From the NCBI GenBank assembly GCA_028284945.1, contig JANQQJ010000024.1, forward strand, positions 186,001 through 250,000: a stretch of 64,000 bases of DNA. Reading direction: 5' to 3'. Both the position numbers and the translations under genes were made by a program. The notes under the pieces were generated by a model that was not told the origin of the DNA, searched no databases, and saw only the letters and a list, made by a program, of their open reading frames with translations. Shown one piece after another: positions 1 to 64,000 of the stretch. Each line of letters opens with the position of its first letter. The stretch's first letter is position 1. The stretch is from Alphaproteobacteria bacterium. Lineage in GTDB: Bacteria; Pseudomonadota; Alphaproteobacteria; SMXS01.

Positions 1-1
1 C

Positions 2-157
2 AATACGGTTGCCTATAAATCCTCGGTCGAGAAGGTCTTTACCGCTGGTGACATGCGGCGGGGCCAGTCACTCGTTGTCTGGGCGATCCGCGAGGGCCGG
101 CAATGCGCCCGCTCCGTCGATGAATACCTGATGGGATCGACCACGCTGCCTCGGTAA
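2..157 (+). CDS. gltD: Glutamate synthase small subunit, C-terminal end only
   Basis: The window opens inside this gene; only the last 51 codons and the TAA stop are present. The reading is [20 protein letters not shown], then [17 protein letters not shown] and a C-terminal end MGSTTLPR. This is the typical GltD tail: the second dinucleotide-binding region with the [15 protein letters not shown] signature. GltD carries electrons from NADPH through FAD and Fe-S centres to the large subunit for glutamate synthesis from glutamine and 2-oxoglutarate. The gene runs off the left edge, so its start and N-terminal cysteines cannot be judged. Its 3' end is overlapped on the other strand by a methyltransferase remnant. 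Confidence 0.9.
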
Positions 158-446
158 AGCCGCGTCTGTTCTGGCTCATTGCCTTGGTGTGACGCGATAA
201 TTCCCAGTGTCAGATTGGTATTGCTGACCGCCTGAAATCCGCTGTGTTCCATTTCCCGCGCGAACGTTTGCTGATCGGGAAAGTCGTGAACGCCCTTTAA
301 CAGATACTCATAGGCACCGCGGTCGCCACTGGCAGCGATGCGGCCAATGAGCTGAAAACATCAAACAACCGGTCATACCGGCCTGCAATTCGCGCGAAGA
401 CATCGTTCTGACTGGCCGTGAATTCAGCCGCGTTGTCCTTGTTCAA
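13..446 (-). pseudogene. Internally deleted UbiE-like methyltransferase remnant
   Basis: Two pieces of one UbiE/class I methyltransferase can be read on this strand in different frames. From a TTG near 446 to about 364 the frame gives FTASQNDVFARIAGRYDRLF, the N-terminal signature just before the SAM-binding core. From about 358 to 176 another frame gives [16 protein letters not shown], then [13 protein letters not shown] and [15 protein letters not shown]. These match the C-terminal part of the intact ubiE in this window ([29 protein letters not shown]). The middle, including the glycine-rich SAM motif, is missing and the frame changes at the joint near 360. Past about 170 the frame only runs antisense to gltD. 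A decayed paralogue is the simplest reading. Confidence 0.72.
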
Positions 447-552
447 ATGGCTGTTCCCTATTGACAATCACGCAAATATGCCTGATATTTCTGTCATGAC
501 AGAAATTAATGAAATATAAATTTTCTTCCTCCCTGCCCAGCGGGAAAGACCC

Positions 553-1227
553 ATGCAACAGAACACCGCACGCCAAACCCGCCAAGTCCAAGCCACAAGT
601 CCGGCCCATCCCGTCGGCGATGCGCGGTTTTGCCTGTTGCTGGGGCGAGAGAATTGGGACCGGCTTCCAGCGCCAGTACGTGCCCGTTTCTCCAAACGAT
701 TGAACGATGGCAAGACAGCGCTTTATAGCGGGATGGTTCTGCGGGCATCCATGCATCCCCTGGGCTGGTTGCTGGCACAGGCGGCGCGGCTGGTTGGCGC
801 GCCCCTGCCGACCCGGCCTGACGTCGATGTCCCGGCGGCGGTTTCCGTCACTGAAGATACCGCCACCGGCGGACAGACCTGGACACGGATCTATGGCCGC
901 CCAACAGGTTTCCCTCAGGTGATTAACAGCGTTAAACGGTTCACCGGGCCAACCGGTCTGGAGGAACATGTCGGGCGCGGTATCGGCATGGCATTGCAGG
1001 TGAGCAGTGATGATCAGGGAATCACTTTCAAGAGCGATCACTATTTCCTGCAACTGGGCGCGGTTCGGCTTCGCCTGCCACGCTGGCTGAGCCCAGGGAC
1101 CGTGACCGTCAAGCATGTCGAGCAGGGTGACGGTGCGTTCCTGTTTGAGCTGACCCTGGAACACCCGCTGATCGGAACCCTGCTGCAACAAACGGCATTG
1201 TTCCATGACACCACGCTGACAAGCTAG
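553..1227 (+). CDS. DUF4166 domain protein
   Basis: A 224-residue protein with no signal peptide or membrane segment. It reads like DUF4166: a stretch of the type RARFSKRLNDG near the start, a glycine-rich middle (ATGGQTWTRIYGRP), then GLEEHVGRGIGMAL and KSDHYFLQLGAVRLRLP, ending with an H-P-L-I-G stretch. The biochemical function of this domain is unknown to me. In many bacteria it is fused to, or lies next to, a saccharopine-dehydrogenase-like NAD(P)-binding protein, exactly as here: the next gene starts 9 bases downstream on the same strand. A weak purine-rich ribosome site (GGGAAAG) precedes the ATG. Confidence 0.75.
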   Translation: MQQNTARQTRQVQATSPAHPVGDARFCLLLGRENWDRLPAPVRARFSKRLNDGKTALYSGMVLRASMHPLGWLLAQAARLVGAPLPTRPDVDVPAAVSVTEDTATGGQTWTRIYGRPTGFPQVINSVKRFTGPTGLEEHVGRGIGMALQVSSDDQGITFKSDHYFLQLGAVRLRLPRWLSPGTVTVKHVEQGDGAFLFELTLEHPLIGTLLQQTALFHDTTLTS

Positions 1228-1236
1228 CAGGACCAG

Positions 1237-2340
1237 ATGCCCGTGCGTGTTCTTTTGGTTGGAGCGGCTGGTGTGTTCGGCCGCAAGCTCGCCGAACAGC
1301 TCGTGTGCGAAAGAGGCGTTTCCCTGGTACTTACTGGGCGGACACGCGCAAAACTCGATGCCTTGGCAGGCGAATTAGGCGGCGGATGCGGCGTGGCGCC
1401 AATGGACAGAAACACCATCTCAGCCAACCACCTCTTGCCACTATCCTGCGATATCGTGATCGATGCGGCGGGACCGTTCCGCCCCGACAGCACAGCATTG
1501 GTAAGTGCCGCGATCGACGCAGGCTGTCACTACATCGACCTCGCCGACGACCGGGAATTTGTCACCACAATAGGGCAATTCGACGCAGCCGCCCGGCAGA
1601 TGGGCGCGGCCGTTCTGGCTGGTGCCAGTTCGACGCCCGCCTTGTCGCACGCCGTTGTGGATGCGCTGATAGATGGATGGTCGCAGGTCGAGACGATCAC
1701 GGTAGCCATCAGCCCCGGCAACCGGGCGCCGCGCGGCCTTTCCGTTGTGCAATCGATCCTGTCCTGGGCTGGACAGCCGGTGAAGGTTTACTCCGGCGGG
1801 CGGTGGACCACTGCACCCGGCTGGGGCCTGACCCACGACATGGATTTTCCGGGCATTGGTTCGCGCCTGGTGTCTCTGTGCAATACACCGGATCTGGACC
1901 TGCTTGTCGAGAGGTACAAGCCGACCCAATCGGCGGTTTTCCTCGCCGGGTTGGAGCTGCGCAGCCTGCACCGCACACTGGAACTTACCAGCCGGCTGGT
2001 CCGCATACGGCTGTTGCCGACTTTGGCGCCGTTCGCCAGACCTGCCCGGCAGGTCGCCGCACTGCTTCAACCTTTTGGCACCGATACAGGCGGTATGGTT
2101 GTTGAAATCGCCGGCCGCAACGCCGCAGGGCAAACGGAAACAGCACGCTGGTCACTGACGGCAAAAGGCGGCAAAGGCCCCTACGTCCCCACCCTGGCAG
2201 CGCTTGCGCTTGTTCGGACAATCCGGGACGGCGGGTTGAGTTTCAAAGGCGCAAAAGCGTGCACCGGGATCCTGACGCTTGATGACTTCAAGGCTGATTT
2301 TGACCGGCTGGGTATTGAGACCAGGCTCGAAAGGCTCTAA
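1237..2340 (+). CDS. Saccharopine dehydrogenase-like NAD(P)-binding oxidoreductase
   Basis: A 367-residue protein beginning with a Rossmann fold: VLLVGAAGVFGRKLAEQL (residues about 4-21) is the dinucleotide-binding glycine motif, followed by VLTGRTRAKLDAL. The segment CDIVIDAAGPFRPDSTALV and CHYIDLADD match the saccharopine dehydrogenase NADP-binding family, which also includes trans-acting enoyl reductase-like and homospermidine synthase-like proteins. The substrate cannot be told from sequence. It lies 9 bases after the DUF4166 gene with an AGGA ribosome site, so the two probably form one operon and work on the same compound. Confidence 0.8.
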   Translation: MPVRVLLVGAAGVFGRKLAEQLVCERGVSLVLTGRTRAKLDALAGELGGGCGVAPMDRNTISANHLLPLSCDIVIDAAGPFRPDSTALVSAAIDAGCHYIDLADDREFVTTIGQFDAAARQMGAAVLAGASSTPALSHAVVDALIDGWSQVETITVAISPGNRAPRGLSVVQSILSWAGQPVKVYSGGRWTTAPGWGLTHDMDFPGIGSRLVSLCNTPDLDLLVERYKPTQSAVFLAGLELRSLHRTLELTSRLVRIRLLPTLAPFARPARQVAALLQPFGTDTGGMVVEIAGRNAAGQTETARWSLTAKGGKGPYVPTLAALALVRTIRDGGLSFKGAKACTGILTLDDFKADFDRLGIETRLERL

Positions 2341-2381
2341 CGCCCGCCACCCCTGTAGGTCATTGTGGTCTCCATGGAGCG

Positions 2382-2534
2382 CTAGCCCCGCCGTCTTGAT
2401 CGGCGCTTCAGGCCGATACTCGCCGGCACAGCGAGACTGGTGAGCGCCATGTGTTTAGATATCTTTCCATTTGGTTTGGTATCGGTACAAATTGGCGGCT
2501 CAAGCAGTTTTTTCCTATCGAGTTCTAAGCGCAT
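2382..2534 (-). CDS. Candidate second RiPP precursor-like small ORF
   Basis: A 50-codon ORF beginning MRLELDRKKLLEPP, with TDTKPNGKIS at residues 17-26 and a basic end (KRRSRRRG). Its ATG follows GAGAAG at 6-base spacing. It lies divergently from the first ATP-grasp gene, with 90 bases between starts, mirroring the repeat peptide at 4626-4862 (107 bases from the second ATP-grasp gene). Both start M-x-(L/I)-E-L-(D/N) and both contain a K-P-x-G element. These parallels suggest a decayed or single-core relative, but the similarity is short. A plus-strand ORF (2440-2628) overlaps the same bases and ends in an ATGA overlap with the ATP-grasp start, so the coding strand is not certain. Confidence 0.35.
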   Translation of the reverse strand: MRLELDRKKLLEPPICTDTKPNGKISKHMALTSLAVPASIGLKRRSRRRG

Positions 2535-2624
2535 AATAGCTTCTCATGCTTTGGTGGCCTCACCACCCCTGGCGGACAGGGGCACGCGAACAACGCCAAA
2601 CAATGCAAACGCGAAAGCCGGTCC

Positions 2625-3590
2625 ATGATCGTCCTCGTTACGACCCACAGCTGCAGAGGAACGCACAAGGCCGTCGAACGATGGGACGGCACCCCCCGAT
2701 TTAAACGCAGGACCTATTGGTCCATGTTCCACAGCCGAACTGTTCCTCATGCGACTTATGTTTTGACCGATTTCGATCGCATGGGACCTTGGGAGCTTGA
2801 GCTCGCCTCCCATCTGTTTCGCACGCTCAAGGCCGCCGGGCTGAAAGTCCTGAATGATCCAGCAAAGTTCAAACCTCGCCACGCGCTACTTAAGCACCTG
2901 GAACGCGAGGGTTTTAACAGCTTCACATGCTGGAGCCCTGCCCATGGCGGTATGCCTGACCGGTTTCCGGTTTTTTTGCGCACCCAGGCCGCGCATCGCG
3001 GCCCCCTATCAGAGCTACTGCACTCGCCGTCCGACGCCGCAGCGTGCCTCGATCAGGCATTGCAGGCCGGCCATGCGCTGAACGACCTGCTCTTCGTCGA
3101 ATATGCCGCCGAACCAATCCATGAAGGCCTGTTCGCCAAACAAGCCGCATTTCGTATCGGGGACTCAGTCACACCCGGACTGACGGTTTTCTCAGGGTCC
3201 TGGGCAGGGAAGATCAACGAGGACGAAAGGAACCTTTCATCCTTTTATGAACAGGAACGAAAACAGGCAGACACGTATCCCTTTGCCGACCAGGTCATGC
3301 AGATCTTCCAATCAGCAGACATAGACTACGGACGGATCGACTTCGGGATTCACGGCGGCCGGCTGGAAACTTATGAGATCAATACAAACCCCTGGATGGG
3401 CCGCATGACCCCCAAATCCGAAGCCGCGCGGCCCGAAGTCAAGAAGGCCGTGCGAAAACTCTATATTGAAGCGCTCCACACCATCGATTCACCGGCAAGC
3501 AGCAGGCGCGTTTCCCTCGACAGTGAAGTGCTTCAGCGACAACGGCACCGTGATCACAAATGGCTGTGGACCCGGCGCTGGACGCCGTAA
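2625..3590 (+). CDS. ATP-grasp-fold protein, paralogue 1 of candidate RiPP locus
   Basis: A 321-residue protein with ATP-grasp-like features in order: TYVLTDFDRMGPWELELA (about 44-61), VLNDP (75-79), an R-x-x-LLKHL stretch, FPVFLRTQAAHRGPLSELL (114-132), FRIGD (176-180), and the acid/Asn block YGRIDFGI (235-242) plus ETYEINTNPWMG (248-259). In ATP-grasp enzymes the late Asp, Glu and Asn residues bind magnesium and ATP. Such enzymes join a carboxylate to an amine, hydroxyl or thiol through an acyl phosphate. The substrate is not evident. A second copy at 4970-5935 has exactly the same length. The gene converges on the HExxH gene with only 6 bases between stops. The ribosome site is weak. Confidence 0.78.
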   Translation: MIVLVTTHSCRGTHKAVERWDGTPRFKRRTYWSMFHSRTVPHATYVLTDFDRMGPWELELASHLFRTLKAAGLKVLNDPAKFKPRHALLKHLEREGFNSFTCWSPAHGGMPDRFPVFLRTQAAHRGPLSELLHSPSDAAACLDQALQAGHALNDLLFVEYAAEPIHEGLFAKQAAFRIGDSVTPGLTVFSGSWAGKINEDERNLSSFYEQERKQADTYPFADQVMQIFQSADIDYGRIDFGIHGGRLETYEINTNPWMGRMTPKSEAARPEVKKAVRKLYIEALHTIDSPASSRRVSLDSEVLQRQRHRDHKWLWTRRWTP

Positions 3591-3596
3591 CAGGAC

Positions 3597-4574
3597 CTAA
3601 GCCTCACCCATATAAGCCTTTGCATTGTCCATCAATGCGCGCCCCGTATCGGTCAGACGCGCATGATCCTCGACGATTTTGAGCCCATCAAAAAAATTGA
3701 AACGGTCGCGGTCCGCATAAACCTCCGCCATCTCGCGCAAATCGGTGTCGATATTCCGAGTTTTGGCAAGATGGGTCATCGCCCAGTGCATCCGCGCTGA
3801 AACGAAAGTCGCGTGGTAGACTCCATCCATCGGCCGCGGGTCCTGACGCAATGGCGACGCGAACAGCTCACTATCGTCATTCAATACCAACGGCTCGTCA
3901 TAGGTGAACCCGAACAGCAGGGTATGCGCGCCCTCATGGGCCAGGGTTTCGACAATATCGACCGGCGTGCGGCTGAACTTGGGGTTTAGAACGACAAGGC
4001 CCCATAACTGATAGATCGAAGCGCCATCAAATGGGCTGTTCACGTCGGGTCCGTTGGTGGCGAAGACAATCTGCCGGATTAGGGTATTTACTTCATCGGC
4101 AAGCTTGGGCGCAGCCCGGTTGAGCAGGGCAAGACCGTCGCCAAGCCGGCCGACAAAATCCGCGACCATCTGCTCTGGCGGGTCAATGTATTCATCGTCA
4201 GTATTGGCGCCAATGCGGCGGCGGAACATGTCTGCGTCGCCCCTGACCAGCGGGTCAGCGATACTGGTAATGGTGCGTGTGCCGTCAAACGGCACGAGCC
4301 CGGCAAATGCGGTTGATGCCCGGACCGCCGAATCCTCATCATCGGCGACCAGGGCGAACGCCAACTCATAATAGCGGCCGAAAGCAGCCGGCGGGAACTT
4401 CTGGCCTGACCGCAGCGCCCGCGCCACAGCCATGACCGAGGCGTGATCGAAACCGGCCAGGTCTGCCGTCTGTTCGCAAATATGTTCAAGGCTTTCCGCC
4501 AACCCCGCATGCATGCGCGCGTTCAGCCGGGCGGCACGTTCAGCATCGGGCGCGAAATCAAAAAAATCAGCCAT
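3597..4574 (-). CDS. HExxH-motif protein, candidate 2-oxoglutarate-dependent peptide beta-hydroxylase
   Basis: A 325-residue soluble protein. The key block is ETLAHEGAHTLLFGF, with HEGAH at residues 213-217, followed by SELFASPLRQDPRPMDGVYH (235-254). The pairing of HExxH with a downstream SPxRxDxRPxxGxxH stretch is what I recognise from the RiPP-associated HExxH family, some members of which hydroxylate peptide side chains using iron and 2-oxoglutarate. By analogy His213, His217 and His254 would bind metal and the arginines at 243 and 247 the co-substrate; this is inference. The repeat-bearing peptide gene lies 51 bases upstream on the same strand, so the two are probably co-transcribed. A plain zinc protease is the main alternative. 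Confidence 0.72.
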   Translation of the reverse strand: MADFFDFAPDAERAARLNARMHAGLAESLEHICEQTADLAGFDHASVMAVARALRSGQKFPPAAFGRYYELAFALVADDEDSAVRASTAFAGLVPFDGTRTITSIADPLVRGDADMFRRRIGANTDDEYIDPPEQMVADFVGRLGDGLALLNRAAPKLADEVNTLIRQIVFATNGPDVNSPFDGASIYQLWGLVVLNPKFSRTPVDIVETLAHEGAHTLLFGFTYDEPLVLNDDSELFASPLRQDPRPMDGVYHATFVSARMHWAMTHLAKTRNIDTDLREMAEVYADRDRFNFFDGLKIVEDHARLTDTGRALMDNAKAYMGEA

Positions 4575-4625
4575 AAGCGGGATAGCGTCTTGCAGAGAAA
4601 CCCGGACTACGGCTGCCAGGTTTGG

Positions 4626-4862
4626 TTAGTCGGAGCCTGTAATGCCGTTTTGTTTGCCGACTTTCGCACCCAGGACAGGAGTGATTTCTTTGAATCGCGA
4701 CGGTCCATTCGGCTTGCCTTCTTTGAGAGAAAGAACAGCACCAGAGTGGTCAAACCGCACGGGACCAATCGGTTTACCTTCTTTAAGGGACAGACTCGAC
4801 TGCCCCTGTGCCGTCAACAGGCGTAACCCCAACATTCTGTCCGCATTCAACTCAATCGCCAT
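4626..4862 (-). CDS. Candidate RiPP precursor peptide with three 20-residue repeats
   Basis: A 78-residue peptide: a leader of about 23 residues (MAIELNADRMLGLRLLTAQG...) and three tandem units beginning at Leu24, Leu44 and Leu64. Units 1 and 2 share LSLKEGKPxGPxRF (x = Ile/Val and Asn/Ser); unit 3 is degenerate (LGAKVGKQNGITGSD) and reaches the stop. Each unit offers Ser, Lys and one Glu that an ATP-grasp ligase could link. The ATG follows GAGGGG with 6-base spacing. The gene lies just upstream of the HExxH gene and divergent from the second ATP-grasp gene. A plus-strand ORF (4642-4887) covers the same bases and also has an SD, and wobble positions coincide, so codon analysis alone cannot exclude it. 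Leader-then-repeats order, the operon position and the relative at 2382 favour this strand. Confidence 0.62.
   Translation of the reverse strand: MAIELNADRMLGLRLLTAQGQSSLSLKEGKPIGPVRFDHSGAVLSLKEGKPNGPSRFKEITPVLGAKVGKQNGITGSD
4629..4793 (-). repeat. Three tandem 60-base units inside the peptide gene
   Basis: Units start at 4793, 4733 and 4673 (reading leftward) with a constant 60-base period. In the 14-codon conserved part of units 1 and 2, 12 amino acids are identical and 9 of those 12 codons differ only in the third base (for example CTG/CTT, TCC/TCT, GGT/GGC, AAA/AAG, CGG/CGA). The protein unit is therefore conserved while the DNA has drifted, which points to an old duplication kept by selection rather than a fresh slippage repeat. 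The third unit is shorter and more diverged. Confidence 0.85.
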
Positions 4863-4969
4863 GGAAAACCCCTCTATTAGCCGTTAGCGTGACCTGGACT
4901 ATAGCCAACGGCTACCCAGCCAACAACTGGTACGAAGTCGTGAGCGCTGCACATCGGGGGACTCCGCGC

Positions 4970-5935
4970 TTGATCACCATCGTTTCAACCCATGCCACGC
5001 GCGGGACGCACAAGCCGGCGAAACAATTCCCCGGCATACCTAAATTTACCCAACGCACTTATTGGAGCTTGTTTCGGCGGCGCAGCATACCGGGCGGCAC
5101 GTATATCCTGACCGATTTCGACAGGCTGGGTCCCTGGGAATTAGAGCTTGCAGCCCATTTCTATCAGTCGATCAAGGCCGCAGGTGCGGCAGTGTTGAAT
5201 GACCCCGGGCGCTTTCTCTCACGCCACACGATGTTGGAACATTTACGGCGACAGGGCCTCAATAGTTTTCGGGCATGGAGCCCGGTTCTGGGCGAATTTC
5301 CGGACCGTTTCCCGGTTTTCCTGCGCACCCAGGCAGCACATCGCGGCCCAAAGTCTGACCTGCTGACGGATGAAGCCGAGGCACGCGCCGCCCTCGATGC
5401 CGCTGTCGCAGAGGGCCATCCGCTTGCCGATCTTATCTTCATTGAGTACTGCGCTGCCCCGGAAGAAAACGATATTTTCATCAAATATTCTGCCTATCGG
5501 ATCGGTGACGCCATTGTGCCGTCGATTTCGACCATGAGCCTGGGCTGGGTGGCCAAGATCGGTGACCGCGCCTGTGGAAAACAGGACCAGTATGATCAGG
5601 ACTACGCCCGCATTGAGGACTACCCCTATACGGATCAGGTGATGGCCATCTTTGAGGCTGTCGGTCTGGAGTATGGGCGCATCGATTTCGGGATCGTGGA
5701 GGGCAATATCGAAACCTATGAGATCAATACGAATCCCTGGATGGGCATGCCGTCGGAACACCCGATCCCGATCCGGATCAAGGCGACAGAACTGGTCCGG
5801 AAAAAATATGCCGACGCCATGCGCCAGCTCGATGCGATGCCGGCGGGCGAGCGCATCCGGTTGGATCGCCCCATTTTCAAGGATCAACGGGCCCATGACG
5901 GGCGTCGGCTTTTCCTGACCCGCTGGACACCCTAA
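4970..5935 (+). CDS. ATP-grasp-fold protein, paralogue 2 of candidate RiPP locus
   Basis: A 321-residue protein from a TTG start. The open frame extends further upstream, but the TTG aligns exactly with the ATG of paralogue 1 (LITIVSTHATRGTHK versus MIVLVTTHSCRGTHK), gives the same length, and has a GGGGGA ribosome site 8 bases before it. Shared blocks are TYILTDFDRLGPWELELAAH, VLNDPGRF, FPVFLRTQAAHRGP, YRIGD, GLEYGRIDFGI and ETYEINTNPWMG, and both end in TRWTP or RRWTP. It probably catalyses an ATP-dependent ligation on the neighbouring peptide; that link is inferred from position only. The peptide gene is divergent from it, so a shared promoter region lies between 4863 and 4969. Its stop is 2 bases from that of the LLM oxidoreductase. 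Confidence 0.78.
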   Translation: MITIVSTHATRGTHKPAKQFPGIPKFTQRTYWSLFRRRSIPGGTYILTDFDRLGPWELELAAHFYQSIKAAGAAVLNDPGRFLSRHTMLEHLRRQGLNSFRAWSPVLGEFPDRFPVFLRTQAAHRGPKSDLLTDEAEARAALDAAVAEGHPLADLIFIEYCAAPEENDIFIKYSAYRIGDAIVPSISTMSLGWVAKIGDRACGKQDQYDQDYARIEDYPYTDQVMAIFEAVGLEYGRIDFGIVEGNIETYEINTNPWMGMPSEHPIPIRIKATELVRKKYADAMRQLDAMPAGERIRLDRPIFKDQRAHDGRRLFLTRWTP

Positions 5936-5937
5936 CG

Positions 5938-6768
5938 CTACACCGGAAGATCAGCGACAGCCTGTCGCATCCGGGGAATATGGTCTTCAACGCTGAGCCC
6001 GCCGCTCAGCGTGCGCAGGCACAGATGGGTCAATCCGATATCGTGCCAACCTTTGACCCGGTCTTGCCATTCCGCCTCCCGCGGGCCGACGACGGCGACA
6101 CCAGCCTCTGTCCCGATCAGCCCCGGATCACGGCCCACGGCTTCTGCTTCGCGGTGGATATCCGCTTGAATGGCTGGAAACGCCTCGGGTGTCGCCAATA
6201 CGAACCAGCCATCGGCTTTTTGTCCGATACGTCGGCGTACATTTGCCGCCGGATCCGGCGCCGGACCAATCCAGACCGGGATCGGTTGTTGAATCGGCAG
6301 GGGGTCAAGCCCCGCGCCCGAAACTGTGTCCCAACGCCCCTCAAACGCCACGGCTTCTTTCGTCCACAACAGCTTCAGCAGATCAAGTTGTTCGTCGCAG
6401 CGCGCGCCGCGTGTGCCGAAGTCCTGTCCCTGGGCGGTGTATGAGTCCTCACTTCCCCCCACGCCGACACCCATGCGCACGCGGCCACCGCTCAAATGAT
6501 CCAGTGTCGCCATTTGTTTGGCGACCAGCACGGTCGGCCGGGCCGGCAGTACAATGACGGAAGGGACCAGTTCGATTTTCTCGGTCACCGCCGCGATATA
6601 GGAGAGCATCATCAACGGTTCATGTAATGGGCCGCTATCCGGGCGAATGACCAGGTCGGGCACTCTAAGATGGGTCAGCCCAAGCTCTTCCGCTGCCTGG
6701 GCAAAATCCCGGATCGCCGTGAGGTCGTTACCCATTTCCCGAACCGGCAATGAAATCCCGATACGCAC
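5938..6768 (-). CDS. LLM-class flavin-dependent oxidoreductase
   Basis: A luciferase-like monooxygenase family protein. It begins RIGISLPV and has FAQAAEELGLTHLRVPDLV, the core VAKQMATLDHLSGGRVRMGVGVG, and PIPVWIGP with a following ADGWFVLATPEAFPA. These mark the TIM-barrel LLM family using FMN or F420; the substrate is unknown. I prefer the GTG start at 6768 because GGGGAG lies 7 bases before it and the family usually starts M-R-I-G; an ATG at 6783 is the alternative (281 residues). It converges on the second ATP-grasp gene with 2 bases between stops. Whether it belongs to that locus is open. Confidence 0.85.
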   Translation of the reverse strand: MRIGISLPVREMGNDLTAIRDFAQAAEELGLTHLRVPDLVIRPDSGPLHEPLMMLSYIAAVTEKIELVPSVIVLPARPTVLVAKQMATLDHLSGGRVRMGVGVGGSEDSYTAQGQDFGTRGARCDEQLDLLKLLWTKEAVAFEGRWDTVSGAGLDPLPIQQPIPVWIGPAPDPAANVRRRIGQKADGWFVLATPEAFPAIQADIHREAEAVGRDPGLIGTEAGVAVVGPREAEWQDRVKGWHDIGLTHLCLRTLSGGLSVEDHIPRMRQAVADLPV

Positions 6769-6842
6769 TAACCTTCTCCCCATTCAAACTCGCTGTCGCG
6801 CGGACAACCATAATCCATGGCTCCGGCCACGCGAAGGACAAG

Positions 6843-6870
6843 AAAAAAGGCCCGCGCGATGGCGGGCCTT
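6843..6870 (-). terminator. Intrinsic terminator after cold-shock gene
   Basis: On the minus strand a GGCCCGC / GCGGGCC stem of 7 base pairs with a 6-base loop is followed at once by six T residues (6848-6843). It lies about 30 bases past the csp stop, a classic rho-independent terminator separating it from the LLM gene. Confidence 0.85.
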
Positions 6871-6900
6871 TCCTTACCGGTCAAATCCGGTGGTGTTGGT

Positions 6901-7107
6901 CTAGACGATCTGCAGGTTCGCAGCAGAACTCTTGCCATCACGGCCGGCCTCGAGGTCGTAACTGACCTTCTGGCCTTCATTGAGTGTCGAGAGCCCTGCG
7001 CGCTCGACTGCGGAGATGTGCACAAATGCATCCGAGCCGCCATCATCCGGTTCGATGAAACCATAGCCTTTTACGGCGTTGAACCACTTCACGGTTCCTG
7101 TCGTCAT
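6901..7107 (-). CDS. Cold-shock domain protein
   Basis: A 68-residue single CSD protein. It has both RNA-binding motifs, [10 protein letters not shown] (RNP1-like, residues about 13-22) and [13 protein letters not shown] (RNP2-like, 26-38). The start [16 protein letters not shown] is typical of CspA-type nucleic-acid chaperones, which melt RNA structure in the cytoplasm. It is monocistronic: a terminator follows it and a leader of about 200 bases without a gene precedes it up to the MDR reductase stop. Long 5' untranslated leaders are common for csp genes and can control translation with temperature, but no specific fold was worked out here. Confidence 0.95.
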
Positions 7108-7316
7108 GTCTTGTATCCTGTCTTCATTAAATTGAGCCGCTGGCGCACCTGCGCCGGCGGGGTCTCAGTGCGTCGAAAGTCCGGAAGGGGTCTTGCTCGG
7201 TCTTGGGGACGAAGCGTTCGTCACCGGGTCTTCAAGGTCCTGATCGCCCGCATATAGGGGGTCTGCATGCGCAGAACAAGTTAAATTACCATTAAGCGAA
7301 CTTGGTCAAAGAGCGT

Positions 7317-8342
7317 TCAATCCCTGACTTTAACCATGACTTTGCCGATATTGGCACCGTCGAACAGCCGGTGATAGGCCTTGAGCGTATTCTCTAAGCC
7401 ATCAACCACTTCCAAATTATAGGTCAGCTTTCCGGTGCGGTACCACTGCTTCAGGGTTGCTTCGATGGCCTCGCATTCACTGAACCAATCCGGTGAGAAA
7501 AACCCCTTGATGGTCGCCCGCTTCATCAGCACCTGATCGAAATTCATCGGCCCCGGCCGCTTGCCGTCATCGGCATAGTGCGCGACCAGGCCGCAGATCG
7601 CGATCCGCGCATACATCGCCAGTTGACCCATCACCGTGTCGAGAATGTCGCCGCCGACATTGTCGAAAAATACGTCGACCCCGTCTGGCGCCAGGCGCTT
7701 AAGTTCTTCACCAACGTCGTGTGTGCGGTAATTGATTGCGGCGTCGAATCCGGCGGTTTCCGTGAGCCACCGGCACTTTTCGTCACGGCTGGTCAGACCG
7801 ATCACGCGCGCTCCCAGGTTTTTGGCAACCTGCCCGGCCAGCGAGCCAGTGGCCCCGGCGGCCGCTGAAATCAGCACCGTCTCGCCCGGTTTGGCCTCAC
7901 CCACATTGGCGATCCCGACATAGGCAGTCCATCCGTTTGGGCCGCCCATCGCAAGATAGGCCGGCAGGGGAATATCGTCTTCCACTGGGAGCTTTTCAAA
8001 GAGGCCTGCCGACTCATCGGCGGTGGAATAATCCGCCCATTGGCCAAAACAGCGAAGCTTGTCGCCAATGGCAAAATCGGGGCGGCGTGTTTCAACCACC
8101 TCGCCGATCATCATGCCGCTCATCGGTGTGCCGACCGGCAAGGGCGGCTGATAAGCATCTTCCCGCGGGCTCATCCACATCCGCGTCCCGGCATCCATCG
8201 ACAGATAATCCGCGCGCACCAGAACCTGACCGTCAGCCGGCTGCGGCACCTCCCCCGTTTCATGAAATTCGAGCGCCGATTCGAAATCGTCTCCATCGGG
8301 CCGGCGCGCCAGGATCCATTGCCGATTGTTGCGGTCTGTCAT
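7317..8342 (-). CDS. NADP-dependent MDR-family oxidoreductase (prostaglandin reductase type)
   Basis: A 341-residue zinc-free medium-chain reductase. It has an N-terminal GroES-like part with VRADYLSMDAGTRMWM, the pair GTPMSGMMIGEVVETRRPDFAIGDKL, and a Rossmann motif ISAAAGATGSLAGQVAKNLGARVIG (about 160-183). VDVFFDNVGGDILDTVM is the signature of the leukotriene B4 dehydrogenase / CurA-like group, which reduces the C=C bond of enones with NADPH. No zinc-site cysteines are seen. It is divergent from the iron alcohol dehydrogenase, with 78 bases between the starts, so the two may share control. Confidence 0.9.
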   Translation of the reverse strand: MTDRNNRQWILARRPDGDDFESALEFHETGEVPQPADGQVLVRADYLSMDAGTRMWMSPREDAYQPPLPVGTPMSGMMIGEVVETRRPDFAIGDKLRCFGQWADYSTADESAGLFEKLPVEDDIPLPAYLAMGGPNGWTAYVGIANVGEAKPGETVLISAAAGATGSLAGQVAKNLGARVIGLTSRDEKCRWLTETAGFDAAINYRTHDVGEELKRLAPDGVDVFFDNVGGDILDTVMGQLAMYARIAICGLVAHYADDGKRPGPMNFDQVLMKRATIKGFFSPDWFSECEAIEATLKQWYRTGKLTYNLEVVDGLENTLKAYHRLFDGANIGKVMVKVRD

Positions 8343-8420
8343 TGAGAAATCCTCCCGAACTGAAGCCCGCGAACCATAGAGCGTGTTGCACGGCTGACCA
8401 ACCGGCGATAGCGTGCCTCC

Positions 8421-9581
8421 ATGACTTCGATGATTGCGACACCCAAACTGATGTTCATCGGCGGCGGCGCGCTGGACAGCCTGGCGGACTGCATGGCCCA
8501 GCTGCGCGTGTCAAAGCCGCTGATCGTGACCGACCCGCTGATGGTGGAACTGGGCAAGGTGGCCCAGGTGACCGACCGGCTCGAGGCAGAAGGCCACGCC
8601 TTCGACGTGTTTTCCGACACGGTCCCTGACCCGACGACTGATGTCATCGAGGCGGGCGCGGCCATCCTAAAGAGCGACGGCTTCGACTGTCTGATCGCGT
8701 TGGGTGGCGGCAGCCCGATGGATACCGCGAAGGCGATGAATGTACTCGCCTGTGCAGGCGGCAAGATGCGCGACTATAAGGTACCGGCGTCCCCCAATAT
8801 GGAGGTGATGCCGCTGATCTGCATTCCAACGACCGCGGGCACCGGATCAGAAGTCACCAAGATCATGGTGATTACAGACACCGCGACCGATGAAAAGATG
8901 CTGATGAACGGGCTGGCTTGCCTGCCGACTGCCGCGATCATCGACTACACGCTCACCATGTCAGTCCCGTTCCGCACCACGGCTGATACCGGGATCGACA
9001 GCCTGACCCATGCGATGGAAGCCTATGTCAGCCAGCGCGCCAACCCCTATTCAGATTCGGTCGCGCTGTCGGCGATGCAACGGCTATATGCGAATATCCG
9101 CGCAGCCTGTGTTGAACCAGACAATGAGACCGCCCGCGAACAGATGATGCTGGGCGCGACGCAGGGGGGCATGGCCTTCTCTAACGCCAGCGTCTGTCTG
9201 GTGCATGGCATGAGCAGACCACTGGGCGCCTTCTTCCACGTACCCCACGGCCTGTCCAACGCCATGCTGCTGCCAGCCGTCACCGAATTTTCCGCCCCGT
9301 CTGCCTTAGCGCGTTACGCAGATTGCGCGCGGGTGATGGATATCGCGGACGACAGCGAAGGCGACCAACTCGCCGTCAACAAACTGATCGAAGCGCTGGT
9401 TGCCCTGAACCAGGATTTGAAAGTCCCCACCCCGAAAGATTACGGCATTGATGAAGAGAGATATTTCAGCGTTATTCCGACCATGGCTGAGCAGGCCATC
9501 GCCTCTGGCTCGCCTGGCAACAACCCGCGCGTGCCGACGGCCGCAGAGATTGAAAAATTGTATGAGCAGGTCTGGGCATAG
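8421..9581 (+). CDS. Iron-containing alcohol dehydrogenase
   Basis: A 386-residue group III dehydrogenase. Visible signatures: LIALGGGSPMDTAKAMNVL (about 92-110, NAD-binding glycine stretch), ICIPTTAGTGSEVTKIMVI, and the metal region TGIDSLTHAMEAYVSQRANP, followed by CLVHGMSRPLGAFFHVPHGLSNA carrying the remaining histidine ligands. Such enzymes oxidise primary alcohols or hydroxyacids, or reduce aldehydes, with NAD(P). The substrate is not clear. It reads toward the malonyl-CoA decarboxylase gene, 58 bases further on, possibly in one transcript. Confidence 0.92.
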   Translation: MTSMIATPKLMFIGGGALDSLADCMAQLRVSKPLIVTDPLMVELGKVAQVTDRLEAEGHAFDVFSDTVPDPTTDVIEAGAAILKSDGFDCLIALGGGSPMDTAKAMNVLACAGGKMRDYKVPASPNMEVMPLICIPTTAGTGSEVTKIMVITDTATDEKMLMNGLACLPTAAIIDYTLTMSVPFRTTADTGIDSLTHAMEAYVSQRANPYSDSVALSAMQRLYANIRAACVEPDNETAREQMMLGATQGGMAFSNASVCLVHGMSRPLGAFFHVPHGLSNAMLLPAVTEFSAPSALARYADCARVMDIADDSEGDQLAVNKLIEALVALNQDLKVPTPKDYGIDEERYFSVIPTMAEQAIASGSPGNNPRVPTAAEIEKLYEQVWA

Positions 9582-9639
9582 CGTATCAAAAACGCAGGCC
9601 CATTGGCCTTACATCACCTAAAGACGATCAGGTCCGTCA

Positions 9640-11037
9640 ATGGAACGCACAAAACCAGAGAGCTTCCTGGACCGGACCCTTGTCCGGGTCCACCGCGCGT
9701 GGCGCAATATCGTCAGCACAACACCGGCCCTGGGCGATGGTGGTACATTCGCCCCTGATCTACCGGACCACCAGCTACCAGCGCTCGACGCAAGGCTGCA
9801 CGACTGTCTATATGGCGCGGGAGGGGACTACGCTGCGCGGGCCCGAACGGCAGAGCTGGGCCGGACCTATTTGAGACTGTCTGCGACTGGCCGAAGCAAA
9901 TTCCTAACCGTGCTGGCGGAATCGCTGCAACCAGACCCTGAAACGGTGGCTCAAGAAATTGAGCACTGGCGACGAGCCGATGACTCGACCGACCGCCTTT
10001 CTGTAGAGGCAAGCCTTCGCGACGCATTGACAGCACCACGTGTGCGGCTATTGAAGCAGTTCAACGCGCTGCCCGAAGGCGTAAAGTTCCTTGTCGACAT
10101 GCGCGAAGACCTGTTGGCATGCAAGAATGAAACGGCCCATCTTGCGGCCTTGGACGATGACCTTAAAGACCTGCTGGTGTCCTGGTTTGACCTCGGCTTC
10201 CTGCAATTCCAACAGATCACGTGGGAATCGCCCGCCGCACTACTCGAAAAACTGATCGCTTATGAAGCGGTGCACGAAATCCGGTCCTGGCGTGATCTTC
10301 GGAACCGGCTTGAATCCGACCGGCGGTGTTTTGCCCTGTTCCATCCCAGCATGTCGGCCGAACCACTGGCCTTTGTCGAGGTTGCACTGACCAAGGGCCT
10401 GGCCGGCAGAGTTCAGGACCTACTCGATATCGGCGCCCCGACGGCAGACCCCGACCAAACCGACACCGCTATCTTCTATTCAATCTCGAACACTCAGAAA
10501 GGGCTACGAGGCGTCAGCTTCGGTGAGCATCTGATCAAGAAGGTCGTAGAATCGCTGTCCCTCCAACTGCCACAAATCCAGCACTTCGCAACATTGTCAC
10601 CAGTACCTGGCTTCCGGCGCTGGGTCGACGAGCAGATTGAGGCCGAGGCGCTCGCCCTGTCTGACCAGGATTCCATGGCGTTGGAGCGACTGAGGTCGGC
10701 AGACTGGACTGAGGACCCGGCGCCTGATGCGCCAATGCAAGACCTGGTGCACCGGCTGGCAGCCGCATATTTCAGTCAAAGACGTGGTGATGGGCAGCCG
10801 ATCGACGCCGTGGCCCGGTTCCACCTGCGCAATGGTGCACGCCTTGAGCGGTTAAACTGGCCGGGTGACAGCTCTGACAGCGGTGTGAAGCAGGCTTACG
10901 GTCTTATGGTCAACTATCGCTACGACCTGAAACACCTGGAGGCCAATCACGAAGCCTATGTTCAGTATGGTACGGTTGCGGCCGCCCGCACCATCCGTGA
11001 TTTGATGAAAAGGGTACAGAAGGATGGTCAACAGTAA
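9640..11037 (+). CDS. Malonyl-CoA decarboxylase
   Basis: A 465-residue MCD-family protein converting malonyl-CoA to acetyl-CoA and CO2. The family blocks are in order: an N-terminal helical domain to about residue 190, then FHPSMSAEPLAFVEVALTKG (234-253), FYSISNTQKGLRGVSFGEHL (279-298), a block ATLSPVPGFRRWV, and near the end FHLRNGARLERLNWPGDSSDSG and GLMVNYRYDL. The Ser in SISNTQ and the His in FHLRNGA correspond to residues proposed as catalytic in the human enzyme. No malonyl-CoA synthetase (MatB) or malonate transporter is adjacent, so it may control malonyl-CoA level rather than malonate use. Confidence 0.95.
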   Translation: MERTKPESFLDRTLVRVHRAWRNIVSTTPALGDGGTFAPDLPDHQLPALDARLHDCLYGAGGDYAARARTAELGRTYLRLSATGRSKFLTVLAESLQPDPETVAQEIEHWRRADDSTDRLSVEASLRDALTAPRVRLLKQFNALPEGVKFLVDMREDLLACKNETAHLAALDDDLKDLLVSWFDLGFLQFQQITWESPAALLEKLIAYEAVHEIRSWRDLRNRLESDRRCFALFHPSMSAEPLAFVEVALTKGLAGRVQDLLDIGAPTADPDQTDTAIFYSISNTQKGLRGVSFGEHLIKKVVESLSLQLPQIQHFATLSPVPGFRRWVDEQIEAEALALSDQDSMALERLRSADWTEDPAPDAPMQDLVHRLAAAYFSQRRGDGQPIDAVARFHLRNGARLERLNWPGDSSDSGVKQAYGLMVNYRYDLKHLEANHEAYVQYGTVAAARTIRDLMKRVQKDGQQ

Positions 11038-11082
11038 GCACAGATACAAACTGCCAAAATCGTCCAAGGCACGTCTAAACCC

Positions 11083-12372
11083 ATGAAAAGAAAATTTAAA
11101 CGGGTCTTAAGCACCGTAATCTTGGCGTTTTCAGCCGTGGTACTAACCGGAGGGCCTGCTCTTGCAGCTGACAAGCCACATGTGCCACCGCCCTTCATCG
11201 AGGAAGATGTTGCGCTGATCGAGGATTCTGCAAGGCAGATCCATGACGTCATCGATACCATCGACAGCCATGTCGATATTCCACCCTACTACGCAACCCC
11301 GGACGCTGACCCCGGTGTGCGCGGGCCGATGCAAGTGGACCTGCCGAAGATGCGCGAGGGCGGGCTGGATGCGGCGTTTTTCATTGTTTTTGTGCCGCAA
11401 GGCGACCTGTCCGAAGAGGGATATGCCGAGGCCTATCGCGCGGCGATCACCAAGTTCGACGCCATCGACCGCCTGTCCGCGCAATATGGGGACGCCATTG
11501 TCCGTGCGGATACGGTCGATGAATTTGAAACGGCCATGCATGCCGGCAAGCTGGCCGCAATGATCGGCGTCGAGAACGGTTATGCCATTGGCGAGAACCT
11601 GGACCTTATCGACGAATTCTACGCGCGCGGCGCGCGATATATGTCGCTGACCCATGGCGGCCATAACCAGCTCTCTGACAGCTCGACTCCCCGAGGTGCT
11701 CTGGGCCAGAAATCGACCGAGACATTGCATGATGGGCTGTCCGATCTGGGACGGGACGCGATTGCGGAGATGAACCGCCTGGGCATGATGGTTGATGTGT
11801 CGCACGCGTCAAACCAGGCCGCGGTTCAAATTGCGCAGATCTCGAAAGCGCCGGTGATTGCGTCCCACTCCGCCGTTCAGGGTGTGCTGGATGTCGCGCG
11901 CAACCTCAGTGATGACGCCCTGAAGGCGATTGCCGCGGGGGGCGGGGTGGTACAGGTCGTAGCGTTTGATACTTACCTAAAGGCGCCAGAGCCCAAACGG
12001 ATTGCCGCAGTGATGGCGATCGGGCACGAGATGGGCCTGACCAGCCGCGAGGCCTTTCGTGCCGCCAGCCAGGAAACCATCGCCGAATTCCGCCGGCGAA
12101 GCCAGGCGCTGGACAGCCAATGGCCGCGCGCTTCGGTATCCGACCTTGTCGACCATATCGACTATGCCGTGGACCTGATCGGCGTCGACCATGTTGGGAT
12201 ATCCTCCGACTTTGGCGGTGGCGGCGGCATTATCGGCTGGGATGATGCGTCAGAGACGCTCAACGTTACCCGTGCGCTGGTGGATCGAGGATACACCCGC
12301 AACCAGATCAAGAAGCTGTGGGGCGGCAACCTGTTAAGGGTCTGGCGTGAGGTCGAAGCGGCTGCCGACTAG
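11083..12372 (+). CDS. Membrane dipeptidase, peptidase M19 family
   Basis: A 429-residue protein with a signal peptide (basic start MKRKFKR, hydrophobic core, ALAA cleavage region near 29) and an M19 metallopeptidase domain. Zinc-binding elements are visible: DSHVD, the bridging Glu in GVENGYAIG, MVDVSHAS and VIASHSAV, and the late aspartate in GISSDFGGGGG. The family hydrolyses dipeptides, including some with D-residues, in the periplasm or at the membrane. The start follows the malonyl-CoA decarboxylase stop by 45 bases. The 3' end overlaps the convergent MscS gene by 4 bases. Confidence 0.93.
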   Translation: MKRKFKRVLSTVILAFSAVVLTGGPALAADKPHVPPPFIEEDVALIEDSARQIHDVIDTIDSHVDIPPYYATPDADPGVRGPMQVDLPKMREGGLDAAFFIVFVPQGDLSEEGYAEAYRAAITKFDAIDRLSAQYGDAIVRADTVDEFETAMHAGKLAAMIGVENGYAIGENLDLIDEFYARGARYMSLTHGGHNQLSDSSTPRGALGQKSTETLHDGLSDLGRDAIAEMNRLGMMVDVSHASNQAAVQIAQISKAPVIASHSAVQGVLDVARNLSDDALKAIAAGGGVVQVVAFDTYLKAPEPKRIAAVMAIGHEMGLTSREAFRAASQETIAEFRRRSQALDSQWPRASVSDLVDHIDYAVDLIGVDHVGISSDFGGGGGIIGWDDASETLNVTRALVDRGYTRNQIKKLWGGNLLRVWREVEAAAD

Positions 12373-13502
12373 TCCTTGCTGGGGGGCACAAACACTTCCG
12401 GCCGGTCGGACGGTATGCTTTCGACGTAGATCGACTGGCTGGGGAAGGCGAAGCCGGTTCCGGCACCTTCGACGATTTCCTTTACCCGATAAGCAAGCTG
12501 TTCCTTGATCTCCAGCCACTCGCCCCAGCGGACGGTCTTGGTGAAGCAATAGAGCATGATATCGATGCTGGAATCGTTGAAGCTGTCGATCCGCACAAAG
12601 GTTGAAACATCCGGTGGATGCGCGAAGTCATCATTGCCCAGGATATAGGCCTCTATACTGTCGCGAACCTCGCGCAGTTGCTCGATCGTCGTGCCGTACT
12701 CAACCCCGATTTTCCAATAGATGCGGCGGTGCGTCATGCGGGTGAAGTTGGTGACTGCATTGTCCGACATTTTTGAGTTCGGCACATAGACAGGCGCCTT
12801 GTCGAACCGGCGGACGAATGTCGAGCGGAAGCCAATGGAGTCCACCGTCCCCTCAACGACACCATCGACCAGAACCCAGTCACCCTTGTGAAAACGCTTT
12901 TCCACCAGGATCAGCACACCGGCGATCAGGTTCTTGAACAGGTCCTGCGCGCCGAGCGCGACCGCAACACCAAACAGGCCAAGGCCCGCCAGAAGCGGAC
13001 CGACTTCAATGCCCCAAATCTCGAGAATCGCTGCGGCGCCGACAAAGAAGATGATGAACTTCAGCGCCTTGACCAACCATTCGACCATAACGACACCCAG
13101 CGCGTCGTGGAGCCGGTCAAAGGCATAACTGAACGGCCCGATCATCCGGTAAAGCCCCCAGAAAATCGCATAGGCAATCAAAGACCGCTCCAGCTGTACC
13201 GCGATCTCCCAGTATTGTGGGTCCATCTCCAGGAAATCGAGCGCGAAATAGACGCCGATAATCACCGGCACCAGCCGCAAAGGCGGGTCGAGGGCTTCAA
13301 GGATTTTGTCGTCTACCTCGGTCTTGCTGCGTTTCACCAACCCGCGCAGAGAGGCAATCACGAATTTCGAGAACAGTCGGCGCAGCAGAAGCGACAGCAC
13401 AAAAATGCCAAGGGCGGTCAAAATCTGCCCGACCGTCGCGCCCAAAAACCCGCGGTTCCAGACGTCTATAACGATATTCCACAGGTCTTCCTGACGGTCC
13501 AT
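12369..13502 (-). CDS. MscS-family mechanosensitive ion channel
   Basis: A 377-residue protein with several N-terminal membrane helices (about 20-45, 80-100, 115-140, 150-190). The MscS core has a Gly/Ala-rich pore helix (LLAGLGLFGVAVALGAQDLFKNLIAGVLI), then the beta domain HKGDWVLVDGVVEGTVDSIGFRST, ending with a Ser/Pro/Asp tail. It would open under membrane tension and release solutes during osmotic downshift. I chose the ATG at 13502 because GGAAAG lies 5 bases upstream; a GTG at 13508 is in frame. It is transcribed toward the dipeptidase gene. Confidence 0.92.
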   Translation of the reverse strand: MDRQEDLWNIVIDVWNRGFLGATVGQILTALGIFVLSLLLRRLFSKFVIASLRGLVKRSKTEVDDKILEALDPPLRLVPVIIGVYFALDFLEMDPQYWEIAVQLERSLIAYAIFWGLYRMIGPFSYAFDRLHDALGVVMVEWLVKALKFIIFFVGAAAILEIWGIEVGPLLAGLGLFGVAVALGAQDLFKNLIAGVLILVEKRFHKGDWVLVDGVVEGTVDSIGFRSTFVRRFDKAPVYVPNSKMSDNAVTNFTRMTHRRIYWKIGVEYGTTIEQLREVRDSIEAYILGNDDFAHPPDVSTFVRIDSFNDSSIDIMLYCFTKTVRWGEWLEIKEQLAYRVKEIVEGAGTGFAFPSQSIYVESIPSDRPEVFVPPSKD

Positions 13503-13566
13503 GGTCACTTTCCATTGCTACTGCGACGGCAACCTAACTGCGGTTGGGCAGACGGTGCAAGCACAG

Positions 13567-13596
13567 TGATCCAGGGCAGGGCTCAGCGCGTAACAG
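13567..13596 (+). promoter_or_regulatory. RpoE-type promoter of the sigma/anti-sigma operon
   Basis: TGATCC at 13567-13572 and TAACAG at 13591-13596, 18 bases apart, about 25 bases before the sigma factor ATG. The -35 sequence equals that of Rhodobacter RpoE promoters as I know them. Two more copies with the same spacing occur at 20574-20603 and 21358-21387, which suggests autoregulation and a local regulon. Confidence 0.7.
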
Positions 13597-13620
13597 GATC
13601 AGAATTGCTGGAGGCGCTTG

Positions 13621-14259
13621 ATGACATCAGTGGCCCTTGAGAGTAGTTTGAGCGGACCGGCCACGATCCGAAACCGCTTGGGCACTCAACGGACTATGCA
13701 GGAAAAGACCCCAACCTCCAATGAGTTGGAGGCGCTCGTAGAGCGTGTTGCATCGTCGCGTGACAAACAGGCCTTTGCCAGTCTGTTTGATCATTTCGCG
13801 CCGCGCCTGAAAAGCTTCATGCTTCGCGGTGGCGCTGATCCGGAAACCGCTGAAGAAATCAGCCAGGAGGCGATGATTATCGTCTGGAACAAGGCAGCGC
13901 AGTACGACAGATCCAAGGCCGCACTGTCGACCTGGATTTTTACGATCGCCCGGAATAAGCGGATCGACATGCTGCGGCGCGAGATGCGCCCGAGCATCGA
14001 GCCGGAGAACTATCCGGTCGCGGACCAGGACCCGCCCGCCGACAGCAAAGTCGAACAAGATGAGGCCGCAGTCGTTTTGCGGTCCCGGATTAAAGACTTG
14101 CCGGATGAGCAGCGTGAAGTGCTGCAATTGGCGTTTTTTGAAGATAAATCCCACGGTGTGATCTCAGAGGAACTGGGTTTGCCGTTGGGGACCGTAAAAT
14201 CTCGAATCCGCCTGGCGCTTGGGCGCCTTCGCGGAAACCTTGGAGACCTTCAGCCATGA
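13621..14259 (+). CDS. rpoE: RpoE-type ECF sigma factor (ChrR partner)
   Basis: A 212-residue sigma-70 family protein with region 2 (FASLFDHFAPRLKSFMLRGG, EEISQEAMIIVWNKAAQYD, LSTWIFTIARNKRIDMLRRE) and region 4 (LPDEQREVLQLAFFEDKSHG, then LPLGTVKSRIRLALGRLR). The downstream cupin anti-sigma factor and an ATGA overlap identify it as the group that answers singlet oxygen. I start at the ATG at 13621, which has GGAGG six bases before it; an in-frame ATG at 13696 lacks a ribosome site. A TGATCC-type promoter lies directly upstream, indicating positive autoregulation. The likely regulon is the stress block to the right. Confidence 0.9.
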   Translation: MTSVALESSLSGPATIRNRLGTQRTMQEKTPTSNELEALVERVASSRDKQAFASLFDHFAPRLKSFMLRGGADPETAEEISQEAMIIVWNKAAQYDRSKAALSTWIFTIARNKRIDMLRREMRPSIEPENYPVADQDPPADSKVEQDEAAVVLRSRIKDLPDEQREVLQLAFFEDKSHGVISEELGLPLGTVKSRIRLALGRLRGNLGDLQP

Positions 14260-14915
14260 ACACTACCATGGACCATAATGAACTGATGCTTGAATACGCC
14301 AGCGGCGCGCTGCCGGAGGGCCCGTCCCTGATCGTCGCATCGAAGCTCGCACTGGATGAAGATGCCCGTAGCGAATATCGCAACATTGAGGCGATTGCCG
14401 GCGCGCTGTTCGAAGATCTCGAGCCAGAAGCCGTTTCCGGCGATCTGCTGGATGCCACGCTGGCGCGGCTGGATAGTGACGACCAAGCTGTACCGATGCC
14501 GGCGCCTGTGCAGCACGATGCGGCCACGCGCGACATTATTCCGCATCCGCTGCGTCAATATCTGCCGGCGGATCTGGACGGCCTGAGCTGGACCGCGCGC
14601 AGCAATGGGCTTGAGCAGTGCGAAGTGCCGCTGGCCAATAGCGGGTACAAGGCCTCGCTGCTTCGGATCAAGGCCGGTGAGAAAATGCCCCGCCACACGC
14701 ACAAGGGCTCGGAGTACACGCTGGTTCTGAAAGGCGGTTTCTCCGACTCCAGCGGCCATTATGGGCGCGGCGACATGGCGGTCTGTGATGGGTCTGTCGA
14801 CCACAGCCCGGTTGCGGACGCAGGCGAAGACTGCATCTGTCTGACTGTGCTCGACGCCCCGATCAGGATGACCGGCCTTATCGGCCGCTTCGTTAATCCC
14901 TTCGTTCGCTTCTAG
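14256..14915 (+). CDS. ChrR-like cupin anti-sigma factor lacking the N-terminal zinc motif
   Basis: A 219-residue two-domain protein overlapping the sigma gene by 4 bases. The N-terminal anti-sigma part (LMLEYASGALPEGPSLIVAS) matches ChrR. However, the HxxxCxxC zinc ligands expected next are absent: the positions read Lys30, Asp34 and Ala37; only His7 remains. The C-terminal cupin keeps its metal set: His147, His149 and Glu153 in RHTHKGSEYTLVLKGGF, His183 in DHSP, and Cys193/Cys195. ChrR holds RpoE inactive until singlet oxygen releases it. The lost zinc site means the sigma-binding domain must fold without zinc or be altered. Confidence 0.88.
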   Translation: MNTTMDHNELMLEYASGALPEGPSLIVASKLALDEDARSEYRNIEAIAGALFEDLEPEAVSGDLLDATLARLDSDDQAVPMPAPVQHDAATRDIIPHPLRQYLPADLDGLSWTARSNGLEQCEVPLANSGYKASLLRIKAGEKMPRHTHKGSEYTLVLKGGFSDSSGHYGRGDMAVCDGSVDHSPVADAGEDCICLTVLDAPIRMTGLIGRFVNPFVRF

Positions 14916-14923
14916 CTGACGCC

Positions 14924-15697
14924 ATGGGTCTTCCATTCGAGCGGGTCTGGGTGACCGGCGCCAGCGCCGGCATCGGTCGCGCGACATGCCTTGAACTTGC
15001 AAGGCAAGGGGCAAAGGTCGCCGCCACAGCCCGTTCGGAAGACAAACTGGCCGAACTGACCGAAGAAGCCGCACCACTGGCCGGCAGCATTACCGCCTAT
15101 CCCGGTGACATCACGGATGCCCCGCGCATGCGCGACATTGCTCTCGGCATCCAACAGGACATGGGCGGCATCGACGTTGCCCTCCTCAATGCCGGGACCT
15201 ATCTCCCGCTCTCGATCGACACCTGGTCCGATGAGTCCTTTGCCGACACGTACAGGCTGAATGTGCAGGGCATGGTGCACTGCATCTCGGCGGTCCTGCC
15301 GGTATTCAAAGACCAGGGAAAAGGCCACCTTGCGTTGGTATCGTCTATCGCGGGGGTGAAGGGCCTGCCGACCAGCGCGGCCTATGGCTCCAGTAAAGCG
15401 GCTGTGACCCATATGGCAGAAGCCATGCGCTGTGAACAGGCCGCGACCGGGATCAAGGTCCAGGTGATCCTACCTGGCTTTATCAAGACACCGCTTACGG
15501 ACAAAAACGAATTTCCCATGCCGTTTTTGATGCCGGCGGAAAAGGCAGCCAAACGGATTGTGTCCGGGCTTCAATCGAACCGGTTTGAGGTTACGTTCCC
15601 AAAACGCTTCACCTGGATGGTCAAAGCCACCGCGGCTTTGCCCGACTTTATCTATTTTCCGATTATCGGAAAGTTGACCGGCTCTAGTCGCGGGTAA
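14924..15697 (+). CDS. SDR-family oxidoreductase
   Basis: A 257-residue short-chain dehydrogenase. It has the cofactor motif VTGASAGIGRATCLELARQG (about 10-29), NAGTY, the catalytic Ser in LALVSSIAG, and Tyr-Lys in YGSSKAA, followed by VILPGFIKTPLTDKN. It begins 8 bases after the anti-sigma gene and so belongs to the RpoE operon. Its 3' end overlaps that of the convergent CFA gene by 14 bases. In the Rhodobacter singlet-oxygen regulon an SDR also sits near these genes; the substrate is unknown, a lipid being plausible from the context. Confidence 0.9.
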   Translation: MGLPFERVWVTGASAGIGRATCLELARQGAKVAATARSEDKLAELTEEAAPLAGSITAYPGDITDAPRMRDIALGIQQDMGGIDVALLNAGTYLPLSIDTWSDESFADTYRLNVQGMVHCISAVLPVFKDQGKGHLALVSSIAGVKGLPTSAAYGSSKAAVTHMAEAMRCEQAATGIKVQVILPGFIKTPLTDKNEFPMPFLMPAEKAAKRIVSGLQSNRFEVTFPKRFTWMVKATAALPDFIYFPIIGKLTGSSRG

Positions 15698-16964
15698 GCG
15701 CGACCTGCATCACATCGATGGAATTGGCGCGAAAGCCACCCTCACAATAAGCCAGATAGTACCGCCACAAGCGACGAAACCGTTCGTCCAGCCCTTCAAA
15801 CGTCAGGTGATCGGCGGCTGCTTCAAACCGCTCCCGCCACATGCCGAGTGTCCGGGCATAGTCCTTGGCGAAAAACGTCTCGCCGAGTGACCGCATCCCC
15901 GCCTGGCGGACATGGTCCTGGAAGACCTTGAGAGAGGGCAGCATACCGCCCGGGAAAATATGGGTCTGGATGAAATCCGGGTTCCGCCGGTAGCGCTCAT
16001 AACCCGCATCATTGATAGTGATGATCTGCAACCCCGCCCGGCCACCGGGGCGGATACTTGACGCCACCTTGCCGAAGAAGCTTGGCCAGTATTCCTCACC
16101 CACCGCCTCGAACATTTCGATAGAGGCAACATGATCATAGCTCTCGGTGACGTCGCGATAGTCACGCATTTCAATCGACACCTGATTGTCGAGACCGGCG
16201 TTACGAATCCGCTCACGCGCAAACTTGTGCTGCTGTTCGGAAATGGTGATCGACGTTACCTCAACCGCGCGCTCATGGGCCGCGAACTCAGCAAACCCGC
16301 CCCAGCCGCAACCGATTTCGAGAATGCGCTCACCAGGTGCCGGATCGATCAGATCGAGAAGACGGCGATATTTGTGACGCTGGGCGTCAGCAAGACTGGT
16401 ATCGGGGGTTGGGAAGATCGCTGAAGAGTAGGTCATGGTCTCATCGAGCCACGACCGGTAGAAATCGTTTCCGAGATCATAATGGGCGGCGATATTCCGG
16501 CGGCTGCCGCTCTTGGTATTGGCGCGCTTAGCATGACCGAGCCGGTGCATCGCCTTTGACCAGAAGTTACCGCGAATGTCGTCCTTGGCGCCAAGCTGGT
16601 TGCTGACAGCCCATTCGATCAGCGTGGCCAGATCGGGCGATTCCCAATGCCCGTCAATATAGGCATCGGCAAATCCGACGCCGCCTTCAGCAAAAAGCCG
16701 CCGGATGGTTTTCCAGCTGTTGATGACGATCTCTGCCTCGATGCCCGGCTGTTCAGCCCGGACCACATGCCGTTCACCTGACGGTAGCTGGATCGTCAGC
16801 GCACCAGCCTTCATGTGGTTTTCCACAAATGCAAACAGGCGGCCTTTACCGGCGCGGCCAATCGCGCGGCTTAGCCCGGACCAGGCTTTCAAAGGCAATC
16901 CGAGATCCTGGGGCGCAATGCGCCCTGCTGTATCAGCGTCCTGCTGCGATGGCTTGGTCATCAA
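15684..16964 (-). CDS. cfa: Cyclopropane-fatty-acyl-phospholipid synthase family methyltransferase
   Basis: A 426-residue CFA-type enzyme transferring a methylene or methyl group from SAM to unsaturated acyl chains of phospholipids. It shows an N-terminal lipid-binding part, AAHYDLGNDFYRSWLDETMTYS (about 165-186), the SAM motif ILEIGCGWGGFAEFAA, SITISEQQ, and the CFA-specific SIEMFEAVGEEYW. It overlaps the DUF1365 gene by 32 bases and is last in the photolyase operon. Closely related proteins act in cyclopropane or furan fatty acid synthesis, so the exact product is open. Confidence 0.92.
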   Translation of the reverse strand: MMTKPSQQDADTAGRIAPQDLGLPLKAWSGLSRAIGRAGKGRLFAFVENHMKAGALTIQLPSGERHVVRAEQPGIEAEIVINSWKTIRRLFAEGGVGFADAYIDGHWESPDLATLIEWAVSNQLGAKDDIRGNFWSKAMHRLGHAKRANTKSGSRRNIAAHYDLGNDFYRSWLDETMTYSSAIFPTPDTSLADAQRHKYRRLLDLIDPAPGERILEIGCGWGGFAEFAAHERAVEVTSITISEQQHKFARERIRNAGLDNQVSIEMRDYRDVTESYDHVASIEMFEAVGEEYWPSFFGKVASSIRPGGRAGLQIITINDAGYERYRRNPDFIQTHIFPGGMLPSLKVFQDHVRQAGMRSLGETFFAKDYARTLGMWRERFEAAADHLTFEGLDERFRRLWRYYLAYCEGGFRANSIDVMQVALTRD

Positions 16965-17733
16965 GCTCTCCAGCCCTTAATCCCGTTACACGCACATCCG
17001 GCGGCGCCTGGTGGCCGAACACCTTTGCGCCCTTGCGCCACAGCCTGAACGCCTCCCAATGAATGCCACCGATGACTTTGAGGGTCATCAGCGGGTGGCG
17101 CAGTACCATGAGGGCCAACATCTTGTCGTTCAAGGGTTTCCGGTCTCCAGACATGGCTGCAAACAGCACATTGCCGTCCGCCGTTTCCTCGCGGATGGCC
17201 ACCGCCAGTTTTTCGCCCGGCTCACCCAGTTTAAAATGATAGCGCGCTTCCATGCCGATAAAAGGCGACACATAGAGATTCTTTGCGCAGGTCTGGCGAA
17301 TCGTGCCGGTTTCCTGGGCAACCGGCAGCAAATAGCTGTGCCTGTCACGGTAGGTGTTGGTTACTTCGTAGAGAATGACCCGCAGCAACCCATCCGTATC
17401 GCGGATGTAATAGACGCTGAGCGGGTTGAACACATAGCCGAACATGCGTGGAAAACACATCAGGTCGATGGTGCCGACCGGAAAGTTGTACCCCCAGTCC
17501 TGCAACGTGGTTTCGACCCATTCCCGCGGCGATGAGCCATCGCCACTGGCAAAATCCTTGTCGAAAAAACTCAGCAGGTTGAACCTGTTGTGAGACAGCA
17601 GCCTGGATTTTTTTGCAAGCGCGGGAATCTCGTCAATGTCGAGCAACAGATTGAACACGCGGTAGGTAAACCGGTGTTTGAAGGGCCGAACCCTGTGATG
17701 CATCACCGTGGATTGATAAAGCGCGGAGCGCAT
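16933..17733 (-). CDS. DUF1365 family protein
   Basis: A 266-residue protein with DUF1365 landmarks: ALYQSTVMHHRVRPFKHRFTYRVF at the start, MCFPRMFGYVFNPLSVYYIRD in the middle, ILYEVTNTYRDRHSYLLPV, and KNLYVSPFIGMEARYHF. The biochemical role is not established to my knowledge. The domain regularly accompanies a CFA-type methyltransferase and a flavin amine oxidase, as here, and is tied to lipid modification in stress. It starts 8 bases after the oxidoreductase gene and overlaps the CFA start, which indicates tight co-expression. Confidence 0.9.
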   Translation of the reverse strand: MRSALYQSTVMHHRVRPFKHRFTYRVFNLLLDIDEIPALAKKSRLLSHNRFNLLSFFDKDFASGDGSSPREWVETTLQDWGYNFPVGTIDLMCFPRMFGYVFNPLSVYYIRDTDGLLRVILYEVTNTYRDRHSYLLPVAQETGTIRQTCAKNLYVSPFIGMEARYHFKLGEPGEKLAVAIREETADGNVLFAAMSGDRKPLNDKMLALMVLRHPLMTLKVIGGIHWEAFRLWRKGAKVFGHQAPPDVRVTGLRAGELDDQAIAAGR

Positions 17734-17741
17734 AGCTGGTC

Positions 17742-19103
17742 TCAGGCTGCGGCGGTCGCAGCGGGTGCGCTGCGCTCGGCTTCCCAGGGGAGCGGTGCGC
17801 CGAGTGATTTGCCGACATTCAGACCTGACGTGAACGCATCCTCATGGAAGCCATAGCCAAAATAACTGCCGCAGAACGAAATCCCATCCTTACCCTGAAT
17901 TGAGGCCAGGTTTTTCTGGGCGGCAAGCGCCTTGGCGTCAAAAGCCGGATGATCGTAGGAGAACTCACGGATCAGCGTATCGGCCGCCGGCTCATGAAGC
18001 GGGTTCAGCGTGACGAAAATCGGCACCCGGTGATCGATGGTCTGAAGCTGATTCATCCAATAGGTGGCAGACAAACGGTCACTCATATTGCCCGCGCCGC
18101 TGGACAGATAGTTCCAGCTGGCCCAGACCTCACGGCGCTGCGGCATCAAAGACGTATCCCGGTGTAGCAGGACACGGTTCGTTTCATAGTCGAACGCACC
18201 CAGAATCGCCCGTTCCTGATTGGTTGGACTACCTAGCATGCCCAATGCCTGATCCGCATGGGATGCGATCACCACATGATCAAATCGCTCCCCTTCATCC
18301 GCTGCCGTTTTTACCACCACGCCACCTTCGGACCGGCTGACGGCCTGGACCGGTTCGCCTTTGCGGACCGGTGCGCCGATATCGTCTAGAATCGCTTGGA
18401 CATAGGCCCGGCTGCCGCCGACAACCGTGCGCCATTGCGGCCGGTTGCGCACCTGCAATAGGCCATGATTACGGTAGAACTGGATAAAGGTTGCGGCAGG
18501 AAAGTCTTCGATCTTGCGGACCGGCATCGACCAGATCGCCGCGGCCATGGGATAGAGATGGTTGTGCCGGAAAAACTTGGAATAGCCGTGCTGATCAAGC
18601 AGGGCGCCCAGAGAAACCGTCTCCAGGTCCTGCGCTTCAAGCAGTTTTGGCGCTTCCCGGTAGAACCTCAATATATCCCATACCAGTCGCCAATAATGCG
18701 GCCGGGCCATGTTGCGCCGCTGTGCAAAAAGCCCGCCGATACCGGCACCGCTATATTCCAGCCAGCCATCACGAATCGAGACCGCAAACGACATGTTGGA
18801 CGCCTTGGTCTCGACGCCCAGATGGTCGAACATGGCGCACAGATTGGGATAGTTAATCTCGTTATAGACGATGAAGCCGGTATCGACCGGCGTTTCACCC
18901 CAGGGCGTCTCGACGTTGACCGTGTGGCAATGCCCGCCAATCCGGTCTTCAGCTTCATAGATGGTCACCTGATGACGCTTTGACAGCGACCATGCCGCAG
19001 CCAGCCCGGCAGCGCCGGATCCAATAACGGCAATATTCTGCCCCGGTACGTCCTGCGCGGCTGCCGTCTCAACCAAGGAAAGCGCGTGGCCCTGTCGTGT
19101 CAT
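17742..19103 (-). CDS. FAD-dependent amine-oxidase-type oxidoreductase
   Basis: A 453-residue flavoprotein with the FAD-binding start IAVIGSGAAGLAAAWSLSKRH (about 24-44), YEAEDRIGGHCHTVNVET, and a C-terminal HEDAFTSGLNVGKSLGAPLPW that closes the FAD site. It belongs to the NAD/FAD-binding family often called predicted NAD/FAD-binding protein, related to desaturases and amine oxidases. It lies 6 bases after the photolyase gene and 8 bases before the DUF1365 gene. With CFA and DUF1365 it resembles the Rhodobacter RpoE-controlled set implicated in making oxidised or furan fatty acids; that role is inferred. Confidence 0.9.
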   Translation of the reverse strand: MTRQGHALSLVETAAAQDVPGQNIAVIGSGAAGLAAAWSLSKRHQVTIYEAEDRIGGHCHTVNVETPWGETPVDTGFIVYNEINYPNLCAMFDHLGVETKASNMSFAVSIRDGWLEYSGAGIGGLFAQRRNMARPHYWRLVWDILRFYREAPKLLEAQDLETVSLGALLDQHGYSKFFRHNHLYPMAAAIWSMPVRKIEDFPAATFIQFYRNHGLLQVRNRPQWRTVVGGSRAYVQAILDDIGAPVRKGEPVQAVSRSEGGVVVKTAADEGERFDHVVIASHADQALGMLGSPTNQERAILGAFDYETNRVLLHRDTSLMPQRREVWASWNYLSSGAGNMSDRLSATYWMNQLQTIDHRVPIFVTLNPLHEPAADTLIREFSYDHPAFDAKALAAQKNLASIQGKDGISFCGSYFGYGFHEDAFTSGLNVGKSLGAPLPWEAERSAPAATAAA

Positions 19104-19109
19104 GAAGAT

Positions 19110-20546
19110 CTATCCATCCAAACCGGCAATCTGTTTCATTTTTTGCAGCGCGTCCAAGGCCGCCTGGCGTGCCTCGCCGTGATCGACCATCGGATGCGGG
19201 TAGGTTTGCCCAAGCCTGACCCCCACTGTCTCCCGGTCCAGCGCCGGCATTGTCCAAGGTTCTGCCAAGTATTCGTCCGGCACCTGCGCCAACTCTGGAA
19301 TCCACTTACGGATATAAGACCCCTTTGGATCGAATCTCCGCGCCTGCAAGACTGGATTAAAGATCCTGTAATACGGAGAAGAGTCAGTACCACAGCCAGT
19401 TACCCATTGCCAGCTTGCCGAATTGTTCGCCAAATCTGCATCAACCAGCGTATCCCAGAACCAATTCTCACCCAGGTGCCAATCAATTCTTAGGTTCTTA
19501 AGCAGAAACGAAGCGGCAATCATCCGGACACGATTATGCATCCAGCCTGTGTGCCAAAGCTCACGCATGCCGGCATCGACGATCGGGTAACCGGTCTCAC
19601 CCTGTTGCCACGCCGCCAGCCCCTCAGGGTTGTCTTGCCATGGAAAGTGCTCGAATTCCGGCCGCAACGGGCGCTCGGGCATGTCGGGAAAGGTCGCCAG
19701 CAAATGCAGCGAAAATTCACGCCAGACCAGTTCCCGCAGGAACGAGGCCGCCCCCTCTGTGTCGGCAGAAAAATGGTGGGACACCTGGTGCCAAACGGTT
19801 CGGGCGCTGATCTCGCCAAAATGCAGGTGGGGGGAAAGCCGCGATGTGCCTGGCTCACCCGGCACGTCGCGTGCATGTTTGTAGTCGGTGACCGCCGCAC
19901 CAAGGAACTCATCCAGCCGCTGGTTTGCGCCCGATTCCCCGGGCACCCAACTGTCGCGCAACCCCTGCGCCCAATCGACCGGTGCGGGCAACAGCGCCCA
20001 TGAGGCCAATTCGTCGCTGTCGGGCCACCTGACGGGCGCCGTCAGGCGAGCTGGCGTCGGTAAGGGTTCATCGACCGGAATCGGCAGGCAGGCCCGGTAG
20101 AACGGAGTGAAGACCTTGAACGGGGTCCCGCTGCCGGTTAGCACTGATCCCGGTTCGTGTAGCCAGTTTCCGGCGAACCGTTTGACAGGCAATCCCGATT
20201 GTTCGAGGGAGTCCAGCCGCTCTCTGGCAGCGGGCTCGTGAGACCCAGTGCAAAAAACCGCCGAAGCCCCCGTCGATGCGAATAGATCCCGCACCACATC
20301 GAGGGTGCTGCCGCGCCTGAAGATCAATCTGGACCCTAAAGCAGCGAGGTCATTGGCAAGAGATACCAGACTGTGATGCTGCCACCACCGGCTGGCACCG
20401 CCGGGCGCCCAGGGATCATCGACCTCGTCCAGGACATAGACCGGGATGACCGGTACGCCGGCCTGTGATGCCGCATGCAGCGCCGGATGGTCTTCCAAGC
20501 GCAGGTCACCGGCGAACAATACAATGATGGGGGAGGCTTCAGGCAT
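19110..20546 (-). CDS. phr: Deoxyribodipyrimidine photolyase
   Basis: A 478-residue class I photolyase: light-driven repair of cyclobutane pyrimidine dimers. The N-terminal antenna domain begins IIVLFAGDLRLEDHPALHAA. The FAD-binding C-terminal half shows LHFGEISARTVWH, FLRELVWREFSLHLL, GYPIVDAGMRELWHTGWMHN, LVDADLANNSASWQWVTGCG and FDPKGSYIRKWIPEL. It is first in an operon with the flavoprotein, DUF1365 and CFA genes. An RpoE-like promoter (20574-20603) precedes it, fitting the known control of phr by RpoE in singlet-oxygen stress. Confidence 0.95.
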   Translation of the reverse strand: MPEASPIIVLFAGDLRLEDHPALHAASQAGVPVIPVYVLDEVDDPWAPGGASRWWQHHSLVSLANDLAALGSRLIFRRGSTLDVVRDLFASTGASAVFCTGSHEPAARERLDSLEQSGLPVKRFAGNWLHEPGSVLTGSGTPFKVFTPFYRACLPIPVDEPLPTPARLTAPVRWPDSDELASWALLPAPVDWAQGLRDSWVPGESGANQRLDEFLGAAVTDYKHARDVPGEPGTSRLSPHLHFGEISARTVWHQVSHHFSADTEGAASFLRELVWREFSLHLLATFPDMPERPLRPEFEHFPWQDNPEGLAAWQQGETGYPIVDAGMRELWHTGWMHNRVRMIAASFLLKNLRIDWHLGENWFWDTLVDADLANNSASWQWVTGCGTDSSPYYRIFNPVLQARRFDPKGSYIRKWIPELAQVPDEYLAEPWTMPALDRETVGVRLGQTYPHPMVDHGEARQAALDALQKMKQIAGLDG

Positions 20547-20573
20547 TACGCAGGCAGTTGATTTCGCTGGGAC

Positions 20574-20603
20574 TTTTTACGCTAACCCCGGCTGTCCGGA
20601 TCA
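20574..20603 (-). promoter_or_regulatory. RpoE-type promoter of the photolyase operon
   Basis: On the minus strand TGATCC (20603-20598) and TAAAAA (20579-20574) are 18 bases apart, about 27 bases before the phr ATG. Spacing and -35 sequence equal those before the sigma gene. Confidence 0.72.
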
Positions 20604-20635
20604 GTGCCCGACAATGTGCTGGTAATAGTCGGCTG

Positions 20636-21334
20636 TCAGGAGACGCGGCGATACTCGACGACAGAGCCGTCCTTGGCGACGAATTGCAGTTTCATCAGTT
20701 CGCCGCGTTCGTCATACCAGACGTCGGCGTCGACCGGCTGGCCGGTCTCCTCGACGAAGGCGCTGATATTGTATCGCACCGTATCGATTTCCTGCCCCAT
20801 GGCCGCAATCCTGTCCGACCCCTGGGCGGTGATGTTCACATCAATCGCCGAGCCAAACTGGGTGTTCAACAGCGTGGATTGCTCAACGATCTGGGCATTC
20901 CAATAGCTGGTGGGCAGAAAGGACCCCTCAAAAACCTTCTGTTCGCTGTTCACCTCAACGACTGTTTCGGACTCGTTACAGACGGCCTGAAGCGACCATT
21001 CCTTACCATTTTGGATTGTCTCACTCGCCAGTGAGACCAAACGGCCATCAGACCAGACTTCGGTGGCCTGGTGTTTGTATCTGTAGACCGTCACAAACAG
21101 GAACTTCACCTTGAACTTGACTTCGACATCGACCTGCAGATTGTCGCCATATTCGGTAAAGGTCAGTTTGTGGGTGCCGATCCGGTCACCCTTGCGATAG
21201 ACGTCGAATTTGATCTTGCCGTCCTCCGGCACCGCCGCGCTCAACGAGGGCAGCGACGCGCCTGCATGACTGTCGAAGAGGACGACCCCGGCGACGGCAG
21301 CAGCAGCAAACAAATTCTTATGCCATATCGACAT
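20636..21334 (-). CDS. DUF6134-like exported protein
   Basis: A 232-residue protein with a signal peptide (MSIWHKNLFAAAAVAGVVLF, cleavage near HAGA-S) and a beta-rich body: KIKFDVYRKGDRIGTHKLTF, then VEVKFKVKFLFVTVYRYKHQ and VWSDGRLVSLASETI, ending with DVWYDERGELMKLQFVAKDG. It resembles DUF6134, periplasmic proteins of unknown role. The start has GAGGAG five bases upstream and a TGATCC-N18-TAA promoter before that, placing it in the RpoE regulon. A part in the envelope response to photo-oxidative damage is inferred only from this. Confidence 0.75.
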   Translation of the reverse strand: MSIWHKNLFAAAAVAGVVLFDSHAGASLPSLSAAVPEDGKIKFDVYRKGDRIGTHKLTFTEYGDNLQVDVEVKFKVKFLFVTVYRYKHQATEVWSDGRLVSLASETIQNGKEWSLQAVCNESETVVEVNSEQKVFEGSFLPTSYWNAQIVEQSTLLNTQFGSAIDVNITAQGSDRIAAMGQEIDTVRYNISAFVEETGQPVDADVWYDERGELMKLQFVAKDGSVVEYRRVS

Positions 21335-21357
21335 ATCGGCTCCTCATCAGACAACCA

Positions 21358-21387
21358 CCATTACGGCGCAAAACCCAACCCGGATCA
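21358..21387 (-). promoter_or_regulatory. RpoE-type promoter of the DUF6134 gene
   Basis: Minus-strand TGATCC (21387-21382), 18 bases, then TAATGG (21363-21358), 23 bases before the gene start. It is the third site in the window with identical layout. Confidence 0.7.
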
Positions 21388-21407
21388 GCAATTGACGTGG
21401 CCCCCCC

Positions 21408-21902
21408 TTAGCCTTCACGTTCAATTTGCTGTGCTGGAAATCCACGCTGTTTGGCGTTCAAGGCCAGGTAAAGATTGAATTCGATCAGTTCAAGATCAGG
21501 CCGCAATTTCATTGCCCGGCGGTAATCCTGGATCGCTGAGTCATAGTCAGCCATGCCCAGATAGGCGTTACCGCGGTTGTTATGCGCCTGCCACATCCCC
21601 GGCCGAAGCCGCAAAGCACGACCGCAGAAGTCTACGGCATTTTGGTAGAGCTTCAGGCCGATATGCCCGACGCATAGATTATTATAGGCCGCCGCCTGGT
21701 CATTTGGATGGAGGTCCTTTTGTGCCATGGCACGCCGGGTACGCTGCATCCCTTCAGACAGCTTGCCCCTGTCGATCATTCTGGCCGCTTCGGTGATGGC
21801 GAGATTGGGCCCAAGCCAAATCGTGGTCTGGCTTCTGGCATCAGCCGCCCCGCCCGACAGCGCACCGGCAATCATCGCAGCGGCAACCAACACATGTTTC
21901 AT
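21408..21902 (-). CDS. Exported tetratricopeptide-repeat protein
   Basis: A 164-residue protein with a signal peptide (MKHVLVAAAMIAGALSGGAADA) and two to three TPR units, clearest in AAAYNNLCVGHIGLKLYQNAV and AHNNRGNAYLGMADYDSAIQ with the following RAMKLRPDL. TPRs are helix pairs for protein contacts. I start at the ATG at 21902, six bases after a perfect AAGGAG; the longer frame from a TTG at 21920 would contain that ribosome site. The partner is unknown. It lies upstream of the DUF6134 gene on the same strand, but that gene has its own promoter in between. Confidence 0.85.
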   Translation of the reverse strand: MKHVLVAAAMIAGALSGGAADARSQTTIWLGPNLAITEAARMIDRGKLSEGMQRTRRAMAQKDLHPNDQAAAYNNLCVGHIGLKLYQNAVDFCGRALRLRPGMWQAHNNRGNAYLGMADYDSAIQDYRRAMKLRPDLELIEFNLYLALNAKQRGFPAQQIEREG

Positions 21903-22234
21903 CGCACGCTCCTTCCCCAAGAACTAGAGCACTTTCAAAGGAATCGTGATCAATTCTGTTTCTGCTCCGGCGTGCCGATCCACAAGGAGCGGCGTGAAGC
22001 GCGATGCCGCCGCATCGGGCGAGCGCCGGGACACGGTGGGCGGCCGCCAGAGCGAAACCCTCATGGGCCGGGTGCCTTTGCCCGGCTTTGGTGTCGCTCG
22101 TCCTTGAATATGCTGTAGCATGTCCTTCGTCCTCGCTCCTGAAAGCCGGGCAAAATCACCTCGGCAGAATGACCACGATTTCTTCGAAAGCGCTCTGGGA
22201 AGCATACTCTTTCAGCGCCAGTTCGGCGAATCCG
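21903..22234. other. Intergenic region with possible dispersed repeat
   Basis: No convincing gene is seen here. A minus-strand frame (22205-21924) is open but has a low-complexity, Arg/Pro-rich character. The stretch near 21925-21965 starts GAGCACTTTCAAAGG and contains GTGATCA; this type of sequence directly after genes recalls short dispersed intergenic elements of alphaproteobacteria. Whether other copies exist cannot be seen in this window. The promoter of the TPR gene should also lie here. Confidence 0.4.
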
Positions 22235-22861
22235 TCAGGGCTGACCCCGAATCTGCTCGATCGTCCACTCAACGGCCTGGCGCATGGCCTCATCCGCGGC
22301 ATCATCGAATGCCAGCACGACGGAATCCAGTGTCGGGCCATTAGCCTGCCGGGTTACCAGAATACTGTTTTTGCCGATGGTCTCTAATTTGCCGAGCCGG
22401 ACCAGCGTTATGGCCAGCCGCACCCGGATTTCCGGGATATCACCGCCGCTGTAGAACTCTGCCTGAAAGTCACGCAGGTCGGTCTGCAACTCATAAACCG
22501 CTGGCACAGACGTGCCGCCCCGGCCACGCGATACGTGCTGGCCAGCCATTTCAAAGGCCTCAACCAGCGCAGCCTGGATCATCTGGGTTGGCCGGTCCGC
22601 CCAGCGGCCACCCGCATAATACTGGATCGCAGTCGGTGACGACCGTCGGGCCAACATGGTCGAATCCAGACCTCCGGCAGCAGTCGGGTCTTCAACAAGC
22701 AACAGATCCGTTGTGCCTTCGCCGGCGATCGCCGGTACAGGCGTTAGTGTATAAAGCGACGGTGCCGGCCCGCTGTTCGGCAGTTCAACCAGAGGGCCAC
22801 AGGCAGCCGCGAGCATGGCCAGCCCGATCAGCGTTAGACGGTGGGTTATGCGTATTGTCAT
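22235..22861 (-). CDS. ABC-transport auxiliary lipoprotein (PqiC/Mla type)
   Basis: A 208-residue lipoprotein: signal sequence ending in the lipobox LAAAC (Cys at about 21), then a domain with SLYTLTPVPA, VEDPTAAGGLDSTMLARRSS and YAGGRWADRPTQMIQAALVEAFE, typical of the ABC-type auxiliary lipoprotein family. It overlaps the MlaD gene by 4 bases and is last in the mla-type operon. Such lipoproteins sit in the outer membrane and may receive or pass lipid from the MCE protein. It fills the place of the missing MlaA or MlaC. Confidence 0.85.
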   Translation of the reverse strand: MTIRITHRLTLIGLAMLAAACGPLVELPNSGPAPSLYTLTPVPAIAGEGTTDLLLVEDPTAAGGLDSTMLARRSSPTAIQYYAGGRWADRPTQMIQAALVEAFEMAGQHVSRGRGGTSVPAVYELQTDLRDFQAEFYSGGDIPEIRVRLAITLVRLGKLETIGKNSILVTRQANGPTLDSVVLAFDDAADEAMRQAVEWTIEQIRGQP

Positions 22862-23799
22862 TCTGCTGGCGCCTCAATCTGGGGGGTCTTGGGCGGGAAG
22901 ATGAAGTCTGCCGGACCCTGCTCAATCCGCTCGGCGATGCGGCCAAGGGCCGCGGCCAACCGCCGCGCCTCGACCGCAAACTGACTGAGTTCGGGCAGGG
23001 CAGACGAGGTGAAGTGGGCCAAGGCCGGACGGTTTTCGTTTACCGTATCGTTGAGCGTCCCGCCGAGGGTTTCGAAGTTTTCAGCAGCATCCCGCAGATC
23101 AGCGATCAGCGCCGGCAGATCGTCCCGCGTGACGTTGTCGATATTGGTCGCGACATTATTGACCGTGGCCAGCGCGTCACGGAGCAGCACAATGGCCTCT
23201 TCCATTTCAGGCGTGCGGTCGGCGATGCCACCGGTCACCGTTTGAACATTGTCGATGACACCAACGATCTTTTGGATGTTTTCGTCACTGACCAGTTTGT
23301 TCGCCTGGTTGAGCAGGCGAATACCGGCGTCGAGCAGTTCCGGCGCGCTCATAAATACGCCCTGCAGCCCGGTCACGCGCGAGGGGATGACCGGATAGTC
23401 CTCACCCTCCTGTCTTTCCAGCGGACGGCCGGCCTGGGTATGATCCGTGTCGTCCGCGATGATCTGGATAAACGACACGCCGGTCAGGCCCTGCACCTCC
23501 AGCGTCGCGACAGAATTGGTCGTGATCGGCGTTCCCTCGACAACCTGAATGGTGACTTTCACCCGGCTGGGATCGTCTTCATCCAGGCGTATATCTTCGA
23601 CCGAGCCGACATAGAGTCCGCTGAAGCGAACCTCGCCCGAGGAACTCAGGCCGGTGACTGCGGTGTCGAAGTAGACCGTATACATATCGTACTTCCGGTC
23701 ACCGTCGGAGCCGGAGGCCCAGATGATGGTTAGGACCAGCCCGATCAGCATCGCCAGCACGAAGCTGCCGATCAATACGTGGTGTGCTCTGGTTTCCAT
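22858..23799 (-). CDS. mlaD: MlaD/MCE domain protein
   Basis: A 313-residue protein with one N-terminal membrane helix (VLIGSFVLAMLIGLVLTIIWA, about 8-28). The MCE domain follows: YTVYFDTAVTGLSSSGEVRFSG and LYVGSVEDIRL, then ATLEVQGLTGVSFIQI. A long helical C-terminal part is rich in coiled-coil-like heptads up to about 290. MCE proteins form hexamers that carry lipids across the periplasm, fed by the MlaEF ABC transporter. It is longer than E. coli MlaD (about 183 residues) and closer to PqiB/YrbD-like forms with a helical tail. Confidence 0.92.
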   Translation of the reverse strand: METRAHHVLIGSFVLAMLIGLVLTIIWASGSDGDRKYDMYTVYFDTAVTGLSSSGEVRFSGLYVGSVEDIRLDEDDPSRVKVTIQVVEGTPITTNSVATLEVQGLTGVSFIQIIADDTDHTQAGRPLERQEGEDYPVIPSRVTGLQGVFMSAPELLDAGIRLLNQANKLVSDENIQKIVGVIDNVQTVTGGIADRTPEMEEAIVLLRDALATVNNVATNIDNVTRDDLPALIADLRDAAENFETLGGTLNDTVNENRPALAHFTSSALPELSQFAVEARRLAAALGRIAERIEQGPADFIFPPKTPQIEAPAE

Positions 23800-23814
23800 T
23801 AAGCCGCCAACCCC

Positions 23815-24612
23815 CTAGTGGCGTCCAAGATTCGCCGCGCGCGCCCGCGGCCCATGGAAGTAGTTCCGTATCCACGGATGGTCGCTCGCCAACATCTCGT
23901 CCATCGTCCCGATCAGACTTACACGCTTGTCGGCAAGCACTGCAATACGATGGCATATAGCATTCAGCGAATCGAGATCGTGCGTCACCATGATCACCGT
24001 CAGGCCCAGCACACGCTGAAGTTCCAAGATCAACTCGTCGAATGCCGCAGCAGAAATCGGGTCCAGCCCGGCTGTCGGCTCATCAAGAAACAGAATTTCG
24101 GGATCGAGCGCGAGCGCGCGGGCGATCCCGGCGCGTTTGCGCATGCCGCCTGATATTTCCGACGGATACTTCGGTCCGGCGTCCGCCGGAAGGCCAACCA
24201 TGCACAGTTTCATGGCCGCAATTTCATCCATCAATGCCTTGGGAACGCCGGTCATTTGCTCGCGCAGCGGGACCTGGACGTTTTGCGCCACTGTGAGGCC
24301 GGAAAACAAGGCGCCGTCCTGAAACAGAACCCCCCAGCGCTTTTCAATATCGCGCTTTTGCGCAGCGGATTCACCGCAGACTTCCTGACCGAACACTTTG
24401 ATCGATCCGGCACGGGCATGATTAAGGCCGAGAATGGTGCCCATGAGAACGGATTTACCGGTCCCTGATCCACCGACGACGCCCAGCACCTCGCCACGGC
24501 GGATATCAAGATCGAGGCCGCTGATGATATCGGGTCCGCCGAAGCCGACCTTAAGACCCCTGATCGTGATGACATGGTCGTACACGTCGCGCGGCTGAGA
24601 CGACATGGTCAA
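23815..24612 (-). CDS. mlaF: MlaF-type ABC transporter ATP-binding protein
   Basis: A 265-residue ATPase with Walker A GGSGTGKS (about 47-54), the Q-loop LFQDGALFSGLTVAQNVQVP, a signature region SEISGGMRKRAGIARALALD, Walker B EILFLDEPTAGLDP and the switch His in MVTHDLDSLNAI. The signature SGGM-RKR is typical of MlaF-like importers and exporters of lipids. It overlaps the permease gene by 4 bases and is followed by mlaD after 15 bases. It would power lipid movement between the two membranes. Confidence 0.95.
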   Translation of the reverse strand: MTMSSQPRDVYDHVITIRGLKVGFGGPDIISGLDLDIRRGEVLGVVGGSGTGKSVLMGTILGLNHARAGSIKVFGQEVCGESAAQKRDIEKRWGVLFQDGALFSGLTVAQNVQVPLREQMTGVPKALMDEIAAMKLCMVGLPADAGPKYPSEISGGMRKRAGIARALALDPEILFLDEPTAGLDPISAAAFDELILELQRVLGLTVIMVTHDLDSLNAICHRIAVLADKRVSLIGTMDEMLASDHPWIRNYFHGPRARAANLGRH

Positions 24613-25757
24613 ATTCCGATCATGGTAAAGAAGATCGCGAAAAAAGCGTCCAGAACAATGATCATGAAAATGGCTTCAACGACGGAAAGCGTTGTGTGCC
24701 GGCCCAGGCTTTCAGCGCTGCTTTTGACCTGCATGCCTTCATGGCAGCCGATTAGCGCGATGATCGCCCCGAAAATCGGGGCCTTGATCAGACCGACACT
24801 GAAATTTTCGATGGTAAAGGCCGCCTGGGCCCGTTCGACAAACAGCGCCGGCGAAATATCCAGCGCCGCCCAGCTGATGACCAAACCCCCCAGAATGCCA
24901 ACAATGTCGGCATAGAATGTGAGGATCGGCATCATGATGACCAGGGCGACAAAACGCGGTAGCACCAACGTCTCAATCGGCGAAATCGACATCACATTCA
25001 TCGCATCGATTTCCTGATGCAGTTGCATCGACCCGATTTCCGCGGTGAACGCGCTGCCCGACCGGCCCGCGATCATGATCGCGGTCAGCAGAATACCGAA
25101 TTCCCGCAGCACCGCGAACACGACCATATCGACAGTAAAGATCTCAGCCCCAAATAGCCTGAGCTGGTGCGCCCCCTGATAGGCAATGACAATACCAATC
25201 AGGAAAGAGATCAGGCCAACGATCGGCAGGGCATTAACGCCGACCAGTTCCATCTGGCTGATGGTCGCGGTAAGCCTGAACCGTTTCGGGTGCAGCGCCC
25301 CGCTGATCAGCGACTCCAGGACCAGTCCAACAAAGCCAAGTGCTGAGCGCATCTTGTCGAAGGCGGTTATGACGCCGCCGCCGACATCCTCAACCAGACG
25401 CAGGAATTGCGGCCGGTCCGGCGGCTCGACAGCGCAGGGCTGATCGTGTTCTTCCGCCTGGTCCATCAGGCTGCGCTGCTCTGGCGTGCAGCCGACATGT
25501 TCAACCGGCACGCCGCGTTCACGGAAGTCCCGCTCAGTGCGGTAAAGCAGCCAGGCGCCGACAGTATCCATGTAGCGAATCTGGGTCATGTCGAACAGGA
25601 CACCGCGTGTGATCGACTTGCCGACCTGGGTCAGCTGCTGGAAGACGGACGCAGAGTGCCTGACGGTCCAAGCGCCGCCAAATTTGACCCAAAGCGCGTC
25701 ACCATCGGGCTCCATGATGACCCACGGTGCGTCGTCAATTGCCAGACTGTGATCCAT
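24609..25757 (-). CDS. mlaE: MlaE-type permease with N-terminal STAS domain
   Basis: A 382-residue protein. Residues 1-100 form a STAS-like domain (ITRGVLFDMTQIRYMDTVGAWLLYRTERDF) that in E. coli is a separate protein, MlaB. The rest is the MlaE permease: SQMELVGVNALPIVGLISFLIG, the loop REFGILLTAIMIAGRSGSAFTAEIGSMQ with a conserved EIDAMNVM, and several membrane helices to the end. The frame opens much further upstream, but the ATG at 25757 is followed by the STAS domain and has AAGGA before it. It is first in the operon mlaE-mlaF-mlaD-lipoprotein; no mlaC is present. Confidence 0.92.
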   Translation of the reverse strand: MDHSLAIDDAPWVIMEPDGDALWVKFGGAWTVRHSASVFQQLTQVGKSITRGVLFDMTQIRYMDTVGAWLLYRTERDFRERGVPVEHVGCTPEQRSLMDQAEEHDQPCAVEPPDRPQFLRLVEDVGGGVITAFDKMRSALGFVGLVLESLISGALHPKRFRLTATISQMELVGVNALPIVGLISFLIGIVIAYQGAHQLRLFGAEIFTVDMVVFAVLREFGILLTAIMIAGRSGSAFTAEIGSMQLHQEIDAMNVMSISPIETLVLPRFVALVIMMPILTFYADIVGILGGLVISWAALDISPALFVERAQAAFTIENFSVGLIKAPIFGAIIALIGCHEGMQVKSSAESLGRHTTLSVVEAIFMIIVLDAFFAIFFTMIGI

Positions 25758-25895
25758 GGCATCGTCCTTGTTCGCGGACGTCAGTATCACAGAGTGTCCA
25801 AAGGCTTGGCAACCACCCCTCTTACATATGGATTCCGAGCACCTGATTAGTGGCATCCCGCTTGCCGGATGACGGCGACGCGCTATTCTCGGCGT

Positions 25896-26471
25896 ATGAA
25901 AACACCGACAGATGTGCTGGATTTTTGGTTTCCGCCCGAGACCCGGCCCAGTGCAGAACACCCGGACGGGCAACACCGCGACGCCTGGTTCGAGAGCGAC
26001 CCCGCCTTTGACCGGCAAATCCGCGACCTGGGCGGTGACCTCCTCACCTCAGCCAAACAGGGCTCATTGGATGACTGGCAGTCAGGCGCGGAAGCCGCGC
26101 TGGCTCTGGTGATTGTGCTGGACCAGTTCCCGCGAAATATCTTCCGCGACAGTCCAAAGGCCTTCGAAACAGATGCCAAGGCACTGGCTGTTGCAGACGC
26201 AGCCATCACCCGGGGGTTTGATCAGAGTCTCTATAAACAGATGCGGCTTTTTCTCTACATGCCGTTCCAGCATGCTGAAGACCTCGCCGTTCAGCGCCGG
26301 TCTCTGGATCTGTATGCGCGCTTTGACGATGACTGGCTCTTCAGCTTTGCCAAGTGGCACCACGATGTGATTGCGCGATTCGGCCGGTTTCCGCACCGAA
26401 ACGGTGTATTGGGCCGCGAAAGCACCGAGGCCGAGATCGACTTTTTGGAGAGCGGCGAGAGCCTATTTTAG
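25896..26471 (+). CDS. DUF924 family protein
   Basis: A protein of about 191 residues. It starts MKTPTDVLDFWFPPETRPS and has WFESDPAFDRQIRDLGGD, LALVIVLDQFPRNIFRDSPKAFETD, LFLYMPFQHAEDLAVQRRSL and KWHHDVIARFGRFPHRN, all characteristic of DUF924 (bacterial YcaQ-unrelated, TPR-like helical fold). The function is unknown. An in-frame ATG at 25869 would add nine residues; I prefer 25896 because family members begin just before the VLDFWF motif. It is divergent from the mlaE operon. Confidence 0.85.
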   Translation: MKTPTDVLDFWFPPETRPSAEHPDGQHRDAWFESDPAFDRQIRDLGGDLLTSAKQGSLDDWQSGAEAALALVIVLDQFPRNIFRDSPKAFETDAKALAVADAAITRGFDQSLYKQMRLFLYMPFQHAEDLAVQRRSLDLYARFDDDWLFSFAKWHHDVIARFGRFPHRNGVLGRESTEAEIDFLESGESLF

Positions 26472-26562
26472 AGCAGGGACAGTTTCCCGCCAGAACGGCT
26501 TGGCATGACCGGTGGCAACCGATATAAACCGCTCGCATTCAGCTTGGCCACGAGGGACTACC

Positions 26563-26694
26563 ATGGGTGAAGGACAGCTTCCGCTACTCATCGCGTTCAT
26601 GATTTTTGTACTTGCAGTGATGGGCGGCCTGGCCGTGCTGTTTTCCAAGTACATGAAAAACCGTTCGGAAATGTCGGACACTCGGGAAGACTAA
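26563..26694 (+). CDS. Small single-pass membrane protein
   Basis: A 43-residue protein: MGEGQLPLLIAFMIFVLAVM followed by GGLAVLFSKYMKN and an acidic, hydrophilic tail (SDTRED). One membrane helix spans about residues 7-28 with the basic SKYMKNR end on the inside. The ATG has GAGGGA five bases upstream. The frame is open further back but without a ribosome site. The role is unknown; no family is recognised. Confidence 0.6.
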   Translation: MGEGQLPLLIAFMIFVLAVMGGLAVLFSKYMKNRSEMSDTRED

Positions 26695-26704
26695 GCCTCC
26701 CCGC

Positions 26705-26729
26705 CGGGCGCCAGCATCAGCGGCGCCTG
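26705..26729. terminator. Possible bidirectional hairpin between convergent genes
   Basis: An inverted repeat CGGGCGCC / GGCGCCTG with a 9-base loop lies between the stops of the small membrane protein and the phosphoesterase. No T run follows, so termination is only a suggestion. Confidence 0.35.
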
Positions 26730-26736
26730 ATCAATT

Positions 26737-27522
26737 CTACGCGAATCTTGGATTGACCGGCGTGTGCAGCCACGACCGGGTCTGACCGGCTATCACCAGA
26801 CAGGTCAGCTTACCGGTGAGATAGGCACCCGTATCGATTCCGATGCGGCTTGGCCGCTTCTCGGACGGCCAAACCTCCGGCTCATAGCTGACAGAATGAC
26901 CGTGGACGATAATTTTGCCGTGATCTTTTTTTGAACGCAGAAAGGGCTCGCGAATCCAGATCAGGTCTCCAGGGTCCTGATCCTCCACCGATCGCCCGGG
27001 GCGAATACCGGCATGCGCGAACGCATAGTCCCCTTCAATATGGAAATTCTTAAGGGTCTTTAAAAAACTCAGATGGGCGGCGGGCAGGGCGCCGGCCAGA
27101 CGGTCACGCAACGCGCCTGCCGTGTCTTTTTCATCCCAGCCACCGGGCAATTTGATTCCATAGCTTGCCAGGGTCGCATCACCGCCATTCATGACCCAGT
27201 CAGAGATCGCAGCCGGACGCTCAAGAAAGCGAAGCATCAGGTCTTCGTGATTGCCGATCAGGTTGATGCAGTCAAAACCTTCCGGCCGCTGCGATATCAA
27301 CATGTCGATTACACGGCGGCTCTCTTCCCCGCGGTCGACATAGTCCCCAAGTGTAATAAGGACCTTTCGGAACCCCTCATAAGGGATTGCATCCTTGGCG
27401 ATATCGGTCAGTAAAGCTGCAAGCAGGTCGGCACGCCCATGAATATCGCCGATGGCATAAATCCGGGTCTGGTCCGGTGGCTCCGCCGGAGATCGCCGCG
27501 ATGAAAAAAGCGACCGGATCAT
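26737..27522 (-). CDS. Calcineurin-like metallophosphoesterase
   Basis: A 261-residue phosphatase with the PPP-type metal motifs GDIHGRADLL, LGDYVDRGEESRRVIDML, LIGNHEDLMLRF, and later AHAGIRPG and VHGHS. This arrangement matches bacterial serine/threonine protein phosphatases and the ApaH-like group; the true substrate is unknown. I start at the ATG at 27522 (MIRSLFSSRRSPAEPP), which leaves 31 bases to the ankyrin gene; a longer frame from 27618 would overlap that gene by 65 bases. It probably shares a transcript with the ankyrin gene. Confidence 0.88.
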   Translation of the reverse strand: MIRSLFSSRRSPAEPPDQTRIYAIGDIHGRADLLAALLTDIAKDAIPYEGFRKVLITLGDYVDRGEESRRVIDMLISQRPEGFDCINLIGNHEDLMLRFLERPAAISDWVMNGGDATLASYGIKLPGGWDEKDTAGALRDRLAGALPAAHLSFLKTLKNFHIEGDYAFAHAGIRPGRSVEDQDPGDLIWIREPFLRSKKDHGKIIVHGHSVSYEPEVWPSEKRPSRIGIDTGAYLTGKLTCLVIAGQTRSWLHTPVNPRFA

Positions 27523-27553
27523 CCCATGCCTCTGGGCGCTGACGGACGCGGTC

Positions 27554-28120
27554 TCACTGCCCGGCGACGGCCGCGTCGAAGGCCTGAACAACTCGTCTGG
27601 ACCGGGCGCGTTCTGCATGATCGCGCGGTTCCAGCCCCGTATAGTCCGCCAGGTTCGGGTCTGCCCCGGCTTCGATCAACAACCGCATAATCTCCAACTC
27701 ACCGGCGCGGATCGCCTTGATGAGCGCTGTTTCCCCGCTATTGTCGGGGAGGTCGAGATCCGCTTCTGCGTAGATGAGCAATGCAACAATATCGACATTG
27801 CCGCGCGCCGCACCGACCATCAACGCCGTTTCGCCGTTGGTCCGGTCAACCAGATCAGGGCGGGCGTTGTATTCGAGCAGAGACCTGACGATGCTGGCAT
27901 CGTTCTCGCGCGCCGCAAAGACCAGCGCCGGGACCTTGTCCTGGTCATAGACGTTCGCGCTGCCACCATTAACGAGGTACGACAGAACTTCGTTATAGGC
28001 ACGTTTTTCGATGTTACGGATGAACTGGGCGTCTGCAGGCATCTGCGCCGACACGCCGGAAAATCCTGAAAACACGACCACCAAAACGAGCGCCGCCCCA
28101 CGACCCCATAATTTTTTCAT
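27554..28120 (-). CDS. Exported ankyrin-repeat protein
   Basis: A 188-residue protein with a signal peptide (MKKLWGRGAALVLVVVFSGF, cleavage near SAQ) and about four ankyrin repeats: VLSYLVNGGSANVYDQDKVP, VRSLLEYNARPDLVDRTNGE, TALMVGAARGNVDIVALLIY and TALIKAIRAGELEIMRLLIE with following GADPNLADYTG. Ankyrin repeats bind proteins; in the periplasm the partner is unknown. It is divergent from the SCO gene, with 55 bases between starts, and upstream of the phosphatase. Confidence 0.9.
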   Translation of the reverse strand: MKKLWGRGAALVLVVVFSGFSGVSAQMPADAQFIRNIEKRAYNEVLSYLVNGGSANVYDQDKVPALVFAARENDASIVRSLLEYNARPDLVDRTNGETALMVGAARGNVDIVALLIYAEADLDLPDNSGETALIKAIRAGELEIMRLLIEAGADPNLADYTGLEPRDHAERARSRRVVQAFDAAVAGQ

Positions 28121-28175
28121 AGCGCTCTCGATTCCTTCTTATCTCTGCGGCCCGCGGCCTATATATAGGGCCAAG

Positions 28176-28793
28176 ATGGTTACTGCTTCCAGTTTTGTCC
28201 CCGCTTTTCGACGTCGTCTCGCCATGGCCGCACTTTTAGCCGGTTTGGCACTATTGGCTGTGGGCCTGTCCGGTTGCGACAGCAGCTGCCGTGTTCAAGG
28301 CGATCCGTCGGTCCCCATCGGCGGTGATTTTGCGCTGGTCGACCATACCGGCAAGCAGGTCTCTCAAGCTGACTTTACCGGCGCCTATCAGCTGGTTTAT
28401 TTCGGCTTTACCTACTGTCCCGATATCTGCCCGACCGAACTGCAGGAGATGTCAGCCGCGCTTGATCTGTTGGGTCGCGATGCCGCCAAAATCAAACCGA
28501 TCCTGATCACCATCGATCCCGAGCGTGATGATGTCGAGGCGATGGCGACCTATGTCAGCCACTTCCATCCCTCCCTGATCGGCCTGACAGGAACGCCGGA
28601 GCAGATCGCTGCCGCGGCAGGAGCCTACCGCGTGTTTTACACCAAAGAAGCCTCGCCTGACGCGCCGGAAGACTATTTGATGAACCATTCTTCCTATGTC
28701 TATGTGATGGACTGCCAGGGCCGCTACATCCGCCATTTCTCCATGGGCGCAACAGCCGATGAAATAGCCAAAGGCCTGAAAGCCCTGCTTTAG
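28176..28793 (+). CDS. SCO1/SenC family copper-binding protein
   Basis: A 205-residue thioredoxin-fold protein. The N-terminus has a hydrophobic segment (AMAALLAGLALLAVGLSG) ending in a lipobox-like LSGC, so it is likely a lipoprotein or anchored. It carries the copper site YCPDICPTELQEM (CxxxC) and the third ligand His in DYLMNHSSYVYVMD. SCO proteins deliver copper to the CuA centre of cytochrome oxidase or act as thiol-disulfide reductants. The ATG at 28176 is preferred over a longer frame because it places the signal sequence at the start. No oxidase genes are adjacent. Confidence 0.92.
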   Translation: MVTASSFVPAFRRRLAMAALLAGLALLAVGLSGCDSSCRVQGDPSVPIGGDFALVDHTGKQVSQADFTGAYQLVYFGFTYCPDICPTELQEMSAALDLLGRDAAKIKPILITIDPERDDVEAMATYVSHFHPSLIGLTGTPEQIAAAAGAYRVFYTKEASPDAPEDYLMNHSSYVYVMDCQGRYIRHFSMGATADEIAKGLKALL

Positions 28794-28875
28794 CCCGTCG
28801 AACCACCGCTTACCTTCCCATTGATTCTCAAGTCGTTTTACCGCTCTGGGTAGAAGCCTGCATGCCGTGCTTTAC

Positions 28876-28916
28876 AAATGACTGTTGGTCAATTATTTAA
28901 TGACCAAAGGTCATTT
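28876..28916. promoter_or_regulatory. Double palindromic operator, probably for the TetR regulator
   Basis: Two 13-base palindromes, TGACTGTTGGTCA (28879-28891) and TGACCAAAGGTCA (28901-28913), are separated by 9 bases. With AAA and TTT flanks the whole 41-base region is itself an inverted repeat (14 of 16 positions per arm). It lies 22 bases before the SDR start; the TetR gene is next downstream. TetR-family proteins bind such sites as two dimers. Confidence 0.65.
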
Positions 28917-28938
28917 ATAGAATGGAAAGGAAGGCGAT

Positions 28939-29787
28939 ATGAGCAAGACAGAAAAATCCGTCCTGATTACCGGGTGTTCGTCAGGTATCGGCGCGGCAGC
29001 CGCGTTGGCGATGAAAAACGCGGGGTGGCGTGTCGTCGCCACAGCGCGTGATCCTGACTCGCTGGCCAGCCTTGCAAACGCCGGATGCGAGACGCTGGCG
29101 CTTGACGTCACCGATGAAGCATCGATGACCGCGGCTGTCGCGGCAGCGGGGCCGGTCCATGCCCTGGTCAACAACGCCGGTTACAGTCAGTCCGGTGCGC
29201 TGGAGACCCTCGACATGGACGCCGTACGCCGGCAGTTCGAGACCAATGTGTTCGGCCTGCTGCGCCTGACCCAGCTTGTCCTGCCGCCGATGCGCGAACG
29301 GGATGATGGGCGGATCATCAACATCTCGTCCATGGGCGGCAAAATCACCTTCCCCGGCGGCGGCGTCTATCACGCGACGAAATTTTCTGTCGAAGCCCTG
29401 TCCGACGTGCTGCGATACGAAGTCGCCAAGTTCGGCATCAAGGTCGTGATCGTGGAACCGGGGCTGATCAGGACAAAATTCGCTGAGGCTGCAACGGCTG
29501 CGATGGCCACAGGCGCCGATTCTGCAGGCGGCCCTTATGGCACCTTTAATCATGAGCTGGAGCAGGTCATGGCCGACGGCTACAACAAAGGCCCGCTGGC
29601 CGCGCTGGCCGGACCACCGGAAGCCGCGGCGAAGGTTATCGAGCGCGCATTAACAACGCCAAAACCTAAAACACGGTATAAAGTCACCGCTTCCGCCCAT
29701 GTGCTGATGGGTATGAATAAACTGCTGACCGATCGGATGTGGGACGGGTTTCTAGGTACCAGTTTCCCGCAGCCGGGAAAGACATAG
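28939..29787 (+). CDS. SDR-family oxidoreductase
   Basis: A 282-residue short-chain dehydrogenase: VLITGCSSGIGAAAALAMKNAG (cofactor site), LVNNAGYSQSGALETLD, the catalytic Ser in IINISSMGGKI, and Tyr/Lys in YHATKFSVEALSDVLRYEVA. The form with CSSGIG and YHATK is common in proteins acting on retinol-like or lipid alcohols, but the substrate is unknown. The start has AAAGGAAGG before it. The TetR gene follows after 6 bases, and a double palindromic operator lies upstream, so the pair is probably repressed together. Confidence 0.92.
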   Translation: MSKTEKSVLITGCSSGIGAAAALAMKNAGWRVVATARDPDSLASLANAGCETLALDVTDEASMTAAVAAAGPVHALVNNAGYSQSGALETLDMDAVRRQFETNVFGLLRLTQLVLPPMRERDDGRIINISSMGGKITFPGGGVYHATKFSVEALSDVLRYEVAKFGIKVVIVEPGLIRTKFAEAATAAMATGADSAGGPYGTFNHELEQVMADGYNKGPLAALAGPPEAAAKVIERALTTPKPKTRYKVTASAHVLMGMNKLLTDRMWDGFLGTSFPQPGKT

Positions 29788-29793
29788 GGATAG

Positions 29794-30444
29794 GTGAGTA
29801 CACCTCTGGCAAAACAGCGCGCGCGCACGGACGCAGAAAAGGACCAGCGCCGGGCCAATCTGCTGGCCTCAGCCCGCGGTTTGCTGGAGGAACGCCATCT
29901 CGACGATATCAAGATCGCCGACGTCAGCGCCCGTGCCGGGGTCGCCAAAGGCACCGCCTATATCTATTTCCCGACCAAAGAGACGCTGTTTCTCAGCGTT
30001 CTGCAGGACGAACTGGCCGCCATGTTTAGCGCGCTGGAAACCCACCTGACTGCAAATACAGGCCAGGCTGACCGCTTTGCATCTTTTCTGGCCGGAGAAT
30101 TGGCCAGTAACCCGCTTCTGCTGGATCTGCTATCCAACCTGCATAGCAGGCTTGAGACCAATCTGGCCTTTGACGACATCAAGGCGTTCAAGCTCTACCT
30201 GGCTGGTCAGTTGGCCCATTTGGGCGCGTTGATGGAGCGGGCCTTCAATCTGGAGAGCGGGAAGGGCGCCGGGCTGCTCCTGCACGGCTTTTCGCTGGCA
30301 GTGGGCTTGGCCCAATTCGCCCGCCCGACAGCGCCTGCGCGCGAGGTTCTCGACACAGTGCCTGAACTTACCTCGATGAAAATCGACTTTGAGGCCGAAT
30401 TCTCCCAAGCGCTCAAACAGTTAGTCGATGGGGTAAGCCGCTAG
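29794..30444 (+). CDS. TetR/AcrR family transcriptional regulator
   Basis: A 216-residue repressor from a GTG start 6 bases after the SDR gene. The N-terminal helix-turn-helix reads IKIADVSARAGVAKGTAYIYF followed by PTKETLFLSVLQDEL, the TetR signature. The C-terminal ligand-binding part is helical. It most likely binds the double TGAC/GTCA palindrome before the SDR gene and is induced by a small molecule, perhaps the SDR substrate; this is inferred from position. Confidence 0.9.
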   Translation: MSTPLAKQRARTDAEKDQRRANLLASARGLLEERHLDDIKIADVSARAGVAKGTAYIYFPTKETLFLSVLQDELAAMFSALETHLTANTGQADRFASFLAGELASNPLLLDLLSNLHSRLETNLAFDDIKAFKLYLAGQLAHLGALMERAFNLESGKGAGLLLHGFSLAVGLAQFARPTAPAREVLDTVPELTSMKIDFEAEFSQALKQLVDGVSR

Positions 30445-30458
30445 CAGCCGCCGCATCG

Positions 30459-30488
30459 TTGCAGTTACAAAATTATGACGCACTGCAA
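30459..30488. promoter_or_regulatory. Inverted repeat upstream of phaZ
   Basis: TTGCAG at 30459-30464 and CTGCAA at 30483-30488 form an inverted repeat with an 18-base spacer, about 70 bases before the phaZ start; a further TTGCA occurs near 30505. PhaR-type regulators of PHA genes bind TGC-rich repeats, so this is a candidate site. Confidence 0.4.
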
Positions 30489-30554
30489 AAATCGTTTACA
30501 CTGTATTGCATAAAAGGAGGGCGACTAGACCCATCCAACCGGTGAGGAGGAAAC

Positions 30555-31778
30555 ATGCTCTATCACACCCATGAGTTTGGGCGTATCGCCATGCAACCAG
30601 CCCGCATGATGGCGGAGGCTGGCGAGATGGTTTTCTCCAATCCCTATAATCCGTGGTCACACACTTGGTTCGGCAAGACGATTTCAGCGTCTTGTCACGT
30701 CTTCGAATCCACCACCCGCCGCTTCGGAAAACCCAAATTCGGTCTCGATCAAACCGAGATCGATGGCACAGTCGTGCCGGTGACAGAAGAAATCGTTGGC
30801 CGGAAGACCTTTTGCCAATTGAAGCACTTCGTGCGCGATGCCGACCGCCCCGATGACTCCAGGCTGCTGATCGTGGCCCCGATGTCAGGCCACTTCGCGA
30901 CCCTGTTGCGGGGCACGGTTGAGAGCATGCTGCCGGGCCATGACGTTTATATTACCGACTGGCGCGACGCCCGCATGGTCCCGACCTATGAGGGCAGTTT
31001 CGACCTCGACGACTTCACCGATTACATCGCCGATTACCTGCGGCTTCTGGGCCCCAACACCCATGTGATGGCGGTCTGCCAGCCGGGCCCCGCGGTGCTG
31101 GCTGCAGTCTCAATCCTGGCTGAGGAAGACGATCCCAGCACGCCGGCCAGCATGACCATCATGGGCAGCCCGATCGATACGCGGCGCAGCCCGACCGTGC
31201 CCAACCGGCTGGCCCAGGAACGCCCCTATGAGTGGTTCGAAAAAAACGTCATCAACCGCGTCCCGCCAACGGCACCCGGATTCTGGCGGCAGGTCTATCC
31301 GGGATTTCTGCAACTCACCGGCTTTATGTCGATGAATTTCGACCGGCACTTCGACTCGCACGTCAACTACTACAATCACCTGGTGGAGGGCGACGGCGAC
31401 AGCGCTCAAAAACACCGCGAGTTCTATGACGAATATATGGCGGTGATGGACCTGACAGCAGAGTTCTATCTGCAGACCATCAAGGTCGTGTTCCAGGACC
31501 ACGACCTGCCCCGCGGCTCATGGGTGCACCGGGACCGGCTAATCAAACCGGAAGCGATCCGGAAGACGGCGCTGCTGACCATTGAGGGCGAAAAGGACGA
31601 TATCTCGGGCCTTGGCCAGACCCAGGCCGCGCATGATATCTGCATCAATATCCCGGCCGAGATGCAGCAGGATTATGTGCAGCCCAATGTCGGCCACTAC
31701 GGCGTCTTCAATGGGCGGCGCTGGCACAACGAAATCGCCCCACGGGTCGCCGAGTTCATCCAACGTCACAATGGCTGA
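30555..31778 (+). CDS. phaZ: Intracellular polyhydroxyalkanoate depolymerase
   Basis: A 407-residue PhaZ-type enzyme that releases hydroxyacids from stored polyhydroxyalkanoate granules. Visible features are the N-terminal [50 protein letters not shown], and the lipase-like box [11 protein letters not shown], in which cysteine replaces serine as usual for this group. [14 protein letters not shown] near the end carries the catalytic His. A strong GAGGAG ribosome site precedes the ATG. The next gene overlaps its 3' end by 8 bases. No PHA synthase or phasin is in the window. Confidence 0.93.
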
Positions 31779-32208
31779 GCAGCCGTTCTGGAAACGGAAG
31801 CGCCTCGACGAACTCACAACGCAAGAGTGGGAGTCACTTTGCGATGGCTGTGCGAAGTGCTGCCTGCATAAGCTGGAAGACGCCGATACCGGCGAGATCA
31901 CCCAGACAAATGTCGCGTGCCGCCTGCTCGACCTGAATGAGTGCCGCTGCACGCGCTATCCCGAGCGTAAGCGCCTGGTGCCGGACTGCATGGTCCTGAG
32001 CCCGGAGAACATCGGGGAGCTAGCATGGATGCCGTCAACCTGCGCCTATCGGCTGCTAGCCGAAGGCAAAGACCTGGAAGACTGGCATCCACTGATCTCC
32101 GGCGATCCGGACAGCGTGCACCGAGCTGGAATCTCGGTACGTGGCCGGGCCATTTCAGAACGTGATGCCGGAGACCTGCAGCATCACATGACCGACTGGG
32201 AAATCTAG
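31771..32208 (+). CDS. YcgN/UPF0260-type cysteine-cluster protein
   Basis: A 145-residue protein: [20 protein letters not shown], then the cluster [14 protein letters not shown], followed by [20 protein letters not shown] and VPDCMVLSP, with [20 protein letters not shown] and [11 protein letters not shown]. The eight or so conserved cysteines suggest zinc or iron-sulfur binding; the role is unknown. The ATG lies within the last codons of phaZ (8-base overlap), so translation is coupled. Its 3' end overlaps that of the convergent PBP gene by 4 bases. Confidence 0.9.
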
Positions 32209-34031
32209 CGCGCCGCCTGCGTCATAAAGTCACGCCATATTCGCGCCGGCGCGCCGCCGCCGGTGACTTTGGTCATCGGGCTTGAATCGTCGTTGCCAAG
32301 CCAGACACCCGTGACCAGACCATTGGCATAGCCGATGAACCAGGCGTCCCGCCAGGCCTGGCTGGTGCCGGTTTTACCTGCCGACAGAGCATTTTGCAGC
32401 CGGGCAGCACGACCGGTGCCATTGGCGACAACACCCTTCAAGAGCTCGTCCATATCCCGCACGAGCGCCGGCGGCAGAACCGGATCTGACGTCGTTTCCC
32501 GCTGATAGAGCGTTAGCCCCATTGAACCACTTACCTGTTTGATTCCATGGGGAAAGACGGCGTGCCCACCATTGGCCACAACAGCGTAAGCACCCGTCAA
32601 ATCCAGCAGCCGCACCTCGCTCGTCCCGAGCGCCAGGCTGGGTTCGGTGATAATCGGTGTTGTGATGCCCAGCCGCTTCGCCATGCGGATCACCCGGCTG
32701 CGGTCCGCGGATTCAGCGGCCTTAACCGCCACCGTGTTGATCGATTTTGCAAAAGCCGTCTTCAATGACACCGACCCGATATGGCCCCCGCCATAGTTTT
32801 TCGGCTGCCAACCCAGATAAACAAAAGGCGAATCGCGCAGCCGGGTTCCAGGCTTCATCCCGGATTCAAACGCGGCCAGATAGACAAACAATTTGAACGC
32901 AGAGCCCGGTTGCCGTAGAGCGCGGACCGCGCGGTTAAATTCACTGGACCGATAGTCGCGGCCACCCACCATAGCGAGTACCGCCCCGTCGGGCGCCATG
33001 ACCACCACGGCGCCCTGACCGATCTTGCGGTCAGTGCCTTCTTTATCGAGCACATTGGTCAGCGCCTGCTGCGCCAGGACCTGTAGCTTGGGATCAAATG
33101 TCGTCTGGACCATTACGTCCTGCCCGGGTTCGCCGATGTAATCCGGCAGTTCGTCCATCACCCAGTCGACGAAATAGCGCGCATTGTCGCCCGCCGATGG
33201 CTGTACTTTCGGCACGGCGGTGATCATCGAGCGGCGCGACGGGGCCAGGGCCCCGGTTTCGACCATCGCATCGAGGACCAGTTGCATGCGCTGTTCCGCC
33301 GCGGCTGGGTCATTGAGCGGAGAATAACGGCTCGGCGCTTTCAAGAGCCCTGCAATCATCGCTGAGCGGGTCAAAGTAAGGTCACCCACCGGGACGCCGA
33401 AGTACCGCCGGGCGGCTGCATCAACACCATAGGCACCGCTGCCCAAATAAGCCCGGTTCAAATAATGCTCCAGGATTTCGTCCTTGCTTAGCCGCCGCTC
33501 CAGCCCATAGGCCAGCATGATCTCCTGGACTTTACGCTTGGCGGTGCGCTCGGGCGTCAGGAACATGTTTTTGGCGAGCTGCTGGGTGATAGTCGAGCCA
33601 CCCTGCACCAGGTCGCCCGCCCGTAGATTGGCAATCGCTGCGCGCAATATTCCCCAAAAGTCGGCGCCGCCATGCTCATAGAATCGCCGGTCTTCAATGG
33701 CGAGCGCGGCATCAACAAGCGTCTGCGGCATCCCGGCCCGGTCAACCCAGGTTCCGCCCACCCCACCTTCAGCGGCGATCTGTCCGCCATTCCGGTCTAG
33801 CACCGTTACGATAGGCGGCCGGTGGGCGGCAAGAATCTCGTCTATATCGGGAAGTTCAAACGCCCAGATGCCGAGAATTAGGGCAAGCCCGGCAACCGCG
33901 CTACCAATAAGCGTGAGCGCGACACGCAGGCCCCAGCGAGCGGGTTTCTTCTTCGAGGTCTTTCGAGCCGTCTTGCCCTTGGCGGTCTTTTGCTTCGGGG
34001 ACGGCTTAGCCTTGCTCGGCCGTTTGGCCAT
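32205..34031 (-). CDS. Bifunctional penicillin-binding protein 1A family
   Basis: A 608-residue class A PBP. A Lys-rich cytoplasmic tail (1-31) precedes one membrane helix (about 34-55). The glycosyltransferase has [34 protein letters not shown] and [13 protein letters not shown]. The transpeptidase has the active Ser in PGSAFK, SIN at KSIN, and KTGTS. It polymerises and cross-links peptidoglycan in the periplasm. It is shorter than E. coli PBP1a (850) and lacks the extra inserted domain. It follows gyrB by 20 bases on the same strand. Confidence 0.93.
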
Positions 34032-34051
34032 ACGCGCTCCGCATGAACCGG

Positions 34052-37700
<3,649 letters not shown>

Positions 37701-37711
37701 CCGCAGCCTGG

Positions 37712-38827
37712 TTACACCCGCATCGGCATCAGCACATAAAGCGCTGAATCATCACCGACATCCTGTACCAGGGTCGGCGCCGCGGAATCCGCCAGCGAGA
37801 GCTTTACGCTGTCGCCGCTGATCTGCCCCATAATGTCGAGCACATAGCGGGCATTAAAGCCGATCTCCATCGACTCGGAGCCATAACCGGCCGCGACTTC
37901 TTCGGTCGCCGAGCCGCTGTCGGGACTGTTGACCGCCAGGGTCAGCCGCTCGGGTTCGATGATGAACTTCACAGCGCGTGATTTCTCGCTGGAGATCGTC
38001 GAGACCCGGTCAATGGCTTCGGCAAACAGCTTGGAATCGACTTCAAGAGAGCGATCATTACCGGTCGGGATGACCCGTACATAATCTGGGAACGTGCCGT
38101 CGATCAGTTTCGAGGTCAGCACAGCACCATCGAATTCAAACCGGATCTTGCTGTCCGACAAGCCGATCGCGACACCGCCATCGGCTTCTTCAAGCAGTTT
38201 GCGCACCTCACCGATGGTCTTACGCGGCACGATCACACCAGGCAAACCGGCTGCCCCATCTGGAACAGGCAGCCTGACCCGGGCCAACCGATGGCCATCC
38301 GTCGCCACGGCGATCAGCGCGGGCTCGGCCTCGTCGGTCACATGGAGATAGATACCGTTGAGATAGAACCGTGTTTCTTCCGTGCTGATGGCAAAGCGCG
38401 TCTTGTCGATCAACTGCGCAAGTTGATCGACCGGCAGCGAGAACCGGTGCGGCAGATCGTCTTCGGCCATCACCGGGAAATCTTCCCGTGGTAGGCAGGC
38501 CAGTACGAAACGCGAACGCCCTGACGTCAGCAGCAGTTTCTGATCTTCGCCATTATATTCCAACGCGACCTGGGCCCCGTCGGGCAGCTTCCTGACAATG
38601 TCGAACAGCGTGTGTGCCGGTGTGGTGATCGCACCCGCTTGCGAGACGTCAGCAGCCACATTATCGACGACAGCAAGGTCAAGGTCGGTCGCCGTCAGGG
38701 CAAGCGTCCCGTCAGCCGCATCAAGCAGCACATTGGACAAAATCGGAATGGTGTTACGGCGCTCAACAACGCTTTGGACATGGCCCAGCGAGCGCAACAA
38801 TGCAGCACGTTCAATGGTGAGTTTCAT
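37712..38827 (-). CDS. dnaN: DNA polymerase III beta sliding clamp
   Basis: A 371-residue clamp. It begins MKLTIERAALLRSLGHVQSV and has VERRNTIPILSNVLLDAADG, then GFNARYVLDIMGQISGD and the usual C-terminus ALYVLMPMRV. The ring-shaped dimer tethers the replicative polymerase. It is downstream of dnaA with a 219-base gap (38828-39046) that shows no gene; it holds dnaA's trailer and probably a dnaN promoter. Confidence 0.98.
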   Translation of the reverse strand: MKLTIERAALLRSLGHVQSVVERRNTIPILSNVLLDAADGTLALTATDLDLAVVDNVAADVSQAGAITTPAHTLFDIVRKLPDGAQVALEYNGEDQKLLLTSGRSRFVLACLPREDFPVMAEDDLPHRFSLPVDQLAQLIDKTRFAISTEETRFYLNGIYLHVTDEAEPALIAVATDGHRLARVRLPVPDGAAGLPGVIVPRKTIGEVRKLLEEADGGVAIGLSDSKIRFEFDGAVLTSKLIDGTFPDYVRVIPTGNDRSLEVDSKLFAEAIDRVSTISSEKSRAVKFIIEPERLTLAVNSPDSGSATEEVAAGYGSESMEIGFNARYVLDIMGQISGDSVKLSLADSAAPTLVQDVGDDSALYVLMPMRV

Positions 38828-39046
38828 AGGTTCGCGAATCTGGCTCTGGCTACGATCAGTTTTGGGGCCTAAGCCCTTGTGATTATTCTGATTCTTCGAA
38901 AGGCGCTGAATGCACCCTCCGGAGCCGGAAGACAGTAGAATTAGGACCCCGTCAGCCGGAGAAAGAGTCTAGCAGAACAACGGGATATCTGCACGAATTT
39001 CTATCGTGCTCGAACGGCCTCGAAAACCGCAATAAACAGCCGGAAT

Positions 39047-40489
39047 TTAGCCTTCCAGAATGCGCCTCAGGTTCTCTACATCCTCGTCGAGCACGCTGTC
39101 GATCTCACGCAGTTCCTCTATGCGCCGGACTGCGTGAATGACCGTCGTATGGTCCCGGCCACCGAATTTGCGGCCGATCTGCGGCAAACTGGCCGACGTC
39201 AACTGCTTCGACAGGTACATCGCAACCTGACGGGGTCGCGCGATAGAGACCGCGCGCCGGGCCGATAGCAATTCTGCCAGTCTAACGTTGAAATACTCAG
39301 CCACATGACGCTGGATTTCAGTGATGCTGAGCCGCCGGTCATTGGCGCGGATCAGATCCTGCAGGATCTCTTGCGTCATATCGAGGGTCACTTGGCGACC
39401 GGTTAGATCGGCATAGGCCGCCACCCGATTCAGCGCGCCTTCCAGCTCGCGGACATTGGACGTGATCCGCCGCGCCAGGAACTCCAGCACCTCGCCGGGC
39501 ACGTCGACATTGTCCATCTGATCGAGCTTGGACTGCAGGATGCCAAAACGCAGCTCATAGTCCGTCGGGTGAATATCGGCCACCAGGCCCCAGCCCAGCC
39601 GCGACTTGATGCGCTCTTCGATCCCCTCCAGGTCAGAGGGCGACCGGTCGGCGGAAATCACCAACTGACGGTTATGATCGACCAGGGCGTTGAAGGTATG
39701 AAAAAACTCTTCCTGGGTAGCGTCCTTGCCGGTGAGGAACTGCACATCATCGATCATTAAAACATCGACCGATCGGAACTGTTCCTTGAACGACATTGTG
39801 TCCTTGAAGCGCAGCGCCCGAATGAACTGGTTCATGAAGGTTTCTGCCGAAACATAAAGCACCCGGCGATCCGGCGTCGCCTGCTTGATCTGCCAGGCCA
39901 TGGCATGCATCAGATGGGTCTTGCCCAGGCCCACACCGCCATAGAGAAAGAGCGGGTTGAATTGCACAGTCTCGTTGCCCGCGACACGGCGTGCTGCTGC
40001 ATGCGCCAGCTCGTTCGAGTTGCCGACGACAAAACTCTCAAAAGTAAAGCGCGGATCAAGCGGGCCGGCAAAGGCCTCAGCCGCAGGTGTGCCGATCTGG
40101 CTTTCGGTATCTTCTTCGCGATCCGTCGCCGCCTGTCCATTGATAGACTTCCCACGGCGATGAGAACCGGCAAGGTCGAGATCGACAATCAAGTCCGCGG
40201 TGACCGTATCGCCGGTTTCTTCGCGCCAGTATTCGGCCATACGGCCCAGATAGTGTGTACGCACCCAATCGCTCATAAAGCGGGTTGGCGCGGCGATCAG
40301 CAGTGTCGACTGTTCGGCCCTGACCAGCTGTAGCGGTTTTATCCAGCTGTCAAAAGTGGCATCGGAATATTCCTGACGCAGCTTTTCCAGAACGCGCTGC
40401 CATGCCTCGTGATGATCCGCCCCCAATGTTTCCCCCTGCACCTTGATTTGTTTTTGTTGTTTGCCGCCGCCGGTCTGTTTTTCCACCAC
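39047..40489 (-). CDS. dnaA: Chromosomal replication initiator DnaA
   Basis: A 480-residue AAA+ initiator: domain I (WQRVLEKLRQEYSDATFDSW), a variable linker, Walker A LYGGVGLGKTHLMHA, Walker B VDVLMIDDVQFL, and the DNA-binding C-terminus RPRQVAMYLSKQLTSASLPQ plus GRKFGGRDHTTVIHAVRRIE. The start is GTG, with AAGGGG five bases upstream that overlaps the end of the rhodanese gene region, so translation may be linked. No cluster of clear DnaA boxes (TTATCCACA) is seen close by. Confidence 0.97.
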   Translation of the reverse strand: MVEKQTGGGKQQKQIKVQGETLGADHHEAWQRVLEKLRQEYSDATFDSWIKPLQLVRAEQSTLLIAAPTRFMSDWVRTHYLGRMAEYWREETGDTVTADLIVDLDLAGSHRRGKSINGQAATDREEDTESQIGTPAAEAFAGPLDPRFTFESFVVGNSNELAHAAARRVAGNETVQFNPLFLYGGVGLGKTHLMHAMAWQIKQATPDRRVLYVSAETFMNQFIRALRFKDTMSFKEQFRSVDVLMIDDVQFLTGKDATQEEFFHTFNALVDHNRQLVISADRSPSDLEGIEERIKSRLGWGLVADIHPTDYELRFGILQSKLDQMDNVDVPGEVLEFLARRITSNVRELEGALNRVAAYADLTGRQVTLDMTQEILQDLIRANDRRLSITEIQRHVAEYFNVRLAELLSARRAVSIARPRQVAMYLSKQLTSASLPQIGRKFGGRDHTTVIHAVRRIEELREIDSVLDEDVENLRRILEG

Positions 40490-40498
40490 GTCGACCCC

Positions 40499-40918
40499 TT
40501 AGCCCTGCATCCATGGCAGACCATGGACCTTCCAGCCATTGACCGTGCCGCGATGCCGCGCGCCATCGGGATCCCCTTCAAACCCTTCAGCAACGTTGTA
40601 GCAGCGGGCATAGCCGCTTTGTGTCATCAACGTCGCCGCCGCAGCCGACCGCGCGCCCGACCGACACAAAAACAGCAGGGGCGTATCCTTCTCCAGACCA
40701 AGCGAATCGATCTGCTGTCCGAACGCTTCGTTATGACCACCGTCCGGAAAGCTCTGCCACTCTATGAAGACTGTCTGTTTACTCAGCGGGGACAGATCAG
40801 GCACGCCAACATAGCTCCACTCCGCACGCGTACGGACATCAATAAGGGTTGCCGAACCCTCTGATTCCAAAAGCGTCCACGCATCTTTCGGTGAAAGGTC
40901 TCCCGCATAGTCTGGCAT
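40499..40918 (-). CDS. Rhodanese-like domain protein
   Basis: A 139-residue single rhodanese domain: LSPKDAWTLLESEGSATLID, VRTRAEWSYVGVPDLS, the active loop FLCRSGARSAAAATLM with Cys followed by R-S-G-A-R, and a C-terminal GWKVHGLPWMQG. It would carry a sulfur atom on Cys and transfer it, or bind phosphate-like groups. I chose the ATG at 40918 (MPDYAGDLSPKDAW), as relatives start; the frame reaches further back to 41005. It is 9 bases upstream of dnaA, so both are probably on one message. Confidence 0.88.
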   Translation of the reverse strand: MPDYAGDLSPKDAWTLLESEGSATLIDVRTRAEWSYVGVPDLSPLSKQTVFIEWQSFPDGGHNEAFGQQIDSLGLEKDTPLLFLCRSGARSAAAATLMTQSGYARCYNVAEGFEGDPDGARHRGTVNGWKVHGLPWMQG

Positions 40919-41302
40919 CTGACCCAAGCCCCTCTTCTTCTTATCCCTCTTTAGTGCCCGGCGCGCCATCCCGACAAAGTGGAGACCCGTTCTTTCTCTG
41001 CCCAAAGCGCAAAGAAATAGCGTAGCAAACTGAAGTATTTAACAGCCGCAGATACTTGGGTTTTACTTGTAAGGGACTGGCTTTGCCGCCAAGTCAGGAT
41101 TTTAGGATTACAAAAAGAGGCGGTGTTGGCAACAGGCCAAAAGTGAATTTTTACACTTTTGCGACGAAGCCATGTCAGCCTTGGGCTTGCGACGATCTAA
41201 AAAAACGGCGAGATCAAAATGGAATGTGCTCACAGCAGTCCGGTGCTGCGAATCGGCAACCCGAGCGCGTCACAAAACCGTGATAAAACTGTCGTGAAGA
41301 AT
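40919..41302. other. Gene-free interval between rpsT and the rhodanese-dnaA operon
   Basis: About 380 bases without a gene. It is less GC-rich than its surroundings and contains a perfect 8-base inverted repeat (41138-41161). It must hold the rpsT trailer and the promoter of the rhodanese-dnaA unit. Only weak, single DnaA-box-like words (for example TTATCACGG on the minus strand near 41280) are present, so I do not call oriC. Confidence 0.5.
41138..41161. repeat. Perfect 8-base inverted repeat
   Basis: CAAAAGTG (41138-41145), an 8-base AT-only spacer, then CACTTTTG (41154-41161). It lies upstream of the rhodanese-dnaA unit, 140 bases past rpsT. It looks more like an operator than a terminator because the stem is AT-rich. 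Confidence 0.4.
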
Positions 41303-41569
41303 TCAGGCGCTGAGCGACTTGATACGGCTCGATAGCCGCGAAATTTTCCGTGCCGCTGTGTTCTTCTGGATCACGCCCTTGGCGACGCCGCGCATGATAT
41401 CCGGCTGGGCGACCTTAAGCGCCTCACGGGCGGCAGCGGCATCACCGCTGTCGATCGCCAGTTCGACATTCTTGATGAGCGTGCGAATCCGGCCGCGACG
41501 CGTGCGGTTGACCGCACTGCGGCGCTCAGTCTGACGAATTCTTTTGCGTGCCTGTGGCGAATTAGCCAT
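41303..41569 (-). CDS. rpsT: 30S ribosomal protein S20
   Basis: An 88-residue basic protein: [40 protein letters not shown], and a C-terminal [20 protein letters not shown]. It matches S20, which binds 16S rRNA early in 30S assembly. Length is normal. Its place next to dnaA is common in alphaproteobacteria. Confidence 0.97.
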
Positions 41570-41663
41570 GGGTATTCCGTTCCAACTTACTGTCTCGATG
41601 GGTTTGGGCGGCGCTTATAGACTGCGCTCAAACCGCCGTCAACCAAGGGTTTGTGCCCTTTGA

Positions 41664-42440
41664 TCAGCGATTCTTGAACTGGGCCGTGCGTTTTTCAGCG
41701 AATGCGGACATGCCTTCCGTCTGATCGTCGAACGCGAACAGCGAATGGAACACCCGGCGTTCGAACCGGACACCTTCCGACAGGGTCGTTTCATAGGCCC
41801 GGTTGACCGATTCCTTGGCGATCATCACCGCCGGCCGTGACTGTGCGGCAATCTTGGCAGCAACATCGAGCGCTTCCTTGACCAGGTCATCTGCCGGAAC
41901 GATGCGGCTGACCAAGCCAGCGCGTTCGGCTTCTTCAGCGTCCATCATCCGGCCAGTGAGGCACATCTCCATCGACTTGGACTTGCCGACAAACCGGGTC
42001 AGCCGCTGCGTGCCGCCAGAGCCGGGAATGACACCCAGATTGATTTCCGGCTGGCCGAACTTTGCGCTGTCTGCAGCGATAATAAAGTCGCACATCATAG
42101 CCAGTTCGCAGCCACCACCCAGTGCATAGCCTGCGACCGCGGCGATCACCGGTTTGCGGGTCCGTGTCACCGCTTCCCAGTTCGCCGTGATGAAGTCTTC
42201 CATGAAAACGTCGATATAGTCCTTCGACTGCATTTCCTTGATGTCTGCGCCCGCGGCAAAAGCCCGATCGCTGCCGGTAATCACCGTGCAGCCAATATTG
42301 TCATCCGCTTCGATTGCCGCGAGCGCGGCCGTCAGGTCATCCATCAGGGCGCCGTTAAGGGCGTTCAGCGCCTTGGGGCGGTTCAGGGTGATCAGCGCGA
42401 CCGCGCCATGCTCGTCAACTGTGATGTTTTCATAGGACAT
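41664..42440 (-). CDS. Enoyl-CoA hydratase
   Basis: A 258-residue crotonase: [20 protein letters not shown], the oxyanion-hole loop [12 protein letters not shown], and the catalytic region [19 protein letters not shown] with [21 protein letters not shown]. The glutamates in GGGCELAMM and in the [10 protein letters not shown] region are the two catalytic acids. It hydrates trans-2-enoyl-CoA in beta-oxidation. It lies between mutM and rpsT as in many alphaproteobacteria. Confidence 0.95.
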
Positions 42441-42520
42441 GGAAGACCTCGTTCTTCAATACGAATCAGCGTGGACGGGGTTTTGGCAGAGCTTGGCGCG
42501 GCTGACAAGCCGGAGAAGGC

Positions 42521-42907
42521 CTATGGCGCCGGGCGATAAGGCGCAAGGGAGTAGTGAACGCGGACACCGGCTTCGGTCTCACGAAGACGAATATGCAAAA
42601 CCTCACCACCCCGGATGACGATCAGTCCATCTTCAATATCCGGCAACGCCGACGTCCAGCCAAATTGGTCCAGCACAGCCAGATAGTACTCCCGCACCGC
42701 CGGCAGCAAAACCGGCCCGGACGCGACAGCATCGACAATCCGGCCGCCCGGCTTATCGAAAACAACCGTTTCGTCTTCCAGCAGGGTAAGGCCAGGCATC
42801 AAGGGTACGCCGGAAATACCGGCGACATCTGCCGGCGACAATTCGTCCTGTGCGTAAAGCGGGGCGGCCAGACAGAAGATCAGGGGCAACAAAAACGAGT
42901 AGCGCAT
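42521..42907 (-). CDS. Small exported protein of unknown function
   Basis: A 128-residue protein with a signal peptide (MRYSFLLPLIFCLAAPLYAQ) and a mature part beginning DELSPADVAGISGVPLMPGL. It has a conserved-looking core TVVFDKPGGRIVDAVASGPV and EYYLAVLDQFGWTSALPDIE. It probably has an alpha-beta fold and acts in the periplasm, but no family function is known to me. It lies 7 bases after mutM, in the same transcript. The longer frame upstream is antisense-like and overlaps mutM. Confidence 0.8.
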   Translation of the reverse strand: MRYSFLLPLIFCLAAPLYAQDELSPADVAGISGVPLMPGLTLLEDETVVFDKPGGRIVDAVASGPVLLPAVREYYLAVLDQFGWTSALPDIEDGLIVIRGGEVLHIRLRETEAGVRVHYSLAPYRPAP

Positions 42908-42914
42908 AACACCC

Positions 42915-43757
42915 TTATCTTTGACATTTGGGGCAATAGAATGTCGAGCGTCCACTTTGTACCAAGCGTTTGACGATTCCATCGCAGCCCGCGCTGGTAC
43001 ATGCCTCGCCTTCGCGGCCATAGACCGTCCAACTGTGCTGGAAGTAACCGAGCTCACCGTCGACCTGGGCATAGTCGCGCAGTGTCGAGCCTCCCGCTTC
43101 AATGGCCCGGTCAAGCACCGCCTTGATTTTCGGCACCAGCCGTTCTGCGCGTTTGCCCACGACGCTGGCGGCCAGCCGCTTCGGTGAAATTCGCGCACCG
43201 AACAACGCCTCGCAGACATAGATGTTGCCCAGGCCAGCAACGATTCGCTGATCGAGCAACGCGGCCTTGATCGGGGTGCGTTTGCCGTAAAGCGCGGTGT
43301 TCAGATAATCAGCATTGAAAGCGTCGCTCAAAGGTTCAGGCCCCAAGGGCGCAAAATAGGGATGGCCTTCCAACTCGGCTGCGACCGCTAGCGTCATATA
43401 CCCAAACCGACGGGGATCGTGAAACACCACCCGACTGCCATTCCCGGCTTCGAATACGACATGATCATGCTTCTCGAGCGCGGGCGGCGGCTCATCACCA
43501 TTGGGAGCCCAGAGATTCATTCGGCCAGACATGCCCAGATGCATGATCAGCACTTGGCCGTCATCCAGAAAAGCACGAAGGTATTTAGCCCGCCGGTCAA
43601 TCCGTTCGACCCGGCGGCCACGCAGCCGGTCTGCCATGTCATCAGGCAAGGGAAAGCGCAGGTCGGGCCGCCGGACCTGCACATCAGTGAGCACGCGCCC
43701 CTCAAGCACCGGGCGCAGGCCACGGCACACAGTCTCCACTTCAGGCAATTCAGGCAT
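42915..43757 (-). CDS. mutM: Formamidopyrimidine-DNA glycosylase
   Basis: A 280-residue Fpg protein starting [20 protein letters not shown]; the Pro1 after Met removal is the catalytic nucleophile and Glu2 helps. It has [42 protein letters not shown] and a C-terminal zinc finger [20 protein letters not shown] with FYCPKC. It excises 8-oxoguanine. The long frame upstream of this ATG is not part of the gene. It is divergent from ubiE (48 bases). Confidence 0.97.
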
Positions 43758-43805
43758 GAGCCATGCTTTCTGGTTCCCTGCGGCACGCTGGGGTAAGGTG
43801 CCGCC

Positions 43806-44609
43806 ATGATAGAGAAGAACGCGGAAAACACAGCATCTTCCGACGATCCAGGTACGGTTGATTTCGGATTCAGCGAAGTGGCGCCAGAGGAGAAGACTGC
43901 ACTGGTGCGCGGCGTGTTTTCGTCCGTCGCTGACCGCTATGACGTGATGAATGACGCCATGAGCGCAGGCATTCACCGGCTTTGGAAGTCGGCGATGATC
44001 GATTGGCTGCAGCCCAGGCCCGGCATGACCGTGCTGGACGTGGCCGGTGGTACCGGCGATATCGCTTTTCGAATTCTCGACCGGGCCAATGCCGACGTTA
44101 ATGAGTGGCAAAGCCCGGCCAGGGTTACTGTCTGCGACATTAATGGCGAAATGCTGCGCGTTGGCCGTGACCGAGCGGTCGATAAAGGCCGTCTCGATCA
44201 CCTTGATTGGTTGTGCGGCAATGCCGAGGCACTGCCCCTTAAGGATAAGAGTGTCGACGCCTATACCATCGCTTTTGGCATTCGCAATGTGACCGACATT
44301 CCAGCCGCATTGCGCGAAGCCAAGCGGGTCTTAAAACCTGGAGGCCGATTTCTCTGCCTGGAATTCTCCAATGTCGAGCAGCAGGCGCTGCGCCGCCTCT
44401 ATGACGCCTATTCAATGAATGTGGTGCCCCAGCTGGGCCGGATGATTGCCGGTGACAGCGAATCATACCGCTATTTGGTTGAGAGTATCCGGCGCTTCCC
44501 TAACCGGGAGGCCTTTGCCGAAATGATAGAAGAGGCTGGCTTTGCCAGGGTCTCACACCGCGCGATGACCGCAGGCGTCGTTGCAATGCATTCCGGCTGG
44601 CGCGTCTGA
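43806..44609 (+). CDS. ubiE: Ubiquinone/menaquinone C-methyltransferase UbiE
   Basis: A 267-residue SAM methyltransferase: [20 protein letters not shown] (about 38-57), motif [15 protein letters not shown] (75-88), [15 protein letters not shown], and the C-terminal signature [20 protein letters not shown]. It methylates the ring in ubiquinone synthesis. It starts an operon with ubiB, 5 bases downstream. The decayed homologue near position 13-446 shares its N-terminal and C-terminal motifs. Confidence 0.97.
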
Positions 44610-44614
44610 TCTCC

Positions 44615-46174
44615 ATGTTCCGGTCTCTGCGCCATTTCTTCAGGCTGATGCATATTGCCCGCACGCTGGCGCGTCACGATGCGCTGTTTCCGCTTGAACT
44701 GGTCGAGGATACGGCGCCGATATTACGCGTGCTGAAATGGTTTAGCCTGTTCAGCCGCAGAACCATGCAGGACAAGTCCGAGGGCGAACGGTTGACCATG
44801 GCGCTGCAATCACTTGGGCCATCTTTCATCAAACTGGGGCAATCGCTGGCGACCCGGCCCGACCTTCTGGGTGACGATGTTGCCCAATCACTGACGGCTT
44901 TGCAGGACAGGCTGCCGCCGTTCTCTGGTGATAAAGCGCGGGCAACAATTGTCGAGCAACTGGGACAGCCCATCGAGGACCTGTTCGAGGAATTCGACGA
45001 CAATCCCATTGCCGCCGCCAGTATCGCCCAGGTCCACCGCGCGGTGACGTCGGATGGGGTGCCGGTCGCTGTTAAGGTGCTACGGCCCGGTATCGAAGAT
45101 GACTTTCGCCGCGACGTGGACACCTTTCGATGGATGGCCGACATAATCGAACAGCGCGTTCCAGATGTCAGGCGGCTGCGCCCGCTGGATGTGGTCGATA
45201 CATTGGCTGATTCCGTCGAGATCGAGATGGACCTGCGCTATGAGGCCGCCGCCGCCAGCGAACTGGCCGAGAACATGGCAAATGAGCCCAGCTACCGCGT
45301 CCCCGGTGTCGACTGGCCGCGGACCGCCCAACGGGTTCTGACCACCGAGTGGATCGACGGTGTTTCAGTCAACGATCATCAGGGGCTGATCGACGCCGGC
45401 CATAATGTTGAAGCGCTGGCCCGGGTGCTCGTCCGGGTCTTCCTGCTGCAAACCATGCGCGACGGCTTCTTCCACGCCGATCTGCATCAGGGCAATCTGA
45501 TCGTCGCCCCCGACGGCACCTTGGTCGCTGTCGACTTTGGGATTATGGGCCGCTTGGACAAGGCCTCGCGGCGCTATCTGGCGGAAATCCTGCGCGGATT
45601 TCATAGCGGAGATTATCGCCGGATTGCCGAAGTCCATTTTGAAGCCGGCTACGTGCCCCGCGACAAAAGCATCAACCAGTTTGCCCAGGCCCTTCGGGCC
45701 ATCGGTGAACCAATTGCGGGACGGCCGGTCAGCGAAATCTCGTTCGGGCGGCTGCTGTCACAATTGTTCAAGACCACCGAAACCTTCGATATGCACACCC
45801 AGCCGCAGCTTCTGATGCTGCAGCGGACCATGGTCATGGCCGAGGGACTAGCGCTGCATCTCGACCCGGAAATCAATATGTGGGAGGTGTCACCTCCGAT
45901 CATAACCCGGTGGCTTGAAAGCAATATGGGGCCCGATGCCTATTTGCGGGAAGGATTTGAAACCCTACAGGGGCTTACCCGCTATCTGCCACTGGTCGCC
46001 AAGCAGCTTGAAAAACAGGTCAACACATTCACCGATCAAGGTGTGCGCCTGCACCCTGACACCGTCGCTGATATGGTAAAATCACAGGCAAACACCAAAC
46101 GCGGCCAGACAGCCGCATTGTGGACGATTGCCGCCCTTCTTGCCCTGCTTACGGCGGTCCTATTGTTGGATTAG
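44615..46174 (+). CDS. ubiB: UbiB family kinase-like protein
   Basis: A 519-residue ABC1/UbiB protein. It has the KxGQ motif in FIKLGQSLATRPDLLG, an Ala-rich loop in NPIAAASIAQVHRA, VAVKVLRPGI, ERR-type DLRYEAAAASELAENM, and a catalytic loop DGFFHADLHQGNLIVAPDGT with VDFGIMGRLD. Two C-terminal hydrophobic residues groups end in a membrane helix (ALWTIAALLALLTAVLLLD). UbiB supports ubiquinone biosynthesis, probably by ATP-dependent extraction of the precursor from the membrane. It follows ubiE. Confidence 0.96.
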   Translation: MFRSLRHFFRLMHIARTLARHDALFPLELVEDTAPILRVLKWFSLFSRRTMQDKSEGERLTMALQSLGPSFIKLGQSLATRPDLLGDDVAQSLTALQDRLPPFSGDKARATIVEQLGQPIEDLFEEFDDNPIAAASIAQVHRAVTSDGVPVAVKVLRPGIEDDFRRDVDTFRWMADIIEQRVPDVRRLRPLDVVDTLADSVEIEMDLRYEAAAASELAENMANEPSYRVPGVDWPRTAQRVLTTEWIDGVSVNDHQGLIDAGHNVEALARVLVRVFLLQTMRDGFFHADLHQGNLIVAPDGTLVAVDFGIMGRLDKASRRYLAEILRGFHSGDYRRIAEVHFEAGYVPRDKSINQFAQALRAIGEPIAGRPVSEISFGRLLSQLFKTTETFDMHTQPQLLMLQRTMVMAEGLALHLDPEINMWEVSPPIITRWLESNMGPDAYLREGFETLQGLTRYLPLVAKQLEKQVNTFTDQGVRLHPDTVADMVKSQANTKRGQTAALWTIAALLALLTAVLLLD

Positions 46175-46181
46175 GCGTTGT

Positions 46182-46859
46182 TTACTCTTTGCGAATAAGG
46201 CCCAATTTCTGATGCCGAATGTCCGGCGCCCGGCCCAACGTCTGCATGAATTCCTTATAGGCGCGGTCAGCGCCCTCCCATACCTCGAAGTCGGCATCAC
46301 AATCATCGACAACGATCAAGCCACCGGGGCTCATGCTCGCATATAGTTCTGGGAGTGCTTTCTTGATCGGTCTGTAGAGATCCACATCCAACAAACAGAA
46401 CGACAATGGCGCCAATGTCGACAGATCGTAGACGTTGACGTCGGCTTTGATCGACTGGACGCGCCTGATCTTCGATTTCTTCATCGCGAGGTCAAACCAG
46501 GCCTGATCGTTCAGGCTGAACTCGTTCTCATAAATGTCGGAATAGGCGCCTTTGCCAAAATCGTTGACCTCGACATCGATGTCATCGTCGACAAACCCCG
46601 AAAACGTATCGACAGCGTAGTAGGGTTTTTCCAGCCCGATGTCATCCATGTAGAAATTCAGAAATATCGTCGTGTTGCCGAATGCACAGCCGATCTCAGC
46701 GATATTGCCCTCGACATCTGCAGTGCTCCTCAGAGCCTCACACAGAAACCACAGCTGTTCTGGACGATACATATAGCGATAGGCCGGTATGAAATGACGC
46801 TTCAGCGGAGTCCTCAAAAGCGTTTTCTTCGCAAGACGCTTCAACATTTTTTTAACCAT
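46182..46859 (-). CDS. TylF/MycF-type SAM methyltransferase
   Basis: A 225-residue protein with the TylF family pattern: a basic start (MVKKMLKRLAKKTLLRTPLK), SAM motif NIAEIGCAFGNTTIFLNFY, VDTFSGFVDDD, LSFCLLDVDLYRPIKKALPE and PGGLIVVDDCDAD. Relatives methylate sugars or glycan parts. I start at the ATG at 46859, which has GGAAG seven bases before it; a frame open to 46970 adds residues that do not look coding. It interrupts the common ubiB-coaBC order on the opposite strand, with lower GC than its neighbours, hinting at insertion. Confidence 0.82.
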   Translation of the reverse strand: MVKKMLKRLAKKTLLRTPLKRHFIPAYRYMYRPEQLWFLCEALRSTADVEGNIAEIGCAFGNTTIFLNFYMDDIGLEKPYYAVDTFSGFVDDDIDVEVNDFGKGAYSDIYENEFSLNDQAWFDLAMKKSKIRRVQSIKADVNVYDLSTLAPLSFCLLDVDLYRPIKKALPELYASMSPGGLIVVDDCDADFEVWEGADRAYKEFMQTLGRAPDIRHQKLGLIRKE

Positions 46860-47038
46860 TATGGGTCTTCCAAACAGATTGTGAGGACCACACCAAACAT
46901 CTGAATCATAAGAAGGTTGGCCGTCATTCACTAGCACTGAACCACGCGCATGGCAGGCGCCCAAGCCCAAGGAATTTCTTGCATCTTCAAAGTGGGTAAT
47001 TAAGTTAACTACACTTTTCTTCCGTAGATTGGGGTCAC

Positions 47039-48253
47039 ATGCTGCAGAATCGACGGATACTGCTGATCATTGGCGGCGGTATCGCCGCCTATAAGAGCCT
47101 TGAGCTGATCCGCCGGTTACAGGACCAGGGCGCCGGCGTGCGCGCCATTCTAACCAAGGCCGGCAGCGAGTTTGTCACCCCGCTGTCAGTCGCCAGCCTG
47201 ACCGGCGACAAGGTCTATATGGATTTGTTCTCGCTGACAGACGAATCAGAAATGGGCCATATCCGGCTATCGCGCGAAGCCGATCTGGTGCTGGTTGCAC
47301 CGGCGACTGCGGACCTGATGGCCTCGATGGCTCATGGCCATGCACGTGATCTTGCGACGACAGCGTTGCTGGCCACAGACAAACCGGTAATGGTCGCCCC
47401 CTCCATGAATGTCGAGATGTGGGGCCACCCGGCAACGCAGCGCAATGTCGCGACATTGGCCCGTGACGGGATTATGCAGGTGGGGCCGGCTGCGGGCGAT
47501 CTTGCCTGTGGTGAGTTCGGCAGTGGACGGCTGGCCGAAGTGCCTGAGATTATCAACGCAGTTGAGAATTTCTTCGCCGCGGGAAGCACCCGGCCATTGG
47601 CGGGGCGCAGTGCGCTGGTGACCGCGGGCCCGACCCATGAAGCCATAGACCCGGTGCGCTACATCGCCAACCGGTCTTCCGGCAAACAGGGCTATGCCAT
47701 TGCCGAAGCCCTGGCCGCGTTGGGCGCCAAGACCACCATGGTTTCCGGACCGACAGAACTGGAAGACCCGCGCGGTGTTGAAACCATCCGTATCGAATCG
47801 GCACGCGAGATGCTCAATGCCTGTGAAGCCTCACTGCCGGTCGATGTGGCGGTCTGCGTTGCCGCCGTCGCCGATTGGCGCGTCAACAAAGATGCTGAAA
47901 ACAAGATCAAAAAGAATGGTGGCGGGCCGCCAGCTCTCGAATTGCTCGAGAACCCGGATATTCTGGCCGGCATCGCCGCCCACGCGAATGACCGGCCGCA
48001 GCTTGTGATCGGCTTTGCGGCCGAGACCGACAATGTGATCGGCAACGCACAGGCCAAGCTGGCGAAGAAAAAATGCGACTGGATCGTCGCCAATGATGTC
48101 TCGCCTGAGACCGGCATCATGGGCGGTGATACGACCACCGTGCACTTGGTGACCGGCCACGGTGTCGAGGACTGGCCTGAAAGTTCGAAAAGCGATGTCG
48201 CGCACCATCTCGCCAGCCGCATCGCTGATGAACTGAACGGGCCCGCCGCATGA
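47039..48253 (+). CDS. coaBC: Bifunctional phosphopantothenoylcysteine decarboxylase/synthetase
   Basis: A 404-residue CoaBC (Dfp). The N-terminal flavin decarboxylase has [37 protein letters not shown], and the region [19 protein letters not shown] carrying the catalytic PxMNxxMW motif. The C-terminal synthetase has [20 protein letters not shown] with [12 protein letters not shown]. It makes 4-phosphopantetheine from phosphopantothenate and cysteine for CoA. It overlaps dut by 4 bases, an arrangement frequent in alphaproteobacteria. Confidence 0.96.
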
Positions 48254-48705
48254 CCGCCATCGCTGTGGGGATTCAACAGCTGCCACACGGGCAGGGATTG
48301 GCCCTGCCGGATTATCACTCTACCGATGCCGCGGGCGCCGACCTGCTGGCAGCGATCGACGAACCTGTCGATCTGCAACCGGGCGAACGTACACTTGTGC
48401 CAACCGGCATCGCAATCGACCTGCCCACCGGGTTCGAGGCGCAGGTACGGCCCCGGTCCGGTCTGGCGCTGCGCAACGGGGTCACGGTCCTGAACGCGCC
48501 GGGAACGATCGATGCGGATTATCGCGGCGAAGTGGGCGTTATTCTGATCAACCATGGCGACAGCACGTTCCGGATCACGCGGGGCGACCGGATCGCACAG
48601 CTTGTCGTGGCCCCTGTCTCGCAAGCCACCTGGCGGGTCGAAACCGCGCTCTCTGATTCCGAACGGGGTACCGGTGGCTTCGGGTCGACCGGGACTGAGG
48701 GCTGA
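48250..48705 (+). CDS. dut: dUTP diphosphatase
   Basis: A 151-residue trimeric dUTPase with the five motifs: [10 protein letters not shown] (motif 1), [20 protein letters not shown] (2 and 3), [12 protein letters not shown] region (3-4), [12 protein letters not shown] (4) and [10 protein letters not shown] (5). It turns dUTP into dUMP, keeping uracil out of DNA. It overlaps coaBC by 4 bases; the Rrf2 gene follows after 6 bases. Confidence 0.97.
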
Positions 48706-48711
48706 GGCAGG

Positions 48712-49164
48712 ATGCTGAAGCTATCCCGCAAAACACTCTACGCGCTCGAGGCAGTGGTCGATATCGCCTATAACGCGCGCGCCGAACCGGTCCAGTCGAA
48801 AGAGATCACCCGCCGCCAGGGCATTCCGCAACGCTATCTAGAACAGGTGATGCAACAATTGGTCCGTGCTGGCATCCTCAAAGGCGTGCGCGGGCCGCGG
48901 GGCGGCTATCTGCTGGCCCGCGAACGGCGCCGCGTTACGGTGGGCGAAATCGTCCGTGTTATCGCTGCCATGGAAGATGAAAACGATAATGGATACGCGT
49001 CGGACTCTTTGATGGGCGTCAAGGTGATCGCGCCATTGCTTGATAAGGTACAGACCGACATGATGGCGCAGCTGGATTCGGTCAGTATCGACGACCTATG
49101 CACCGAAGCATCGGCCGAGAGTGTGCCGCGCGAATCCCGCGATCGAATCGATTTTACCATTTGA
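48712..49164 (+). CDS. Rrf2 family transcriptional regulator
   Basis: A 150-residue winged-helix protein: [60 protein letters not shown] and [18 protein letters not shown]. The IscR-type three-cysteine cluster site is absent; only one Cys occurs (DLCTEA). It therefore resembles the CymR group, which controls cysteine metabolism, often in complex with CysK. The cysK gene lies 25 bases downstream, which fits such a role; the link is inferred. Confidence 0.9.
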
Positions 49165-49189
49165 TGGCGGTAGCCAACGGGAGACAAAA

Positions 49190-50155
49190 ATGGGCGTAAC
49201 AGACGATGGAACACAGGGCCGCGGCAAGATCTACGGATCGATTACAGAAACCGTCGGTAACACGCCGCTGGTGCGGATCGACCGGATCGCCAAGGCGCAC
49301 AATGTCAACGCCAACCTGCTGGCAAAGCTGGAGTTTTTCAATCCCATCGCGTCGGTGAAGGACCGGATCGGCATCTCGATGATCGAATCAATGGAAGCCG
49401 CTGGTGTCCTGAAGTCTGATACGGCGATTGTCGAACCCACATCGGGCAACACCGGTATCGCCCTGGCCTTCGTTTGTGCGGCCAAGGGTTACCGCCTGAT
49501 CCTGGTGATGCCGGAGAGCATGTCGGTCGAACGGCGCAAGATGCTGGTGCTGTTGGGCGCCGAACTGGAACTGACGCCGGCGGCGAAGGGCATGCGCGGC
49601 GCCATCCAGCGCGCCGAGGAACTGAAGGAAGAGATCGGCAATGCGGTCATCCCGCAACAGTTCGATAACCCGGCCAACCCGCATATCCACCGGGTGACCA
49701 CCGCTGAAGAAATCTGGAACGATACCGATGGCGGTGTCGATGTGGTGATTTCCGGCATTGGCACGGGCGGTACCATTACCGGCGTTGGCGAGGTGCTCAA
49801 AGAGCGCAAGCCCGAGGTGCAGATGATCGCGGTCGAGCCCGAGGATAGCCCGATCCTGTCGGGTGGCGAGCCCGGCCCGCACAAGATTCAAGGGATCGGA
49901 GCCGGATTTATCCCGTCGATCCTGAACACATCGATCATCGATGAGGTGCTGACCATCGGCAATGAAACGGCATTCACATTCGCCCGAGAACTGGCCGCAA
50001 GCGAGGGTATTCCGGTGGGAATTTCTTCTGGCGCCGCGGTCGCTGCTGCGGTTGAGATCGGCACCCGTGCCAACATGGCCGACAAGAACATTGTCATCAT
50101 CATTCCGTCTTTTGCCGAACGGTATCTGTCGACGGCGCTGTTCGAAGGACTTTAA
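49190..50155 (+). CDS. cysK: Cysteine synthase A
   Basis: A 321-residue PLP enzyme joining O-acetylserine and sulfide: [20 protein letters not shown], the PLP lysine in [39 protein letters not shown] and [16 protein letters not shown], with [13 protein letters not shown] near the end. I start at ATG 49190, after GGGAGA; the frame upstream is antisense-like. It shares one base with the next gene (TAATG), so translation is coupled to the MoeB-like protein. Confidence 0.97.
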
Positions 50156-50946
50156 TGGACTTCACCGACGACCAGGTTGAGCGCTATTCGCGCCATATCA
50201 TTCTGCGTGACGTCGGCGGCGCCGGTCAGCAAGCTCTTTTGAACGCACGGGTTCTCGTCGTCGGTGCCGGGGGCCTGGGGTCGCCACTGTTGATGTATCT
50301 GGCGGCTGCCGGGGTCGGGACCATCGGTATTGTTGATGATGATGTTGTGTCCTTGTCCAACCTGCAGCGGCAGATCGCCCACGACACCGCCGATATTGAC
50401 CGGCCCAAGGTCGACAGTGCCGCTGAAAGATTGGCGGCGCTTAACCCGGACGTGACGATTGAGCGGCATTCGACACGGCTTAGTGCTGAGAACGCGGTCG
50501 ATCTCGTAGCCGGCTATGATGTCGTAGCGGACGGTACCGATAACTTTGAAAGCCGGTTCCTGATCAACGACGCCTGTTACTTTGCAAAGGTACCCTTGGT
50601 CTCAGCCGCCATCGGCCAGTTCGAGGGGCAGTTGTCGACCTACCGCGCGTTTGACGGCGAGGCCCCGTGCTATCGGTGTATTTTCCCCGAGGCCCCGCCG
50701 CCAGGCACGGTGCCCAGCTGTGCCGAAGCCGGTGTAATCGGCGCTTTGGGGGGAATCATGGGGTCGCTGCAGGCAATGGAAGTCATCAAGGAGATTCTGA
50801 ACCTGGGCGACAGCATGGCCGGGCGGTTGTTGATTTATGACTCGCTCGCCACCCGGTTCCGTACGGTCAAGGTGCCACGCGATCCGAAATGCGCGCTGTG
50901 TGGTAGCCAGGCGACGATCCACGACCTGTCGCAGCACGCTGCCTGA
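50155..50946 (+). CDS. moeB: ThiF/MoeB/HesA family adenylyltransferase
   Basis: A 263-residue E1-like protein: QVERYSRHIILRDVGGAGQQ, ATP site VLVVGAGGLGSPLLMYLAAAG, DDDVVSLSNLQRQIAHDTAD, and catalytic-region TVPSCAEAGVIGALGGIMGS. Zinc cysteines appear as CYRCIF and CALCG. It adenylates the C-terminus of a small sulfur carrier (MoaD, ThiS or CysO type). Placed after cysK, it may serve sulfur transfer for cysteine or molybdopterin. The cysK stop and this ATG overlap by one base. Confidence 0.9.
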   Translation: MDFTDDQVERYSRHIILRDVGGAGQQALLNARVLVVGAGGLGSPLLMYLAAAGVGTIGIVDDDVVSLSNLQRQIAHDTADIDRPKVDSAAERLAALNPDVTIERHSTRLSAENAVDLVAGYDVVADGTDNFESRFLINDACYFAKVPLVSAAIGQFEGQLSTYRAFDGEAPCYRCIFPEAPPPGTVPSCAEAGVIGALGGIMGSLQAMEVIKEILNLGDSMAGRLLIYDSLATRFRTVKVPRDPKCALCGSQATIHDLSQHAA

Positions 50947-50956
50947 CAACCGGCTG

Positions 50957-51337
50957 ATGGCAATCGACAAGCTTTCCATCGTTCTGCACAGCGGCGACTT
51001 TGCCAGGCTGCATTATGGGATGGTGATGGCAGCCACCGGCGTTGGCACGGCCAAGCCCGTCACGATCCTGTTTGCTGGTGAAGCGGTTCGGCTATTGACC
51101 AAGACCTTCGTCTATCCAGACGAAGAACACCGCATCAAGGCATTGCGGGTTGCCGGGTTCGAGGAACTGTTGACCAGCGTCCGTGACCTGGGCGCCCGGT
51201 TGCTTGTCTGCGAAACAGCCCTGGCGCTGACGGAACTGAAGGAAGCCGACCTGCGCGACGATCTCAATCTGGAGGTCACGGGCGCCGCAACCTTCCTGGC
51301 CGATGCATCTGCAAACGGCCAGATTGTGTTCGTCTGA
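50957..51337 (+). CDS. DsrE/DsrF-like sulfur-relay family protein
   Basis: A 126-residue protein: KLSIVLHSGDFARLHYGMVM, AKPVTILFAGEAVRLLTKTF, the region SVRDLGARLLVCETALALTE with one Cys at about 86, and a C-terminal GAATFLADASANGQIVFV. It fits the DsrE/F fold found in sulfur carriers. It lies 10 bases after the MoeB-like gene, closing the sulfur group Rrf2-cysK-moeB-DsrE. The ATG at 50957 is chosen over a longer frame that overlaps moeB. Confidence 0.85.
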   Translation: MAIDKLSIVLHSGDFARLHYGMVMAATGVGTAKPVTILFAGEAVRLLTKTFVYPDEEHRIKALRVAGFEELLTSVRDLGARLLVCETALALTELKEADLRDDLNLEVTGAATFLADASANGQIVFV

Positions 51338-51339
51338 CC

Positions 51340-52326
51340 CTAAAGAAGCCCCTCAATCACCCGGTCGGGCGGGGCGTGGCCATCGACAAAGGTCTTGATG
51401 TTGATGATCACCTTCTCGCCCATGTCGAGGCGGCCCTCGATGGTGGCCGAGCCCATATGGGGCAACAGGACGACATTATCCATCGCCAGCAGTTTCGGGT
51501 TCACCGCCGGTTCGTGCTCGAACACATCAAGCCCGGCTCCAGCAAGTTCGCCGGATTCGAGCATACGGGTTAGCGCGTTTTCATCGACCACTTCGCCGCG
51601 CGACGTATTGACCACATAAGCATGTGGCCGCAATAGCTTGAGGCGCCGGGCCGACAACAGGTGGAATGTGCCGGGCGTATGCGGGCAATTGACCGAGACA
51701 ATATCCATCCGCGCCAGCATCTGATCGAGGCTTTCCCAATAGGTCGCCTCAAGCTCCTGTTCCAGCTCGTCGGAAACACGGTTCCGATTGTGATAGTGGA
51801 TCGACATGCCGAAGGCCCGGGCGCGGCGTGCCACTGCAGAGCCGATCCGGCCCATGCCAACGATACCCAGCCGCTTACCCCAAATCCGGTTGCCGAGCAT
51901 GCCGGTCGGGGCCCAGCCGGTCCAGTCGCCCGCGCGCAGATAGCGTTCGCCTTCCGTCAGGCGGCGCGGCACAGCCAGGATCAACGCCAGGGTCATATCA
52001 GCAGTATCTTCGGTCAGCACGCCTGGCGTGTTAGTTACAGTAATGCCGCGCTGCCGTGCGGTAGCCAGGTCGATATGGTCGACGCCCGCGCCAAAACTGG
52101 CGATCAACCGCAGATCGGGATTGGCTTGCGAGAGCACACCGGCATCGATTCGGTCGGTAACGGTAGGAACCAAAATATCCGCCTGTTGCACCGCCTCGAC
52201 AAGCTGTGCCTGTGAATAGGGCTTGTCCTCCACATTCAGGCTGACGTCAAACAGCTCCATCATCCGCGTTTCAATCGGATCGGGCAGCTTGCGCGTCACG
52301 ACGACCTTCGTCTTTCTATAGGGCAT
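51340..52326 (-). CDS. D-2-hydroxyacid dehydrogenase (glyoxylate/hydroxypyruvate reductase type)
   Basis: A 328-residue NAD(P)-dependent enzyme: LRLIASFGAGVDHIDLATAR, TVTNTPGVLTEDTADMTLAL, the Rossmann motif LGIVGMGRIGSAVARRARAF (about 156-175), VSVNCPHTPGTFHLLSARRL, and the catalytic Arg in VNTSRGEVVDE with a late His in LLPHMGSAT. It converts glyoxylate, hydroxypyruvate or related acids. It stands alone and converges on the DsrE gene with 2 bases between stops. Confidence 0.92.
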   Translation of the reverse strand: MPYRKTKVVVTRKLPDPIETRMMELFDVSLNVEDKPYSQAQLVEAVQQADILVPTVTDRIDAGVLSQANPDLRLIASFGAGVDHIDLATARQRGITVTNTPGVLTEDTADMTLALILAVPRRLTEGERYLRAGDWTGWAPTGMLGNRIWGKRLGIVGMGRIGSAVARRARAFGMSIHYHNRNRVSDELEQELEATYWESLDQMLARMDIVSVNCPHTPGTFHLLSARRLKLLRPHAYVVNTSRGEVVDENALTRMLESGELAGAGLDVFEHEPAVNPKLLAMDNVVLLPHMGSATIEGRLDMGEKVIINIKTFVDGHAPPDRVIEGLL

Positions 52327-52508
52327 CGAGACAGTCTCCGCGGGGAACTCCGATGGGTGTGAGGCGGATCAAAAAAGTGCCTCACTCGGCGTTGTGTCTA
52401 GCAGAGATACCGCACTGTTTCAAACGGACACGAAGCCGCCTTGACGCGCCCCGGGGTGGCACCTAAACCAGACGGACTTAAGGCAAGGGCGATGGGGCAG
52501 GCACCACA

Positions 52509-53012
52509 ATGAAAATTCGGAATTTGCTTGGCGTCTGTCTGCTGGCAGCCCTGATGATCGCACCGTACATCCCGGCCGCCCATGCCGAAACAGGCGCTTC
52601 CGGACTGCCCATTCCACGGTTCGTTTCGATTGCCGCAGAGCGCGCCAATATGCGCGTTGGCCCCGATTTCAGATATCCGATTGAATGGGTCTATCAGCGC
52701 CGCGCGCTGCCGGTCGAGGTGATCGGCGAATACGATCTGTGGCGGCAGGTCCGCGATATTGATGGCGATGAAGGCTGGATCCACAAGCAATTGCTGAGCA
52801 GCAAACGCTCAGCCATTGTCTCGGTCCCGCTCGCGACACTGCACAAAAAGCCAGAACGCGGCGCCGCGCACATTCTCTATGCAGCGCAAGGCGTTATGGG
52901 GCGTCTGGAACAGTGTGAGGCCGACTGGTGCGAAATAGAGATCGGCCGCACCCTGGGCTGGATTGCCAAGGATCAGATTTGGGGTGTCTATGCCGCCGAG
53001 GTCTTCCGTTAG
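52509..53012 (+). CDS. Exported bacterial SH3-domain protein
   Basis: A 167-residue protein with a signal peptide (MKIRNLLGVCLLAALMIAPY, cleavage near HAE) and two SH3-like repeats: RFVSIAAERANMRVGPDFRY to DGDEGWIHKQLL, and VPLATLHKKPERGAAHILYA to TLGWIAKDQIWGVY. Such domains bind cell-wall peptides or proteins. The function here is unknown. It overlaps the convergent DUF3501 gene by 4 bases at the 3' end. Confidence 0.9.
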   Translation: MKIRNLLGVCLLAALMIAPYIPAAHAETGASGLPIPRFVSIAAERANMRVGPDFRYPIEWVYQRRALPVEVIGEYDLWRQVRDIDGDEGWIHKQLLSSKRSAIVSVPLATLHKKPERGAAHILYAAQGVMGRLEQCEADWCEIEIGRTLGWIAKDQIWGVYAAEVFR

Positions 53013-53602
53013 TCGAAGTCGGAAGCGAGCGCAGCCCGCGTCTCAGCGCCCAGTGCGGCCATGTGCTGGTAATTCTCGTGGCCGATGCCCAGGATCACCT
53101 GGGTTGAAGGGTCTTTGAACGCGGCAATTTGTTCAGGCGTAAAGGCGAAGTGCAAAAAATGCACCGATGACGCTTTGCCGTCGGCGGTGGTGCGGTCGAC
53201 ATCTTCTTCAGCCGCGCCCTGCACCACATGATCGCCCATGGTGATGGTCACCGTTTCTTCAACGCCGCCCAACTTGCCCAGCACGCGTTTGCGGCGCGCT
53301 TCGTCATCGATTTCGAACATCAGGGTCGCCACCAGTTCGGACCCCTGTGGGATCAGCGGGTTATAGGCTGCGAGTTCATCGGGCACCTGATCGGCGCCTC
53401 CCTTTTCAATGAACAGCATCTCATGCACCTGTAGCCACATCGTGTCGTAGCTTTCGAAATAGAAGGTCGCGTCCGGTCCGACGGCAATGCGGCGATGCTT
53501 TTTCTGCACCACCAGTTCCGCACGCTTCTGCTTGCGAATCTGGCCGTAATCATCCATCGGCATGATGTCGGCGGCGGTAATCTGTTTTGGCTGGTGCGTC
53601 AT
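53009..53602 (-). CDS. DUF3501 family protein
   Basis: A 197-residue protein: KQITAADIMPMDDYGQIRKQ, KRAELVVQKKHRRIAVGPDA, TFYFESYDTMWLQVHEMLFI, the segment NPLIPQGSELVATLMFEIDD, and VHFLHFAFTPEQIAAFKD, all typical of DUF3501. Its role is unknown, but it is regularly found with a rubrerythrin and a heterodisulfide-reductase-like Fe-S protein as here. It starts 12 bases after the Fe-S protein gene. The ICE box further upstream suggests iron-linked control of the group. Confidence 0.92.
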   Translation of the reverse strand: MTHQPKQITAADIMPMDDYGQIRKQKRAELVVQKKHRRIAVGPDATFYFESYDTMWLQVHEMLFIEKGGADQVPDELAAYNPLIPQGSELVATLMFEIDDEARRKRVLGKLGGVEETVTITMGDHVVQGAAEEDVDRTTADGKASSVHFLHFAFTPEQIAAFKDPSTQVILGIGHENYQHMAALGAETRAALASDFD

Positions 53603-53614
53603 GGGAGAACCTCT

Positions 53615-54955
53615 TTAGATCTCGATACCGTAGGCCAGAGCCATCAGCTCAATCGGATGTTGCGCCTGGTTTGGTGCCTTGGCCGCATCCTCCCGTTCCA
53701 TGGCTTGCACGATATGGTCCGCAGCCAGCGGGCATTCACTGGCGACATAGGCCTTGCCTTGTTTGACCGCTGTACGCGCAACCGGTTTGCCGACTTTCAT
53801 GCCCGTCTCAAAATTTTCCTTATACATGCCCCAGCTGCCGCCATGGCCGGAACAGCGTTCGATCACGTCGACATCGGCATCAGGCAGCAGGTTCATCATT
53901 TCAGCAGCCTTGGCGCCCATATTCTGAGCGCGGGCATGACAAGCCAGATGAACGCTGACGCCGCCTTCAAGCGGTTGCAGCCCATCGGCCAGGCCTTCTT
54001 TCTTGGCGATATCCACCACATATTCAGACACGTCGAATGTCGCCTGCGAAATCAACTTAATGTCTTCGTCTTCCGGCAGGATCAGCGGCCATTCGAACTT
54101 CATCATCAGCGCGCAGGACGGCACGAGCGCTACCACGTCATAGCCCTTTTCCACCCAGGGCTTCAGTTCCGTTGCAATCTCGCGGGCGTTCTTCGCGACA
54201 CCGTCAATATCACCCTGCTCCATCAGCGGCATACCGCAGCATTTCGGATAAACCACCTCGGTCTCGACGCCATTGCGGGCCAGAATACCTTGCGCGGCCG
54301 TCCCAATTGTCGGCTTGTTGTAATTGGCAAAACAGGTGGCATAGATAACCGCCTTGCGGCCCGCGGCCGGTGCCTCGGCATTAACAGTCGGTGGGTTCTT
54401 CTTCGCGCGGCGGGCGAAGGTGCTGCCATGGAACTCCGGAACAGCAGCCTTGCGGTCAATGCCCAAAACCGATTCCATCACCGGGCGGGTTAAGCCATTG
54501 TCTGATTTTGTCGCCCAGTTCGACACCGGTGCAATCGATCCGAACAGCTTGCCGTTCCGGTCGGTCTTCACCAGTTGTTCATGGACCGCCTTGGTCTCAC
54601 CGCGCTTCCGTTCCGTAGCGCGATAGCGCAGCATCAGATGCGGGAAATCCAAGTTGAATTCATGCGGTGGCACATAGGGGCACTTGGTCATGAAGCACAT
54701 ATCACAGAGCGTGCACGCATCGACGACCGGCTTAAAATCCTCACTCGCCACCGTGTCCAGTTCCATCGACTCTGAATCATCGATCAAGTCGAACAGACGC
54801 GGAAACGAGTCACACAGATTGAAGCAGCGCCGGCAGCCATGACAAATATCGAAGACGCGCCTTAGCTCTTCATCAAGTTTTTCCGCGTCATAGAAATCCG
54901 GATCCTGCCAGTCCAAAGGATGGCGGATCGGGGCATCGAGACTGCCCTCGCGCAT
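53615..54955 (-). CDS. GlpC/HdrD-like iron-sulfur oxidoreductase
   Basis: A 446-residue protein. Two ferredoxin-type [4Fe-4S] motifs occur near the start, CHGCRRCFNLCD (about 38-49) and CTLCDMCFMTKCP (81-93). Two CCG-type domains follow: YPKCCGMPLMEQGD and, as a variant, ERCSGHGGSWGMY, plus HLACHARAQNMG. It resembles the glycolate/glycerol-3-phosphate oxidase Fe-S subunits and heterodisulfide reductase. The electron partner is unknown; rubrerythrin is adjacent, so peroxide reduction is plausible. A pair of palindromic repeats separates it from the rubrerythrin gene. Confidence 0.92.
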   Translation of the reverse strand: MREGSLDAPIRHPLDWQDPDFYDAEKLDEELRRVFDICHGCRRCFNLCDSFPRLFDLIDDSESMELDTVASEDFKPVVDACTLCDMCFMTKCPYVPPHEFNLDFPHLMLRYRATERKRGETKAVHEQLVKTDRNGKLFGSIAPVSNWATKSDNGLTRPVMESVLGIDRKAAVPEFHGSTFARRAKKNPPTVNAEAPAAGRKAVIYATCFANYNKPTIGTAAQGILARNGVETEVVYPKCCGMPLMEQGDIDGVAKNAREIATELKPWVEKGYDVVALVPSCALMMKFEWPLILPEDEDIKLISQATFDVSEYVVDIAKKEGLADGLQPLEGGVSVHLACHARAQNMGAKAAEMMNLLPDADVDVIERCSGHGGSWGMYKENFETGMKVGKPVARTAVKQGKAYVASECPLAADHIVQAMEREDAAKAPNQAQHPIELMALAYGIEI

Positions 54956-54981
54956 CGTGCTACCTCTCTTTGTTTACCTCG

Positions 54982-55095
54982 CCGTTTGTGCTGAGGAGAA
55001 CCCGGAAGCGAAAGCCACGGGTTCATCTCGAAGTACGAATGGCCCGCTCACCCTTCGAGACGGGTGCCTTGGACACCCTCCTCAGGGCGAACGGG
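54982..55095. repeat. Two adjacent palindromic repeats in opposite orientation
   Basis: Left element (54982-55041): arms CCGTTTGTGCTGAGGAG and CATCTCGAAGTACGAATGG, with an inner AACCCG / CGGGTT hairpin. Right element (55043-55095): arms CCCGCTCACCCTTCGAG and CTCCTCAGGGCGAACGGG with inner GGGTGCC / GGACACCC. The CTGAGGAG ... CTCGAAG words are those of the common dispersed palindromes of alphaproteobacteria. The right one is reversed relative to the left. They lie between the rubrerythrin stop and the Fe-S gene start. Confidence 0.75.
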
Positions 55096-55111
55096 TCTAA
55101 TTCCGTACGAC

Positions 55112-55531
55112 CTAGTCGTCGAGCGTGTCGAGCGCCTTTTGGAAGCGGCCCGCGTGAGACCGCTCGGCCTTGGCCAGTGTCTCGAACCAGTCGGCGATTT
55201 CGTCAAAGCCCTCATCACGCGCCGTGCGCGCCATGCCCGGATACATATCGGTGTATTCGTGCGTTTCGCCCGCAACAGCAGCTTTCAGATTATTGGCGGT
55301 GCTGCCGATCGGCTCGCCCGTCGCCGGATCGCCCACCTCTTCAAGATACTCAAGATGGCCATGGGCGTGGCCGGTTTCGCCCTCGGCAGTCGAGCGGAAA
55401 ACAGTGGCGACATCATTGTAACCTTCGACGTCGGCCTTCTGAGCGAAATAGAGATAACGGCGGTTGGCCTGGCTTTCGCCGGCAAACGCTTCCTTGAGGT
55501 TTTCTTCGGTTTTCGATCCCGCAAGCGACAT
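55112..55531 (-). CDS. Rubrerythrin family protein without rubredoxin domain
   Basis: A 139-residue diiron four-helix protein: [60 protein letters not shown] and [20 protein letters not shown], with [18 protein letters not shown]. The Glu and ExxH ligands for two irons are present. The C-terminal CxxC rubredoxin domain of true rubrerythrin is missing. It likely reduces hydrogen peroxide, receiving electrons from another protein, perhaps the Fe-S protein downstream. A perfect ICE box lies 116 bases upstream of its start. Confidence 0.93.
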
Positions 55532-55564
55532 ACTGTTCTCCTGAAATTCCTAAATTGGGTCCCT

Positions 55565-55580
55565 GGGGCGTTTTCGCCCC
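55565..55580 (-). repeat. GC hairpin in the rubrerythrin leader
   Basis: GGGGCG (55565-55570), a TTTT loop, then CGCCCC (55575-55580): a perfect 6-base stem 34 bases before the rubrerythrin start. No T run follows on the minus strand, so it is not a clear terminator for irr; it may be a leader structure. Confidence 0.4.
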
Positions 55581-55646
55581 GCTTAGTACGGCAAGATTTG
55601 CCGAACAGACCTAATATGAACCGCTCGTGCAGAACGGTCAACAAAT

Positions 55647-55663
55647 TTTAGAACAGTTCTAAA
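55647..55663. promoter_or_regulatory. ICE box (Irr operator)
   Basis: A perfect palindrome TTTAGAA-CAG-TTCTAAA between the irr stop and the rubrerythrin start. It matches the iron control element bound by Irr in alphaproteobacteria. Its place suggests that Irr controls the rubrerythrin, Fe-S protein and DUF3501 genes. Confidence 0.8.
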
Positions 55664-55679
55664 GAAGGGGGCTGCGATA

Positions 55680-56096
55680 TTATTCGTCTTCGAGACGAAT
55701 CACGACATCGACACGGGCGATCCGCTGACCCGCCGGCGCTTCCGGCAGATGGGCCAAGGCGATCTGATCTTCTGGAATATCGATCAGCGTCGCGTTCTTG
55801 GCATCCAGGAAGTGATGATGGTCTGCCGTATTGGTATCGAAGTAGGTTTTACCCGACGCCGCCATGATTTCACGCAAAAGTCCTGCATCGGTGAACTGGT
55901 GCAGCGTATTGTAAACCGTTGCCAGCGACACCCGCGGACCGGTCGCCAGAACCTCTTCATGCAGGGATTCAGCGGTAATATGGCGGTCGATGTCCCCGTC
56001 AAACAGCAGATGGGCAAGCGCCACGCGCTGACGGGTCGGGCGCAGCTTTGCCGCCCGAAGCCTGTCGATCACATCCATGTCTGTCTGCTTTTCCAT
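55680..56096 (-). CDS. irr: Iron response regulator Irr (Fur family)
   Basis: A 138-residue Fur-type protein: VIDRLRAAKLRPTRQRVALA, the recognition part GPRVSLATVYNTLHQFTDAG, YFDTNTADHHHFLDAKNATL with the histidine cluster, and a C-terminal VDVVIRLEDE. This pattern is Irr rather than Fur, Mur or Zur; the CxxC zinc motifs of Fur are absent. The N-terminal Cys-Pro heme motif of Bradyrhizobium Irr is not present. It is upstream of the rubrerythrin gene with an ICE box between, so it likely regulates that group. Confidence 0.9.
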   Translation of the reverse strand: MEKQTDMDVIDRLRAAKLRPTRQRVALAHLLFDGDIDRHITAESLHEEVLATGPRVSLATVYNTLHQFTDAGLLREIMAASGKTYFDTNTADHHHFLDAKNATLIDIPEDQIALAHLPEAPAGQRIARVDVVIRLEDE

Positions 56097-56130
56097 ATCA
56101 ACGCCTTCACGTCATCTCCGCTACATTAGA

Positions 56131-56154
56131 TTGACTATAAAGTACAAAAGTCAA
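56131..56154. promoter_or_regulatory. Inverted repeat at the irr promoter
   Basis: TTGACT (56131-56136) and AGTCAA (56149-56154) form an inverted repeat with a 12-base AT-rich spacer, 35 bases before the irr start. On the minus strand TTGACT could also be the -35 element. An operator for autoregulation is possible. Confidence 0.4.
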
Positions 56155-56292
56155 GTCCGCGATTATCAAGGGGTTGGACATTGGCGATTTACGAGTATGG
56201 CAGCCGTCCGAGCCCCACTTATTACATGGCAGGTAATTTCCACAGCATAGAAGTTTATTCAAGCTTGCCGTCGCTACCGAAAGGAGAGACGG

Positions 56293-56892
56293 ATGACAAA
56301 CGACAAGCAGAAGAACCCAGGGTCCCTTAGTCACCGGTTCATTCTGGCCCTTGCAACCTGCCTGGGCGCCATGTTTCTGGTTACCGGCGCAGAGGCCGCA
56401 AACTGTACCGAAAAGAAGCGGGGCGCTGATCAGAAACCCGGCATCAAAACGACCATCAAGAACAAGTGGAACTTCACTGTTCCGATCAAGATTACCCGTC
56501 AGGAGTTCCCGGACGAGAATGGCAACCCAAAAGAAGAGATCGTTCTTGAGCAGTACCGGTCCGTTCAGCCTGGTACAGAAACCAGCGAATTATTCTTCGA
56601 CTACAACACGCAAGTGCATGTTTATTTTGGCGTTGGCCGTAACGACGACTCGATCGCCACCAAATGCACCTATGCCGTTACAGGGGAGAGCTTCGAAGGC
56701 GCCGACACAACCTGGAGCTGGCAAGGCACCTGCGACCGGAACGACGCGCAACCGGATGCGATCGAGATCGTCTGTTCGAAAAACTGGGCGATGGGGAAAA
56801 GCCGTTGGCATACCACCTTCAGCATTTCACCCATACCTTCGCAAACACCCTCCAGCAGTGAGGTATTTAACGGCGGCCCCTGGCGGCCCTGA
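56293..56892 (+). CDS. Exported protein of unknown function
   Basis: A 199-residue protein with a signal peptide (core RFILALATCLGAMFLVTGAEA, about 16-36). A small mature domain follows: TTIKNKWNFTVPIKITRQEF, LEQYRSVQPGTETSELFFDY, and Trp-rich segments (TWSWQGTCDRND, NWAMGKSRWHTTF). Cysteines at about 38, 124, 147 and 162 could form disulfides. The beta-rich look suggests a small periplasmic or extracellular domain. The ATG has AAGGAGAG upstream. No family is recognised. Confidence 0.7.
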   Translation: MTNDKQKNPGSLSHRFILALATCLGAMFLVTGAEAANCTEKKRGADQKPGIKTTIKNKWNFTVPIKITRQEFPDENGNPKEEIVLEQYRSVQPGTETSELFFDYNTQVHVYFGVGRNDDSIATKCTYAVTGESFEGADTTWSWQGTCDRNDAQPDAIEIVCSKNWAMGKSRWHTTFSISPIPSQTPSSSEVFNGGPWRP

Positions 56893-56931
56893 GACCGGGC
56901 CAACCAGACCTTAACACCGGTTGAAGGGCGG

Positions 56932-58329
56932 TCAGTCGCCGGTCGCGATCCGGTCGACGAGTTGCTTGACGGTGGGCACGAAGCCATTGGAATAAAAAGG
57001 ATCTTTGGCAAACTGATAGGCGCCGTGGCCGGCGAACATCAGGTTGTTGTCCAGGTCGCCGCCATGCGCGATATCCATCAAGGTCTTCTGGATGCAGAAG
57101 CTGCGCGGATCGGCTTTCCGGCCGGTGGAATGGTTATCCTTGTCCGACCAATTGGAGAATTTGCAAGCACTCAGGCAGCCCATGCAGTCAGCCTGGTCCT
57201 TATGAATCTCCTTGCGGCTCTCCGGCGTTACGAAGATCAGCGTCTGGTCCGGCGTCGGCATGGTTTCCACAAAGCCTTCGGCCTTCCAGGCCTCTGCCCG
57301 GGCCCGGTCACCACGGGTGACGAAGACGCTGCGCTTGCGCAGGCCCAGGCTGAACTCGACATTATGCTCCCCGATCGGTTCCGCCGTGTAGGCGATCTGC
57401 CGGTCACAGCGGGCATCCAGTTCACGCAGGAAGTCATTGCGTACCGCCGACGAGTAAAAGCCTGTGGGGGAGTGCCGGTGCAATTGCACATCGCCCTCTT
57501 CCAACGTCATCAGGCGCTGCTTCCAGGCTTCCGGAATCGGGCTTTCCTTGGTGACCAGGGGACGGGTGCCGAACTGAAAACAGATCGGCCCGACTTCCGG
57601 GTTATCCAGCCAGTCCTCGTAGTCACGCAGGTACCAAACACCACCCGCCATGATAATGGGCGTGTCATGCAGACCGAATTCATTCATCTGCTTCCGCAGC
57701 GCGACAACCCGCGGATAGGCCGGTTCCGGCTGCAGCGGATCTTCGGAATTGGACAGGCCATTATGGCCGCCGGCCTTCCATGGATCCTCATAGACCACGC
57801 CGCCCAGCAGCTCTTCGCACTTGTGATAGGCCCGCTTCCAGAGCGCGCGGAAGGCCCGGCCCGAGGAGATGATCGGGTAGTAGTGGACATTGTAGCGCTG
57901 GGCGATTTCACTGAGCTTATAGGGCATACCCGCACCACAAGTGACGCCGTGGATCATGTCGCGGGCTTTGTCGAGCACCTCGTGCAGCACCCGCTGCGCC
58001 CCGCCCATCTCCCAAAGCACATTGATGTTGATCCAGCCAGTGCCGGAAGCCCGTTCATAGGCTTCACGAATCTGGGCTAAACCGCCATCGACGGCATATT
58101 TGACAAGCTCGTCATGGCGCGCGGTTCGGGTCCGGCCATGATAGACCTGCGGGATGATATTGCCGTCTTCATCGTAGGAATCCGCATTGACGCAGGACAC
58201 GGTGCCGACACCGCCAGCAGCAGCCCAGGCCCCGGCACTGGCACCATTGGATATAGAGATGCCTTTGCCGCCCTCAACCAGCGGCAGCACCTCTTTTCCC
58301 CCAAGCCTGATCGCATTAAGCGATTTCAT
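56932..58329 (-). CDS. Nitronate monooxygenase-like flavin oxidoreductase
   Basis: A 465-residue protein of the NAD(P)H-dependent flavin oxidoreductase family (2-nitropropane dioxygenase-like): VLPLVEGGKGISISNGASAG, GINVLWEMGGA region, VTCGAGMPYKLSE, HYYPIISSGRAFRALWKRAY, and IIMAGGVWYLRDYEDW with VGPICFQFGTRPL. FMN binding is expected. It is longer than typical nitronate monooxygenases (about 350) because of a C-terminal extension with cysteines (CMGCLSACKFSNW) that could bind a cluster or zinc. The natural substrate is unknown. Confidence 0.85.
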   Translation of the reverse strand: MKSLNAIRLGGKEVLPLVEGGKGISISNGASAGAWAAAGGVGTVSCVNADSYDEDGNIIPQVYHGRTRTARHDELVKYAVDGGLAQIREAYERASGTGWININVLWEMGGAQRVLHEVLDKARDMIHGVTCGAGMPYKLSEIAQRYNVHYYPIISSGRAFRALWKRAYHKCEELLGGVVYEDPWKAGGHNGLSNSEDPLQPEPAYPRVVALRKQMNEFGLHDTPIIMAGGVWYLRDYEDWLDNPEVGPICFQFGTRPLVTKESPIPEAWKQRLMTLEEGDVQLHRHSPTGFYSSAVRNDFLRELDARCDRQIAYTAEPIGEHNVEFSLGLRKRSVFVTRGDRARAEAWKAEGFVETMPTPDQTLIFVTPESRKEIHKDQADCMGCLSACKFSNWSDKDNHSTGRKADPRSFCIQKTLMDIAHGGDLDNNLMFAGHGAYQFAKDPFYSNGFVPTVKQLVDRIATGD

Positions 58330-58421
58330 GCTTTGCTCCGTTCCAGCCCGATTGGCCCTAAGTTACCGACAGGAAACTATGCCGATTTCCCCGAAAGGCC
58401 AATCAGAGCCCGAGAGCCGAC

Positions 58422-60560
58422 CTATTTGCGCTCTTTGCGCGGTGGCCGCTCGTCTGCCAGTTCCTCGCCGGTTTCCTGATCAACGACACGCATGGAGAGG
58501 CGGACTTTGCCCCGGTCGTCGATGCCCAACACTTTAACCTTAACCGCATCACCCTCATTGATGACATCGGTAACTTTCTCGACCCGCTCATTCTTGAGCT
58601 CAGAGATATGGACCAAGCCGTCCTTATTGCCGATGAAGTTCACAAAGGCGCCGAAGTCGACCACCTTGACGACCTTACCGTCATAGATCACGCCGACTTC
58701 CGGTTCGGCGACGATGCCCTCAATCCAGGTCCGGGCGGCCTGCAGGGCCTCGCCATCGGACGACGCGATCTTGACCGTGCCGTCATCTTCGACATCGACC
58801 TTGGCGCCGGTGACTTCGACAATCTCGCGAATGACCTTACCGCCGGTGCCGATGATGTCGCGGATCTTGTCCTTGGCGACCTTCAGCGTTTCGATGCGCG
58901 GTGCATTCTGGTTCAGTTCCTCACGCGCATGATCCAGCGACTTGGCCATCTCATTCAAGATGTGCAACCGGCCTTCCTGTGCCTGATCCAGCGCGGTGCG
59001 CATGATGTCTTCGGTGATGCCGGTGATCTTGATATCCATCTGCAGCGATGTGATGCCTTCGGTGGTACCGGCCACCTTGAAGTCCATGTCACCCAAGTGA
59101 TCTTCATCACCCAGAATATCGGACAACACCGCATGACCCTCGTCTTCCAGGATCAGGCCCATGGCAATGCCTGAGACCGGGCGGGTAATCGGCACACCAG
59201 CATCCATCATGGAAAGCGACGAACTACAGACCGTCGCCATCGAGCTCGACCCATTGGACTCGGTGATCTCGGAGACAATCCGGATCGTGTAAGGGAACTG
59301 CTCATGCTCGGGCAGCACGGCGCGCAACGCACGCCAGGCCAGCTTGCCATGGCCAATTTCACGCCGGCCGGTAAAGCCAGTCCGCCCGGTCTCACCGACA
59401 GAGAACGGCGGGAAGTTATAGTGCAGCATGAAATTGCGGCGGTAATTGCCTTCCAGCGAATCGATCAGCTGTTCATCGTCACCGGTACCCAGGGTCACAA
59501 CACCCAGCGACTGGGTTTCACCGCGGGTGAACAGGCACGAGCCGTGGGTGCGTGGCAGAACGCCGACCTCGGCCTCGATCTGTCGAACCGTCCGCAGGTC
59601 ACGGCCATCGATGCGCTGACCCGTCTTGATGATGTTGCCGCGAACGATGCTCTTTTCCAGGTCCTTCAGCAGGTCCTTGACGACGCCAGGGTCGTTTTCG
59701 CTGTCTTCGTCACCGGTCAGCGTTTCCATCACGCTGGCTTTGACTTCAGAAATCTTCGCGGTGCGTTCCTGCTTGACCGTATGGCTATAGGCATCGCGCA
59801 GCCCCGCTTCGGCCAGCTTCGCCACTTCAGCTTCAAGGGCACTGTGATCTTCGCCTTCGGGCAGTTCCCACGGATCTTTCGCCGCGCGTTCTGCCATGTC
59901 GATGATGGCGTCAATCACCGGCTGCATCTGCTGGTGACCGAACATCACCGCACCCAGCATGACCTCTTCGCTGAGCTCTTCAGCCTGGGATTCAACCATC
60001 AGCACCGCGTCGCGGGTGCCGGCGACCACCAGATCCAGTTCAAGATCATCAACAGTATCGACGGCCGGGTTGAGGATGTATTCGCCGTCAGCGTAGCCAA
60101 CGCGGGCGCCGCCAATCGGGCCAATGAACGGGATGCCTGACAGCGTCAGCGCCGCACTGGCACCGACCATAGCGACAATATCCGGATCGTTTTCTAGGTC
60201 GTGGCTCAGAACCGTGGTCAGAACCTGGGTTTCGTTCTTGAAGCCGGCCGGGAACAGCGGACGGATCGGGCGGTCAATCAACCGCGACGTCAGCGTTTCC
60301 TTTTCTGTCGGGCGCCCTTCGCGCTTGAAAAAGCCGCCGGGGATTTTGCCCGAGGCATAGTATTTTTCCGAGTAGTTAACCGTCAGCGGAAAGAAGTCGA
60401 GATGCGGCTTCGGCGCCTTGTCGGCAACAACCGTGCAGAGCACGACCGTGTCGCCATACGTCGCCATAACGGCCCCATCGGCCTGCCGCGCCACGCGGCC
60501 TGTTTCCAATATAAGAGGCCTACCGCCCCAATCGATTTCCTTGCGGGTTACATTAAACAT
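58422..60560 (-). CDS. pnp: Polyribonucleotide nucleotidyltransferase
   Basis: A 712-residue PNPase: first RNase PH-like domain ([40 protein letters not shown]), second RNase PH-like domain with [20 protein letters not shown] and the catalytic region [20 protein letters not shown], then KH ([20 protein letters not shown]) and S1 ([20 protein letters not shown]). It degrades RNA from the 3' end using phosphate. The ATG at 60560 is chosen; 12 more codons upstream are in frame. A strong hairpin separates it from rpsO. Confidence 0.98.
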
Positions 60561-60630
60561 ATTCTTTTTTCCTGATTTATGCGGGACGGGCCCCATTGCC
60601 CATCACCCTTCCTGCTGCCTTTAAAGCAAG

Positions 60631-60656
60631 AAACGGCGCCGGAATCGGCGCCGTTT
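60631..60656 (-). terminator. rpsO-pnp intergenic hairpin
   Basis: A perfect 11-base stem, AAACGGCGCCG (60631-60641), GAAT loop, CGGCGCCGTTT (60646-60656). It lies just after the rpsO stop and before pnp. On the minus strand it is followed by a weak T-rich stretch, so partial termination or an RNase-processing site is likely, as in the E. coli rpsO-pnp region. Confidence 0.7.
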
Positions 60657-60659
60657 GTT

Positions 60660-60929
60660 TTACTTACGAAGACCCAGACGGCCGATCAGCGATGCATATC
60701 GCTCGGCGTCCTTATTCTTCACGTAGTCGAGCAACCGGCGGCGCTGGCTGACCATCTTGATCAGTCCCCGCCTGGAGTGGTTGTCTTTACCGTGGGTCTT
60801 GAAGTGTTCCGTCAGATTGTTGATCCGTTCGGTCAAAATCGCGACCTGAACTTCGGGCGACCCTGTGTCGCCATCCTTGACGGCGTATTCCTTGATCAGC
60901 GCATCCTTGCGCTCAGTGGTAATCGACAT
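60660..60929 (-). CDS. rpsO: 30S ribosomal protein S15
   Basis: An 89-residue protein: [60 protein letters not shown] and [17 protein letters not shown]. It is S15, a 16S rRNA binder in the 30S platform. Length is normal. It lies 14 bases after truB and precedes pnp, the usual order. Confidence 0.98.
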
Positions 60930-60943
60930 CGGGTACTCCTTAT

Positions 60944-61837
60944 CTAAAGTCTAAAAAGCCTTTTTGGCTTCAATGTTGCATTCTCCACAAAGCCCAGCCC
61001 GACAGGCTGATCGGACGCGGTAATCAGAACCTCACCAGAAACCTGGCGGGGAATCATTACCGACTGTCCATTGCGGAGACGGCCGGCCTCACTGTCCATA
61101 ACGGCCACCACCGGGATGTCGTCCAGAGGGGTCTCTATTGGCAGCAATAGGCCTTGACGCGCGGGAATATCACCGATCTCTTCCAGTTTATCCAGCGAAA
61201 AAGCATCTGTTTCATCAAACGAGCCGACCCGCGTTCTACGCAGGTCGGACACATAACCAAGGGTTCCGAGCCGTTCGCCCAGGTCGCGGGCCAGCGCACG
61301 AACATAGGTGCCCTTGCCACAACCCATCTCGAATTCGGCCCCATCCCCGGTTGCCGACAACAGCTCGAGCCGGTCGATCTGGACCTCACGGGGCGGCAGA
61401 TCGACTGCCTCGCCGTCGCGCGCCAGATCATAGGCGCGCTCGCCAGAGACCTTGATCGCGGAAAAGGCCGGCGGTTTCTGCGAGACGAGGCCGGTAAATT
61501 CCGGTAAGGCAGCCACGATGTCATCGGTACAGGGCCGCACATCGCTGGTTGCGATGACCGTCCCTTCCAGGTCGTCCGTATCGCGGGCCTCTCCCCAACA
61601 TATTGAAAACTTGTATGTTTTTTTACCATTCATGGCAAAGGACACGACCTTGGTGGCCTCACCCACGGCAAGAGGCAGAACCCCTGTTGCCAGTGGATCA
61701 AGCGTGCCGGCATGGCCGATCTTGGCTGCATTCAGTAGACGCTTGACCGCACCGACTGCCTGCGACGAGGTCATGCCCCTGGGTTTATCGAGCACCAACC
61801 ATCCGGAAATGTGATCGCCTTTATGGCGCCTGGCCAT
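60944..61837 (-). CDS. truB: tRNA pseudouridine(55) synthase
   Basis: A 297-residue Tru[21 protein letters not shown], the catalytic Asp in [60 protein letters not shown], and [20 protein letters not shown]. It makes pseudouridine 55 in the T loop of tRNA. It starts 5 bases after rbfA and precedes rpsO. Confidence 0.97.
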
Positions 61838-61842
61838 GAACG

Positions 61843-62241
61843 CTACTCGCTCTCGCCCCGGCCCAGATCACGCACCACCTGCGGATCCCGCAGCAATTCG
61901 TCAATCCGGTCGGCAGCATCAAATGAATAGTCGATGGCGAATTTGATCTGTGGCGCATATTTCAGCGTGACAGCCTTGGACAGGCGCCCGCGCAGAAACT
62001 TGGCGGAACGGTTCAATGCATCCTCAACCTCCGCCGACGCTTCACCCCCCAGCGGCATCACCCAGGCGGTGACGTTTTTCAGGTCCGGACTGACATCAAC
62101 TTCCGTCACGGTAATCGATACGCCGACAAGCGCGGGGTCCCGCAATTCACCATGGGCGAAAATATCGGCCAGGGCGTGGCGCACCAGTTCACCAACACGT
62201 TGCTGGCGCTGGGACCGGATGTTCCCGCGGGTTCTTGTCAT
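61843..62241 (-). CDS. rbfA: Ribosome-binding factor A
   Basis: A 132-residue RbfA: RSQRQQRVGELVRHALADIF, VTEVDVSPDLKNVTAWVMPL, NRSAKFLRGRLSKAVTLKYA and PQIKFAIDYSFDAADRIDEL. It is a KH-like factor for 16S 5'-end maturation and cold adaptation. It lies 35 bases after infB on the same strand. Confidence 0.96.
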   Translation of the reverse strand: MTRTRGNIRSQRQQRVGELVRHALADIFAHGELRDPALVGVSITVTEVDVSPDLKNVTAWVMPLGGEASAEVEDALNRSAKFLRGRLSKAVTLKYAPQIKFAIDYSFDAADRIDELLRDPQVVRDLGRGESE

Positions 62242-62276
62242 AGCTAAGGGGCCTTATGCCTTGGTCGTCTGTCCGG

Positions 62277-64000
62277 CTATAGCGAGCGGGCCAGCTCTTC
62301 TGTTTCGAAGACCTCAATGGTGTCGCCAGCCTTGATGTCGTCGAAATTTTCGAGCGCGATGCCGCATTCCGTACCCGCGGCAACCTCTTTAACCTCATCC
62401 TTGAAGCGCCGCAGCGACCGCATTTCACCGGTATAGATCACCACATCGTCACGCAGCAGCCGCGCCTTGGCGTCTGCCTTGACTGTGCCATCGACCACGA
62501 TGCAACCGGCTGCCTTGCCCTTACCGGCTGCGAATACGTCTTTAACATCCGCGGTGCCCAGAATGGTCTCGCGGATCTCAGGCGCAAGCATGCCGGACAA
62601 GGCCGCCTTGATATCGTCAACCAGATCGTAAATCACTGAATAATAACGGATTTCGACGCCCTGTGCTTCGGCCTGCGAGCGCACCTTTCCAGGCGCCCGG
62701 ACATTGAACGCCAGGATCGGCGCATTCGACGCCTCAGCCAGAACAACATCAGACTCGCTGACACCGCCCACGCCAGTCAGCAAAACTTTGACCGCGACTT
62801 CATCCGTGTTCATTTTTTCCAATGCGCCAACCACGGCTTCAGCCGAACCGTGCACATCGGCTTTAACGACGACCGGCAGCTCCTGAACCTCGTCCGACTG
62901 TAGTTTGTCGAGCATCGCTTCCAGCGACGCCCGGGGTTGCGCCACATTCTCCAGCTCACGCCGCTGACGCTGGCGATATTCCGAGACTTCGCGCGCGCGC
63001 GCATCGTTTTCAACAACAGCAAACTCATCACCCGCTGTTGGTGTACCGCCCAGTCCGAGCACTTCAACCGGAAGAGACGGACCAGCCTCTTTAATCTGCT
63101 TACCCTTATCGTCGATCAGCGCACGGACGCGGCCCCATTCGGCACCGGCCACAAAAATGTCACCGACTTTCAGCGTGCCGCGGGTCACCAGCACCGAGGC
63201 CACCGAGCCACGCCCCTTGTCCAGGGTTGCTTCGATTACGACGCCCGACGCAGGCCGGTCCGGATTGGCTTTAAGCTCCATCAACTCAGCCTGAAGGGTG
63301 ATTGCCTCTTCAAGCTTGTCCAGGTTCATCTTCTCAGTCGCCGAAACCTCAACATCGAGCACATCACCGCCCATGCCTTCAACGATGATCTCGTGCTGCA
63401 ACAACTCCTGCCTTACCCGGTCCGGCGTTGCGTCCGGCTTGTCCATCTTGTTGATCGCGACAATGATCGGCACCTCAGCCGCCTTGGCGTGCTGAATGGC
63501 CTCAATGGTTTGCGGCATGACGCCATCATCGGAGGCGACAACCAGCACGACCAGATCGGTCGCCTGAGCGCCCCGCGCGCGCATGGCTGTAAAGGCGGCA
63601 TGGCCCGGCGTATCCAGGAAGGTGATCTTCTCGCCCCCTGCCAAATTGACCTGATAGGCGCCAATATGCTGGGTAATGCCGCCGGCTTCGCCTGCAACGA
63701 CATCTGTCGCACGCAGCGCATCCAACAGCGAGGTCTTGCCGTGATCGACGTGGCCCATGACGGTAACCACCGGCGGACGCGGCTGAAGATCTTTTTCGTC
63801 CTCTTCCTCAGTGTCCTCAACGAGCCCGATTTCAACATCGGCTTCCGCGACGCGCCGGATCGTGTGACCCATTTCCGTGATCACCAATTCGGCTGTATCG
63901 GCGTCGATTTCCTCATCAGCGGTGACCATCACACCGATCTTGGCCAATTCGCGGACCACGGCGACACTGCGCTCTGACATCCGGTTCGCAAGTTCGGCAA
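62277..64000 (-). CDS. infB: Translation initiation factor IF-2, N-terminus outside window
   Basis: The coding frame runs past the right edge: upstream of the Met at 63980 it continues [20 protein letters not shown], which is internal IF-2 sequence, so the true start lies outside. The GTPase domain has [51 protein letters not shown] and [12 protein letters not shown]. Domains II to IV follow to the end ([40 protein letters not shown]). IF-2 brings initiator tRNA to the ribosome. Confidence 0.97.

Follow-up and report, generated by a model that had tools for sequence, protein, structure and literature searches.

The window, a stretch of 64,000 nucleotides (G000:C35:186001-250000 of a 3.56-Mb genome), contained four genes spanning 3.3 kb that formed a co-inherited, RiPP-type cassette of leader/core architecture: a repeat-bearing precursor peptide, a predicted aKG-HExxH peptide oxygenase, and two paralogous ATP-grasp ligases (A and B). 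The cassette appears to represent a natural modified peptide class that is as yet undescribed. We propose, with a probability of about 0.58, that the oxygenase hydroxylates at the repeats of the peptide and that ATP-grasp links the lysines of these repeats, through an amide (or ester) bond, most likely to an external acid.

All four genes claimed in a first-pass annotation of this DNA were present. The peptide gene (4626..4862; 78 aa, with an SD-like GAGGGG ahead of the ATG) and the HExxH gene (3597..4574; 325 aa) formed a minus-strand pair with a gap of 51 bp, and plus-strand ATP-grasp genes lay on both sides of this pair: B (4970..5935), divergent from the peptide gene, and A (2625..3590; 321 aa), which converges on the HExxH gene, 6 bp separating the two stops. 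The start of A had been placed at 2382, but a gene from this position includes a spurious ORF, and the actual start was 2625. The identical length claimed for the two ligases, which shared 49% identity, held (both 321 aa) provided that B begins at TTG 4970; GTG codons at 4940 and 4808 are alternative starts. The divergent intergenic region between the precursor and ATP-grasp B (4863..4969) is presumed to be a shared promoter region, and this layout was kept in related loci. The neighbors of the window cassette were a DUF4166 gene with a saccharopine-dehydrogenase-like gene close behind (window:553-2340), apparently an unrelated operon, and an F420/LLM oxidoreductase. No transporter or peptidase genes were seen adjoining the cassette, in agreement with the earlier description that none is linked to it. 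A defense or phage origin was rejected, the four proteins being without any PHROG or PADLOC match.

The window peptide consisted of a leader (MAIELNADRMLGLRLL; 4815..4862, minus strand), as delimited by an alignment of 19 precursors, and three units beginning at residues 24, 44, and 64: LSLKEGKPIGPVRFDHSGAV (4734..4793), LSLKEGKPNGPSRFKEITPV (4674..4733), and LGAKVGKQNGITGSD (4629..4673), all on the minus strand. Three 20-residue units had been described previously; their number and the 20-residue period were found again, while the third unit was degenerate. The best 14-residue self-match of the peptide was 12/14, a value reached in 0/2000 shuffles. Units 1 and 2 were identical at 13/15 residues, and since 9 of these 13 differed in synonymous codon, the repeat is maintained by selection on the protein.

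In total, 19 adjacent precursors (39-79 aa) were found in 12 genomes. They shared the leader motif L[DN]xx[KR][LM][LM]G[FYL][RKW][LIV] (LDxxKLLGFRL-type), in which the G was present in 19/19 and the D after L in 16/19, and their cores were built of [LI]GxKxGxK units; a short ORF with a conserved leader and a variable core was located beside the modifying enzymes across genomes. Some selection bias is possible because the precursors were initially chosen by the leader motif or the LGxKxG motif. All of the motif-picked precursors carried both parts, and the same search yielded no ORFs with both motifs in the cassette-free loci L052-L055 and L062-L064. There was no meaningful match to a known precursor family in an NCBIfam search with the precursor. 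A profile search of the window genome revealed two further, unlinked precursors (three in all in this genome, and 21 in the whole set), whereas a motif pattern search of the same genome remained at noise level. The first (MTKSGLDVSKLLGLRIVADELADTSAIVGAKTGKIDRLSAKTGKIDRIGLKAGKISRIGRKESQTKVA; G000:C1:5479-5685, L085:5479-5685, plus strand; E 3e-6) contained three KxGK units (AKTGK, AKTGK, and LKAGK). The weaker third candidate of this genome (MNDVKMDPRRLIGLRIAAEKQSPMQAAALAAKSGVIKCRAEPMTDGHKTWDKD; G000:C12, L086 about 6541-6702, plus strand) gave an E of 8e-5, and the large ORF directly upstream of it resembles a TonB-dependent receptor, as judged by appearance without a Pfam comparison. The spacing in the two clear precursors of the window genome was K-x-G-K, in contrast to K-x-G-x-K in the other precursors, and this divergence counts against the proposed pathway.

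The 21 precursors contained 62 K-x-G units, with Lys at +4 in 68% and Gly at -2 in 73%, and Asp/Glu exceeded 15% at no offset from -6 to +10. This composition bears on the main rival explanation, a divergent graspetide: within the repeats, ATP-grasp would form lactams from lysine to Asp/Glu (or to the C-terminus), and these would be hydroxylated by the oxygenase, as in corallotide, whose five repeats each have a Lys-Asp isopeptide on which a 2OG enzyme subsequently installs a hydroxyl group (PMC13097080). This precedent makes a graspetide-like version plausible in chemical terms, and 39/62 units had an acid within -6 to +8. On the other hand, the remaining 23/62 had none in this range, the L007 core contained zero acidic residues, the acid was conserved at no offset, and no graspetide synthetase model in NCBIfam matched either paralogue at E<=1; we consider this explanation unlikely. 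The ATP-grasps may make macrocycles, as suggested earlier, but lysine ligation would be at least as likely because the cores have no conserved acidic partner.

No Pfam or NCBIfam model reached its cut-off with ATP-grasp A or B, and the RimK/LysX models of both collections gave no match to either paralogue at E<=1. A profile search with ATP-grasp led to D-Ala-D-Ala ligases, aligned at the GRxD...ExNxxP metal site; D239, E251, and N253 were invariant in 24 sequences, so that the metal-binding D...E.N motif was present. Among the best 50 matches listed, the closest folds to the AF2 model of B (pLDDT 90.7) were RimK (Z 17.1), LysX (16.4), and ArgX (16.3), followed by Ddl (14.5), while MdnB/MdnC and PsnB were not among these 50, an absence that proves nothing. 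The predicted fold and the D...E.N motif place the ligases in the ATP-grasp superfamily, and paralogue A probably shares the RimK/LysX-like fold, as judged from the model of B.

RimK, LysX, and ArgX ligate amino acids to protein carboxylates. A similar action on a carboxylate of the peptide, either as a C-terminal extension or with the peptide as a metabolite carrier protein, would agree with these enzymes being the closest solved folds among the matches listed. However, the substrate is not fixed by fold rank among ATP-grasps, precursor C-termini were not conserved across the alignment, and the conserved element was lysine-glycine, which offers no carboxylate, making this explanation distinctly improbable.

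The HExxH protein scored 112.2 bits against TIGR04267 (aKG-HExxH-type peptide beta-hydroxylase domain; curated cut-off of 40), and was the sole member of this type in the window genome. Both HEGAH and SPLRQDPRPMDGVYH, reported earlier for this protein, were present. Its AF2 model (pLDDT 90.1, pTM 0.89) matched the HExxH domain of ChlB with Z 26.4 (3.5 A over 304 residues) and SjiH with Z 23.6, the third-best solved protein giving 8.0 and the rest no higher; a Foldseek search with the model gave an E of 6e-11. The HExxH and SPxRxDxRPxxGxxHA motifs were common to the window protein and ChlH, and the protein had both the fold and the motifs of ChlB. Based on the TIGR04267 score, the fold match to ChlB and SjiH, and the motifs shared with ChlH, the protein is very probably an aKG/Fe oxygenase rather than a protease, consistent with the peptide-hydroxylase family to which it had been assigned. 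In the HExxH tree, the window protein formed a long branch, a divergence that also counts against the proposed pathway. Source excerpts describe hydroxylation by aKG-HExxH relatives at Asp, His, Gln, Asn, and Pro, and leaderless proteolysis by the relative PflC (excerpts of PMC12636437).

In another explanation, alpha-hydroxylation of the conserved glycines by the oxygenase would lead to backbone cleavage, giving short amidated fragments per repeat. PosC prefers small residues (Ala, Gly) for alpha-hydroxylation and cleavage according to the same excerpts (PMC12636437), and glycine was frequent at -2 of the units and, at +2, is part of the motif. Nevertheless, cleavage by PosC/PflC is described there as directed by an ARMD motif with sites towards the C-terminus favored (PMC12636437), and ATP-grasp would have no clear role; we regard glycine cleavage as quite improbable.

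The cassette was found repeatedly in unrelated genomes. The same divergent layout, with the peptide and HExxH genes on one strand and ATP-grasp on the other, occurred in 11 further loci. Scanning GTDB r220 yielded five loci, three of them with the divergent plan (a Rhizobacter MAG, Hydrogenophaga sp. NFH-34, and a gammaproteobacterial MAG), and whole-genome searches added G188, G351, G377, G511, G592, G602, G638, and G671. In all related loci, a small ORF with the leader motif lay between the ATP-grasp and HExxH genes. G592 had two precursors. In G511 (L031:5236-6467 and L051:6712-6888), six precursors were in tandem, and a different contig carried one more next to a further HExxH gene; no ATP-grasp lay beside this second HExxH/precursor pair. 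The G511 genome also had two tandem ATP-grasps, and altogether two HExxH genes and seven precursors.

Genome surveys also linked the two enzymes. Among 248 genomes that each represented a different genus of a single family (Rhodobacteraceae, as judged from gene order), a high-scoring HExxH protein (>415 bits) and a high-scoring ATP-grasp (>320 bits) were found in exactly the same seven genomes, and in 385 genomes of the class of the window organism, both enzymes reached a high score in the window genome only. ATP-grasp was detected in 0/59 near relatives of the window organism. HExxH and ATP-grasp tree distances showed a moderate correlation (Mantel r 0.47, permutation p 0.009), partly reflecting shared organismal history. 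G799 had distant relatives of both enzymes at two sites separated by 190 kb, neither of which had an adjoining matching peptide, and was rejected as a member of the cassette family.

In the ATP-grasp tree, 15 sequences formed one clade (support 100/100) apart from nine standalone homologues (L016:4229-5275, L017:5911-7044, L025-L028, L030, L014, and L009), beside which no cassette was seen. A plasmid search gave distant standalone ATP-grasps only, and on a Paracoccus plasmid, one of these lay within a polysaccharide biosynthesis locus. According to this tree, the A/B pair of the window and the a/b pair of G511 arose by two independent duplications. A peptide was present in the locus of 14/15 clade ATP-grasps; the exception, L008 (KLAP22), was also the only one without HExxH, and counts against the proposed pathway. 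No HExxH protein was found in the L008 genome, a weak empty answer since this is a MAG. The L008 ATP-grasp (L008:5920-6858) adjoins murA, which is also a neighbor of the L034 cassette, and is possibly a decayed cassette. Cassettes were located among housekeeping genes, those of L032 and L033 near spoT, DUF2062, pdxJ, acpS, or lepB, and that of L034 beside murA. No leader peptidase or exporter was linked in the flanks of the loci inspected (an ABC transporter was near L034 only), and no gene beyond the precursor, HExxH, and ATP-grasp genes was seen to recur across all loci.

The neighborhood comparison proposed earlier was carried out: a short repeat peptide accompanied each of the subfamily HExxH genes (13/13), which supports the original reading of a RiPP-type locus whose substrate is the peptide. 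That the peptide is instead a small structural or regulatory protein beside unrelated enzymes would fit the lack of a linked transporter or protease, but is very hard to reconcile with the conserved leader against a variable repeat core, the tandem precursors, and the adjacent precursor at every one of these oxygenase genes. The original interpretation of the locus as a whole was partly supported.

In the proposed pathway, the N-terminal leader would present the repeated [LI]GxKxG(x)K core to two maturases, whose catalysis on the precursor peptide is highly likely. The aKG/Fe(II) HExxH oxygenase would hydroxylate residues in or next to the repeats; hydroxylation of the peptide is very likely. 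The RimK/LysX-like ATP-grasp would link the lysines of the repeats through an amide (or ester) bond. Since the conserved core residues are lysine and glycine, the nucleophile is most plausibly lysine, and the core composition and the predicted fold favor it to some extent as the ligation site. A small carboxylic acid or amino acid would most likely be joined to the lysine side-chain amine, as opposed to the side-chain lactam formed by graspetide synthetases; given the lack of a conserved carboxylate partner, the simplest reading is an external acid, although we give it, as against an intramolecular link, slightly less than even odds. The two ATP-grasp paralogues and the three precursors of the window genome suggest that the paralogues may share divided or ordered work over these precursors. 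Because no further gene recurred across loci, leader removal and any export would depend on genes elsewhere, or the product may stay in the cell, as the lack of a linked exporter also suggests.

A more specific and tentative version is that ATP-grasp loads the repeated lysines with free amino acids or small acids, before or after hydroxylation by the HExxH enzyme, yielding a hydroxylated, branched poly-isopeptide of an undescribed RiPP class. EF-P carries a lysylated and hydroxylated lysine and is loosely analogous, the modification here being on a dedicated repeat peptide. If ATP-grasp charges lysines rather than closing macrocycles, this would be a new reaction in RiPP chemistry and might provide a leader-guided tool for site-specific lysine ligation. 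The cassette is a small, easily expressed three-gene pathway defined by comparative evidence, with an ATP-grasp family outside the curated models, and its precursor signature (LDxxKLLGFRL leader and GxKxGxK core) is usable for genome mining.

Both enzyme superfamilies are already known in RiPPs, and the locus is of the RiPP type by architecture. The claim that no named class has this exact gene set held within the literature searched (subscription titles lay outside the search): the enzyme pairing, the ATP-grasp family, and the precursor family were not reported there, no paper combined ATP-grasp, HExxH, genome mining, and lysine or contained the LLGFRL motif, and HExxH was not mentioned in a phylogenomic survey of graspetides. 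ChlH, BipH/BpmH, PflC/PosC, and the pes enzyme belong to the same oxygenase family by sequence and fold, but in excerpts of the sources, their clusters pair the oxygenase with radical SAM, MNIO, nitroreductase, or asparagine-synthetase-like enzymes, and these excerpts make no mention of ATP-grasp (PMC12636437, PMC12707348, PMC13060819). RimK, LysX, and ArgX resembled the cassette ATP-grasp in fold (Z 16-17), with about 12-15% identity, but the known members take ribosomal protein S6 or the carrier LysW as substrate, and not a leader-bearing repeat peptide. Graspetides (microviridin, plesiocin, and others) similarly have ATP-grasp next to a precursor of leader/core type, in some cases with more than one core; the cassette differed in having no conserved Asp/Glu acceptor pattern and no match to a curated synthetase model, and by these sequence features would not be a standard graspetide, the lack of conserved acidic residues in the cores suggesting that ATP-grasp probably acts on lysines. 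Corallotide (graspetide group 15) shares with the cassette a repeat precursor, ATP-grasp together with a 2OG/Fe(II) oxygenase, and lysine-centered repeats, but has an ATP-grasp of TIGR04187, an oxygenase of PF13640, and KxxxD repeats (PMC13097080), whereas the cassette has an ATP-grasp without a model, an HExxH-type oxygenase, repeats with no conserved acid, and a different leader.

Follow-up and report, generated by a model that had tools for sequence, protein, structure and literature searches.

Positions 4626-4862 of a 64,000-nucleotide stretch of alphaproteobacterial DNA (the window, by which we mean the whole stretch that was analysed) hold repeated units that can be read as a peptide on either strand. 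This raises the question of which strand is the gene and, if it is the minus strand, what the peptide and the enzymes encoded beside it might make.

Repeated units in two overlapping frames

The minus-strand open reading frame has the product MAIELNADRMLGLRLLTAQGQSSLSLKEGKPIGPVRFDHSGAVLSLKEGKPNGPSRFKEITPVLGAKVGKQNGITGSD, and the G-rich site AGAGGGG is present ahead of its ATG. The parts of this frame, and the frame opposite to it, are as follows.

4626..4862, minus strand: predicted precursor peptide P1, 78 amino acids, with an ATG start and AGAGGGG 5' of it; top-ranked with homologue profiles
4794..4862, minus strand: leader of P1 (residues 1-23), MAIELNADRMLGLRLL..., which has diverged from the LDxxKLLGF[RK]L of the family
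4734..4793, minus strand: P1 core unit 1, LSLKEGKPIGPVRFDHSGAV, with wobble changes relative to unit 2
4674..4733, minus strand: P1 core unit 2, LSLKEGKPNGPSRFKEITPV, with wobble changes relative to unit 1
4629..4673, minus strand: P1 core unit 3, LGAKVGKQNGITGSD, of the three units the nearest to the family consensus LGAKVGGK
4642..4887, plus strand: the proposed rival frame, judged not to be a gene, since its counterpart is interrupted by stops in 14 of 24 homologues

Units 1 and 2 are near-identical tandem copies of 20 residues, and unit 3 (LGAKVGKQNG) is a diverged third copy that ends the array. The units are as the first-pass annotation of this DNA had described them, and its statement that nine of twelve conserved codons change only at the third base was reproduced. 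Units 1 and 2 have 12 residues in common, the codons of which differ only at the third base in nine cases and are identical in three, and the 12 base differences between the two units number 1, 2 and 9 at the first, second and third codon position, an excess at the third (9 or more of 12) that has P = 0.004. A genome-wide search of the source genome found no true second copy of P1. The plus-strand frame 4642-4887 is also present and, as had been pointed out, shares its third codon positions with the minus frame, so the comparison of units 1 and 2 is by itself insufficient to decide the strand.

Genes adjoining the repeated peptide

As previously noted, a gene for an HExxH protein follows P1 in the same direction. 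A divergent gene on the other side of P1 encodes a putative ATP-grasp ligase, G2; the first-pass annotation had recognised neither this partner nor the precursor family.

3597..4574, minus strand: aKG-HExxH-type peptide beta-hydroxylase by its match to TIGR04267, 325 amino acids, in the same direction as the precursor and 51 nt downstream of it
4863..4969, no strand: intergenic region between the precursor and the ATP-grasp gene, with the divergent layout in 13 of 13 loci that have this ATP-grasp
4970..5935, plus strand: predicted RimK-like ATP-grasp ligase G2, 321 amino acids, divergent from the precursor, with a TTG start aligned with the ATG of G1
2625..3590, plus strand: predicted ATP-grasp paralogue G1, 49% identical to G2 and its sister in the tree
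2382..2534, minus strand: probable second precursor P2, 50 amino acids, with a possibly decayed core, divergent from G1; leader MRLELDRKKLL

The product of 3597-4574 matches TIGR04267 with 112.2 bits (cut-off 40) and is related to ChlH (8s5f) by profile (E 3e-9), a protein whose family was shown to hydroxylate RiPP precursors (PMC12636437). Its HExxH motif reads HEGAH; HExxH and SPLRxDxRPMDGxxHAT are invariant in eight homologues, and the motif P-x-R-x-D-x-RP-x-x-G-x-x-HA is common to this protein and ChlH. The AlphaFold model, at pLDDT 65.5, was too poor for fold comparison, with SjiH at rank 3 (E 0.43). By its sequence matches, the protein is assigned to the aKG-HExxH peptide beta-hydroxylase family.

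G2 has no match over the cut-off in Pfam or NCBIfam, including the Pfam ATP-grasp, RimK-family and graspetide ligase models; matches to DnaJ, D-Ala-D-Ala ligase and SPRY obtained when the window was searched against these databases lay far under the cut-offs and were dismissed. Its AlphaFold model (pLDDT 72.4, pTM 0.74) has the fold of an ATP-grasp ligase. The best Foldseek match of the model is the graspetide ligase PsnB (E 3.5e-7), and by VIA-align both RimK and LysX reach a higher Z than PsnB. RimK is the nearest fold (Z 15.8, 3.7 A, 246 residues aligned), yet G2 has no RimK-family HMM match. The Mg-binding D...E-x-N motif of ATP-grasps is present as D239, E251 and N253, which are invariant in ten homologues. 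Judged from the model, G2 is a member of the ATP-grasp ligase superfamily. No sigma-70-like promoter was matched in the intergenic region 4863-4969, and a search of Rfam gave no match.

P2 is probably a second precursor, perhaps one that is decaying. Its start resembles the family leader, and the likeness of the start region at 2534 to that of P1, reported in the first-pass annotation, is real but weak: P2 ranked second of 825 open reading frames when the precursor profile had 8 members (E 0.04) and was indistinguishable from noise when it had 24 (E 6.5). The core of P2 looks degenerate (SIGLKRRSRRRG). The position of G1 as sister of G2 in the tree fits a duplication of a precursor-ligase pair. 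Two further genes of this end of the window, for a DUF4166 protein (553-1227, plus strand) and a saccharopine-dehydrogenase-like protein (1237-2340, plus strand), are not common to the homologous loci.

Homologous loci and the coding strand

A search of genome contigs with G2 as a single protein gave no matches. With a two-row alignment of G1 and G2 as query we obtained five loci, including those of Rhizobacter, Hydrogenophaga and a gammaproteobacterial MAG, in all three of which an HExxH gene and a small open reading frame lie divergent to the ATP-grasp gene, as in the window. In the final set the three-component unit (HExxH gene and precursor, with the ATP-grasp gene divergent) is found at 13 loci including the window, and thus in 12 other genomes, some of them of the window's own class. 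An HExxH gene with a precursor is found at 17 loci besides the window, with 24 homologous precursors in all; one locus (L057) is counted although its HExxH gene is truncated by the contig end. Shared-neighbour analysis of these loci found nothing in common beyond the HExxH and ATP-grasp genes, and no transporter, exporter or protease in the conserved unit; other shared flanks were between a few loci only or were antisense readings of the HExxH and ATP-grasp genes. Plasmid collections yielded distant relatives only.

These homologues bear directly on the strand. We searched the 825 open reading frames of at least 25 amino acids in the window with a profile to which only the 24 homologous precursors contributed, leaving out the window sequence. 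The minus frame 4626-4862 ranked first with E 9.6e-5, the runner-up having E 6 and the best reversed frame E 1.9, and it also ranked first of the 825 with the 8-member profile. The plus frame 4642-4887 was absent among the top matches of the 24-member profile. The antisense frame equivalent to it, in which third positions again face third positions, has internal stops in 14 of the 24 homologues, a count that leaves out the codon overlapping the sense stop codon. Further support is provided by pN/pS, which was lower in the minus than in the antisense frame in six of six close homologue pairs (0.33 versus 0.56 in one pair, for instance, and 0.39 versus 0.58 in another). All of the homologous precursors were selected as open minus-type frames, so their openness is no evidence; the evidence lies in the conservation of motifs, in position and in the antisense stops.

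The opposite assignment, with the plus frame as gene and the minus repeats as its shadow, has some appeal, in that this frame is uninterrupted, comes with a GGAG site and shows a mirror image of the repeats, but it is the minus protein that is conserved at homologous loci while the antisense frame is broken and has the higher pN/pS, and we give this reading almost no credence. The first-pass annotation had preferred the minus strand, considered its peptide to be under protein-level selection and proposed a comparison of dN/dS in both frames, with homologues that keep the plus frame open and interrupt the minus frame as the outcome against it. The pattern found is the reverse, and all 24 homologues keep the leader and core motifs and adjoin an HExxH gene. 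On this comparative evidence the strand is settled, and the predicted gene is the minus frame 4626-4862.

Leader and core of the precursor family

Nearly all of the 24 homologues have the leader LDxxKLLGF[R/K]L, with Leu in 20, Asp in 23, Lys or Arg in 22, Leu in 23, Gly in 24, Phe or Tyr in 24 and then Arg or Lys in 19. G-x-K is found in the cores of 22 of the 24, often as tandem LGAKVGGK units; examples are one precursor of locus L042 (L042A, KLGAKVGGKTTAPVVRLGAKVGGKAGIKNIGASLGAKVGSKIGFKSKA) and that of L057 (TGAKIGKPPAIGAKIGKPPVIGAKVGK). The motif of P1 unit 3 recurs in precursors of L033, L042, L043 and L054, and as GAKIGK or GAKVGK in L057, whose GAKIGKPP units are the closest to the KEGKPIGP of the window. 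Against the reading of P1 as a precursor of this type with two modifying enzymes, its own leader is diverged (ELNADRMLGLRL) and its units 1 and 2 are KEGKP variants that fall short of a full GxKxGxK.

At least three Lys residues follow the leader in every homologous precursor (24 of 24). Asp and Glu are no conserved part of the repeat motif: none follows the leader in L011, a single one does so in L009, L032, L043, L055 and L057, and the motif of window unit 3 has none. The C-terminal residues vary among homologues (D, R, A, T, G, A, V, S, Q, N and others), while the internal GxK is conserved. Overall, a short precursor with a conserved leader, a variable core and an adjoining enzyme, as expected of RiPPs in general, is found across species in 24 precursors from 17 loci.

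The family also varies in the number of precursors and in the partner enzyme. Six tandem precursors with near-identical leaders and different cores lie in L068 (4733-5967, minus strand) with one HExxH gene and two ATP-grasp genes; several tandem precursors at one locus are typical of precursor arrays. At L035 (4002-5091) we observed a decayed copy of the cluster, with ATP-grasp fragments containing stops and an HExxH remnant. In the tree, a single clade (support 0.90) contains the ATP-grasps that have HExxH neighbours, and 15 of its 17 members are of this kind. Among the six loci examined in which an ATP-grasp homologue lacks an HExxH neighbour, none has a convincing precursor: three have no precursor match (L008, L012, L036), the best matches of two reach only E 0.65-0.79 (L037, L013), and the last (L034) has only a 204-amino-acid frame with E 0.016 and without the leader motif.

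Other carboxylate-activating enzymes occur at loci without the RimK-like ligase. Short cyanophycin-synthetase-like ATP-grasp proteins lie beside an HExxH gene and a peptide with the family-type leader in L055 (5254-7062, minus strand) and L074 (1847-3766, plus strand), and in L056 (1267-3792, minus strand) an adenylation-carrier-thioesterase protein has as neighbours an HExxH gene and a precursor in which LGRLFSKRG occurs as two units. These three loci are a supporting hint for the coupling of a carboxylate to the core, as proposed below. L069 has no carboxylate-activating neighbour, but its genome also contains L068. In L075, where an AMP-binding enzyme accompanies the HExxH gene, there is a weak precursor candidate upstream (5227-5337, minus strand, MKIDLKKLLSLKVPSAGAAKVGD..., E 0.009).

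Discussion

It is highly probable that P1 is a RiPP-type precursor encoded alongside two modifying enzymes. We infer a pathway in which both enzymes would act on this peptide. The N-terminal LDxxKLLGF-type leader would present a C-terminal core of about three repeats based on G-x-K-x-G, and would itself presumably be removed. The HExxH enzyme, a member of a non-haem Fe/alpha-ketoglutarate oxygenase family, would hydroxylate the repeats, lysine or a residue next to it being the most likely target. For aKG-HExxH enzymes in the literature, the hydroxylated residues are Asp, His, Gln or Pro (PMC12636437, PMC13060819). In the present family Lys is the conserved functional side chain, with at least three after every leader, and Lys or a neighbour is therefore our best guess for the hydroxylated position. 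The RimK-like ligase would activate a carboxylate as an acyl phosphate and couple it to the core through an amine or hydroxyl group, with lysine side chains the most likely site. Lysine is favoured as the acceptor because it is the conserved nucleophile and Asp and Glu are not conserved; taken by itself, this ligation to lysine is given somewhat less than an even chance.

An ATP-grasp ligase requires a carboxylate. Since the cores have no conserved Asp or Glu, and L011 has neither residue beyond its leader, a graspetide linkage between side chains cannot be general. This leaves a carboxylate from outside the peptide, with which Lys would be acylated or aminoacylated, or else the peptide's own C-terminus; the donor, like the biological role of the product, can only be inferred. 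The most far-reaching reading compatible with these data, to which we give somewhat less than an even chance, is an undescribed RiPP class with an LDxxKLLGF leader and GxKxG repeats, in which HExxH hydroxylation would be followed by (amino)acylation of lysine by a RimK-like ATP-grasp, a cyanophycin-synthetase-like ATP-grasp or an adenylation-carrier-thioesterase protein, giving branched hydroxylated lysine peptides.

A ligase that extends the peptide C-terminus by amino acids, as RimK or the PEARL enzymes do, with the product released from the end and the repeats serving as a scaffold, would suit a fold closest by VIA-align to RimK, which adds Glu to a C-terminus. RimK and LysX-ArgX amino-acid ligases share the ATP-grasp fold across the whole G2 model (Z 13-16), but G2 is only about 14% identical to them, has no RimK-family match and lies with a dedicated precursor and a hydroxylase. 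PEARL scaffold-peptide systems (ammosamide, PMC11117183) also add to a ribosomal peptide with ATP, whereas no PEARL enzyme was found in these clusters. In either form the variable C-terminal residues and conserved internal GxK make C-terminal extension unlikely. We consider it quite unlikely that the cluster makes a canonical graspetide, the ATP-grasp forming a macrolactam or macrolactone from Asp or Glu to Lys, Ser or Thr and the HExxH enzyme merely decorating it. Graspetide pathways (microviridin, plesiocin; PsnB and MdnC ligases) do combine a precursor with an ATP-grasp ligase, tandem repeated, multi-unit cores are known among them, PsnB heads the Foldseek matches and units 1 and 2 of the window contain both K and E (KEGK). 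However, the cores described above do not have the conserved Asp or Glu acceptors, the ligase matches no NCBIfam graspetide ligase model and is nearer to RimK and LysX than to PsnB by VIA-align, and its partner is an HExxH enzyme.

In fold, HExxH enzymes are similar to zincin proteases, and oxidative cleavage of its precursor is known from PflC, which is also able to hydrolyse truncated precursors (PMC12636437). The HExxH protein of the window might accordingly be pictured as a trimming protease, with the peptide serving as a signal or toxin once cleaved, instead of being hydroxylated, and with the ATP-grasp acting elsewhere. Its match over the cut-off to the aKG beta-hydroxylase family, the motif in common with ChlH and the co-occurrence of ligase and precursor in 13 loci make this very unlikely. 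We class the three-gene set with the RiPP-type clusters that have an aKG-HExxH enzyme, and apart from the graspetides. Known aKG-HExxH pathways (ChlH/SjiH-type, BpmH of the biphenomycins, PflC/PosC and the nitrilobacillin pes cluster) likewise place an HExxH beta-hydroxylase beside a short precursor, but their partners are radical SAM, MNIO or AS-like enzymes (PMC12636437, PMC13060819) in place of a RimK-like ATP-grasp ligase. No published counterpart of an LDxxKLLGF-like leader or GxK-like core was found, and searches of open-access papers turned up no description of the leader string or of the pairing of HExxH and ATP-grasp enzymes.

The precursors are short and have no Pfam or NCBIfam model over the cut-off, and so are easily overlooked by annotation. 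The present family gives the aKG-HExxH enzymes, themselves recognised only recently, a further precursor type that can be told by its leader and core, and it places beside the HExxH enzyme a type of ligase unreported in PMC12636437 and PMC13060819. With three genes the unit is minimal and therefore directly co-expressible. Overall, the occurrence of one leader with varied partners suggests a modular system, in which hydroxylation would be constant and the acyl-activating step exchanged.
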